The notes beneath the pieces are model-generated. The model saw only the letters and a program-made list of their open reading frames with translations. It did no database searches and had not been told where the DNA came from. The translations under genes were made by a program, and so were the position numbers. From a virus: DNA of 37,279 nucleotides. The DNA lies in IMG/VR virus record IMGVR_UViG_3300042466_000204, positions 1 to 37,279 of that record; one strand, written 5' to 3'. How positions within the stretch are numbered: the first letter of the stretch is position 1; the number at the start of each line of letters is the position of its first letter. Shown here piece after piece: positions 1 through 37,279 of this stretch.

Positions 1-147
1 CTCGTAAAGACGAATCGGGTCTTCTTTCTCTTCGGCAGCAAACAATGCGTTGCCAACCATTTTAGAAAGGAGCATTTCTTCGCCTTTCTCGTTTTGGATT
101 GCGTTGCCCTCGATGTCAGTTAGGGCTATTGCTAGATTTACATTCAT
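1..147 (-). CDS. 5' part of the junction-spanning small gene (cut by window edge)
   Basis: This is the first 49 codons of the same gene seen whole at 36973-37260; the rest is lost at the window edge. The ATG at 145-147 overlaps the stop of the upstream 93-aa gene as ATGA, so the two are likely translationally coupled. On the closed circle the gene is intact and is the last one of the virion operon. Confidence 0.85.
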   Translation of the reverse strand, partial: MNVNLAIALTDIEGNAIQNEKGEEMLLSKMVGNALFAAEEKEDPIRLYE

Positions 148-166
148 ACAAGTGTAAGGTTTAATT
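1..166. repeat. Terminal direct repeat, left copy
   Basis: Bases 1-166 match 37114-37279 except at one position (T at 127, G at 37240). This is the usual signature of a closed circular or circularly permuted assembly. It could also be a true short terminal repeat. The mismatch is a silent Ile codon change (ATA versus ATC) in the gene spanning the junction, so it looks like population variation rather than random error. Confidence 0.93.
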
Positions 167-425
167 TTTCGGCAATATACTCAAACGCATAATCATTGGA
201 GCCGTTCCACTCTAAATATTCTTCTCCACTTAAAGAAATATTGCCTTCAGCAACTGACTGACCTACTGATATTGGCATTGCCTCTGTACCTTGACCACCT
301 GTAAGTAGTTGGTAATAGAAAGTGCAAGCACTCTCAAGGTTGTCGTTTATAATGATTGCGTTTAGCAGACTAGCCTCTAACTGCTCTCCGTTTTTCCATA
401 CTTGTACTGGTTCGATTTGTTTCAT
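144..425 (-). CDS. Small conserved fibre-proximal phage protein
   Basis: A 93-aa soluble protein just downstream of the giant tail-fibre gene. The sequence has the feel of a small protein family often found next to fibre genes in Bacteroidota phages: an N-terminal VWKNGEQ strand, a central TFYYQLL segment, a GNISLSGEEYLEW motif and a C-terminal YIAEKLNL helix. That resemblance is from memory and not verified. There is no signal peptide or membrane segment. Its position suggests a role in fibre assembly or a virion accessory role, but this is inference. The stop overlaps the next gene's start (ATGA). Confidence 0.75.
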   Translation of the reverse strand: MKQIEPVQVWKNGEQLEASLLNAIIINDNLESACTFYYQLLTGGQGTEAMPISVGQSVAEGNISLSGEEYLEWNGSNDYAFEYIAEKLNLTLV

Positions 426-437
426 TTTTTGTATTGT

Positions 438-3400
438 TTAAGTTGGTACTTCTCCTAAATCTTCTGCTGCAATATTATAATATTTTGAGCCTATTTGAAC
501 TCTTATGCTACCATTAGCTGATGTTGTTTCTGTAAGAAATCTTCCTAGCAACCAATTTGCTGATGTACTTCCATAAGGATTACCAGTCTGAATTCCACCA
601 CTAAAATACCCATCTCCGTAGCAAGTGATTCGTGAACTTCCAGTTGTTCCGTTAAGAATTAAATTACCACTAGAATTTAAAGTCATTGCATTTATTGCAG
701 TTCTGTCAAAATTAACAGAATCATTAAATCCGTTGGAATTTATAATTCTAAAATTTCCATTTAAGGTTGCAGCACCATCCGCCCAAATGCTACCATTTAC
801 TCGTAACCTGTTTGAGTTATCAGATGTCGTTCCAATCAGCACGTTGCCTCCTGAAAATGAATTTAACAACAATCTAGTTCCATCTATTGCAACAGGAGTA
901 TAATCTGAACCATTATCTAATAGTCCTCCAATTTGTACTTGTGAACCTGTATCACCAACAAAAAACCTTCTATTTGTATTAGATTGAACTTGAAATTTTG
1001 TTATTGCAATGCAGCCAATCCCTACATTTCCTCCGTTGGTTATTGTGAAAGCATCAGTAGTTCCTCCCGTTGTGATTCTAAAATCACCATTTGTTACCGA
1101 GCGAATCAAAGAACCATTAGCATTACCTGATTGTAATAAAGTTAATGAGTTTCCGTTTTGTATCGTCACCGAAGAGGAGAAGGTAGCTGCTCCTGTGGAG
1201 GCTATTACTAAAGCTGAAGTCGAACCTCCATCAACTGTCCATCTGAAAGCACCGCTTGAAGCAGGTTTTCTAAATACTGCATCACCTGATGAAGCTCCAT
1301 TAACTAAATCATCTACACCATCACTAATGCCCCAAAATGCTTTGGTTGTTCCACTCTGTTGTAATGATAGTATTGGTCTTGTTCCTGTTTGGGTAATGTC
1401 ATTATTGCTTACTAATAATGCCCCACTAAACCTCCCTGTTCCGTTGACATCTAGCTTAAAGCCTGCGTCTGTTGTCGTTCCAATCAGCACATTACCTCCT
1501 GAGGTGATGCGCATACGTTCAGAACCATCTGAAAAGAAGTATAGATAATTTGATGTATGATTATATCCAATTGTTCCACGATATGAATCTGCCCCTGTAG
1601 TTCCATCAGCAAAATAAATGTTTCCTTCTGTAGTTGCAGCAATAGTTAATCCTCTAAATTCACCACCACCAATTACAAAATGATTGCCACCTGCATTATA
1701 AGATGACATATTTGTTACTCCAATCCCCAATCTCCCACTCGCATCCAACGTCATCGCTTGGGTGAAGGAGATAGCATTGCCTGCCGTTCCTGATGGGGCT
1801 ATATTCCAACGATGCTCATTTCCAACAACAATATAGTTAGCAGCAGTTCCATTATTTTTATAAACCCAAGAACTACCATAATATGCATTTTGAGTTAAAC
1901 CAACATTATTAGTATCTCCAAAAAGTGAGCCATTAGATATATCAAATCCTCTTAAACCCCACGCACTCGGTGTAACTCCTAAGCCAAGGTTGCCTGAGGA
2001 GTTAAGAATTAGTCTTGGAGTTCCTCCACCTGTTGAAATATAAAGATTACCGCTTGCGTATATTCCAAAATCCGCATTAGAATTAAATGGACTTGCAAAT
2101 AATTGAGATGCATTACCAATGTAACCAGTATTTGCAACTGAGGTTGAAAATTCTAAATAATTACCATTTGTATTTAAAGAGTTTAAATTTAATGCCTGAC
2201 CATTTGCTACCACTCTTAAAGTACCACTAAACCTACCTGTTCCGTTAACGTCTAGCTTAAAGCCAGAGTCCGTTGTTGTGCCTACTAGTAGGTTGCCGCT
2301 GCTGGTTAGGCGAGTTCTACTTCCCCAAGATGAGCCGTTAAATGTGTAAAAATCTAATCCAGTACCTGAACTTGTTGCTGAACCTGCAATAATTCCAGTT
2401 TTATCAACTGTATCATAACCAAATTGCAAGCCATTATCGGCAAGAGTTGAATCTCTAATTATTGCAACTCTTTTTCCATTTGTACTACCAAATGCAAAAG
2501 TTGATTGTTGGTCAATTTCAAATCCAAATGCAGAATGACTACCTCTATTTACTATAAAAGTTCTTGAAATTGCTTCAATAGATGTTCCATTATCAATTAT
2601 TGCACTATTTCCAATCGTGCTTGTTCCTGTAAACTTTGGCAAATAGTTAGTCGTTCCTGTCCCTGTGACAGGGTTAGTCAAAGCGTTCTGCTTGTTGTTA
2701 AAGGTTGTCCAATCCGCAGCACTTAATGCACCTCTGTTAGCAGCAGATGCAGTAGGGACATTTAAGGTAATAACAGGAGTAGTTGTGCCGTTTGCAACGC
2801 TACTTGATAAGTCCGTTCCTGATGTTCCTAGAGTTAAAGCTGCAACGCTTGTAACTGTGCCTACACCTGACCCTCCAACAAGAGCAATAGTACCGCTTGC
2901 ATCGGGTAGAGTATAAGTTCTATTTATGTTGTCAGTTAATAGGAAAGAACTTAATGTAAAATTTTTCCATACTCCTGAACCCGTACTAAATCCAAAATTT
3001 AAAGTATTATTTCCAACAGGAGTTATTGCAGTATAACCTAAGAAAATTGTCTGAGCATTACTTGATTGCTTTAAAAGCAAGGCTCCTGCATTAAACCCTC
3101 CGTTAGCAATTAAATTACTAGCAGATAATGTGTAAGTGCCTAAATCAACTCCTGATGTTGCTCCAGTATATGGAACATAAGTACTTGCAGCAGCAGCGGT
3201 TGTTAGGTAAGTAGAATTATCATAGCTTATTGTCGTACCGCTAATCTTAACGAATCCTGTGCCGTTTAGTGCTTGCTGCTTAGAGTTAAATGTACTCCAA
3301 TCCGTTCCGCTCAATGCCCCTGTAACACCTGCACTTGCTAGACCTAGTGACAACTGTTGAGTAGACAAAGAAAGTCCATTAGCCGTTCCTAGGGTAACCG

Positions 3401-5354
3401 CAGCGTGACGTGCAGCCGTGTTGGCAGCAACATCTGTGTTAGCACTTACCCTTGCTTGAGTAAAGTATAGATTAGTCCCCTCGGCAATGTTGCTAGTCGT
3501 AAGCGTTACGGCACCTGTCTGACCATTGACGCTTGAAACTCCTGTTACTAAAGCACCAATGTTTCCGTTAAGCTTTTGGATAGCTGAAAGAATAGTATCA
3601 GCAGCACTAATTGTCCCTGCACCACTTGTGTAACCTGTCAGAACAGATGCAATGGCTCTAGCATTGGTAAAATACAAATTCCCACTCTCAGGAACTGCCG
3701 CAGTGTTTAAAGTCTGAAAAGTCTTATCACCTCTAAAGTACTGAGCAGTAGTTCCAGCGGTTATAGCGTTTTCTTTGTTGTTGAAAGTAGTCCAATCAGT
3801 AGAAGACAAAGCACCATTCTGACCGCTTGTAGCTAGTTGCAAACTCAACTGCTGAGTAGACAAGCTAAGACCATTCGCAGTCCCTAGCGTAACCGCAGCG
3901 TGTCTAGCTGCCGTATTCGCAGCGACATCGGTATTGGCACTTACTCTTGCCTCGGTATAATAAAGGTTAGTATTCTCAGTTACCTGACTAGTGTTGTAGT
4001 CTCCATTACTAGCAGTAACGTTACCTGTTCTGCCAAAGACACTACTTACCGCATCTGTGTTGTCTACCTTCTGCCAAGCACTTCCGTTGGAAATAATCCA
4101 ATCGCCAACCTCAAAGCTGATCCCTGCAAATGTTCCTGCCGTGCTTACAATGTAGTAGTAGCCCTTAGTTCCTGATGCAGGAGGGTTAACCAATGTCGGG
4201 TTATTCGTTGAAGCGTTCCAAAGACCTTGGTAGTTGACATTACCAATCAACGCATCGTTAATCTGAGTCAAAGGAACCTTGCCGTTAGAATCTAGCGAAG
4301 CATAGCCGTTCGGTTGTCCTTTCTCAGAGGTTACCTGATAAGTCGAGTTATCGTAGGTTATTGTTGTGCCACTAGCCTTGACAAAGCCTGTGCCGTTGAG
4401 TTGGTTCTGCTTGTTATTAAATGTACTCCAATCAGCAGATGCCAATGCTCCTCTGTTAGTTGCAGAAGCCGTAGGCAAGTTAAATGTATGCGTATCGGTA
4501 GCACTCGCAATGTTAAAGTTAGTTCCGCTTGTGCCTACTGCAAAGAACTGAACTTGGCTAGTCAAGCCGTTTAATGCAGATAATCCTGTTGTAAATGTGG
4601 TTATTACTTGGCAAAGGTGACCGTTCTCAGTATGTAGAGTAATTGTTCTGCCAGCAGTAGTAACATAAATACGAATAGCTAATCTATCCGTTAAAGTCAA
4701 AGTAGTTTGAGGAACCGCTAAAGCACTAAAGTAAGCCTCAATGCTTGTTCCATCGTTAATTAACTTAGGAGATCCACTATTGGATGCAATTAGGCTAAAG
4801 GTTGTTCCATCGTACTTATACAACTCAAGATAAAAGGTTGGAGAACCTCCACCGCTTGATGCCTCAAAGTAAGTTTCAAAATTCCAGTTACCAGCAGGTA
4901 TAACTAATAAAGCTGGGTCGTTTGCATCGGTTAAAAACGAAGCAATGTAACCATTTGAGTTTCTAGTAAAGTCAGTACCTGCTCCAATAATCGGAGTCTT
5001 ATTCATCTCGTAATAAGTGACTCCGCCAATCGTTCCTTGGTTAACAGAACCATTTAAGTAGTAGCTTACAGATGCTCCTGATCCAATACTCTCAGGAAAG
5101 TCTGCCAAAGAACCATCCCCTCTTACATACTGAGCAACTGTTCCTGCACCTGTAACTGCAATCGTTCCGTTGCTAGTCAATGGGGAGTTAGCTACCTCAA
5201 ACGCAGAAGGCATGGTAAGTCCTACTGAGTTTAGATCACTTCCAGGAGGGTTAACAGGAGGCAAGGTCTCACCCTGCTCAACACCTGGGCTACTTGGTGA
5301 TACACCTGTTCTTACTTTCTTCGCTGAGAAAAACTTACCTGATACATCTGCCAT
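438..5354 (-). CDS. Large modular tail fibre / receptor-binding protein
   Basis: At 1638 aa this is the largest gene, placed last among the tail genes, where the host-recognition fibre is expected. It is rich in Gly, Ser, Thr and Asn and built from repeated modules. 'ALSxTDWxTFNNK'-type units lie near residues 300, 515, 680 and 880. 'NLYFTxAR' units precede duplicated segments. 'LDVNGTGRFSG' shaft units lie near residues 1040 and 1300, with a related 'RLRVNGS' unit near 1510. A 37-aa stretch occurs twice with identical protein but diverged DNA. I see no S74-type intramolecular chaperone at the C-terminus, which ends in a short strand-rich tail. It probably trimerises and contacts the receptor. 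The start at 5354 directly follows the tail-tip gene stop. Confidence 0.85.
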   Translation of the reverse strand: MADVSGKFFSAKKVRTGVSPSSPGVEQGETLPPVNPPGSDLNSVGLTMPSAFEVANSPLTSNGTIAVTGAGTVAQYVRGDGSLADFPESIGSGASVSYYLNGSVNQGTIGGVTYYEMNKTPIIGAGTDFTRNSNGYIASFLTDANDPALLVIPAGNWNFETYFEASSGGGSPTFYLELYKYDGTTFSLIASNSGSPKLINDGTSIEAYFSALAVPQTTLTLTDRLAIRIYVTTAGRTITLHTENGHLCQVITTFTTGLSALNGLTSQVQFFAVGTSGTNFNIASATDTHTFNLPTASATNRGALASADWSTFNNKQNQLNGTGFVKASGTTITYDNSTYQVTSEKGQPNGYASLDSNGKVPLTQINDALIGNVNYQGLWNASTNNPTLVNPPASGTKGYYYIVSTAGTFAGISFEVGDWIISNGSAWQKVDNTDAVSSVFGRTGNVTASNGDYNTSQVTENTNLYYTEARVSANTDVAANTAARHAAVTLGTANGLSLSTQQLSLQLATSGQNGALSSTDWTTFNNKENAITAGTTAQYFRGDKTFQTLNTAAVPESGNLYFTNARAIASVLTGYTSGAGTISAADTILSAIQKLNGNIGALVTGVSSVNGQTGAVTLTTSNIAEGTNLYFTQARVSANTDVAANTAARHAAVTLGTANGLSLSTQQLSLGLASAGVTGALSGTDWSTFNSKQQALNGTGFVKISGTTISYDNSTYLTTAAAASTYVPYTGATSGVDLGTYTLSASNLIANGGFNAGALLLKQSSNAQTIFLGYTAITPVGNNTLNFGFSTGSGVWKNFTLSSFLLTDNINRTYTLPDASGTIALVGGSGVGTVTSVAALTLGTSGTDLSSSVANGTTTPVITLNVPTASAANRGALSAADWTTFNNKQNALTNPVTGTGTTNYLPKFTGTSTIGNSAIIDNGTSIEAISRTFIVNRGSHSAFGFEIDQQSTFAFGSTNGKRVAIIRDSTLADNGLQFGYDTVDKTGIIAGSATSSGTGLDFYTFNGSSWGSRTRLTSSGNLLVGTTTDSGFKLDVNGTGRFSGTLRVVANGQALNLNSLNTNGNYLEFSTSVANTGYIGNASQLFASPFNSNADFGIYASGNLYISTGGGTPRLILNSSGNLGLGVTPSAWGLRGFDISNGSLFGDTNNVGLTQNAYYGSSWVYKNNGTAANYIVVGNEHRWNIAPSGTAGNAISFTQAMTLDASGRLGIGVTNMSSYNAGGNHFVIGGGEFRGLTIAATTEGNIYFADGTTGADSYRGTIGYNHTSNYLYFFSDGSERMRITSGGNVLIGTTTDAGFKLDVNGTGRFSGALLVSNNDITQTGTRPILSLQQSGTTKAFWGISDGVDDLVNGASSGDAVFRKPASSGAFRWTVDGGSTSALVIASTGAATFSSSVTIQNGNSLTLLQSGNANGSLIRSVTNGDFRITTGGTTDAFTITNGGNVGIGCIAITKFQVQSNTNRRFFVGDTGSQVQIGGLLDNGSDYTPVAIDGTRLLLNSFSGGNVLIGTTSDNSNRLRVNGSIWADGAATLNGNFRIINSNGFNDSVNFDRTAINAMTLNSSGNLILNGTTGSSRITCYGDGYFSGGIQTGNPYGSTSANWLLGRFLTETTSANGSIRVQIGSKYYNIAAEDLGEVPT
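3345..3455 (-). repeat. Fibre duplicated segment, copy B (37 codons)
   Basis: Encodes the same 37 residues as 3840-3950, beginning ARVSANTDVA and ending STQQLSL. By eye about 25 of 111 bases differ between the copies, all silent. It lies 165 codons downstream of copy A within the fibre gene. Confidence 0.85.
3840..3950 (-). repeat. Fibre duplicated segment, copy A (37 codons)
   Basis: Upstream partner of 3345-3455. The protein is identical over 37 residues while codons are heavily diverged. The flanks are also related (NLYYTEAR before this copy, NLYFTQAR before the other, and a DW(T/S)TFN module after each), so a longer module was duplicated. Confidence 0.85.
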
Positions 5355-5355
5355 A

Positions 5356-7581
5356 TTAACTTCCTATTTCGCCTAATCTTGCTAATTCTAATCTCCAACT
5401 ATTTGCCATTAAATCTACATCCATAGCAATTACCATCCAATAATGTCCATCGTATTCGATGTTCTGATATGGTTTAATTTCCAATGGATTTGCAGCATTC
5501 CTAGGCAATGTAAGTATCAACCTAGGGTTTTGTCTACCCTTAATGTTTGCTAACTCCTGAAGGAATATCTGAATCAATGGTACTGACTCGACACCATCAC
5601 GAGACCAAGCCTGAGAATTTGGATAGCCATATCCAACCAGGTCGAGCCGTATAGCACTACTTGAGTTTTCTGTGTCGACATCGCCAATCTTAAATTTGAC
5701 ATCATCGTAGACATTGGAGTAAGATTCATCGGTTACGAATTTCTCTGATATTTCCTCTGTCGCAAAGGCATCATTTTCTTCGATTTTAAGCGACATATTT
5801 CTGTAGCCTACTGTGTACCCATCTACTGATGCTAAGTTCGTTGTAATGACCTCATATAGCCTTATAATGACCGCTCCATCTTCAGGTACAACTACTCCGA
5901 CAATGTCTAGCTTATTCCACATACGAACACCATCTTTCATCGGGAACTGCATGATAGTCGGAGTAGTAGTCCAAGTAAATTCATCTACACCATCAAACTG
6001 AAGGTAGCTTGATCCGATGCGAATCTGAACACCAGCGTTGGTGTTAACTCGAACAACATTATCACTAAGTCCTAGCTCGAAGATAAACTCTAGCTGAAAG
6101 CTAAGCGTATTTGCCAAGCCTTGAGCAATCGCAATGTCTTGTCCTGTTCTTGTAGAATCAAGTTCTATGAATGATAATTTATCATCTGCAATACCAGTTA
6201 CATCCGTTGTACCCCAAATCTTAGCGTATTCTCCTAGCGAATCAGAAACATACTGCACAAGGGCAGGAGCATCTCCCATAGGATAAAATGCAGGTCTACT
6301 ACTTGGAATAGCATTGACATAGTTCCATGCACGGAGTTGATAGATGTTAGGATATGCTGATATAACAGAACCATAGAACCATGAATCAACAGTAAACGGC
6401 TCCTCGTAGATACCACCACGAGATGAGTAGTCTAATACCCCTAGTTCCAAGGTTGCTGTAAACTCTGTGTAAACAGGTCTTCCTGTTCGTTGTCCTGCGG
6501 TAAACTTGCAAGAGACATCCATGCCAGGTGTAATGGTAGTTATGCCCTCAAACTCTGCTTCGTTGTTAAAGTTAAAGAGTCTATAAGAATCCTTAGCAAA
6601 TTCAGGCATTGAGATTACATAGAACTCATCTCTCCACAAGAATATTCTGCAAAGGAAAGGCTTTAGTATTGCATTAATAAAGTCAGAAATGTACACAGAT
6701 GTATTCTCTGCTATTTCACCATTACCATAAAACAAAGGAATGTCTCCATCAGTATATACTGCGTTGGCAGGCACTAGAAGTTGTGCAAAAACAGAATCAT
6801 CTCTATCTAGCCTAGTTTCGTAAATTTCACAAGCAAGATTAATAGGTCGAAGTTCTTTGTATGTCTGATTGATAGCAGCGAATATACTGCCAAGCATAGT
6901 TCCTTCTGCAAAGCCTGCAAAGTATTGATCTACAACTCGCTTAGAGTCAAATGCATTCAATCCATCAGAAGCGGTAAACTCCATGACTTCTTTAATTCCT
7001 ATCTCATTGATAGTCAGCGTTGAGTTGTTTACATATCCTTTCCAGAACAAATCCCCTTCAATCAGAACTCTTACTTGCCACTTTCTATATCCTCCTTCAA
7101 GAAGCTCGAAGTACTCGTCACGCATTCCGACAAGGCCAAAGCTAAATGATGACCTTACGATTGGCTCAAGTTCATCTTGACCAAAGTTTCCCCAACGGAA
7201 AGAAAATCCTGCACTATCTTTTTTGGTTGCAGAACCGACATATCCGAACTCGTATATCTCTACTCTAATTAGCTGATTAGATTGGTCGCAAGTCTCTGTA
7301 AAGTACTTTAATTCGTAATCTGCATCAGAAGGAGTGTATGATCCCGTAAGTGTAACTCTTACCTTAATATCTCTAGATGGCATTAAAAAAGTCCAAGGAT
7401 TTGCATTAGAATTTAGAAATCCATTGTTAATGTCGTAGGAAAAGAATGTGAACCCAGGGTCAAATGTTCCAACAATGGTTAAAGAAGTTCCTTCTTCATA
7501 AAATGGTTGAGGGACATCACCATTAACTGTGATTGAACCTGTGCCACCAAATAGTCCCCAAATGAATCTGTATTCTGCCAT
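5356..7581 (-). CDS. Tail-tip / distal tail hub protein with N-terminal InlB-like repeat domain
   Basis: A 741-aa protein between tape measure and fibre, the position of the baseplate hub or tail-tip protein that attaches the fibre. Residues about 10-80 resemble a single InlB B-repeat type unit (glycine-rich start, FDPGFTFFSYDIN core, MPSRDIKVRVTL end), a fold common in bacterial surface proteins. The following region (LKYFTETCDQSNQ... RVEIYEFGYVG) resembles tail proteins of Bacteroidota siphophages. The rest is strand-rich with no transmembrane segment. The gene order supports the call more firmly than the sequence does. The domain name is from pattern recognition, not a search. Confidence 0.7.
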   Translation of the reverse strand: MAEYRFIWGLFGGTGSITVNGDVPQPFYEEGTSLTIVGTFDPGFTFFSYDINNGFLNSNANPWTFLMPSRDIKVRVTLTGSYTPSDADYELKYFTETCDQSNQLIRVEIYEFGYVGSATKKDSAGFSFRWGNFGQDELEPIVRSSFSFGLVGMRDEYFELLEGGYRKWQVRVLIEGDLFWKGYVNNSTLTINEIGIKEVMEFTASDGLNAFDSKRVVDQYFAGFAEGTMLGSIFAAINQTYKELRPINLACEIYETRLDRDDSVFAQLLVPANAVYTDGDIPLFYGNGEIAENTSVYISDFINAILKPFLCRIFLWRDEFYVISMPEFAKDSYRLFNFNNEAEFEGITTITPGMDVSCKFTAGQRTGRPVYTEFTATLELGVLDYSSRGGIYEEPFTVDSWFYGSVISAYPNIYQLRAWNYVNAIPSSRPAFYPMGDAPALVQYVSDSLGEYAKIWGTTDVTGIADDKLSFIELDSTRTGQDIAIAQGLANTLSFQLEFIFELGLSDNVVRVNTNAGVQIRIGSSYLQFDGVDEFTWTTTPTIMQFPMKDGVRMWNKLDIVGVVVPEDGAVIIRLYEVITTNLASVDGYTVGYRNMSLKIEENDAFATEEISEKFVTDESYSNVYDDVKFKIGDVDTENSSSAIRLDLVGYGYPNSQAWSRDGVESVPLIQIFLQELANIKGRQNPRLILTLPRNAANPLEIKPYQNIEYDGHYWMVIAMDVDLMANSWRLELARLGEIGS

Positions 7582-7614
7582 TGGTCAAAAATACAAAAAA
7601 AAATAGGGATTATC

Positions 7615-7645
7615 TTGACTTATATTTAGTCTACTGCTAGATTTG
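7615..7645 (+). promoter_or_regulatory. Bacteroidota-type promoter for the antisense 56-aa gene
   Basis: TTGAC at 7615-7619 and TAGATTTG at 7638-7645 (consensus TAnnTTTG) are separated by 20 bp, counted from the TTG, which matches the primary promoter layout of Bacteroidota. It points rightward, against the tail genes on both sides. The expected start point falls at about 7651-7653, so the ATG at 7653 would give a leaderless or nearly leaderless transcript. Confidence 0.65.
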
Positions 7646-7652
7646 TCCCAAC

Positions 7653-7823
7653 ATGAACAGAACACTGAAAGAATCATCAGATGTTATCGCCAAGTGCATA
7701 GCAGAAATCAGGGCAAGACCTGACAACATCACAGACGAATTAATTGAGAAAAGTTGCATTAAGTACGATGTCGATGAGGATCGAATCAGAAAGATAGCAC
7801 TACTAAGAAAAAGAGTTTCATAG
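7653..7823 (+). CDS. 56-aa moron-like small protein, antisense to the tail operon
   Basis: A 56-codon frame (MNRTLKESSD... ending LLRKRVS, stop TAG) lies in the gap between tape measure and tail tip, on the opposite strand to about 21 kb of virion genes. The product is charged and probably all-helical, with two Cys and a basic C-terminus. There is no signal or membrane segment and I recognise no family. It has its own promoter at 7615-7645 and a strong terminator at 7854-7881, so it forms a complete single-gene unit. Such units inserted between virion genes ('morons') often carry accessory functions in other phages. Its role here is unknown. Confidence 0.65.
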   Translation: MNRTLKESSDVIAKCIAEIRARPDNITDELIEKSCIKYDVDEDRIRKIALLRKRVS

Positions 7824-7853
7824 CAGTTATTTTGGGTTTTTGTTAACAGAAAG

Positions 7854-7881
7854 CCTTGGCCGTGTGGTCAAGGTTTTTTTT
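7854..7881 (+). terminator. Rho-independent terminator after the antisense gene
   Basis: Stem CCTTGGCC (7854-7861) pairs with GGTCAAGG (7866-7873) over a GTGT loop with one G-U pair. Eight T bases follow at 7874-7881 on the plus strand. It ends the rightward 56-aa transcript. On the minus strand it has no U-tract, so the leftward tail transcript should read through. Confidence 0.8.
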
Positions 7882-9814
7882 ATCTTATGTTTCTTCTGAT
7901 TTGAGCCTGCTCCACAAAGAATAGCAAATCATCTGGGCCTTTAAGCATTACTTCAACACCGTACATTGCAGAGCTTACTGATGCACCAGAATAGTCCATT
8001 GATGGTACTTGAGGAACAATTACTCCATTAGTGTTTGGCACAAACAACTCTGGTCTACGCTCACCTACAATGTATGCTCTACCTTTCGATACAGGGCCAC
8101 CAAATTCTCTTCTGTTGGTAAAGGTAGAGCCTGTTCCTGCTGAAGCAGAACCTCCTCCACTTTTTGCTTTACCGAATGCTGCACTTACTAATGCAACTGC
8201 CCCTGCAATAAATACAGGTAGTAATGCTAAACCAACTGGACCTAATCCTTTTGCCCCTTCTGTTGCGACAACAACAGCATTACCAGTTGCTACTTGAGCA
8301 TTAGCCACATTTGCAGCAGCAGCTTCAGCTTTTCTAGCAGCAGCTTGCTGTATAATAGCACCAATAATTTTAGGAGTAGCAGAAAGCAAGGTAGTAACAA
8401 ATCCTCGTAATGCTCTATCGCTAATATTTAATGAAGCAGCAATTCCTGCACCAAGAGAACTAAATGCGTCAACGATTATTTCTAGGTTACTTTTAACCTT
8501 TTCTCCATTAACTAAATCTAATTCTTTTCTTAGTTGAGAAAGTTTTAACTGATATTTTTCTAATTGAGCAGTATCACTAGTTACTTTTACTAATTTCTCA
8601 TAAAGAGCAATTTCTTTTTCTAATTTTTCTATTATTCCAGGTTCAAATTTACCGCCTAACTCTAAACCTTGTAGTTGACTTTCATCAACTTTAATCTCAG
8701 GAGATTCTTCTATGGCTTTTTTTAATCCGCCATATTTTTCTATTAACTCATCAATATAATCAGTTTGCTTATCAGTTAAAGCAGCCTGCAAATCAAAAAA
8801 TGTTTTTGCCTCATCTGCGGCATCTTTTGTAAGGTCCTTATAAAACTTTAATTGCTGATTTACTTTTTCTAAAATTCCTCTATATAATCCAATTTCTTCT
8901 GTAGCTAATGATTTTTCTAATTCATTATTTGAATTGGCATAATTTCTAGTTGCATTAGAAATTTGTTCTTTCAAAAATCCTTCAAGTAACTCAAGCTCTC
9001 CTTTCCTTAGTTTATTTATTTTACCAGAAAGAGCATCAACCACTTCACCTGCTGTTTTAAATGCAGGAACATCAACTAATCTACCGCCAATATTTTCTGT
9101 TTTAAGTAGTCCAACATCTTTTAATAACTTATTTAATAACCCTTGAGCTAATAGTCCATTGGTATCTTTTAAAGATTCGTTAAAATCTTCTTGAGCCTTT
9201 GTTAATTCATCAACTTCCTTTTTTGTATCAAATACACCTAATTGATATGCTGTAAATGCAGCTGTAACAGCTGATATGCCTAAAACAATCAAATTTGATT
9301 TAGTTAATAAACTACCAAAAAATGATGTTAATGCAGAGCTAGTGCTACCTGTAGTAACTCTTAAAGCAGATAGCTGTTCTGCAAATTGCTGAATGTTGTT
9401 TCCTACGCCAATAATGCCAAAAGGAGCATCTTGAATAATTCTGTTAAATGCAATAGCTGAACCATTTGCTGCTCCTGCTGATACTCTAAATTTATTAAAA
9501 GACTGAACTGAAGTATCAGCAAAAGATTTACCTAAAGAATTTAACCTAGCTAATTCAATGTTAGTTTGCTCAAGTTCAGCATTAAACTTTGCAATTTGTT
9601 GTTCATTAGTTGCTTGGCTTAAAGAAACCTTTAATTCTTTAGCTTTAGCAGTTAACTGCTCAATCAATCCAATCTTTCTACGGAAGCCTACATTGGATTT
9701 CTCAGAATCCGTTGCAGTTTCAGATTCAAATGATTTTAGAGTTGCCTTCGCCTTGTTAATGGCTGATTGCAAATCCTTTATATCGGCAGTTAATCTTATT
9801 TGAAGCTCATTCAT
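7880..9814 (-). CDS. Tail tape measure protein
   Basis: A 644-aa protein downstream of the tail chaperone pair, the standard tape measure location. The N-terminal 100 residues form long amphipathic helices (LTADIKDLQSAINKAKATLK). The middle is Lys/Glu-rich and helical. Hydrophobic segments lie near residues 172-196 and 525-550, as expected for a protein that enters the host membrane. The last 80 residues carry a GGPVSKGRAYIVGERRPELF motif often seen at tape measure C-termini. Using about 1.5 angstrom per residue, a tail of roughly 95-100 nm is inferred. It is shorter than many siphophage tape measures. Confidence 0.9.
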   Translation of the reverse strand: MNELQIRLTADIKDLQSAINKAKATLKSFESETATDSEKSNVGFRRKIGLIEQLTAKAKELKVSLSQATNEQQIAKFNAELEQTNIELARLNSLGKSFADTSVQSFNKFRVSAGAANGSAIAFNRIIQDAPFGIIGVGNNIQQFAEQLSALRVTTGSTSSALTSFFGSLLTKSNLIVLGISAVTAAFTAYQLGVFDTKKEVDELTKAQEDFNESLKDTNGLLAQGLLNKLLKDVGLLKTENIGGRLVDVPAFKTAGEVVDALSGKINKLRKGELELLEGFLKEQISNATRNYANSNNELEKSLATEEIGLYRGILEKVNQQLKFYKDLTKDAADEAKTFFDLQAALTDKQTDYIDELIEKYGGLKKAIEESPEIKVDESQLQGLELGGKFEPGIIEKLEKEIALYEKLVKVTSDTAQLEKYQLKLSQLRKELDLVNGEKVKSNLEIIVDAFSSLGAGIAASLNISDRALRGFVTTLLSATPKIIGAIIQQAAARKAEAAAANVANAQVATGNAVVVATEGAKGLGPVGLALLPVFIAGAVALVSAAFGKAKSGGGSASAGTGSTFTNRREFGGPVSKGRAYIVGERRPELFVPNTNGVIVPQVPSMDYSGASVSSAMYGVEVMLKGPDDLLFFVEQAQIRRNIR

Positions 9815-9826
9815 GTTTCAAAAATA

Positions 9827-10135
9827 CTAATTTTTAACCATCTTATCTAAGAAGGCATTTCTACGAGCTTTAACTAAAGAAGAATCTAATTTCTTGCCAC
9901 CCTGATCAGTAGGCAATGGGAAGTACTGCTGAATAGATTTATTAGGAGCCTTCTTAGGAATCGAGGTGTAAACCTGGTATGCAACAAGCCGATATTTTTC
10001 CCACTCTCTTGACTGACTAACCTGATGACCACGCATGGTCAAGATAGTCTCGGCAAAAGTCATTTCATAAAAATTTCGAGGAAGTATGCGAAGTTCACCA
10101 AAACATTCTTGGCAAATATCAATCCATGTTAACTT
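9827..10135 (-). CDS. Tail chaperone extension (gpT-like), made by -1 frameshift
   Basis: The frame is open from the A-tract at the end of the upstream chaperone gene to the stop at 9827, giving 102 extra residues. An internal ATG at 10063 would give only 78 aa, but continuity up to the slip site argues for a G-GT fusion of about 231 aa (129 + 102). The extension includes WEKYRLVAYQVYTS and QQYFPLPTD, resembling the T part of tail assembly chaperones of Bacteroidota phages. The fusion would bind the tape measure and recruit tube subunits during tail assembly. It lies directly before the tape measure gene. Confidence 0.75.
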   Translation of the reverse strand, partial: KLTWIDICQECFGELRILPRNFYEMTFAETILTMRGHQVSQSREWEKYRLVAYQVYTSIPKKAPNKSIQQYFPLPTDQGGKKLDSSLVKARRNAFLDKMVKN

Positions 10136-10521
10136 TTTTTTTCAGCGACAGAATCTGTCGTTGATTCCAAATCCTTAACCGCAGGCAAGTCAACTCCCAT
10201 AGAAGTCCAAAAAGTTTGCCATACAGAATAGATGTCTTTATCATTAATTTCAGCAATCCACTCTCCGACCTGTTCCACAGTTACAGACTCCTCAAAGCCT
10301 ACAACATAGTCATTGCCAATGATGCCTGCGTAAATCAAAGTTTTAACAAGTAGAAAGTGATTCTTCTCATTAAGTTTCATAATTCGATTTAGCAAATCAT
10401 CTGTCTCAAAATTAGCATTTTCACCCTTGTAGATAATCTTAGCAAGTTCGATAGCTGAAAAGTTGTTAAACCGCAAGGTTCGGTTCTTGCCGCCTATGTT
10501 TAGTGTCATTATTCCTGTCAT
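10129..10521 (-). CDS. Tail assembly chaperone (gpG-like)
   Basis: A 130-aa acidic soluble protein between tail tube and tape measure genes. The N-terminus is a short beta domain (TLNIGGKNRTLRFN) followed by helices, as in tail chaperones of lambda-type phages. The stop (TAA) lies just past a run of nine A bases on the coding strand, where slipping would yield a longer form. The start may be the ATG at 10521 or the one at 10509. The product should act during assembly and be absent from the mature virion. Confidence 0.8.
   Translation of the reverse strand: MTGIMTLNIGGKNRTLRFNNFSAIELAKIIYKGENANFETDDLLNRIMKLNEKNHFLLVKTLIYAGIIGNDYVVGFEESVTVEQVGEWIAEINDKDIYSVWQTFWTSMGVDLPAVKDLESTTDSVAEKKS
10133..10143 (-). 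promoter_or_regulatory. Programmed -1 frameshift site (A-tract)
   Basis: On the coding strand the reading frame runs GAA AAA AAA AGT TAA, that is nine A bases followed by GTTAA. A -1 slip on A-AAA-AAA yields AAG TTA ACA TGG and enters the open frame that runs to 9827. This gives the G and GT pair of tail chaperones seen across siphophages. No obvious downstream pseudoknot was checked. Confidence 0.75.
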
Positions 10522-10551
10522 GCCACTAATTTAGTAATAAATGTAACAAGC

Positions 10552-10577
10552 AAAAAAAAAGCTCCTAAAAAAGGAGC
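10552..10577 (-). terminator. Terminator after the major tail protein gene
   Basis: On the minus strand the stem GCTCCT/AGGAGC (10572-10577 and 10561-10566) closes a 5-base loop and is followed by nine T (10552-10560). It lies 34 bases downstream of the tail tube stop. It probably trims expression of the tail genes further on relative to the tube protein, which is needed in many copies. Confidence 0.8.
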
Positions 10578-10610
10578 CTTTTTACTAAACACAAACACGA
10601 AAAACAGAAA

Positions 10611-11045
10611 TTAAGTTGTTACTGCGTCATCAATTGGGCCAGAACCTGTGATGGTTACAGAGTATGTCTGATATTCAGGAGCAGTTGCAGTTTCGTCAAA
10701 CTGAGAGATGAACCCTTCACCATATCTGATGTAAGAAGCATCTAGCGATTCAAACTTAAACTTTCTTGTTGCTCTAGCAATAGTATATCTAAAGATGTCT
10801 TCAGCAGAAACTTCATTAACACCTGGGTTGGTATTAACATCACCCTCGAAGCTCATTGTCCAAGAAGCAGTAGAAGGAAGGTTTCTTACGAAGTCACCAG
10901 TACAATCGTTGTTGATTTCTGTAGAGCCTACGGAAATAGACAAAGATTTTGATGAGGTACAAACCGCCAATTTCCAAGATGGTGTTGAAGTTGCAGAAAT
11001 GTCAATGTAAACACCAATATCTTTACTAAATAATTCGTTAGCCAT
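10611..11045 (-). CDS. Major tail (tube) protein
   Basis: A 144-aa strand-rich protein upstream of the tail chaperones. It has the pattern of TP901-1/lambda V type tube subunits: an early strand pair (KDIGVYIDIS, WKLAVCTSSKSLSIS), a central WTMSFEGDVN and a C-terminal TYSVTITGSG strand. The position between tail terminator and chaperone fits. A terminator directly follows, which fits a highly expressed structural gene. No C-terminal Ig-like decoration domain is present. Confidence 0.8.
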   Translation of the reverse strand: MANELFSKDIGVYIDISATSTPSWKLAVCTSSKSLSISVGSTEINNDCTGDFVRNLPSTASWTMSFEGDVNTNPGVNEVSAEDIFRYTIARATRKFKFESLDASYIRYGEGFISQFDETATAPEYQTYSVTITGSGPIDDAVTT

Positions 11046-11092
11046 AGTCTTATTATTTTATTATTTCAAAGGTATCAGATTTTTTTTTATAA

Positions 11093-11512
11093 TCAAAATG
11101 GTACAACTATGTGAGAATATGTCCTAACATTTCTGTAAATCCAATATTCACCTGTTCTCAACTGAACACTATCAGAACTTGCTAGGTTGGTAGTTCCAAT
11201 CTCCCATCCGTAAGCATTAATGTTAATGTCAGCATTACTCATAGGATTTATAATGTCTTCAATATCCTGAGCGATGTCAAATGCCTGATCCATACCGGTA
11301 GGTCTAGTAAAGCCTGTTACAATATCCAAGGTAACATCTGCATTAAACTTCTTGCAAGTAGTATTCGTAATCTCAGAAGTTGTTATGCTAGAGATAATCA
11401 CATAGGGATATCCTGCCATCTCAGGGATAGAAAATGCATCGTAGATAGGTACACCTATCTCTGGGTATAGTGCTTGAAAATAACCAGCTTTTAATGCTTT
11501 TGATAAATCCAT
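11093..11512 (-). CDS. Tail terminator / tail completion protein
   Basis: 139 aa when started at the ATG at 11512; a TTG two codons earlier is less likely. The order neck, minor head, this gene, tube matches the tail terminator (gpU-like) slot. Features seen are an N-terminal helix ending in ALYPEIGVPIYD, a central ISSITTSEI strand, an acidic DIAQDIEDIINP helix and C-terminal strands (GEYWIYRNVRTYSHIV), similar in layout to DUF3168-type proteins. It would cap the tail tube where it meets the head. The assignment rests largely on context. Confidence 0.6.
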   Translation of the reverse strand: MDLSKALKAGYFQALYPEIGVPIYDAFSIPEMAGYPYVIISSITTSEITNTTCKKFNADVTLDIVTGFTRPTGMDQAFDIAQDIEDIINPMSNADININAYGWEIGTTNLASSDSVQLRTGEYWIYRNVRTYSHIVVPF

Positions 11513-11530
11513 AGTCAAAGATAAGGTTTT

Positions 11531-12334
11531 TTAACGATTTGTAAATCCAAACCTATTGCCTTCCTGCTTAAACGACAATCTGCATCTGCAATTAATCGTG
11601 TTAGTCATAGAAGCTCCTTGAGTTGAATCACCAGGATATGCCAACTGCTGACCATTGATAATAAAGTTATTCTTTATCGGAATAAAGAATTTAGGGTCTG
11701 TAAACAGGTGGGCATCTCTAGTTCTGTCATCTCTAATTGCTTTCCATGCCTTCTGCCAATTTAACCCTGAGCTTTCTAGTGCAAGAAGTTGTGCTTTACT
11801 CATTGCATTGGTGACTTCTGTTCTTGCTATTGTGTTAGATCGTAGCACAAGGTCTGTCTGTCTAATCAAGTCAGCTATCTGCTCGTTGCTTAGCCCATTG
11901 CCTCTGCTTTTGCCAATTAACTCGTTTACTCGCTTAACACCTGTTGATAGTACCTCTGAAATTCTAAAGCCAATGTAGGTGCTTAAAAAGCCATCCATAA
12001 GCCTTCTCCAAAACGATGTCATCTCGTTTACATTCTGTGGTGCAAGAGTGCTTGCTACCTCGTCAAAGATGTCTTTGGTCTGTATTTCTTGATTTGTGAT
12101 TGGCCTAACAAACTCATTCCAAGTTAAAGTGCCCTCATCCTCCATTATAAGCTGATACATGGCTTGATATACCATAGCTATACCTTGACCACTCACAGAG
12201 CCGATGTCTTGTCCTGACTCAAATAAACGAGCCATTTCATCGTACTGTTCATCCAATGCTCGGTTGATTAGCCTAGCAAATCGTTTCTCAAAATAAGAAT
12301 GTCTTGAAAGATATATTTTGTCCGTGTAGTTCAT
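11531..12334 (-). CDS. Minor head protein, phage Mu gpF / SPP1 gp7 type
   Basis: A 267-aa protein with the C-terminal signature of the Mu-F minor head family: ARTEVTNAMSKAQLLA, then WKAIRDDRTRDAH, a YPGD element and a final NCRC motif near residue 250 with conserved Cys. Family members sit in the head near the portal and may assist DNA ejection. Here the gene lies after the connector genes rather than next to the portal, an unusual but not unique order. Its ATG overlaps the stop of the small membrane gene upstream (ATGA). Confidence 0.85.
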   Translation of the reverse strand: MNYTDKIYLSRHSYFEKRFARLINRALDEQYDEMARLFESGQDIGSVSGQGIAMVYQAMYQLIMEDEGTLTWNEFVRPITNQEIQTKDIFDEVASTLAPQNVNEMTSFWRRLMDGFLSTYIGFRISEVLSTGVKRVNELIGKSRGNGLSNEQIADLIRQTDLVLRSNTIARTEVTNAMSKAQLLALESSGLNWQKAWKAIRDDRTRDAHLFTDPKFFIPIKNNFIINGQQLAYPGDSTQGASMTNTINCRCRLSFKQEGNRFGFTNR

Positions 12335-12510
12335 TTAGAACGCTCATATATTTCTACTCCTCCCCAGATAACTAAGAAGCAGAAAGATACGGATAAAAGA
12401 TAAGCAAACGGCTTATTGCACCATAGGGCAAACTCTAGGATGCCTGAGCAAATTGAAAGGCACAGAAATGACAAAGCAAAAATCTGTGCCCAATCCTTTA
12501 ATTGTTTCAT
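12331..12510 (-). CDS. 59-aa two-helix membrane protein between neck genes
   Basis: A short frame that is easy to miss: MKQLKDWAQI..., 59 aa, with two hydrophobic segments (about residues 9-30 and 35-50) and a charged ending EIYERSK. Both ends are coupled: the start overlaps the upstream stop (ATGA at 12507-12510) and the stop overlaps the next start (ATGA at 12331-12334). This strongly supports a real gene. No family recognised. Membrane proteins are unusual among neck genes; a role in superinfection exclusion or timing is only a guess. Confidence 0.75.
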   Translation of the reverse strand: MKQLKDWAQIFALSFLCLSICSGILEFALWCNKPFAYLLSVSFCFLVIWGGVEIYERSK

Positions 12511-12953
12511 TGTGTTTGTAGAAGTTTCTTAATATTAGCTAAAGTTTTCTCAAACTCCAACCTAGCGTTTCGGTATAAGTAGCTATTGGGAGGTATTGGA
12601 TATTTAGCTCGTTCTTTCCCTTTAAATTGACTTGCGTAATTAACCAATCCGTACTCCTGTAAAAATTTATCATCAACCTCAGTTCCCGTGCCAAACTCCA
12701 CATAAGGAGCATAATTAACATTATTAATACCACCTGCTTTGACAATCCATGTCAATCCATTATTAGATACCACAGAACGAATAGTGCCTTTTAAATCACC
12801 TGTTTTAACAGGTACATCTCTTAAAGCATCAGCCTCAGTTCTTTCAGCCCATGCTCTTACTTCTTTATAGACACCAAGCTGTACATCTTGAGAGTACTTA
12901 TCTAAATCCTTTAAAAGAATATTGATTCCGCTTACCTTAACTTGGACTGCCAT
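12507..12953 (-). CDS. HK97 gp10-like neck / tail component
   Basis: 148 aa from the ATG at 12953; an upstream start would add nine residues lying over the previous gene. It shows the HK97-gp10 family layout: a helix with YKEVRAWAERTEADAL, then DVPVKTGDLKGTIRS, the conserved YAPYVEFGTGT motif, and a C-terminal PNSYLYRNARLEFEKTL segment. Family proteins act at the head-tail joint or tail completion. It sits after the head closure gene with a 17-bp overlap. Confidence 0.85.
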   Translation of the reverse strand: MAVQVKVSGINILLKDLDKYSQDVQLGVYKEVRAWAERTEADALRDVPVKTGDLKGTIRSVVSNNGLTWIVKAGGINNVNYAPYVEFGTGTEVDDKFLQEYGLVNYASQFKGKERAKYPIPPNSYLYRNARLEFEKTLANIKKLLQTQ

Positions 12954-13281
12954 TTCTATTAGTAGTTTCCATTGCAGCAAATGCTCTGATAGTAATGTAT
13001 CTTCTCAATGGGTCAACCTTTGGTGCAAGAGCAGTAAAGTAATACCCTCTCCACTCAATCTGATCTCCATTCTGAATAGTAACAGAAGGATTGTAACGAA
13101 TCACAACCTCAATCAAAGTACTCAACTCTTGCTTCTGTACAACAGTATCAACGCTAGGTGTAATTTCTTTAACACTAGCACCCTTTGGTTCGTAATAAGT
13201 AGATACGGTATTTATCAACTGACCTGTAACAGGGTCTTGAGTCTGTACAGACCTTTTAAATACCACTTTTTCACGCATCAT
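12937..13281 (-). CDS. Head closure / head-tail adaptor protein
   Basis: A 114-aa small beta-barrel type protein in the slot for SPP1 gp16-like head closure proteins. Strand pattern: VVFKRSVQTQDPVTGQ..., then EVVIRYNPSVTIQNGDQIEWRG (split by turns), YYFTALAPKVDPLRRYI, and a short C-terminus. The 'ngD.i.w.g..y.i' strand pattern is characteristic of this adaptor fold. The ATG overlaps the stop of the connector gene (ATGA). Confidence 0.8.
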   Translation of the reverse strand: MMREKVVFKRSVQTQDPVTGQLINTVSTYYEPKGASVKEITPSVDTVVQKQELSTLIEVVIRYNPSVTIQNGDQIEWRGYYFTALAPKVDPLRRYITIRAFAAMETTNRNGSPS

Positions 13282-13817
13282 GGGAATACTATTCTTCTGT
13301 ATGGATTTACTAACAACTTAACCTCACTCAACAAATCAGGCTTAGAATTAGCCTCTCTGTATTCGTAGTAATGATAGGCTTGACGATAGATTGCTTGCTT
13401 AATGGCATCATTCACCAAACTTGCGTTGGTAACATAGGTTATATTAATGTCTTTTCCACCTTCTTTTAGCAAATCGCCAAATAAAGTATAACCTGCGGTA
13501 GTTATTGACTGAATAGGCCCATAAGGCAACTTATAGTTCTTAGGCAAATGCAAGGCAATCAAGTTGATTGTCCGTACACCCAAAGACTTCTGCATATACT
13601 GCTCAATGTTCTGTCTAGCCGACTTTAGAAACAATAGAATCAAGTTGTCATCGGTATCGAAGTCAATTCTAGCATAGTCCTTAAAGTCCTCTACATTGTA
13701 AGGCTCAACATAGCTTGCCTCACTTGTAAAGGTAACTTGTAGTCCTGTTGCACCTAAGTATTCATATACTGGCAGTATATCGCCAAGCATATCTTCGTTG
13801 TATTCATATCCTGCCAT
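13278..13817 (-). CDS. Head-tail connector (gp6-like)
   Basis: A 179-aa helical protein directly downstream of the capsid terminator. The core segment (YNVEDFKDYARIDFDTDD, then LILLFLKSARQNIEQYMQKSLG) is the classic gp6-like connector signature: acidic residues before a long helix, then a Tyr-rich helix. It should form the ring beneath the portal. It is the first gene after the 13837-13859 terminator, so it is presumably expressed by read-through. Confidence 0.88.
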   Translation of the reverse strand: MAGYEYNEDMLGDILPVYEYLGATGLQVTFTSEASYVEPYNVEDFKDYARIDFDTDDNLILLFLKSARQNIEQYMQKSLGVRTINLIALHLPKNYKLPYGPIQSITTAGYTLFGDLLKEGGKDINITYVTNASLVNDAIKQAIYRQAYHYYEYREANSKPDLLSEVKLLVNPYRRIVFP

Positions 13818-13830
13818 GACTCAAAGATAA

Positions 13831-13859
13831 TAAAAAAGCCTTGGAAAATATCCAAGGCT
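13831..13859 (-). terminator. Terminator after the major capsid gene
   Basis: A perfect 9-bp stem AGCCTTGGA/TCCAAGGCT (13837-13845 and 13851-13859) with a 5-base loop. On the minus strand it is followed by TTTTTTA. It lies 26 bases past the capsid stop and would favour a short, abundant capsid message with partial read-through into neck genes. Confidence 0.85.
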
Positions 13860-13884
13860 CTTATTCTAAACTATTGACTTCTAA

Positions 13885-15045
13885 TTAGGAAGCCAAAGTT
13901 ACCTTAATGAACGCATTGTCATAGAACACAGGAAGTGCAACTCTCTCCTCAACACGAACCAAGATAACATTCTTCTCAGCATCGTCAGAGTTCTGATCGA
14001 AGAATCTGATACGAGGAGCCTGACGAGTCAACAACTGAGCTTGATTCCAATCACCAACGATACCAGTTCCTTGAGAAAGGTAAGAGTTAGAGAATACAGG
14101 GATACCAACTACATTAAGTTGACCAGTCAAAGGATTAACAGTCACAACACCTGGGAAGTCATACTCACCAGAACCAGCAGCCTTACCCAACAAGATGTTT
14201 ACATAATCTTGGTTAGAAAGAACGATTCCAGTTGGAGTGTGAAGGTTGTTCTTCAACTGACGCAAAGCAGCATCAATCAAGATTTCAATGCTTACAGTCT
14301 TAGAACCATTGTAGTTCTCAGAGTTAGCAGCATCAAGAAGCAAACCTTGGATGAAGGTATCTTCCTTCTTCAACAATTCAGCACGACCTTTGTTCTGCAA
14401 GAAAGCAGTCATCCAAGCCAAATCTTCAATCATAGAAATTGGAACTCCTTTGATAAGACCTGCAATCCACTCGGCATCAGCCTGGTAGGTAGTCATCTTA
14501 GGCTCAATCTCAGGCTTAGAACCGTCTCCGTATGCCCAAGTGTTTGCTCCACCAGTAGTAGCAGTTTCTTTAGGATACTTAACGAACTCACCAGACATTG
14601 TTCCACCAGGAAGTACATTTCTGTAGTGGAATGACTCGTAAGGCAACAAGATTGGATCTCTGAAGTCAGTTACGAAAGGCTCATAACCAGTAAAGTCAGA
14701 ATAGTTGAAATCCTTCATGGTCAATTCCATGCCCTTACCAGACTTCACATTCTTAACCATCTCAGCGTGGTTAGACTTCAAAGTCTCATGCAAAGACCAT
14801 CCGAAGTTCTTACGCTCAACTTTAGCAGCAGACTTCTCAGTCATGTCTGCAAGTGCCTTGTCCATTTCCTTCTGGATGTCAGCGTGCTTAGCCTGCATAT
14901 CAGCAGTAAGCTTGTCCATTGCGTCTTTAACTTTTGCGTCAAATCCAACAACATCTTTTTCTCTTTCAGTAGAGAAGTTTTTCTTCAGGGTTTGTAGCTC
15001 TTCGGCTAGAAAATCCTGAACCTCTTTAATTTGCAATTCTGCCAT
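13885..15045 (-). CDS. Major capsid protein, HK97 fold
   Basis: 386 aa from the ATG at 15045; a longer frame exists upstream but this start leaves a normal 20-bp overlap with the protease gene. The N-terminal ~95 residues are a charged coiled coil (KEVQDFLAEELQTLKKNF), the scaffolding delta domain usually removed by the prohead protease. The rest has the HK97 pattern: an E-loop region (GGTMSGEFVKYPKETATTGG), then WIAGLIKGVPISMIEDLAW, LLKKEDTFIQGLL, and the terminal P-domain strands (VILVRVEERVALPVFY). It forms the icosahedral shell. Confidence 0.93.
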   Translation of the reverse strand: MAELQIKEVQDFLAEELQTLKKNFSTEREKDVVGFDAKVKDAMDKLTADMQAKHADIQKEMDKALADMTEKSAAKVERKNFGWSLHETLKSNHAEMVKNVKSGKGMELTMKDFNYSDFTGYEPFVTDFRDPILLPYESFHYRNVLPGGTMSGEFVKYPKETATTGGANTWAYGDGSKPEIEPKMTTYQADAEWIAGLIKGVPISMIEDLAWMTAFLQNKGRAELLKKEDTFIQGLLLDAANSENYNGSKTVSIEILIDAALRQLKNNLHTPTGIVLSNQDYVNILLGKAAGSGEYDFPGVVTVNPLTGQLNVVGIPVFSNSYLSQGTGIVGDWNQAQLLTRQAPRIRFFDQNSDDAEKNVILVRVEERVALPVFYDNAFIKVTLAS

Positions 15046-16120
15046 GATTTCTAAATGTAGATTTAAGTGATTCAATTAATTTATTACTATCCAAATCGGC
15101 TTTAACCTGCTCCAAAGTGATTTCTTTCGGCTTTAGAATTTCGTAAAGTGATTTAAGTCTTTCTTCTAGTTTGACAAGTGTCTCGTCAGTTGCGTCAGAA
15201 GTCCTAACAAACTTCTCTAGTCTGTCAAGGTATTCAAACGCATCGTTTTCAGATTTCAAGTCAATGAATGTGGTCTCAGGATTGGCTCCCAAGAATTGTA
15301 CCGCTGATCCTTCGTACATAATAACTTCTTTAATAACATTAGCTTTCTTAGTGCCATCAAAGTACTGCTTGTCTTTAGGTACAGAAAATCCAAAGCTATG
15401 CTGGTTAATAAGTCCTGACTCTACCATCTTCATAAAGTCAACACCCAAACTATGAGTACCAATCTTAGCCTCATATCTCAAACCCTTCATATCTTCCTCT
15501 AGGTTGGTAATAAGAGCAACAGATTTCTTAGAGTCGTGGTCTAGCAAATACTTAATTAGCTTCTTACCATTAGGCCCACGCTCCTGGATAGTCTTAGCGA
15601 ATGCTCCTCTCTCGATGACATCACCATCCAAGTCCTTGTTACCAAACATTGCAAAATAACCTGAAACAACACCTTGCTTCATGTCGGCATCTTGAAATCC
15701 TTGGTTAATACCTTTAGTTAGAAAACCCATATTGCTCTGTTCTTTTATTTCTCCTAATTCTCTCAGTTTACTCCTGCTCCACGATAGTGCAGCTTTTCCT
15801 CCCCATGCATCGTACATCAATAGTCCACAGCCATCCTCGTAAGAGCTAGAAGATTGTAAATCAACCTCATGTCTACTTAGATAGCTATACATTCTCTTAA
15901 TTGTATCTACTGATACAGGCTCGCCTTTTGCAAGCTGATTTGCTCTCTGCTTTCCAACATCGGTGCCACATGGCCCCCAACCGTTCTCCTCAACATATTT
16001 AAGAACCCTCTTAGCGTTATTTCTAACTGCCTCAGGATAATCTGAATAGCTTTTTTGTTCGATAGATTCGAAATCTAAATCCTCATTCATACACAAAGAT
16101 TGAAAAAAACTATCAAACAT
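15026..16120 (-). CDS. Prohead protease (S78-like) with N-terminal head-morphogenesis domain
   Basis: A 364-aa two-part protein. Residues about 25-120 (NNAKRVLKYVEENGWGPCGT, RANQLAKGEP, DAWGGKAALSWS) form a domain that accompanies head genes in many phages. Residues about 140-300 are an HK97-type prohead protease: GYFAMFGNKDLDGDVIERGA at the N-side, likely catalytic His195 in LLDHD and Ser242 in NQHSFGFSV. It should cleave the capsid delta domain during maturation. It immediately precedes the capsid gene, as usual. The true start could be Met11 (16090). Confidence 0.9.
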   Translation of the reverse strand: MFDSFFQSLCMNEDLDFESIEQKSYSDYPEAVRNNAKRVLKYVEENGWGPCGTDVGKQRANQLAKGEPVSVDTIKRMYSYLSRHEVDLQSSSSYEDGCGLLMYDAWGGKAALSWSRSKLRELGEIKEQSNMGFLTKGINQGFQDADMKQGVVSGYFAMFGNKDLDGDVIERGAFAKTIQERGPNGKKLIKYLLDHDSKKSVALITNLEEDMKGLRYEAKIGTHSLGVDFMKMVESGLINQHSFGFSVPKDKQYFDGTKKANVIKEVIMYEGSAVQFLGANPETTFIDLKSENDAFEYLDRLEKFVRTSDATDETLVKLEERLKSLYEILKPKEITLEQVKADLDSNKLIESLKSTFRNHGRIAN

Positions 16121-16126
16121 ACAAAC

Positions 16127-17317
16127 TCATAGAAGATGACTAATATTTCTTCTAGTATCTTGACCACTCTCAAATCGATAGTAATGAAACAAGTATATAC
16201 CCTTAGCGATACCAATCCTTAGTCTATTTCGCATTATCTTTTTACAGAAATGGTAGTCAAAGAAATGTCCATTAATCTGAATGCCTCCTTCAGGAAATCC
16301 TCCGACTAGCAACCATGTCTTCTTGCTAAACAGCATAAACAGGCCACCAATAATTTGGTTAAAGAACATCACATTACTTCCATGCTCGTTGTATAAGTCA
16401 ACGGCAATCTTTCTGTGGTTCATGATATCAGAATCATCGGACTTTTGTCCTCCTACAAGCTGATAATGCAAACCTAGCCGATTAGTCATGCACCCAACTA
16501 GATCAAAGTCTCCTCTTTGTGCTATCTCCTCGCATTGCTGATATATCTTCTCGTGATACATCGGAAGCGTATCAATGTCTCGTAGACAAATCCAATCATC
16601 GTCAGGCAGACCACGAATCAAATCGTTTATTGCCTTTCCAATGTTCTTGTCAGACCTACCAGGAGTTATGTGGTGTACCTGAACACTCTTCCTTACCTCT
16701 ACCTTTCCCTTGTGCTGATTTATCGTAACAAAGGTTGCCATAACATTGTGTGGCTTGATATTCTCAGGACTTACATTTCTCCAATGAATAACATACGGAA
16801 ATGCCAACTCATCTCTGCTAGTATAATCCTGCACAATCTTCCATACACCATCCATCAAAATATTCTGCAATGCATCTCGATTCGACCGCACAAAGAAGTT
16901 AGTCTCCAGCAATCCTGCCTTGTCCTTGTACCTACTCTCCAAGTAATACCTAAACTGCCTCTTTACCTGATCCTCATTTACCTTTCCCTCATTCACCAAC
17001 TCCTTCGCTCTAGTGTACACATCTACATGGGCACGAGTCTTAAACCATATCGGGAAACTAGGTGGCTCATGGACAAAGGAAATATTCGCATCGGCATAGC
17101 AGACCAAATCGTATTCGCTTAGATACAAGTGTGATAGAAGCTTGTACTTCCTAGCTTCCTTCTGTCTATCTGTAATGCCATCCACCACTCGTATCTGCCA
17201 TCCATCAACATTAAGCTCTGCATTATCGGTAAATAACACAAAGTCCCACCCCTCAAACTTAGGGGCAGGACTGACATCATCGTAGTCTCCGAACAAGACC
17301 GAATAAATTACTTTCAT
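16127..17317 (-). CDS. Two-domain glycosyltransferase (DUF616-like N-term, GT2-like C-term)
   Basis: 396 aa from the ATG at 17317, which overlaps the upstream stop as ATGA. The N-terminal ~190 residues resemble the DUF616/TOD1 glycosyltransferase family (VIYSVLFGDYDDV, FVLFTDN, ARKYKLLSHLYL, YADANISF). The C-terminal half looks like a GT-A transferase: ITPGRSDKNIGKAINDLI, then DDDWICLRDIDTLPM with a DxD metal motif, and GGLFMLFSKKTWLLVGGFPEG. It probably adds two sugars to a virion or host acceptor. It lies in the head operon between portal and protease. The acceptor is unknown. Confidence 0.75.
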   Translation of the reverse strand: MKVIYSVLFGDYDDVSPAPKFEGWDFVLFTDNAELNVDGWQIRVVDGITDRQKEARKYKLLSHLYLSEYDLVCYADANISFVHEPPSFPIWFKTRAHVDVYTRAKELVNEGKVNEDQVKRQFRYYLESRYKDKAGLLETNFFVRSNRDALQNILMDGVWKIVQDYTSRDELAFPYVIHWRNVSPENIKPHNVMATFVTINQHKGKVEVRKSVQVHHITPGRSDKNIGKAINDLIRGLPDDDWICLRDIDTLPMYHEKIYQQCEEIAQRGDFDLVGCMTNRLGLHYQLVGGQKSDDSDIMNHRKIAVDLYNEHGSNVMFFNQIIGGLFMLFSKKTWLLVGGFPEGGIQINGHFFDYHFCKKIMRNRLRIGIAKGIYLFHYYRFESGQDTRRNISHLL

Positions 17318-17964
17318 CTTAAATTTCTCCAAGTTCTTTGCTCATAGAAGTTGTGATTGACATTTGAGCTTGCATATCCAAAGATACACTCATCCTTATC
17401 TGCCATAATACCTGGGAACTGCTCAGTCAAGTACCTGTCTAGCCTTAGCTTAACATTTTTTAGTCTAGCCTTAATTTTATCAGTAGCAAACCAATAGAAC
17501 GAACCAGAGTAGTGAAACGGATACGGAACATACGGAGGGCAGGGGAGTAACTTAGCACAAACACCTGCAAACAACTTGTCTCCCAACACAGGTGGATCAG
17601 TCAAGTTCTTTCGATACAGATGATTTATCCAAATGTCCAACCCTGCCCATACGGGTCTAGTAACTCCTTTGCAATGTGCATAGAATGTCATGCCACCATC
17701 TATCTCTACCAATGAGTCTAAGAAGTGAATACACTCCCCATACTTAGCATCGTTCTGCACTACTCGATAGTCACAATCTTTCGGCAGCATATCCACAATA
17801 GGTGCCAAAGAATAGTTGCCCTTTACGGCTATCTTAACTATCCTCTGACCATCAAACACATTCCAATACGCTTCCAAGAACTTTAAGTTCAAGACATGGT
17901 AATGGTTTAATGTCCCATCGTAGTAAATAAAGTAGATTAAATTTTTTCTAGCATCAGAGTCCAT
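17314..17964 (-). CDS. Putative glycosyltransferase-related protein
   Basis: A 216-aa protein with FYAHCKGVTR near residue 95 and HYSGSFYWFATDKI near residue 150. These motifs resemble polysaccharide-biosynthesis transferases that carry an H(S/C)KG element and an HYSGxFYW element. It is bracketed by a methyltransferase and a two-domain glycosyltransferase, so a joint role in building a short glycan is likely. It overlaps the methyltransferase gene by 28 bp and is ATGA-coupled to the next gene. The family assignment is from motif memory only. Confidence 0.55.
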   Translation of the reverse strand: MDSDARKNLIYFIYYDGTLNHYHVLNLKFLEAYWNVFDGQRIVKIAVKGNYSLAPIVDMLPKDCDYRVVQNDAKYGECIHFLDSLVEIDGGMTFYAHCKGVTRPVWAGLDIWINHLYRKNLTDPPVLGDKLFAGVCAKLLPCPPYVPYPFHYSGSFYWFATDKIKARLKNVKLRLDRYLTEQFPGIMADKDECIFGYASSNVNHNFYEQRTWRNLR

Positions 17965-18467
17965 GTCGTAGGAGTTGATGGTTTCTCTAATACCTTATAC
18001 CCTAGAACCTTCCAGAACGCAATCCATTCCTCCTCCTGCTTGATGTTAATATGTCCCCACTCTGCATCGTTCTCAGTAGTATGTGGAGTAGAGCTAAACA
18101 ATATCATCTTAGGCTCTATAACATCAATCGCATTCTTAATCTCTTGGTCGGTCATGTGTTCAGCTACCTCGATGAACAACATCATTTCCGCTGCCTTCGG
18201 TCTAGCAATCACCTTCAACTCACTATACTGCTCCTTGCAGTAGTCTCTATGGCTCTTAAACACATCTAGTGCCATGATGTTAAATCCCTCCCTACGCATC
18301 ACCTCACTATACACTCCTGTGCCACATCCGTAGTCAATTACACTACTCGGCTCAAACTTCTTGCAGTAGTTAGCTACACTCTTAGCTAAGCCTACAAACA
18401 ATTCATTGTTCATCGTTAGGTTCAGAGTCTCAATCTCTGCCTTCAAGAATTCTTCTTCTGATATCAT
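17937..18467 (-). CDS. Class I SAM-dependent methyltransferase
   Basis: A 176-aa Rossmann methyltransferase. Motif I is VIDYGCGTG at about residues 39-47, followed by an acidic strand end (NIMALDVF) and a VAEHMTD segment in the middle. The ending resembles enzymes acting on small molecules or glycans (FSSTPHTTENDAEWGHIN). It lacks DNA-methylase motifs such as DPPY or NPPY. It sits directly before two glycosyltransferase genes, so O-methylation of a phage-made sugar is a plausible role. Confidence 0.8.
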   Translation of the reverse strand: MISEEEFLKAEIETLNLTMNNELFVGLAKSVANYCKKFEPSSVIDYGCGTGVYSEVMRREGFNIMALDVFKSHRDYCKEQYSELKVIARPKAAEMMLFIEVAEHMTDQEIKNAIDVIEPKMILFSSTPHTTENDAEWGHINIKQEEEWIAFWKVLGYKVLEKPSTPTTWTLMLEKI

Positions 18468-18482
18468 CGTGTTTATATTTAG

Positions 18483-18677
18483 TTATGGCATTACAGAAAG
18501 CAGCTTTATAGTCTGCTCTATAATATCCTTTGTACTCATTCCTTCCTTGAATTCGAATGTATAATCCTCGGCCTTGCACCAGCAGGTATACTCCTCACCC
18601 AACCTCTGAGCCCTGACAGTTATTATCCCATCAACGGCTACAAAGTTCTTAGTCAAAATCTTGGTCTTCGTCATCAT
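18483..18677 (-). CDS. Small unknown protein downstream of portal
   Basis: 64 aa from the ATG at 18677; an in-frame upstream extension lies within the portal gene and is unlikely. The product has a beta-rich middle (FVAVDGIITVRAQRLGEEYT), two Cys/Trp residues (CWCKAEDY) and a helical end. I recognise no family. It overlaps the portal stop by 29 bp and is followed closely by the methyltransferase. Confidence 0.6.
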   Translation of the reverse strand: MMTKTKILTKNFVAVDGIITVRAQRLGEEYTCWCKAEDYTFEFKEGMSTKDIIEQTIKLLSVMP

Positions 18678-20064
18678 CTTCGATGTCTTGGTCTTGTCTC
18701 GGTACATTTCTACCACTCGGAACAGTATCAACATCCAAGTCTCCACCCCTCATGTCTGCCAACGGCATATAGTTCGTAGGAACCAACACCTGAGTCTCAT
18801 CCACAATCGTTCCATATCCTAGTGCCTCACGAATCTCATCCTGGCTGAATACCATCGCCTGACGCATCCAATGAACCAACTCCTTCTTATCGCCTTCCAA
18901 TTCAGGATAAACATCGGTATCAGACATTACTACCAAGGTATTATCTCCATACCATTGACGAACCATCTTAGTCCACACATCATCCATCTTTCTTAGCAAT
19001 GGCAATACGCAGTTTGTAATTACCCTCGTATCACCCGTCTCACTATTCGCCAATGTTCCCTGAGGAGTCAGCAACTGAGATGGATATCCGTAGATGTTAG
19101 CAATCTGTCGTTCCAAGTCTGCGTTGAAGTCCAAGATACCCATGTCCACAGGACTCAAGCCTATCTGCACCCACTTCAGGTCACTCGGAGTCACAACAAT
19201 GTCTCCTGCGTTGTGGGCACCCATGTGGTTCTGTCTAAACGAATCGTTAATCGCAACCGCCTGCTCAGCAGTCAACTCACTCTGATCGCTGTGTCGTGCA
19301 TTACCACTCACAATACCACTCGGCCCCATGTTCGCAAACAACGAACCCTGAGCCACATCAGCATATCTCTTCTGAGAGATAATACTTACACTCGACCTCA
19401 ACGGACTTAACCCCCAGAATGTACTCTCATATCCTTGCCATTCAGACACAGGGTTGAAGTACTTAAAGTGAGCAATCTGCTCATTAGGAATAATATTCTC
19501 AAAGTTATATGTAATCGCATATCCTGCCAATGGCTGAGTTCTCTCTCCTGACATCACAGGCTTTACAGTCGGACTCGGAACACTCCATAACTCAATCGGC
19601 TGCTTGGCTCTCACTCCTGCACCAGGTACACTAGCGTAGACAATCGCATTCCCCGTAATCAACAGATACCCTGCAACTTCCTCTCTCAACTGTCTTCCTG
19701 TGCTAGTCGGGTTCGGCATATCCATCAACTGCAAGAACGGATGATTCTCTACCGACTCAAATGCTTTCACCCTCAACTTCGCCAACTCAGTAGCATTCTC
19801 CTTACTCTTCAAATACTTTCTCTTAGCGTAGTACTTCTCTGCAAACCGCTTGTCCTTAATCTTATACAACATCGGTGCAGCATCCGCACTCTTCTCTACT
19901 ATCTTAGAAACTACTGACTGAACAACAGGGATAGCCTTATACGCTTTATCAATGTAAATACCATCCTTTGCATCATAAGGCATCCATACTCCCTTAATAT
20001 ACTGCCATTGCAAAGCCACAGGCAAACCTGCATCCTTAGTTCTAAACGCTTTCAGTAGATTCAT
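18649..20064 (-). CDS. Portal protein (HK97 family)
   Basis: A 471-aa portal, placed after the large terminase. Family traits seen: YKAIPVVQSVVSKIVEKSAD near residue 45, HPFLQLMDMPNP, LLITGNAIVYA, VPSPTVKPVMS, the conserved IAHFKYFNPVSEWQG...GLSPLRSSV block, and a C-terminal helical stem. The tail is strongly acidic (EDDDEDQDFD). It forms the dodecameric DNA channel at one vertex. Confidence 0.93.
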   Translation of the reverse strand: MNLLKAFRTKDAGLPVALQWQYIKGVWMPYDAKDGIYIDKAYKAIPVVQSVVSKIVEKSADAAPMLYKIKDKRFAEKYYAKRKYLKSKENATELAKLRVKAFESVENHPFLQLMDMPNPTSTGRQLREEVAGYLLITGNAIVYASVPGAGVRAKQPIELWSVPSPTVKPVMSGERTQPLAGYAITYNFENIIPNEQIAHFKYFNPVSEWQGYESTFWGLSPLRSSVSIISQKRYADVAQGSLFANMGPSGIVSGNARHSDQSELTAEQAVAINDSFRQNHMGAHNAGDIVVTPSDLKWVQIGLSPVDMGILDFNADLERQIANIYGYPSQLLTPQGTLANSETGDTRVITNCVLPLLRKMDDVWTKMVRQWYGDNTLVVMSDTDVYPELEGDKKELVHWMRQAMVFSQDEIREALGYGTIVDETQVLVPTNYMPLADMRGGDLDVDTVPSGRNVPRQDQDIEDDDEDQDFD

Positions 20065-20096
20065 CTATATCTCACTTTTTTGTAAAAGTACTAATT

Positions 20097-21332
20097 TTAC
20101 CTAAATAATTTTCCTTTTATCAATACGAACCCATTACTTCGGTTCTTGACCATCAACTCAGTCAATCCCCATACCAACGCATCCACTCTATCGGGCGACT
20201 TCCCCTTATCAGGGTCGAAGGTAACCATCTGACTCTCTAGCAACGGAAAGCTCCCTACATGGTACACCTGCCCCTTCTCATACAACGAATATACAGGCTC
20301 CGCTCTCACATACTTACCCTTGGTAGCAGAAACTAGCTTAATCCTCGTGGTAGTCCCCTGAGCCTTCAATACAGCCTCCACCATGTCTCCACCCTGGTTC
20401 TTCTCTGCCACAATACAATCCGCATTCCACCTGAACGCTGCATCGTTTGCAATCTTCGCCCAATGGTTCGGAGAATACTTCCCACTCAAATCCTCCAACA
20501 CATACCCAAACCCTTCCTTACACTTACCAACCACGATGATACCCGTCTCATCACTATTCATGTTCGCAGTCACGGCAGGATCAAGTGCAACCACAATCCT
20601 CTTCAAGTTCGGAGCTTCATCAACCCTCGCCTTTCCAATAATCGCCCTGTTCCACAACATCCCTTCAGCATCATCCAACCAAGTCCCCATGAACAAGTGG
20701 TCATACCTCGCCCTGTTCTCTCGCTTGGTCTTCTCAGCAGCCTGAACAAACGACTCACTCAGATTTATCTTATTATCCAAGTAAGTCGTATGAATATAAG
20801 TCGTATCCTTTCTTTTATTCTTAACAAAGTCCTTATAAATCCAATGACTCTTGTAACTCGGGTTCATCACCAAGATAACCCTATTATAAACATCCTTAGC
20901 CCTGATACTCAAGTCCACCTTATCAAATATCTCAGGGTCTGTCAATTCCTCAGCCTCATCCACTACCCATGTCGACAAACCAGCAATAGACTTCAGATTT
21001 GCCGTGTTTACTCCTGAGCTAGTTTTTATTCCACGAAATAGAATTTTAGAACCTGTTAGCTTATTTATAATCTCACTCTGAGTCACATCAAAGTCATTCA
21101 TCTTTCCCATAATCTCAATCTTATCCAAGAACTCTGGAATAATCGAAATAAACGCAGATACCAAGGTGTATCTAGTGAAAAGAATTACATGACCCTTCTC
21201 ATAGGTCAAGTTCAGCAGAAACAAAGCCAATGTCCAAGATTTACCACTTCCTCTACCACCCGTAATCAAATAGTACCTCGTGTCAGGCTGCTCGTAGAAT
21301 AATGGCTTGTAATCGTCTAAAAGTTGAATCAT
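20097..21332 (-). CDS. terL: Terminase large subunit
   Basis: 411 aa from the ATG at 21332. A GTG at 21383 would extend it, but those codons lie in a tandem repeat and the ATG is preferred. The ATPase has Walker A GGRGSGKS at residues 25-32 and Walker B WVVDEAEE near 122-129. The nuclease domain shows the RNase H-like acidic residues: Asp251 (VVALDPAV), Glu310 (CIVAEKNQGG) and Asp384 (DRVDALVWGL). It packages DNA into proheads with the portal and small subunit. Confidence 0.95.
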   Translation of the reverse strand: MIQLLDDYKPLFYEQPDTRYYLITGGRGSGKSWTLALFLLNLTYEKGHVILFTRYTLVSAFISIIPEFLDKIEIMGKMNDFDVTQSEIINKLTGSKILFRGIKTSSGVNTANLKSIAGLSTWVVDEAEELTDPEIFDKVDLSIRAKDVYNRVILVMNPSYKSHWIYKDFVKNKRKDTTYIHTTYLDNKINLSESFVQAAEKTKRENRARYDHLFMGTWLDDAEGMLWNRAIIGKARVDEAPNLKRIVVALDPAVTANMNSDETGIIVVGKCKEGFGYVLEDLSGKYSPNHWAKIANDAAFRWNADCIVAEKNQGGDMVEAVLKAQGTTTRIKLVSATKGKYVRAEPVYSLYEKGQVYHVGSFPLLESQMVTFDPDKGKSPDRVDALVWGLTELMVKNRSNGFVLIKGKLFR

Positions 21333-21335
21333 AGC

Positions 21336-21473
21336 TAAATTAATTAATTGGGGATTTCCATTTTCCGTTTGATTCCTGTACACTCAGAAACATACCCCCC
21401 CATGGGTAAATTATTTAATTGGGGAAATCCACTTTCCAACCGGTTGCCGTACACTCACGAACATACCTCCCCC
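21336..21473. repeat. Tandem imperfect repeat, period 71, between terS and terL
   Basis: Units at 21336-21402 and 21407-21473 match at 53 of 67 positions by eye. Conserved blocks are TTAATTGGGGA, TTTCC, GTACACTCA and AACATACC. It fills the gap between the two terminase genes. It could be a packaging recognition site, a regulatory leader or a terminase-binding element. The second unit overlaps no credible coding sequence. Confidence 0.8.
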
Positions 21474-21497
21474 TATTGTAACATATTGATACATAGT

Positions 21498-21833
21498 TTA
21501 TTCTTCGCCCAGGTCATGGATGGCCAACGCTTCATCTTCATCCTCTACTATCTTCGCATTCTCGATTGCAATACTCTTACCAATCCATTGAATAGGTGGT
21601 GCAATCTTCTCTCCATTAGTTGTCAGATCAATCTGCTGCTTGGGTAATCCGAACCTATACGAAAGCCAAAGTTTGAGTGCTTGCGTGTCTCCTTGTTGGC
21701 ACTTGTATAGCAGTGCATCCCATATCTGCTGCGGTGCTGCCAACGCATCCATTTGTTCGATGAGTTTAACCTCCATTATCTTCGGAGGTCGACCGCTGTT
21801 TGGCCTCGGCCCTCCTCTCTTCTTCTTCTCCAT
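21498..21833 (-). CDS. terS: Terminase small subunit
   Basis: A 111-aa protein at the head of the virion operon. The N-terminus KKKRGGPRPNSGRPPK is the basic, AT-hook-like opening common in small terminases, followed by helices (LIEQMDALAAPQQIWDALLY) and a C-terminal acidic tail that may contact the large subunit. It would bind the packaging site, possibly the tandem repeat just downstream. Confidence 0.85.
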   Translation of the reverse strand: MEKKKRGGPRPNSGRPPKIMEVKLIEQMDALAAPQQIWDALLYKCQQGDTQALKLWLSYRFGLPKQQIDLTTNGEKIAPPIQWIGKSIAIENAKIVEDEDEALAIHDLGEE

Positions 21834-21876
21834 ATCTTACAAGGTTCTGTACCTCGATTGGTTTAAATCGGTTAAC

Positions 21877-21884
21877 CAAACCTA
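21877..21884 (-). promoter_or_regulatory. Candidate leftward promoter (-7 box) for the virion operon
   Basis: On the minus strand TAGGTTTG matches the TAnnTTTG box and lies 44 bases upstream of the terS start. The -33 element is only T-rich, not a clear TTTG. Palindromic GGTTAACC overlaps its downstream side (21871-21878), a possible operator for early/late switching. Confidence 0.45.
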
Positions 21885-21936
21885 AAGGTAGTTTAAAAAA
21901 AATATACTAATCATTAAAAAATATATTACAATTCCC

Positions 21937-21966
21937 TTGTAGTTAATACAAACCTTTGTACATTTG
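21937..21966 (+). promoter_or_regulatory. Candidate rightward early promoter
   Basis: TTG at 21937-21939 and TACATTTG at 21959-21966 are 19 bp apart, matching the Bacteroidota consensus. It faces the early genes, with a leader of about 25-30 bases before the ATG at 21996. The overlapping 14-mer TACAAACCTTTGTA (21947-21960) recurs with one change before the replicase gene. Confidence 0.65.
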
Positions 21967-21995
21967 GTAAATGTTTAACCAAAACCCATAAAAAC

Positions 21996-22082
21996 ATGAC
22001 AGATTTAATCATCATTTGCAGCGGAACAATCCTAGTTTTCGCCCTTACTTATTTCTTAACCCCTAAACCAGTAAACCAATGA
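21996..22082 (+). CDS. 28-aa membrane peptide
   Basis: The first frame after the early promoter: a 28-residue peptide with one hydrophobic helix (LIIICSGTILVFALTYFL) and a short polar tail. Its stop overlaps the next ATG (ATGA at 22079-22082), which argues for real translation. Function unknown; first early genes of phages often disturb the host. Confidence 0.55.
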   Translation: MTDLIIICSGTILVFALTYFLTPKPVNQ

Positions 22083-22180
22083 AAAAGACTTTGAAAGCGA
22101 TTGGACTTGTAATTTATTTCATCGTGGCATTAATCCCGATTTTTATTTTGGGTTATATGTTAGGCCTTAAACTACTTTAA
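22079..22180 (+). CDS. 33-aa membrane peptide
   Basis: Starts inside the previous stop (ATGA). The peptide has a basic start (MKKTLKA) and a single long hydrophobic helix with a Gly/Pro kink (VALIPIFILGYMLG). It is followed three bases later by the next gene. No family recognised; a small inner-membrane early protein is inferred. Confidence 0.55.
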   Translation: MKKTLKAIGLVIYFIVALIPIFILGYMLGLKLL

Positions 22181-22183
22181 AGC

Positions 22184-22444
22184 ATGGAACTAGAACAGAA
22201 TATGGAATGGCTTACGCAATGGTTTCCCGATGAAAACCACGCAAAAGGCTTTGAGTTGGCAAAGAAAACACCTCATAGTAAAAGCACTTCGTACCATTCG
22301 GGCGGAGGTTTTACTCATTTGTTTTTGCACTTAATGGATGGCAGAGTAATGGCAATTCACTTTATGGACTTTGAGGTTGAGACCTCAGAGAAAAAATTCG
22401 ACACCCTAGAAAATTATCTTGATGAATGTTTTAACACCTACTAA
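22184..22444 (+). CDS. 86-aa unknown early protein
   Basis: A small soluble acidic protein with a Trp-rich start (MEWLTQWFPDE), a central His-containing strand region (SYHSGGGFTHLFLHLMDG) and an acidic helical end (LENYLDECF). The DNA codes without in-frame rarity and lies tightly in the early operon. I do not recognise the family. Confidence 0.65.
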   Translation: MELEQNMEWLTQWFPDENHAKGFELAKKTPHSKSTSYHSGGGFTHLFLHLMDGRVMAIHFMDFEVETSEKKFDTLENYLDECFNTY

Positions 22445-22448
22445 AAAA

Positions 22449-22910
22449 ATGGAAAATCTAACTACTAAAACCGCAATTCAGTTTTTAAAATCTAAAGGAT
22501 TTTATACAGGTTCTCTTTTTCATAGAACTATGGTAAAAGAGAAGTACAACATTAGCAACGAACAAGCAGATAAGATTTTAAAGGAGGTTGTCGAGCAAGA
22601 TGGAATTTGGGAGAGAATATATGATGGTATTGATATTTGCTGTGAGTTTAATTTAATAAAGCCTTGGAAAGAGGTTACGGAATTTGATGTACTAGAAATG
22701 TCTAGAGAAAGGTTGATTTCTTTCTTGTATTGGAATGACAGAAACGGAAGTTGGGAGGGCGAAGATGATTTCCCACCCTTGACACTAGAAGAGGCTAGAG
22801 AATTTGCAATCCGTTTTATTCTTTGCGAGGAAATGGACTCTGAAGAGTTCGGATACCCAACCGAAAACCAACACTTCCTAAATGAACTATTAAAAAAAAT
22901 TAATCAATAA
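22449..22910 (+). CDS. 153-aa unknown early protein
   Basis: Started at the ATG at 22449, just after the previous stop; an upstream ATG at 22419 lies inside the preceding gene. The N-terminal half is helical with a KEKYNISNEQADKILKEVV segment suggestive of a small winged-helix-like unit. The C-terminal half is acidic (NGSWEGEDDFPPLTLEEARE). No membrane segments. Function unknown. Confidence 0.65.
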   Translation: MENLTTKTAIQFLKSKGFYTGSLFHRTMVKEKYNISNEQADKILKEVVEQDGIWERIYDGIDICCEFNLIKPWKEVTEFDVLEMSRERLISFLYWNDRNGSWEGEDDFPPLTLEEAREFAIRFILCEEMDSEEFGYPTENQHFLNELLKKINQ

Positions 22911-22927
22911 CTAAAACACTAACTAAC

Positions 22928-23203
22928 ATGAACAATCAGAAATCATTTGCCTATTGTGAGGCAGTCGGAAAATCAAAAGTTTGGGCAGCATACGCTGAGT
23001 ATTTCGCTTGCGAAGAAATCCTTGAGGAAGATTTTAATCATAATTCGGGCTATGTTTATTTATACCTTGAAGGTGTAGCTATTGGGAGTTTACTTGGTGG
23101 AGATGTTGAATTCATAGTGTATAATGAAGAGACAGATGGGGAAATGTTTTTCGACACTTACCAAGAACTTGAGCAACATTGGGAGTCTGCTAAACAAGGT
23201 TAA
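22928..23203 (+). CDS. 91-aa acidic unknown early protein
   Basis: A strongly acidic 91-aa protein with a mixed helix-strand layout (AAYAEYFACEEILEEDF, then YVYLYLEGVAIGSLLGGDVE). Such acidic small early proteins sometimes mimic DNA or inhibit host factors, but nothing specific is seen. A terminator follows 29 bases after its stop. Confidence 0.65.
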   Translation: MNNQKSFAYCEAVGKSKVWAAYAEYFACEEILEEDFNHNSGYVYLYLEGVAIGSLLGGDVEFIVYNEETDGEMFFDTYQELEQHWESAKQG

Positions 23204-23232
23204 CCGAGGAGGCTTTAGTAGCCGAAACAATT

Positions 23233-23250
23233 GGGGCGAAAGCCCCTTTT
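23233..23250 (+). terminator. Terminator closing the first early gene group
   Basis: GGGGC (23233-23237), a GAAA tetraloop and GCCCC (23242-23246), followed by TTTT. The stem is short but GC-rich with a stabilising loop. It probably acts as an attenuator before the 105-aa gene. Confidence 0.7.
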
Positions 23251-23274
23251 GTCTTAACCATAAACAATAAAAAC

Positions 23275-23592
23275 ATGATTACAGAAATTAGAAAGAATAG
23301 CAAATGGGAGGCTTTAAAAGACTTCAACATTGGGATTGGTTCGCATAGTCAGAACCCAAACACAACAAGACTACTAATAAAAAAAGGGACTTTCCTAGTA
23401 TGGGATGAAGACTCGCCAAATGGTAATGTTTGGTTTTATGTAGTAGTTGACGGAATAAAGCACAGAGGGAAAATAGAATGCGGATGCATTTTGAATGCAG
23501 TAAAAGATAATAGAATCCAATTAATTGACAATGGCCAAGGTTTTGCCATTTATGGCGAATCCTATGTAAAAAGGTATGTAGACAGTTTGTAG
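23275..23592 (+). CDS. 105-aa unknown early protein
   Basis: A basic-to-neutral, strand-rich protein (NTTRLLIKKGTFLVWDED, VWFYVVVDGIKHRGKI) suggestive of a small beta-barrel. There are two Cys in ECGCIL. No recognised family. It is isolated between a terminator and the 447-bp repeat-rich gap, so it may have its own weak promoter in the short space after the terminator. Confidence 0.6.
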   Translation: MITEIRKNSKWEALKDFNIGIGSHSQNPNTTRLLIKKGTFLVWDEDSPNGNVWFYVVVDGIKHRGKIECGCILNAVKDNRIQLIDNGQGFAIYGESYVKRYVDSL

Positions 23593-24039
23593 GATCAGTA
23601 CCAACCTTTAAATTTTAGCCTATTTTAAGCCCATTTAAGACCTTTAATTTTTCGCCTATGTAACACCACTCAAAAAAATATATCGTTCAACCAGCGGCTT
23701 AAAAATGCCCTCCTTTGCCTTTCTAGGTTTCAAGGTGGCTATGCCATGCCGAGCCCCGAACGGACCCAAACAGGCACGGGCACCCCGACCCCATAGTGTA
23801 AAACATGGCGGTTAGACCCATAGTGTAAAACATGGCGGAAAAATAGCCATAGTGTAAAACAAAACCAGGTTGACCCCCTGGTGGAAAATAAAATTTCTCT
23901 GGGGTGTTAGTGTAAAACAAAACCATTTATCCAAGAAAATTACCCTTAGTGTAAAACAAAAATAATTTTGACAATTCACTTGCATTTGTTGTGCAGACTC
24001 TTGTACCTTAGCATCATTAATCACTTAAACACAAACAAA
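23593..24039. promoter_or_regulatory. Repeat-rich regulatory region without credible genes
   Basis: This 447-base gap holds five exact copies of TAGTGTAAAACA (starting at 23794, 23821, 23850, 23908 and 23947), a GC-rich patch at about 23735-23795 and a hairpin ACCAGG/CCTGGT near 23864-23880. The frames across it merely translate the repeats. A possible promoter at its right end (TTG and TACCTTAG, about 21 bases apart) would drive the 79-aa gene at 24040. It may be an operator array or a second origin. Confidence 0.65.
23794..23958 (+). repeat. Five direct copies of a 12-mer (iteron/operator array)
   Basis: TAGTGTAAAACA occurs at 23794-23805, 23821-23832, 23850-23861, 23908-23919 and 23947-23958, spaced 27, 29, 58 and 39 bases. 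The first two copies sit in a larger CCATAGTGTAAAACATGGCGG context with CCAT/ATGG inverted ends. The third and fourth share AAAACCA after the core. The core resembles the GTGTAAAC units at 26368-26637. Confidence 0.9.
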
Positions 24040-24279
24040 ATGTTAAAAGATCACCACTTTATTCTTGAGCAGTCTGGGTTTACCCTGGAGCTTGAATCCT
24101 TCTCCAACGAAGGCATTGTCCTAGACCTATTCTTTGGCAATGGCAAGTCCCTTACCCTAGAGCTGTACGATGACCTCAACGAGCGGTTTACAGACCACTA
24201 TCGGGTTATCTGTGCCATCCTTGATCCTTTTATTGTTGAACAACTAGAAGCCAATGTAAGACAATGCTTTACGAAATGA
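24040..24279 (+). CDS. 79-aa unknown protein
   Basis: First gene of the recombination-replication run; started at 24040, the first ATG after the repeat array. A soluble protein with strands (FTLELESF, IVLDLFFGNGKSLTLEL) then helices (DPFIVEQLEANVRQCF). I recognise no family. It is coupled by ATGA (24276-24279) to the HTH gene downstream. Confidence 0.65.
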   Translation: MLKDHHFILEQSGFTLELESFSNEGIVLDLFFGNGKSLTLELYDDLNERFTDHYRVICAILDPFIVEQLEANVRQCFTK

Positions 24280-24458
24280 TGACTGCTACCGAGTACGGTG
24301 TACTACGGGGCTTTACCGAAAAATCTACACGAGTTCATCAGATTATCCGCTCAGGTGTTTGGCCTGAAGAATGGGTGTATCCGCCTAAAAGATTAGGCAA
24401 TCAATGGGTTCTATTTGTATCAACTAACTGGATTAACAATGGTAGAGGAAAAAATTGA
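24276..24458 (+). CDS. Small winged-helix / excisionase-like DNA-binding protein
   Basis: 60 aa. The motif TATEYGVLRGFTEKSTRVHQIIRSG is followed by VYPPKRLGNQWVL, the shape of an AlpA/Xis-like HTH unit with a wing. Such proteins act in phage regulation or recombination. As there is no integrase in the window, regulation is likelier. Its start overlaps the previous stop (ATGA). Confidence 0.6.
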   Translation: MMTATEYGVLRGFTEKSTRVHQIIRSGVWPEEWVYPPKRLGNQWVLFVSTNWINNGRGKN

Positions 24459-24603
24459 GCAATGGATACTAGAGAACTTTGGGGAAGTACCCCATAGTGA
24501 AAAAATAGAGATTCTTAAAACCTTCGAGATGTATTGGGATGAGATTAGTTACCGATACGCAGAAATGAAAACACTAGAAAAATATAAACACTTAAAACGA
24601 TGA
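24439..24603 (+). CDS. 54-aa unknown helical protein
   Basis: Started at the ATG at 24439, overlapping the preceding gene by 20 bases. The product is short, charged and helical (KIEQWILENFGEVPHSEKIEIL). Its stop overlaps the ATG of the Erf gene (ATGA), supporting it as part of the coupled chain. Function unknown. Confidence 0.6.
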   Translation: MVEEKIEQWILENFGEVPHSEKIEILKTFEMYWDEISYRYAEMKTLEKYKHLKR

Positions 24604-25133
24604 AAGAACTAATTTTAATTCAATCCGAGCTTAAAGCTCCAAAGAACCAGTTTAATGCCTTTGGCAAGTACAAGTACCGATCCGTAGAGGATATTCTAGA
24701 AGCGGTAAAGCCTTTGCTATTGAAGTATGAATGTACCTTGACTATTGAAGATGAGGTGAAAGAAGTAGGCGGTCTTGTCTTCATAGAAGCTACCGCAGCG
24801 ATTCAGGTAGATAAAGAAGGCAGAACGGAAGGCAGAGCCGTTACTGCCCAGGCAGGCATAGACATAAACCGCAAGGGTATGGATGTGGCTCAGTCGTACG
24901 GAAGCTCATCGAGTTACGCTCGAAAGTATGCGCTAAATGGTCTTTTCCTCATAGACGATACAAAAGACCCTGATTCTACCAACGATCATGGTGGTAAAAA
25001 AGAGGAGTTAACTCCATCCCATGTGAAGTGGAACGGTGCAAAGGATTCTCTAGCCAATGGCAAGGTATCTATAGAGCAAATTAAGTCGGTTTATATTCTT
25101 ACAGCACAAAACGAAAAACTTCTATTATCATGA
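24600..25133 (+). CDS. erf: Erf-family single-strand annealing protein
   Basis: A 177-aa protein with the Erf signature: an N-terminal APKNQFNAFGKYKYRSVEDI, then LEAVKPLLLKYECTLTI, a middle IEATAAIQVD, and the conserved GMDVAQSYGSSSSYARKYAL block leading to FLIDDTKDPD. It promotes annealing of homologous single strands in phage recombination and possibly circularisation. It works with the exonuclease gene that overlaps its stop by ATGA. Confidence 0.92.
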   Translation: MKELILIQSELKAPKNQFNAFGKYKYRSVEDILEAVKPLLLKYECTLTIEDEVKEVGGLVFIEATAAIQVDKEGRTEGRAVTAQAGIDINRKGMDVAQSYGSSSSYARKYALNGLFLIDDTKDPDSTNDHGGKKEELTPSHVKWNGAKDSLANGKVSIEQIKSVYILTAQNEKLLLS

Positions 25134-25729
25134 ACTTTAAATGCAGAGCAAGTGCCCTTGGTCAATTGATGACTAACGCACGGAGTAAAACAGAATCTTT
25201 GTCTCAGACAACTAAAAGCTATCTGGAGGATTGGTACAAGGAGCAGATTTACGGAGTAAAGAAGCAGATTAAGAGTAAGTACATTCAGAAGGGATTGGCT
25301 CTTGAAGATACAGCTATCGAGTTTTACTCGGTAGCTATGAATAAGGACTTCATGATTAAGAACCTTGACCACTTCGAGGATGATTTCTTCACAGGTACTC
25401 CCGATTGTTTCCACGAGGGTATAGTCTATGACTTTAAAACCTCGTGGGACTGCTTTACTTTCCCTCTGTTTGACGATTCCCCTGACATGGGGTACTACTA
25501 TCAACTCCAGGTTTATATGCACCTCACGGGCTTAAAAAAGGCTAAATTGGTGTACACCCTACAGGACACCCCAGAGTTCTTGACTTACGAAGAACCAGTA
25601 AGCTACTCTCATGTAGAAGATAAGTATCGTATCAAGGAGTTTGATATCGAGTATGACCCCCAGGTGATTGAGATGGCTAAGGCCAAGGTATTGGAGTGTA
25701 GAGAGTATTTAAAAGGTATGGGGATATGA
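25130..25729 (+). CDS. PD-(D/E)XK exonuclease (RecE/YqaJ-like partner of Erf)
   Basis: 199 aa with likely active-site residues Glu59 (KGLALED), Asp92 (TGTPD), Asp101 and Lys103 (VYDFKTS), followed by YYYQLQVYM with the conserved Gln. This is the layout of recombination exonucleases that resect DNA ends for an annealing protein. It is coupled by ATGA both to erf upstream and to the gene downstream. Cas4-like proteins share the motifs, but no Cys cluster is visible. Confidence 0.85.
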   Translation: MNFKCRASALGQLMTNARSKTESLSQTTKSYLEDWYKEQIYGVKKQIKSKYIQKGLALEDTAIEFYSVAMNKDFMIKNLDHFEDDFFTGTPDCFHEGIVYDFKTSWDCFTFPLFDDSPDMGYYYQLQVYMHLTGLKKAKLVYTLQDTPEFLTYEEPVSYSHVEDKYRIKEFDIEYDPQVIEMAKAKVLECREYLKGMGI

Positions 25730-25935
25730 AGAAGCAGACGGCAGTAGAATGGTTGCATGAGCAACTAACCTCCACATGGTATGATGGAAAGTCTTCCAAG
25801 GAAGTATTAGAAATAGCTAAGTACAAGGAGAGAGATCAGATTGCAGAGGCCCACAGAGAAGGTGCTTGGTTCTATGCAGTTAAGACCTATGAGAGCGGAC
25901 AGAATTATTACGAAGAAACCTACGGAGACAAATGA
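25726..25935 (+). CDS. 69-aa conserved small phage protein
   Basis: TAVEWLHEQLTSTWY near the start and YKERDQIAEAHREGAWFYA in the middle resemble a small protein family common in early regions of Bacteroidota phages. It is helical and soluble, with no known activity. It is ATGA-coupled on both sides between the exonuclease and the HTH protein. Confidence 0.7.
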   Translation: MKKQTAVEWLHEQLTSTWYDGKSSKEVLEIAKYKERDQIAEAHREGAWFYAVKTYESGQNYYEETYGDK

Positions 25936-26378
25936 CATCACTAACTCAAGAACAGAAAGACGAGATAGCTAGGCTATATAAACTTAAAGTAATGAATAAG
26001 AATATAGCTATTATACTAAATATTAGTAAGCATCTAGTAAATAATTATATATACAAGGAGTATCTGTTGACCAACGAGAGAGCCAAGAACACTTGCTCTC
26101 ACTTGAAGTCTGCCGATCAGGTTCTAGAACTATATAAGAAAGGTGTACCATATAAAGAAATTATGTATATGACTGGTTTAAAATACCATCATTTATGTGA
26201 AATTCTAAAACTCACAGACCACAGGCGAGTTCATGGTTTATCTATAAAAATAGTTAGACAAATAGAGCGTATGGTAGCGGAAAATTGGAGGACTTGCGAC
26301 ATCGCAAAAGAGCTGAATCTAGACTACAACAGAGTCTCACATTGGGTGCGAAAAGCTAAGAAGGAGGGTGTACACTAG
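25932..26378 (+). CDS. Triple helix-turn-helix DNA-binding protein
   Basis: A 148-aa protein containing three successive HTH-like units: about residues 5-38 (KNIAIILNISKHLVNNYI), 62-93 (QVLELYKKGVPYKEIMYMTG) and 105-142 (WRTCDIAKELNLDYNRVSHW). Each resembles the resolvase/homeodomain-like fold. The gene's last codons contain the first GTGTACAC repeat of the adjacent array. It is therefore a good candidate to bind the repeats at the origin region and perhaps at 23794-23958, though this is inference. Confidence 0.75.
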   Translation: MTSLTQEQKDEIARLYKLKVMNKNIAIILNISKHLVNNYIYKEYLLTNERAKNTCSHLKSADQVLELYKKGVPYKEIMYMTGLKYHHLCEILKLTDHRRVHGLSIKIVRQIERMVAENWRTCDIAKELNLDYNRVSHWVRKAKKEGVH

Positions 26379-26637
26379 TTTACACTAAGTGTACACCTAA
26401 GTGTAAACCAAAATCGGCCTCCATTGGCTCCAATCGCAATAAGTGAACACTTTGAACACTTTTTGGCAAAAATGAAAAAAAATAAATTTTCACCTAGTCA
26501 AAAAAAATATATTCTAAAAAAAAGTGTAAACTTGTAAACCTAGGGCAAAAAACGGCCTAAAATCTGCGAATCTAGAGAGTATAGGGGGTTTTGGGGGGTT
26601 TACACTAGGTGTAAACCAAGTGTAAACTTGTGTACAC
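26368..26637. repeat. Iteron-like array: GTGTACAC / GTGTAAAC cores
   Basis: Cores at 26368 (GTGTACAC), 26378 (GTTTACAC), 26389 (GTGTACAC), 26401 (GTGTAAAC), 26443 (GTGAACAC), 26524 (GTGTAAAC), 26598 (GTTTACAC), 26609 and 26620 (GTGTAAAC) and 26630 (GTGTACAC). They cluster in two groups of four with about 10-12 base spacing, near one helical turn, flanking an AT-rich stretch with A-tracts (26461-26523). This is the classic look of an origin or operator. Confidence 0.88.
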
Positions 26638-26687
26638 TTTTTTGCCCAAAAATGCCATTTTTCTATAAACCTTTGTAAAACACGAAA
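26379..26687. other. Candidate replication origin (gene-free, AT-rich, iteron-flanked)
   Basis: A 309-base gap directly before the prim-pol/helicase gene. It contains two clustered repeat groups, a central AT-rich segment and G-runs at 26583-26598. A possible promoter lies at its end: TTTG at 26641-26644, then TATAAACCTTTG from 26664, 19 bases later. The gene chain upstream is interrupted here, so a new transcript is expected. Origin function is inferred from layout. Confidence 0.6.
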
Positions 26688-28895
26688 ATGAATGTAACGC
26701 TAGGAAGAGCAATCAATTTACTGAACTCAGGGTTCAGCGTAATGCCCATATCGGAGGGTAAAAAGCCTCTGATTTTATGGAAGGAGTACCAGACAAAAAA
26801 GATAGAAAAGTCAGAATTAGAGAAGCTCGAAGCCAAGACCAAAGGGTACGGTATTATAACAGGTTATTATAATGTTGAGTGTATAGATGTAGACTTAAAG
26901 GTATTTCCAACTATCCAAGATGGAAAGAAGTTTTGGGGAGAGTTTGTTTCCTTTATATCTGATCATATTGATGACTTTAATAGAAAGTTTGTTATATATA
27001 AGACTATAAACTCTGGTTATCATATTATATATAGATGCTCTAAAGTTGAAGGCAACAGAAAGCTTGCAACACTGAAAGGACATTCTCAAGCCTTAATTGA
27101 AACTAGGGGAACTGGTGGGTATATCTATATCTATGACAACCAAGTCTCGGAGATGTCTTATGAGCAAATCCAGGAGATCACAGAGGAGGAGAGAGACATT
27201 CTCTTTAGCCTATGCAGATACTTTCACTACGATGAAGCCAAGGTGGAAGTCAAGGTGGAAAATACAGAGTATAGTGGATTGACCCCTTGGGAGGATTACA
27301 ATCAGAGAAACAGGGTCTTGGACTTGATTTCAAATGAGTTCACGGCAGTTAAGCACTTGACCGACCGAATAGTTATAAGAAAAACTAATTCTAAGGATGC
27401 CTTGCATGGATTTATCTACAAGGATACTGGACTGTGTTATCTGTTTACTACGGCCACGATTTACCCTCATGAGAGCCCTCTTACTCCGTTTAGTATCTAC
27501 GCATACAAGTACTTCAATGGAGACTACTCTGCTGCTGCTAAGGAACTGTACAAGGAAGGCTATGGAGAGCGGAAGATTAGAAAGGTAGAGATTGAGAAGA
27601 TTGAGATCCCCAAGGAAGACTTGATATTCCCTATTGATGTTTTTCCTGAGTCAATACAGAGTTATATTCTGTTAAATCAGAAAACTCTTAATCATTCTAT
27701 TGACTACATGGGATGTTCCTTGCTTTGGCTTCTGTCGCTCTGCATTGGTAACGCTTGCAAGGTGGAGGTAAAGACAGGATGGAGGGAGTCTTGTAACATT
27801 TGGATTGGCTTGATTGGCAAGGCAGGACTTGGAAAGACCCCTAGTATAAATGCCATCATATTTCCGATTGCTAAAAAGAATAGTTTTGAGATTAAGCACT
27901 TTCAGAACGAGTACAAGAAGTACAAGGAGTACGAGCGATTGACTGCTAAGGAGAAGAAGGATGTGGAGGAAGTTAGGGAGCCTGTGAGAAAGCAGTTGAT
28001 AGTAAATGATATCACGGTTGAGGCATTAGCGGATTTGCATGAGGAAAACCAGGTAGGCATAGCGGTATTTAAGGATGAGCTGAATGGATGGATTAAGGAC
28101 ATGAACAAATACAAGCCTGGTTCTGATCTCGAATTTTGGTTGTCTTGTTGGTCTAACCAAGCAGCGATTCTCACACGAAAGACTGCAAAGAGTAGCTTTG
28201 TGCAGAGCCCATTGATTCCTGTGCTTGGTGGCATACAGCCTGGTATATTTTCGCAGATTTCCACGATGGAAAACAAAGACAATGGATTCCTAGACCGATT
28301 GCTTGTCAGCTACCCTGACAAGGAGATTGAGCATTACAACAAGAACTCTATTGACCAAGAAATATTGGATTGGTATGAGGCTTACATTAGTCAGTTCTAT
28401 AACCTAGTGAGAAACCAGGTCTTGCAGTACAATAAGTTCGGTGAGATTGAGAGTCGAATCATTCGATTTGATAGCCAAGCAGATATTGAGTGGGAGCGCA
28501 TATTCAACAACATCACAGATTTGCAGAACTCTGATGATATATCGGAATATGTGAAATCCATGTTGAGTAAGCAGAAGGCTTATGTACCTAGATTTGCTAT
28601 GCTGATTAATACGCTTTGGTCATTTGAGACAGGTAAGGACTTTGATTTTGTTACGAAGGAATCCTTGCTAAAGGCAGAGAAATTGAGTAACTACTTCATT
28701 GCTATGTCAAAGAAGATAAAGGTCAGTAGCTTAGAATCTAATGAGCTTAGTGAGATTATCAGGTCTATGAAGAATGAGTCCATAGAAAAGAAAATCGAGA
28801 TGATTCATAAGACCATCCCTGATTTTAACCGCTCTGAGTTAGCAGAGTTACTGAATGTTAGTAGAACAACTATTTATAAACACTTAAAGAAATGA
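26688..28895 (+). CDS. Prim-pol / DUF3987-type primase-helicase with C-terminal HTH
   Basis: 735 aa. Residues about 1-180 form a prim-pol domain: AINLLNSGFSVMPI start, metal motif ECIDVDL (Asp67, Asp69) and SGYHIIYR with His112. The middle and C-terminal portion match DUF3987: Walker A GKAGLGKT at 377-384, a Walker B-like FKDELNGW, and LGGIQPGIFSQIS. The last 35 residues form an HTH (DFNRSELAELLNVSRTTIYK). It should prime and unwind DNA at the origin next door. ATGA overlap couples it to the next gene. Confidence 0.85.
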   Translation: MNVTLGRAINLLNSGFSVMPISEGKKPLILWKEYQTKKIEKSELEKLEAKTKGYGIITGYYNVECIDVDLKVFPTIQDGKKFWGEFVSFISDHIDDFNRKFVIYKTINSGYHIIYRCSKVEGNRKLATLKGHSQALIETRGTGGYIYIYDNQVSEMSYEQIQEITEEERDILFSLCRYFHYDEAKVEVKVENTEYSGLTPWEDYNQRNRVLDLISNEFTAVKHLTDRIVIRKTNSKDALHGFIYKDTGLCYLFTTATIYPHESPLTPFSIYAYKYFNGDYSAAAKELYKEGYGERKIRKVEIEKIEIPKEDLIFPIDVFPESIQSYILLNQKTLNHSIDYMGCSLLWLLSLCIGNACKVEVKTGWRESCNIWIGLIGKAGLGKTPSINAIIFPIAKKNSFEIKHFQNEYKKYKEYERLTAKEKKDVEEVREPVRKQLIVNDITVEALADLHEENQVGIAVFKDELNGWIKDMNKYKPGSDLEFWLSCWSNQAAILTRKTAKSSFVQSPLIPVLGGIQPGIFSQISTMENKDNGFLDRLLVSYPDKEIEHYNKNSIDQEILDWYEAYISQFYNLVRNQVLQYNKFGEIESRIIRFDSQADIEWERIFNNITDLQNSDDISEYVKSMLSKQKAYVPRFAMLINTLWSFETGKDFDFVTKESLLKAEKLSNYFIAMSKKIKVSSLESNELSEIIRSMKNESIEKKIEMIHKTIPDFNRSELAELLNVSRTTIYKHLKK

Positions 28896-29695
28896 TAACT
28901 ATCAATAGTTTATCTGGTGGTAAAACATCTAGCTATATGGCATTGCATTATCCTGCTGACTACGAAATATTTGCTTTGGTTCAGATTGAGGATGTAAACT
29001 GCAAACCTAAGGATCAGAGCATAGTTAAATATGCTTCTGAAAAGTTAGGACAGGATTTTATTGCAACGGCAGAAAGTGACCTGACTTTGTATGCTATGAG
29101 AGACCTTGAGCAATTGATAGGAAAAGAAATAATCTGGGTAAGCGGAAAAACATTTGATGCTTTAAACAAAAAGAAAAAAGCAGTACCTAATAAGCAATGG
29201 CGGTTTTGTACTACTGAGATGAAAATGCGACCAATATTTGATTGGTGGTATAAAAACATAGGGGAAAAGGTAAAAATGGGTGTTGGTTTTAGATACGATG
29301 AAAAAGAAAGAGCTGATAAGTTTAGCACAACTCTAAAAGGAATAATTGGTCAAAAAAACAATCGTAACCAATGGAAAGAAATAGAATGGCGAGAAGGTTA
29401 TTTCCCATTGATTGACAACAAGATAACTCATTATCCTATTTACCAATGGGCACAGAAAAGCGGTATTGTATTTCCTGAAGATAGTAATTGTGTTGGATGC
29501 TTTTGGAAACCAGTACAGCAACTAAGGAAAAATTGGGATGATAATCCAGAGAAAATGCAATGGTTTGCAGATCAAGAAAATATAGGCACTTGGAAGACAG
29601 ACATCACTTACGAGCAAATAAAAACTATCGGTTTACAACAAGATTTCTTCTTTGGAACTGGTAGTGGATGTCAAGCAGGATTTTGTACAGATTAA
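28892..29695 (+). CDS. PP-loop ATPase, PAPS-reductase-like
   Basis: 267 aa. The PP-loop is SLSGGKTSS (7-14). RFCTTEMKMRPIF with Cys106 fits the PAPS reductase superfamily. Near the end are Cys200-x2-Cys203 and Cys260-x4-Cys265, a possible metal or Fe-S site. The family adenylates substrates and includes DndC of DNA phosphorothioation. Phages also carry members of unknown role. Its neighbour is a C5 cytosine methyltransferase, so nucleic-acid modification is likelier than sulfate assimilation. Confidence 0.75.
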   Translation: MITINSLSGGKTSSYMALHYPADYEIFALVQIEDVNCKPKDQSIVKYASEKLGQDFIATAESDLTLYAMRDLEQLIGKEIIWVSGKTFDALNKKKKAVPNKQWRFCTTEMKMRPIFDWWYKNIGEKVKMGVGFRYDEKERADKFSTTLKGIIGQKNNRNQWKEIEWREGYFPLIDNKITHYPIYQWAQKSGIVFPEDSNCVGCFWKPVQQLRKNWDDNPEKMQWFADQENIGTWKTDITYEQIKTIGLQQDFFFGTGSGCQAGFCTD

Positions 29696-29714
29696 TAACT
29701 AAACACTTAAAGAA

Positions 29715-29936
29715 ATGATTGAAGCACTAGACGAAGTATCAGAAATCCCATTTAAAGTATTCTGGGATAAGTACATGGAAGCAAGACCTGGGGACTATGA
29801 TAAGACCTACACCCAAGGTATTTGGCTAAAGATGAGAGAAGCAAATAGGGTACTTGCATTTGAATATATGTCTAGATTCGGTACAGACTACAAGACTCCT
29901 GTATTGCATTTGGAGGCTTTTGATTTACCGTTTTAA
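29715..29936 (+). CDS. 73-aa unknown protein before the DNA methyltransferase
   Basis: A helical small protein (EIPFKVFWDKYMEARPG, then YTQGIWLKMREANRVLAFEYM) ending two bases before the methyltransferase ATG. Its sequence looks like a short conserved phage protein in replication regions, possibly DNA-associated. No motif gives a function. Confidence 0.6.
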   Translation: MIEALDEVSEIPFKVFWDKYMEARPGDYDKTYTQGIWLKMREANRVLAFEYMSRFGTDYKTPVLHLEAFDLPF

Positions 29937-29937
29937 G

Positions 29938-30816
29938 ATGAGACATGGATCACTATTTAGCGGTATAGGAGGCTTTGATTTAGCATCCGAATGGATGGGT
30001 TGGGAAAATGTATTCCATTGTGAGTGGAATGAGTTTGGACAGAAAGTTTTAAATTATTATTGGCCTAAAGCAATATCATATCATGATATCACAAAGACAG
30101 ATTTCTCTATTCACAGAGGAACAATTGACATCCTTACAGGTGGATTCCCTTGCCAACCGTACTCATTTGCAGGAAAGCGACTCGGCAAAGAGGATGAGAG
30201 ACACCTCTGGCCAGAAATGTGTCGAGCAATACGAGAAATTCAGCCGACCTGGATTGTGGGCGAAAATGTTCGTGGGCTTACTAATTGGAATGGAGGGTTG
30301 GTATTCGACGAGGTGCAATCTGACTTGGAAGCTCAAGGCTACGAAGTCACACCGTTTTTACTTCCTGCTGCAAGTGTCAATTCACCACACCTCAGACAAA
30401 GAATTTGGTTTATTGCTCACTCCGACAACAAGAGAAGAAGTTCAGGACTTGGAGAAGTTCAAAAAGAGAATGCAAAAGTATCCGAATGGAACAACAATGC
30501 CAAACTTAGCAACTCAAATGATAGCAATGCTTCCAACTCCGATGGCATCGGATTGCGGGGACAAAGTGACAGGATTGGAAACTCAAGATTCATTAACAAA
30601 AAGAGCAAGGGAAATAAATGGCAAAACTTCCCAACTGTCTCCCCAATTTGTCATGGAGATGATGGGCTTTCCGACAGATTGGACTCTATTACCTTTCCTA
30701 AATGGAGAAACGAATCAATCAAAGCAGGAGGAAACGCAATAGTTCCGCAAGTAGTTTATCAGATATTTAAGGCAATCGAGCAGTACAATCAACTTGATAA
30801 GCAGCTATCTATATGA
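29938..30816 (+). CDS. C5 cytosine DNA methyltransferase
   Basis: 292 aa from the ATG at 29938. Motif I is FSGIGGFDLA (7-16), motif IV GGFPCQPYS with catalytic Cys72, motif VI ENVRG (109-113), motif VIII QRIWFIA (154-160). The late motifs are DGLSDRLDSITFPKW and GNAIVPQVV. The region between motifs VIII and IX is low-complexity (Asn/Ser-rich), which may mean an altered target-recognition part. It probably guards phage DNA from host restriction. A second long frame overlaps it (30083-30742). The stop overlaps the next ATG. Confidence 0.9.
   Translation: MRHGSLFSGIGGFDLASEWMGWENVFHCEWNEFGQKVLNYYWPKAISYHDITKTDFSIHRGTIDILTGGFPCQPYSFAGKRLGKEDERHLWPEMCRAIREIQPTWIVGENVRGLTNWNGGLVFDEVQSDLEAQGYEVTPFLLPAASVNSPHLRQRIWFIAHSDNKRRSSGLGEVQKENAKVSEWNNNAKLSNSNDSNASNSDGIGLRGQSDRIGNSRFINKKSKGNKWQNFPTVSPICHGDDGLSDRLDSITFPKWRNESIKAGGNAIVPQVVYQIFKAIEQYNQLDKQLSI
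30083..30742 (+). CDS. Overlapping second-frame protein within the DNA methyltransferase gene
   Basis: A 219-codon frame runs in the +1 register inside the methyltransferase gene. Its translation contains segments I know as typical of phage methyltransferase-associated proteins: RCNLTWKLKATKSHRFYF, GLLLTPTTREEV, LSPQFVMEMMGFPTDWT and LPFLNGETNQSKQEETQ. The last half looks conserved in protein terms, whereas the first ~55 residues look less so. The start is uncertain (possibly an internal Met near residue 62) or by frameshift from the main frame. It could be a shadow, but the motif content argues otherwise. Confidence 0.5.
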   Translation: MISQRQISLFTEEQLTSLQVDSLANRTHLQESDSAKRMRDTSGQKCVEQYEKFSRPGLWAKMFVGLLIGMEGWYSTRCNLTWKLKATKSHRFYFLLQVSIHHTSDKEFGLLLTPTTREEVQDLEKFKKRMQKYPNGTTMPNLATQMIAMLPTPMASDCGDKVTGLETQDSLTKRAREINGKTSQLSPQFVMEMMGFPTDWTLLPFLNGETNQSKQEETQ

Positions 30817-31295
30817 AACCACTTGACATTCTAAAACAACTAAAGCAAGAGTCGATGTTAGAATCTTATCCCAATGTTCCTAAGTATGCCATATCAGCAC
30901 CCAAGTACGAGGACAAGACAGCCAATGGACTAACCAAGTGCGTCAAGGAGTTCCTAGAGCTTAGTGGATACCAAGCAGAGCGAATCAATACCATGGGCAG
31001 GCCAATCGACAACCGTAAGCAAGTCACCGATGTGATAGGCAGAACCAAGACTATTGGCTCTATGACCTGGGGCAAGTCAACGGCAACGAAAGGATCAGCA
31101 GATATTTCAGCTACAATCCTAGGAAGGTCTGTAAAAATAGAGGTTAAAATAGGCAGAGATAGGCAGTCAGAGCATCAGAAGGTCTACCAAGAGGCAATAG
31201 AAAAGTCAGGAGGTCAGTACTGGATAGTTAAAAACTTTGATGACTTCTATGAAAAATATCAGAATTTTCTTTTATCCAATAAATCAATAACTTAA
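30813..31295 (+). CDS. VRR-NUC-like PD-(D/E)XK nuclease
   Basis: A 160-aa protein with KGSADISATI (Asp97) and VKIEVKIG (Glu110, Lys112), followed by QKVYQEAIEKSGGQYWIV. This G-S-x-D ... E-V-K ... Q ... GG-Y pattern is that of VRR-NUC or Holliday-junction-type nucleases in phages. It may cleave branched DNA before packaging or assist recombination. The ATG overlaps the methyltransferase stop. Confidence 0.78.
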   Translation: MKPLDILKQLKQESMLESYPNVPKYAISAPKYEDKTANGLTKCVKEFLELSGYQAERINTMGRPIDNRKQVTDVIGRTKTIGSMTWGKSTATKGSADISATILGRSVKIEVKIGRDRQSEHQKVYQEAIEKSGGQYWIVKNFDDFYEKYQNFLLSNKSIT

Positions 31296-31327
31296 TATTA
31301 CAAGACAAACCAAAAACAATTAAAAAA

Positions 31328-31639
31328 ATGGCAAATTTATCAGAAATCTTCCTAAAGCAGGAAACACTAGAAACCCTACTAAGCACAGTTAAAGCAAAGG
31401 GTCTAAAAGGAGTCTCATTGACCATCTCAATGAACGATGAGGCGAACGATTACGGACAGAATGTTCAGTCCTATGTCTCTCAGACAAAAGAGGACAGAGA
31501 GGCTAAAAAGCAGAAGTTCTGGACAGGATCAGGCAAAGTATTTTGGTCTGATGGTAAACCAGCGATGGTGGTAGAGAAAAAGCAAGCACATCAATCTAAA
31601 CCTCAGTATGCCGAGAAAGAAAGCTCACTCCCCTTCTGA
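31328..31639 (+). CDS. Putative ssDNA-binding-like protein with SSB-type C-tip
   Basis: 103 aa. The N-terminus NLSEIFLKQETLETLLSTVK is followed by SLTISMNDEANDYGQNV, strands, and the ending EKESSLPF. An acidic or polar linker with terminal LPF recalls SSB tips that recruit partners. The fold of the rest is not recognisably an OB-fold by eye, so the link to single-strand binding is an inference. Replication context agrees. Confidence 0.5.
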   Translation: MANLSEIFLKQETLETLLSTVKAKGLKGVSLTISMNDEANDYGQNVQSYVSQTKEDREAKKQKFWTGSGKVFWSDGKPAMVVEKKQAHQSKPQYAEKESSLPF

Positions 31640-31865
31640 TTTTATACTGAAGCGTAGGTTTATTAATAAGTTCAACGAATACACAGAGTGGCAAGACATC
31701 GGATATGGAGAGTTTCTCTCCATTGAAGATGTTCAAGAGAAAATCAAGCTGTTGATTCAGAACTATAAGAATAAACACATGGAGGTACACTTTGAAATGA
31801 ACGGCAAACTATTAGACTTTAATGGAAATGAAATATCACATCCTATTAAATTTACACCGAAATGA
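31608..31865 (+). CDS. 85-aa unknown protein
   Basis: Starts 32 bases before the previous stop in a different frame. Basic N-terminus (PRKKAHSPSDFILKRRF), acidic centre (YGEFLSIEDVQEK) and a strand-rich end. No family recognised. Stop overlaps the next ATG (ATGA at 31862-31865). Confidence 0.6.
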   Translation: MPRKKAHSPSDFILKRRFINKFNEYTEWQDIGYGEFLSIEDVQEKIKLLIQNYKNKHMEVHFEMNGKLLDFNGNEISHPIKFTPK

Positions 31866-32029
31866 AAAGGCATCTTTTGCAGTTACTTAAATTTATAAAT
31901 GTAGCCATAGGTTTTATGACCTGCCTATATTTAATATCTAAGTCTCTTGGGATGTTTGCATTGGTACTTGCTATTTTCGTCACTTACTTAAACATCTTGA
32001 TTGATGAAATACTCAAAGGAACAGATTAA
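31862..32029 (+). CDS. 55-aa membrane protein
   Basis: A short gene of 55 aa with two hydrophobic segments (about residues 11-26, NVAIGFMTCLYLI, and 30-47, GMFALVLAIFVTYLNIL). The start is ATGA-coupled to the gene upstream and its end overlaps the next gene start. It looks like a small early membrane protein. No family recognised. Confidence 0.65.
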   Translation: MKRHLLQLLKFINVAIGFMTCLYLISKSLGMFALVLAIFVTYLNILIDEILKGTD

Positions 32030-32234
32030 AAGAGCGGTACGATCTTGCGTATTCTGTGAGAGAAACGGAATTAAGGCTGACCCCGACATGGAAGACCATC
32101 CAGAAGCAGGAGAGATACTCTTCAACCACTTCATGGGAATGGTAGAGCCTCGATTGACAGAACTGCTAGAGAATCCTAGATATGTTATTAAGCTACAACT
32201 GATAACTAGACACTTACACCACAATTACAGATAA
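32004..32234 (+). CDS. 76-aa unknown protein
   Basis: From the ATG at 32004; a TTG codon before it is less likely. It contains SCVFCERNGI, a Cys-x2-Cys pair near residues 14-17, and a conserved-looking helical end. The Cys pair is too little for a zinc site on its own. Function unknown; stop overlaps the next start (TAATG). Confidence 0.6.
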   Translation: MKYSKEQIKRAVRSCVFCERNGIKADPDMEDHPEAGEILFNHFMGMVEPRLTELLENPRYVIKLQLITRHLHHNYR

Positions 32235-32425
32235 TGATTAAATATAAATACGAAGAGTTGGACTTTTATGTCGATTCAGAAACAGGAAACTTGGTTATTG
32301 ACTATAAAGAAAATATAGCCGAAATAGAAAACCATGTAGCTATTGAGCTTATTGAAATATTAAGACAAAAGCTTTATCTACACAAGGAACAGAAAGAAAG
32401 TGTAATTAAACGATTCTTTAAATAA
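32234..32425 (+). CDS. 63-aa unknown protein
   Basis: A small acidic-then-basic protein: strands (YKYEELDFYVDSETGNLVI) then a helix (HVAIELIEILRQKLYL) and basic end. It is in a tight run of small genes. No recognised family. Confidence 0.55.
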   Translation: MIKYKYEELDFYVDSETGNLVIDYKENIAEIENHVAIELIEILRQKLYLHKEQKESVIKRFFK

Positions 32426-32426
32426 G

Positions 32427-32735
32427 ATGGAAGAAGCTCAAGTACTCAATCCCTTTGGATACCTATCTGCGACCAAGGTACTCGATGAAAACCGCAAACC
32501 TAGTGAGTGGTGGATTGAGTACCTGGAGTTTAATGAAATAGTTGCTGAAAACGAGTTCTATGTTCTGTTTGGAGATGGCTTACTTATTAAGAAAGGAAGG
32601 TCTAAGTTTAGAACTAGCCAATATCTAAAAGGAGATAGGTTTATCTCGTTCAAGCAATACTATGATAAAGAAAAGCTACTTAAAGAAGACATCAATTATA
32701 ATTTTGTCTCTGTTGCTCACGACCTGTTTAGTTAA
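32427..32735 (+). CDS. 102-aa unknown protein
   Basis: A soluble protein with aromatic-rich strands (EWWIEYLEFNEIVAENEFYV, LLIKKGRSKFRTSQY) and a C-terminal helix. It lies one base after the preceding stop. I do not recognise the family; the position suggests an early accessory protein. Confidence 0.6.
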   Translation: MEEAQVLNPFGYLSATKVLDENRKPSEWWIEYLEFNEIVAENEFYVLFGDGLLIKKGRSKFRTSQYLKGDRFISFKQYYDKEKLLKEDINYNFVSVAHDLFS

Positions 32736-32765
32736 ATGGTGGATTGAGTTTTTAAAGATACACGC

Positions 32766-33053
32766 ATGACACCTCCATTCGCAATCCAGGTAGAAGAAGT
32801 TCTTGATAGCATAGAGAAAATGCTTATCGAGAAGAATCGTAAGTATGGCAACTCAGCTCTTGAGCCTCTAGGAGTATTCAGTCAGTTGTCCGCAAAACAA
32901 GGACTACTGATCCGCATCGATGACAAGCTAAAGAGAATCAAGAACGGAAGCTTAGAGAAAGATGATGAGGATGTGGTAAACGATTTGATTGGTTATTTAG
33001 TACTTCTAAAGATTAGCGATAATGTAAACCACGCTTTACAAAAACAGTATTAA
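32766..33053 (+). CDS. Nmad1 / MazG-like nucleotide-associated protein
   Basis: A 95-aa all-helical protein with MLIEKNRKYGNSAL, RIDDKLKRIKNG and DDEDVVNDLIGYLVL. This is the pattern of the Nmad1 (DUF1599) family, related to MazG-like folds and often found with DNA-modification genes. The EDVVND acidic cluster would hold metal if it is catalytic. It may manage a nucleotide pool. The Nmad1 link is from memory. Confidence 0.7.
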   Translation: MTPPFAIQVEEVLDSIEKMLIEKNRKYGNSALEPLGVFSQLSAKQGLLIRIDDKLKRIKNGSLEKDDEDVVNDLIGYLVLLKISDNVNHALQKQY

Positions 33054-33062
33054 TTGTAAAAT

Positions 33063-33257
33063 ATGCCTGATATCGCAAAATGCCTGGGGACAAATTGTCC
33101 CTACAAAGAAACTTGTTACCGCTATAGCTCAGAGCCTAGCGATTGGCAAAGCTATTTTTCTGTTCCTCCAATCAAAGATGGCAAATGCGATATGTATTGG
33201 GGAGACAATGCAGAAGCTATTTTTAACCAGCTCAAGGATATTGTCAAGCCTAAATAA
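33063..33257 (+). CDS. Small Cys-rich (zinc-binding candidate) phage protein
   Basis: A 64-aa protein with four Cys (7, 12, 18, 42), in the pattern KCLGTNCPYKETCYRY and GKCDMYW. A 'C-x4-C-x5-C ... C' set with Trp/Tyr suggests a small metal-binding module. Similar short proteins recur in phage early regions. It is the last gene of the rightward block. Confidence 0.65.
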   Translation: MPDIAKCLGTNCPYKETCYRYSSEPSDWQSYFSVPPIKDGKCDMYWGDNAEAIFNQLKDIVKPK

Positions 33258-33259
33258 GT

Positions 33260-33280
33260 AATTCGGAAAATATCCGAATT
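33260..33280. terminator. Stem-loop between convergent blocks
   Basis: AATTCGGA (33260-33267) pairs perfectly with TCCGAATT (33273-33280) over a 5-base loop. It lies just past the last early gene and 88 bases before the end of the leftward lysis block. The lack of a clean T-run makes it a probable but weak bidirectional terminator. It shares the core GGAAAATATCC with the capsid terminator at 13837-13859. Confidence 0.55.
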
Positions 33281-33367
33281 GTATAATAAATAATGACCCA
33301 AGAGCAGATCCAACGGTATGCTACTTGGGTACCTATAAGTTCACAGATTGGGAACTTTTGTTAACCT

Positions 33368-33904
33368 TTAGAATAACTTTTTACTCACTCCTATCTGATG
33401 TACCTTCTCCATTGGCTGGTACTGATACTGAAACAAATACTTGTTGTCCAAGTAGGAAACAGATGCACTCGGTTTTAACAAAGAGTTGACTCCTGCACCC
33501 AAATATAATCCCTTCGGTTTTTCAATAATTGTCTTGGTTTCTGTGTTCGTAATTGTATTCGTTACCACAGGAATCTTATAGTCGTTCGTAGCGGTCATTT
33601 TAAGCACTTCTCCGAGGACTTCTCCGCTGAGATATGTATTACCATACTCGAAAGGTATAGTGGTCTTAAACAGGCTAATTTGTGGCTTAAAATCGATTAG
33701 GATTGTATCCCTTAAAACTTCGGTTTTTATCTTGGTTTTAGGGATGTAAACTGTCTCCAATTTGTCGACAAACAAAGTGTCCGTTTTTGTCACGGTTTCA
33801 AACTTGTAGACAGTCTCCTGCTCATGTCTAGGGTAGACTACGAAAGTTAAAATTACCCCTGCAAGAAAAGCAAAAATAGCTATTCTAATTCTTTGATCCT
33901 CCAT
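33368..33904 (-). CDS. Inner-membrane anchored protein with outer-membrane-like C-terminus (spanin-like candidate)
   Basis: 178 aa from the ATG at 33904; the longer upstream frame is a shadow of the 50-aa gene. Residues about 6-24 (IAIFAFLAGVILTFVVYP) form one membrane helix. A periplasmic segment rich in Thr/Lys/Glu strands follows. The C-terminus alternates polar and hydrophobic residues (GLYLGAGVNS, SASVSYL, KYLFQYQYQ, VHQIGVSKKLF) and ends in Phe, as outer-membrane beta-barrel strands do. Similar DUF6808-type proteins occur in Bacteroides phages (from memory). It may link inner and outer membranes in lysis. Confidence 0.6.
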   Translation of the reverse strand: MEDQRIRIAIFAFLAGVILTFVVYPRHEQETVYKFETVTKTDTLFVDKLETVYIPKTKIKTEVLRDTILIDFKPQISLFKTTIPFEYGNTYLSGEVLGEVLKMTATNDYKIPVVTNTITNTETKTIIEKPKGLYLGAGVNSLLKPSASVSYLDNKYLFQYQYQPMEKVHQIGVSKKLF

Positions 33905-34037
33905 TGGTGTATTGAAAATAACATACAGCAGCTCTTTGTTTACTTTCAGGGAACTCTCGTTCCATAATTGGGTCGACAATGCATCGTGAGATAAACTCAC
34001 TTTGTGTCTCGGCAGGCTTTGGCTTAGGTAGTGGCAT
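33885..34037 (-). CDS. 50-aa MPLPKPK-type small phage protein
   Basis: A short frame: MPLPKPKPAETQSEFISR, then CIVDPIMEREFPESKQRAAV with C near residue 19, ending GGSKN. It matches a motif ('MPLPxPxxGExxxxFxxRC...DPxMxxEFPdxxQRxAVC') that commonly stands at the N-terminus of head-maturation or other phage proteins, or alone. Here it is alone, in the lysis block. Its start shares an A with the previous stop (TAATG). Confidence 0.75.
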   Translation of the reverse strand: MPLPKPKPAETQSEFISRCIVDPIMEREFPESKQRAAVCYFQYTNGGSKN

Positions 34038-34258
34038 TATTGTTCGATAAATAGGTTGTCTTCTTCAAGTATCTTTCTTAATTCCTTACGGCAAAAATCA
34101 TAAGCTTTATAAGTATCTTCAGATAATTCCTTGTATTTCATTTCAGAGCGTAAAAGCTGGTCCAACTCCCAATGGGCGCCTTTATATTTATGTCCGTTTA
34201 TTGCCGCGTGGAAATCGTTATTCTCTTCAGGCAAATTAAATTCTAGTATTGCTTTCAT
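34037..34258 (-). CDS. 73-aa conserved phage hypothetical
   Basis: MKAILEFNLPEENNDF at the start, then AINGHKYKGAHWELDQLLRS and a helical end (FCRKELRKILEEDNL). This resembles a short family widespread in siphophage genomes ('MKAILEFNLPEE...') with no assigned function. It is coupled to the metallophosphoesterase by ATGA at 34255-34258. Confidence 0.8.
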   Translation of the reverse strand: MKAILEFNLPEENNDFHAAINGHKYKGAHWELDQLLRSEMKYKELSEDTYKAYDFCRKELRKILEEDNLFIEQ

Positions 34259-35136
34259 AACGGAAATTTATGTGAATCTACTAATAGTTCATAATTATCT
34301 GACCCATCTTTTACATACCTTCTGCCATGCAAGGTCAAAATTCTGCCTCCAACTGGCTTAACTGGTGCCCCTCTTTCAATATGCCATCCTTGGCTACCAT
34401 CACCGTACTCTTCCTTGTATGTACCTGTAATAGCAAGGTGAATCTGCTTTTGCTGAAGTTCGTAAATTCGCTTTCCTTTGTTATACTGAAGGGTATCTCT
34501 AACATCATTTCTACTTGAGTTCTCATGAATGTGACCCATCACAAAGATGTCCATGTTTTCATACATCTCTAATGATCTTGTTAAGTTAATGGCACCACGT
34601 GTAACAATTCCTCCTAAACCGATTCCGTGATGGTACTTCAAATTTTTTGTCATTGAAGTGCTAGGTCTTAAATCATATTTAATAACTATCCACCCACCAT
34701 ATCCACCCACATATACATTGCTTTTATTCTTGTAGTTAAATAGGTCTACAAATCTTTGAAGGATGTCAGTTTCAGAATACTTAATTATAGAAGTTTCATG
34801 GTTGCCATATCCAATAACAGTTAATATTGAAGCATAAGGAGACCACCACTCTACCGCAGTTTCTACTATGCTATCCAAGTACTTTGCGTTATTATGCTCA
34901 GGCCTTATGTCTGACTTGTTGTTTCTGCGATCCATACGGCCCTGCATACAGCAAAAAAAATCCCCATTAATAAAAATAGGGATATTCTGCTCAAGGCAAT
35001 AGTCAAGATGTCTCTTTAACATTTCACGATCACACTTAGGATTATCCCAGTGAATATCTGAAAGTAAAGCTACCTGATTCTCTTCTGTTTTTAGTGAAAG
35101 AGAATGCACATTACGTGCTATTTTTATAAGTTCCAT
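34255..35136 (-). CDS. Calcineurin-like metallophosphoesterase
   Basis: 293 aa with the full motif set: LSDIHW (Asp27, His29), INGDF (Asp59), GYGNHE (Asn112, His113), and MGHIHE (His202, His204). It binds two metals and hydrolyses phosphoesters, possibly DNA ends, nucleotides or signal molecules. It is longer than small phage phosphatases. Its place just after the endolysin, in the lysis block, is unusual. The start shares an A with the endolysin stop. Confidence 0.88.
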   Translation of the reverse strand: MELIKIARNVHSLSLKTEENQVALLSDIHWDNPKCDREMLKRHLDYCLEQNIPIFINGDFFCCMQGRMDRRNNKSDIRPEHNNAKYLDSIVETAVEWWSPYASILTVIGYGNHETSIIKYSETDILQRFVDLFNYKNKSNVYVGGYGGWIVIKYDLRPSTSMTKNLKYHHGIGLGGIVTRGAINLTRSLEMYENMDIFVMGHIHENSSRNDVRDTLQYNKGKRIYELQQKQIHLAITGTYKEEYGDGSQGWHIERGAPVKPVGGRILTLHGRRYVKDGSDNYELLVDSHKFPL

Positions 35137-35600
35137 TAAGGAATAGTTTGGTAAACTGTTTTGCCTCCAGACCGAACGGCCTTCAGCTTTTGCTTTCTAT
35201 TGCCTGTCTTGACGTAGCTAACATGAACCCAATCAGGATTTTTGTCTGTGCCAAACTCCCAGATTATCTGGTCAAAGTCCAAACGTGAAACAATAAAATC
35301 AAAAACCATCTTGTTAGTCACTCCACCTTTGCTGCCATCCATATCAATGTCAATGGCTTGACCTTTGCAATGCTGGGAGGATGCGCTGCCTTTTATAAAA
35401 GCATTTAATGCCTGGGACCTGTAACCACTACTAATAAAAATTGGAGTTTTAAAGTGCAATCTGATTGGCTCAAATACTTTCTCTGCTAGTAGCTTAAAGT
35501 TCTCCAAGTGTTCAGCAGTTGGAGTGTTGTCAATGCCGTGACGCTTTGCAGAATCGCTTCTAGTGACTTCTGCTAGGTTTAGATGTGTGCTAATTTTCAT
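35136..35600 (-). CDS. Endolysin, peptidase M15 family
   Basis: A 154-aa M15-type peptidase. SSGYRS at 57-62 precedes the zinc motif SSQHCKGQAIDID (His77, Asp84) and WVHVSY (His126). The enzyme would cut peptidoglycan cross-peptides (D-Ala-D-Ala or L-Ala-D-Glu type) at lysis. There is no signal peptide, so a holin is needed. The start overlaps the PAS gene by 11 bases. Confidence 0.9.
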   Translation of the reverse strand: MKISTHLNLAEVTRSDSAKRHGIDNTPTAEHLENFKLLAEKVFEPIRLHFKTPIFISSGYRSQALNAFIKGSASSQHCKGQAIDIDMDGSKGGVTNKMVFDFIVSRLDFDQIIWEFGTDKNPDWVHVSYVKTGNRKQKLKAVRSGGKTVYQTIP

Positions 35601-36348
35601 TCTTAGATTTTTTATCTTCTGAGGTTGCGTATTTAATACCCATAATAGTTCCTACAATAGAAAACGCATTGGTAAGCAGTACTGAAAACATATTGCTCCA
35701 CGTTGAGCCAATTATTTGCGTGTCTTTATTAGACAGAATTGCAAAGGAGTACATAATAGTAGTAATAAAGCCTACTGACATAATCACAAACAAAGCAGAC
35801 TTTACGATTACTTTAATAAGTTCGTTTTGGCTTTTTTTAATCGTAGCGTCTAGGTCATTTACCGCTGCATCCTTTTCTATTTCAATTGCTGCCCTTAGCT
35901 TGTTAGAGTTTTCTAACTCTGCTTTGACCTTGGCAGAAAGTTCTTCGATTTTATTCTTGCTGACAATCGTTTCTGTAATGTCGGTTGCAATCTTCATAAT
36001 CTTAGTTATTGCACCGCTCTCATCTAGGATTGGGTTGTATGTCGCTTGCAAGAAAATTGGGGTGCCGTCAATTTTGCGCCTTTCAAATTCTCCCTCATAA
36101 TACCTGCCTTCTCTAAGGGTCTCCCAGAACTTTATGTAATCGTCAGACTTTGAGTATTCGTAGCTAACAAAAATAGAATGGTGCTTGCCTATTAGCTTGT
36201 CGTGTTCGTTATCGGCTAATCCCATAGCCTTCAAAAAAATTACATTTACTCCAAGGATAAAACCGTTTAGGTCAAAGTAAATAATCGCATTGCTACGATT
36301 AATGGCCTCCATCCTGTAAAGCAGTTCCTCCTTGCTTAGATTTTTCAT
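35590..36348 (-). CDS. PAS sensor - coiled coil - two-helix membrane protein
   Basis: 252 aa. Residues about 12-125 are a PAS/PAC domain (YFDLNGFILGVN, GKHHSIFVS, FWETLREGRYYEGEFERR, ATYNPILDESG). It resembles the sensing PAS of chemoreceptor-like proteins such as BdlA/Aer. Residues ~126-176 form a charged helix, likely a coiled coil. Two membrane segments follow (about 182-205 and 219-240), ending in SEDKKSKNEN. No kinase, GGDEF or MCP signalling domain is present. It lies between a holin-like gene and endolysin, with ATGA and short overlaps, so it may be a sensing lysis regulator. Confidence 0.75.
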   Translation of the reverse strand: MKNLSKEELLYRMEAINRSNAIIYFDLNGFILGVNVIFLKAMGLADNEHDKLIGKHHSIFVSYEYSKSDDYIKFWETLREGRYYEGEFERRKIDGTPIFLQATYNPILDESGAITKIMKIATDITETIVSKNKIEELSAKVKAELENSNKLRAAIEIEKDAAVNDLDATIKKSQNELIKVIVKSALFVIMSVGFITTIMYSFAILSNKDTQIIGSTWSNMFSVLLTNAFSIVGTIMGIKYATSEDKKSKNEN

Positions 36349-36569
36349 TCCTTCTTAAAAATCTTTTCGGCTGCACTAATGCCTAGAGCAGCAGCAGACA
36401 ATGCTGCAACAGAATAAACCAAGGCTTCGCTTGGCTCGTTTACTGCATCGTGATTAGCATACAACGTGTAGCACAAAGCTACTGCTGAGAATACTCCTAC
36501 AAATCGTTTGCTGGATGCCTGTCCGTTTTCAGATAGAAAACCACTAGACCACTCAAAAAACTTTTTCAT
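36345..36569 (-). CDS. Holin-like small membrane protein
   Basis: 74 aa. The start is polar and aromatic (KKFFEWSSGFLSENGQASSKRF), followed by two hydrophobic segments (FVGVFSAVALCYTLYA and LVYSVAALSAAALGISA) and a short basic tail. The layout and the position just upstream of the PAS and endolysin genes fit a holin that forms holes timing lysis. ATGA couplings are on both sides. Confidence 0.7.
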   Translation of the reverse strand: MKKFFEWSSGFLSENGQASSKRFVGVFSAVALCYTLYANHDAVNEPSEALVYSVAALSAAALGISAAEKIFKKE

Positions 36570-36688
36570 CTTCCTTGACCTCTGTATTTTTTAGGCTTAT
36601 TAATGCTTTTAGAATATGCTTTCTTGGCTTTGCCGTTTCTACGTTTGCCAAATGGAGTTGCCTTAACTACGCTAGTTCCTTTTTTCAT
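36566..36688 (-). CDS. 40-aa highly basic protein
   Basis: A short frame, MKKGTSVVKATPFGKRRNGK..., with about 16 Lys/Arg in 40 residues and no membrane segment. Its start overlaps the previous stop by 17 bases; its stop is ATGA-linked to the holin-like gene. It could bind nucleic acid or be a small virion or lysis accessory. No recognised family. Confidence 0.65.
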   Translation of the reverse strand: MKKGTSVVKATPFGKRRNGKAKKAYSKSINKPKKYRGQGR

Positions 36689-36875
36689 TTTCTCGCTTGT
36701 CGTAAACCGCTTTCTCGTTTTTAATTTTGTAGACTAGGTAGACAATTGAAAGCAAAGAGATAATCATGGTAAGAACCACATTCAAGAAATCTATTCCGAT
36801 GGCTTGAAAAACATTTGCCACAAATGCCACAAGTGTCGATGGTACTCCTATTTCGTCTTTTTGCAAGATATTCAT
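36672..36875 (-). CDS. 67-aa membrane protein, first in the lysis block
   Basis: A small protein with two hydrophobic regions (TLVAFVANVFQAIGIDFL and VVLTMIISLLSIVYLVY) and a strongly charged C-terminus (KNEKAVYDKRENEKRN). This profile fits a holin or antiholin. With the second holin-like gene downstream, the pair could act as holin/antiholin. The promoter box lies 24 bases upstream of its ATG. Confidence 0.65.
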   Translation of the reverse strand: MNILQKDEIGVPSTLVAFVANVFQAIGIDFLNVVLTMIISLLSIVYLVYKIKNEKAVYDKRENEKRN

Positions 36876-36898
36876 GTTATCAATCGCTAATCGTTTAC

Positions 36899-36906
36899 CA
36901 AAAATA
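36899..36906 (-). promoter_or_regulatory. Candidate promoter (-7 box) of the lysis block
   Basis: On the minus strand TATTTTTG matches TAnnTTTG; a T-rich -33 area lies about 20 bases upstream. The predicted leader to the ATG at 36875 is about 17 bases. It sits immediately after the terminator ending the virion operon, as expected for a separate lysis transcript. Confidence 0.5.
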
Positions 36907-36924
36907 AGGCATTTAATAGGAAAT

Positions 36925-36949
36925 AAAAAAGGGCTATTTCTAGCCCTTT
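36925..36949 (-). terminator. Terminator at the end of the virion operon
   Basis: GGGCTA (36931-36936) pairs with TAGCCC (36941-36946), extended by AAA/TTT, with a TTTC loop. On the minus strand it is followed by a T-run (36925-36930). It closes the transcript that includes the junction-spanning last gene. Confidence 0.85.
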
Positions 36950-36972
36950 AAATCCTCGTTGATGGTTTACCA

Positions 36973-37260
36973 TTACTTTTCCTTTAAAGCCTCGTAGAGA
37001 GGCCCTAAAACAAGCACAGTAAAGCCTTTAGCCTTGACCTTCTCTTTGATTAGATCAGCATCGGATTTGCTTACTTCAATCTCTGCTTCGGAGTAGTAGA
37101 TTTTCTTCGCCAACTCGTAAAGACGAATCGGGTCTTCTTTCTCTTCGGCAGCAAACAATGCGTTGCCAACCATTTTAGAAAGGAGCATTTCTTCGCCTTT
37201 CTCGTTTTGGATTGCGTTGCCCTCGATGTCAGTTAGGGCGATTGCTAGATTTACATTCAT
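36973..37260 (-). CDS. Last gene of the virion operon (junction-spanning small protein)
   Basis: 95 aa, whole here. It has an N-terminal strand region (LAIALTDIEGNAIQNEKGEE), a helical middle (MVGNALFAAEEKEDPIRLYE) and a C-terminal VLVLGPLYEAL. I recognise no catalytic motif. Its fibre-proximal place suggests a virion or assembly role. The first 49 codons recur at the window start because of circularity. Confidence 0.75.
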   Translation of the reverse strand: MNVNLAIALTDIEGNAIQNEKGEEMLLSKMVGNALFAAEEKEDPIRLYELAKKIYYSEAEIEVSKSDADLIKEKVKAKGFTVLVLGPLYEALKEK

Positions 37261-37279
37261 ACAAGTGTAAGGTTTAATT
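37114..37279. repeat. Terminal direct repeat, right copy
   Basis: Matches 1-166 apart from one base (37240 G versus 127 T). See the left copy; together they imply a genome of about 37,113 bp. Confidence 0.93.

Follow-up and report, generated by a model that had tools for sequence, protein, structure and literature searches.

Why would a phage encode a PAS domain between a holin-like gene and an endolysin gene? The question is raised by a protein of 252 amino acids, encoded from an ATG codon on the minus strand at positions 35590–36348 of a 37,279-nucleotide viral DNA from IMG/VR, the whole of which is referred to here as the window. The original prediction, made without database searches, described a PAS sensor fused to a membrane domain of two helices within a lysis cassette, with no downstream signalling domain, and proposed that such a protein couples lysis timing to host physiology. 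Work on whether lytic phages sense host physiology before lysis has reportedly centered on T-even lysis inhibition and on quorum-sensing prophages. The architecture and setting that were described are borne out by Pfam, AlphaFold2, hydropathy, and gene overlaps, and the coupling of lysis timing to host physiology appears plausible on our analysis.

Residues ~19–127 of the window protein match the Pfam families PAS_9, PAS_3, PAS, and PAS_4, all above gathering cut-offs (PAS_9, 34.7 bits; cut-off 27); residues 19–127 are encoded by 35968–36294. An AlphaFold2 model of the monomer, built from a 61-homolog alignment and of moderate confidence (mean pLDDT 73.9, pTM 0.42), has a PAS α/β fold, a continuous helix (residues 125–205), a short loop, and a second helix (residues 210–243). 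Foldseek searches with this model returned PAS and LOV structures, including NifL and MmoS. The long charged helix or coiled coil (residues 128–178; 35815–35967) is continuous with transmembrane helix 1 (TM1, residues 179–205; 35734–35814), as seen in the model and by homology to the effectors described below. A short, presumably periplasmic loop follows (residues 206–216; 35701–35733), and then transmembrane helix 2 (TM2, residues 217–242, WSNMFSVLLTNAFSIVGTIMGIKYAT; 35623–35700). Hydropathy likewise identifies two membrane segments, with centers near residues 183–198 and 227–232. Because lysines directly precede TM1, the positive-inside rule predicts that the N-terminus of the hairpin is cytoplasmic, and thus an N-in, C-in topology. 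No kinase, HAMP, or DNA-binding (HTH) domain occurs in the protein, as judged by Pfam and the AlphaFold2 model, in agreement with the absence of a downstream signalling domain noted at the outset. The hairpin matches no known holin family in Pfam or PHROG. The helix and hairpin together weakly match phrog_1544 (E 0.005), a family of unknown function that has no PAS domain in the aligned part.

The PAS domain had been likened to those of the chemoreceptor types BdlA and Aer. A profile search against the PDB placed MmoS (3e-10), Aer (1e-5), and NifL (3e-4) among its closest relatives, along with phototropin; these solved relatives are flavin sensors. Three of its amino acids, H56, H57, and W75, are invariant in 138 of 138 aligned family members. 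W75 (codon 36124–36126) aligns with a Trp of MmoS, Aer, and NifL, the one in Aer being W70, and H57 (codon 36178–36180) aligns with Aer H53, the isoalloxazine-stacking His. The Aer residues H53 and W70 stack on the flavin and adenine, with N85 and R115 close to the ring (PMC9668731). For FAD-binding PAS domains in general, a Trp in Fα is the main determinant, with a His and an Asn being secondary, and one cluster of such domains also lacks the Asn (PMC10468136). The PAS domains of BdlA are predicted to bind FAD (PMC8694187). By these sequence features, the window PAS is classed as being of the flavin (Aer/MmoS/BdlA) type. Flavin binding is predicted and likely, with some uncertainty because two of the four Aer contacts compared are replaced: the position of N85 is an invariant Arg in the window family (R90), and that of R115 is A121 in the window protein.

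The cassette genes of the window run in one direction, on the minus strand, in the order basic 40-amino acid peptide, two-TM protein, PAS protein, M15 endolysin, and metallophosphoesterase. The basic peptide (36566–36688), which ends in KYRGQGR and has no PHROG family, is encoded by a gene that overlaps by 4 bp the gene for the two-TM protein (36345–36569). The latter, a holin-like protein of 74 amino acids with no Pfam or PHROG family, has a gene that overlaps the PAS gene by a further 4 bp. The PAS gene in turn overlaps the M15 peptidase endolysin gene (35136–35600; PF08291, 3.4e-17; phrog_894 endolysin, 2e-31) by 11 bp, and the endolysin gene overlaps that of the metallophosphoesterase (34255–35136; PF00149, 1.3e-6) by 1 bp. 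Two further minus-strand genes lie nearby. One encodes a one-helix membrane protein of 67 amino acids (36672–36875), a neighbor kept in close relatives, and the other a membrane-anchored protein with an N-terminal hydrophobic segment (33368–34000), which might, as a guess, be spanin-like. Three neighbor clusters of membrane-anchored proteins found near cassettes, one of which includes this protein, have no useful family match and may be spanins of Bacteroidota phages. The cluster of the two-TM protein recurs at 72 of 142 PAS loci and is a candidate holin of such phages. Many cassettes have, within or near them, very small basic proteins with the ending Y(R/K/V)GQG(R/K) or similar, which form two clusters, of 18 and 13 loci. 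The hosts of the window virus are likely to be Bacteroidota, since its portal protein is closest to Cellulophaga phage portals (31%). A freshwater setting is likewise likely, as read from the hosts and phage relatives rather than from the sample source.

The window protein belongs to a widespread family, a point beyond the original prediction. Searches of IMG/VR yielded 224 stretches with the window protein as query and 552 with its C-terminal domain. Among 213 loci, all intact members have one or two PAS domains, with the exception of one short ORF (L200); tandem-PAS forms are common, and the other shorter forms are cut by contig ends. TM2 is identical at 26 of 26 positions in all 138 aligned members. 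Mean entropy per position in these members is 0.83 bits for the PAS domain versus 1.75 for the tail. An invariant 33-residue stretch is encoded by 105 distinct DNA versions that differ at most synonymous sites, and selection is therefore on the protein level. This variation rules out recent spread or a nucleotide-level constraint as the basis of TM2 invariance. Ascertainment was also ruled out, as the first scan used no TM2 peptide and all of its loci share TM2. Divergent TM2 variants were sought with a DNA pattern, which gave two matches, both unrelated.

Relatives outside these uncultured viruses were scarce. Among cultured phages, the window protein gave just three weak matches, confined to the PAS domain. 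One of these (L082), a protein of 675 amino acids with a chemoreceptor-like C-terminal end and no hairpin, was rejected as a relative, and the remaining two are Listeria records. The C-terminal domain had no match up to E 1 among INPHARED phages, except for the T-even imm gene (tblastn E 0.1), which was treated as a chance match. A pattern search for the C-terminal domain found no copies in GTDB contigs, and 301 Flavobacteriaceae-level genomes gave nothing beyond kinase PAS domains.

An endolysin gene lies within six genes of the PAS gene at 127 of 142 unique loci and is adjacent at 82, as compared with 12% adjacency for other genes of the same loci. Late-gene clustering alone could account for part of this proximity. 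The fusion occurs beside M15 endolysins and also beside endolysins of two other families, unrelated to M15 and to each other, GH19 and GH24 (both confirmed by Pfam); either gene order occurs beside these three types. On a FastTree phylogeny of the family, endolysin class requires 27 parsimony changes, with at least 10 forced by well-supported branches for GH19 and likewise for M15. Because endolysin class changes repeatedly, the gene appears tied to the lysis function and not to one enzyme. No member with a known role outside lysis cassettes was found, though ~6–10% of loci are away from recognized endolysins. At least nine fully flanked loci have no recognized endolysin within 6 kb. In two large phages (L127 and L132), the PAS-hairpin gene is among replication genes, and no lysis gene was found near it at three other loci (L115, L139, and L201). 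Four more loci (L066, L097, L173, and L203) keep the two-TM neighbor and have no recognized endolysin. One further type of protein, seen at L366 (333–932), at L368 (5993–6787), and in one neighbor cluster, in some cases has a PG-binding domain; its main part matches phrog_3000 (unknown function) and not lysozyme or chitinase, and it is possibly a fourth wall-acting enzyme of the cassettes.

Other large phages have the same helix and hairpin in a protein with no PAS domain, encoded by the third gene of an operon, after a PAS histidine kinase and a stand-alone receiver (L363–L439). This two-component form is a further point beyond the original prediction. A scan with a cellular Bacteroidota PAS gave 57 viral loci, the ORFs examined being histidine kinases, and in 12 of 12 kinase-bearing records tested a PAS-less copy of the family C-terminal region, termed the effector here, was found a few kilobases away. 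The kinase–receiver–effector operon is usually beside endolysins: an endolysin is within seven genes at 36 of 43 unique effector loci, and a receiver is directly upstream of the effector at 38 of the 43. Receiver and effector genes overlap by 4 bp in 37 of 37 cases, and the Asp pair, phospho-Asp, Ser/Thr, and Lys of the receiver are present in all 37. Pfam assigned GAF, PAS, and HATPase_c domains to the kinases and Response_reg to the receivers; two PAS kinases have HATPase_c, and two receivers have PF00072 above cut-off. Among the 41 neighboring ORFs that were chosen by an RHDM pattern, the phosphoacceptor-His box is complete in all 41, and the N, G1, and G2 motifs are present in 30–31. In some of these operons, a second kinase-like ORF with HATPase_c separates the PAS kinase from the receiver (e.g., L363, 2753–4156).

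The C-terminal domains of the PAS-fused proteins and the effectors are homologous (HHalign E 2.4e-46, 118 columns, 49% identity). A model of the effector has one helix (residues 37–184) running into the hairpin, and one effector matches phrog_1544 with an E of 1.3e-5. Neither effector nor receiver has a match among INPHARED phages, and no copy was found in 396 Bacteroidota genomes searched with the effector, a search that had no positive control. Exactly one version was found in each long viral record (34 of 34, made up of 3 PAS-fused and 12 two-component records and then 7 two-component and 12 PAS-fused records). No PF00072 receiver was found in the window record, possibly a fragment. From the PAS-less hairpin in kinase–receiver operons and the presence of one version per record, we take the window protein to be, most plausibly, the one-component version of a membrane effector whose other version is two-component.

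The PAS trees relate the two versions to each other. The kinase PAS domains share a clade with those of the window family (98/87), with cellular Bacteroidota kinases next (99/92). In the tree in which the phage PAS domains form one clade (100/100), this clade is beside Bacteroidota cellular hybrid kinases (99/93). Hybrid histidine kinases of Bacteroidota (L219 and L256) are the closest cellular PAS proteins sampled, and these two are the only cellular Bacteroidota proteins in the trees. Thus, of the proposed likeness to BdlA and Aer, the resemblance to the flavin-type class holds, whereas kinship with chemoreceptors, and with it a chemoreceptor origin, is unsupported by these trees with their two cellular Bacteroidota proteins.

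These observations lead us to a reading that we consider reasonably probable, namely that phages carry in the lysis cassette a membrane effector under signal control, and that the window protein is its one-component form. A dimer of the cytoplasmic flavin-type PAS domain would read the redox or energy state of the infected cell, or a ligand. The signal would travel along the continuous helix into the two-helix membrane hairpin (N-in, C-in), the assembly of which would change and thereby set when the cassette holin and endolysin act. In phages with the two-component version, the same hairpin would take its signal from the phage-encoded histidine kinase and receiver. As judged from gene neighborhood, the window protein most likely controls holin triggering or the timing of lysis. 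The broader proposal, that freshwater Bacteroidota phages switch one shared membrane hairpin that decides lysis time, either through a PAS protein or through a kinase–receiver relay, stands at about even chances.

Could the window protein instead be a holin, or a second holin, with the PAS domain timing lethal hairpin lesions that release the endolysin? It has two TM helices with a predicted N-in, C-in topology, and the window endolysin, lacking an evident signal sequence, must be let out by something. At four loci, moreover, the PAS protein and endolysin are present with no other small membrane protein within three genes. Such a protein does occur within three genes at 74 of 82 well-flanked loci, however, and two of the neighbor clusters are true Phage_holin_4_1 by Pfam. 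Holins usually drift fast in sequence, unlike the invariant TM2. We therefore regard a holin identity as unlikely. We favor a regulator, resembling an antiholin-like gate, over a main holin, given that further holin-like genes usually accompany the PAS gene.

The loci without a nearby endolysin speak for another reading, in which the protein is a membrane sensor serving a different late process, for example the exclusion of superinfecting phages or the regulation of host respiration or membrane energy, and would be near lysis genes through late expression. Since the neighboring holins and endolysins vary, the docking partner of a near-fixed hairpin could also be an invariant part of the host, and there is the imm match, probably due to chance. 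Against this explanation, which we consider rather improbable, the gene has tight translational overlaps with those for endolysins or holin-like proteins and has stayed next to endolysins of three types, in either gene order. That the protein is ordinary host-derived cargo with no specific role in lysis is highly improbable. PAS domains are common, and the window PAS descends from Bacteroidota sensor kinases, but the ~550 phage matches, fixed architecture, extreme conservation, lack of copies in the bacterial genomes searched, and parallel two-component version are hard to reconcile with cargo. Returning to the signal-controlled effector, since its hairpin stays constant while the partner holins and endolysins vary, the constraint on the hairpin probably comes from self-assembly or from a host component that does not change.

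The window protein has partial counterparts among known systems. In Aer of E. coli, a PAS domain is joined to a membrane hairpin. The window protein shares this join, as well as a cytoplasmic flavin-type PAS with the stacking His and Trp conserved. However, Aer continues into a HAMP and a chemoreceptor signalling domain, whereas the window protein ends just past the hairpin, is encoded in a phage lysis cassette, and does not conserve Aer N85 and R115. By both sequence and fold, the window PAS has MmoS and NifL among its closest relatives in the PDB, but the outputs of BdlA, MmoS, and NifL are MCP or kinase-type domains, and no bare membrane hairpin is attached to any of them. Vibriophage VP882 likewise encodes a PAS sensor, VqmA, which leads to lysis of the host (PMC8284805). 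Unlike the window protein, VqmA combines its PAS with a DNA-binding domain, has DPO as ligand, and acts through qtip transcription on the lysis–lysogeny choice. Environment-responsive control of lysis through a holin and antiholin occurs in T4 (T/RI/RIII) and ICP1 (TeaA/ArrA) (PMC7182436). Our searches found no relation between these proteins and the window family. To our knowledge, lysis inhibition in T4 and ICP1 involves no PAS domain, kinase, or receiver. The two-component version resembles bacterial two-component systems in its PAS histidine kinase (HATPase_c), receiver (PF00072), and conserved phosphorylation residues, but differs in being phage-encoded and in having as its apparent output a membrane hairpin beside endolysins rather than a DNA-binding domain. 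In the literature searched, which took in few subscription journals, we found no phage lysis protein with a PAS domain and no phage two-component system with a membrane-hairpin output. The suggestion that no lysis regulator of this design has been characterized thus agrees with the literature covered.

In hundreds of viral contigs, a sensor is linked to a single, nearly invariant membrane effector next to an endolysin, in interchangeable one- and two-component forms. This suggests that many uncultured lake viruses pair lysis genes with a sensor-controlled membrane protein and so read the state of the host before bursting it. If so, lysis in these phages would have an added signalling layer that is post-translational and gated by the environment, and two-component systems would have as output a membrane protein instead of a transcription factor. 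The family would also offer a defined, portable module for asking which signal (redox, respiration, or ligand) sets lysis time.

Two other features of the records were observed. In a 203-kb viral record with the two-component version (L364), an ORF for a DnaK-like (Hsp70) protein of 616 amino acids, identified by eye, lies between a two-TM gene and the effector operon (756–2606, minus strand). In the window, an ORF of 219 amino acids (30083–30742, plus strand) that matches phrog_1008 DNA methyltransferase (2.5e-19) lies, in a different frame, inside a C5 cytosine methylase gene (29854–30816, plus strand; PF00145, 1.1e-44), and the two form an apparent dual-coding gene pair.
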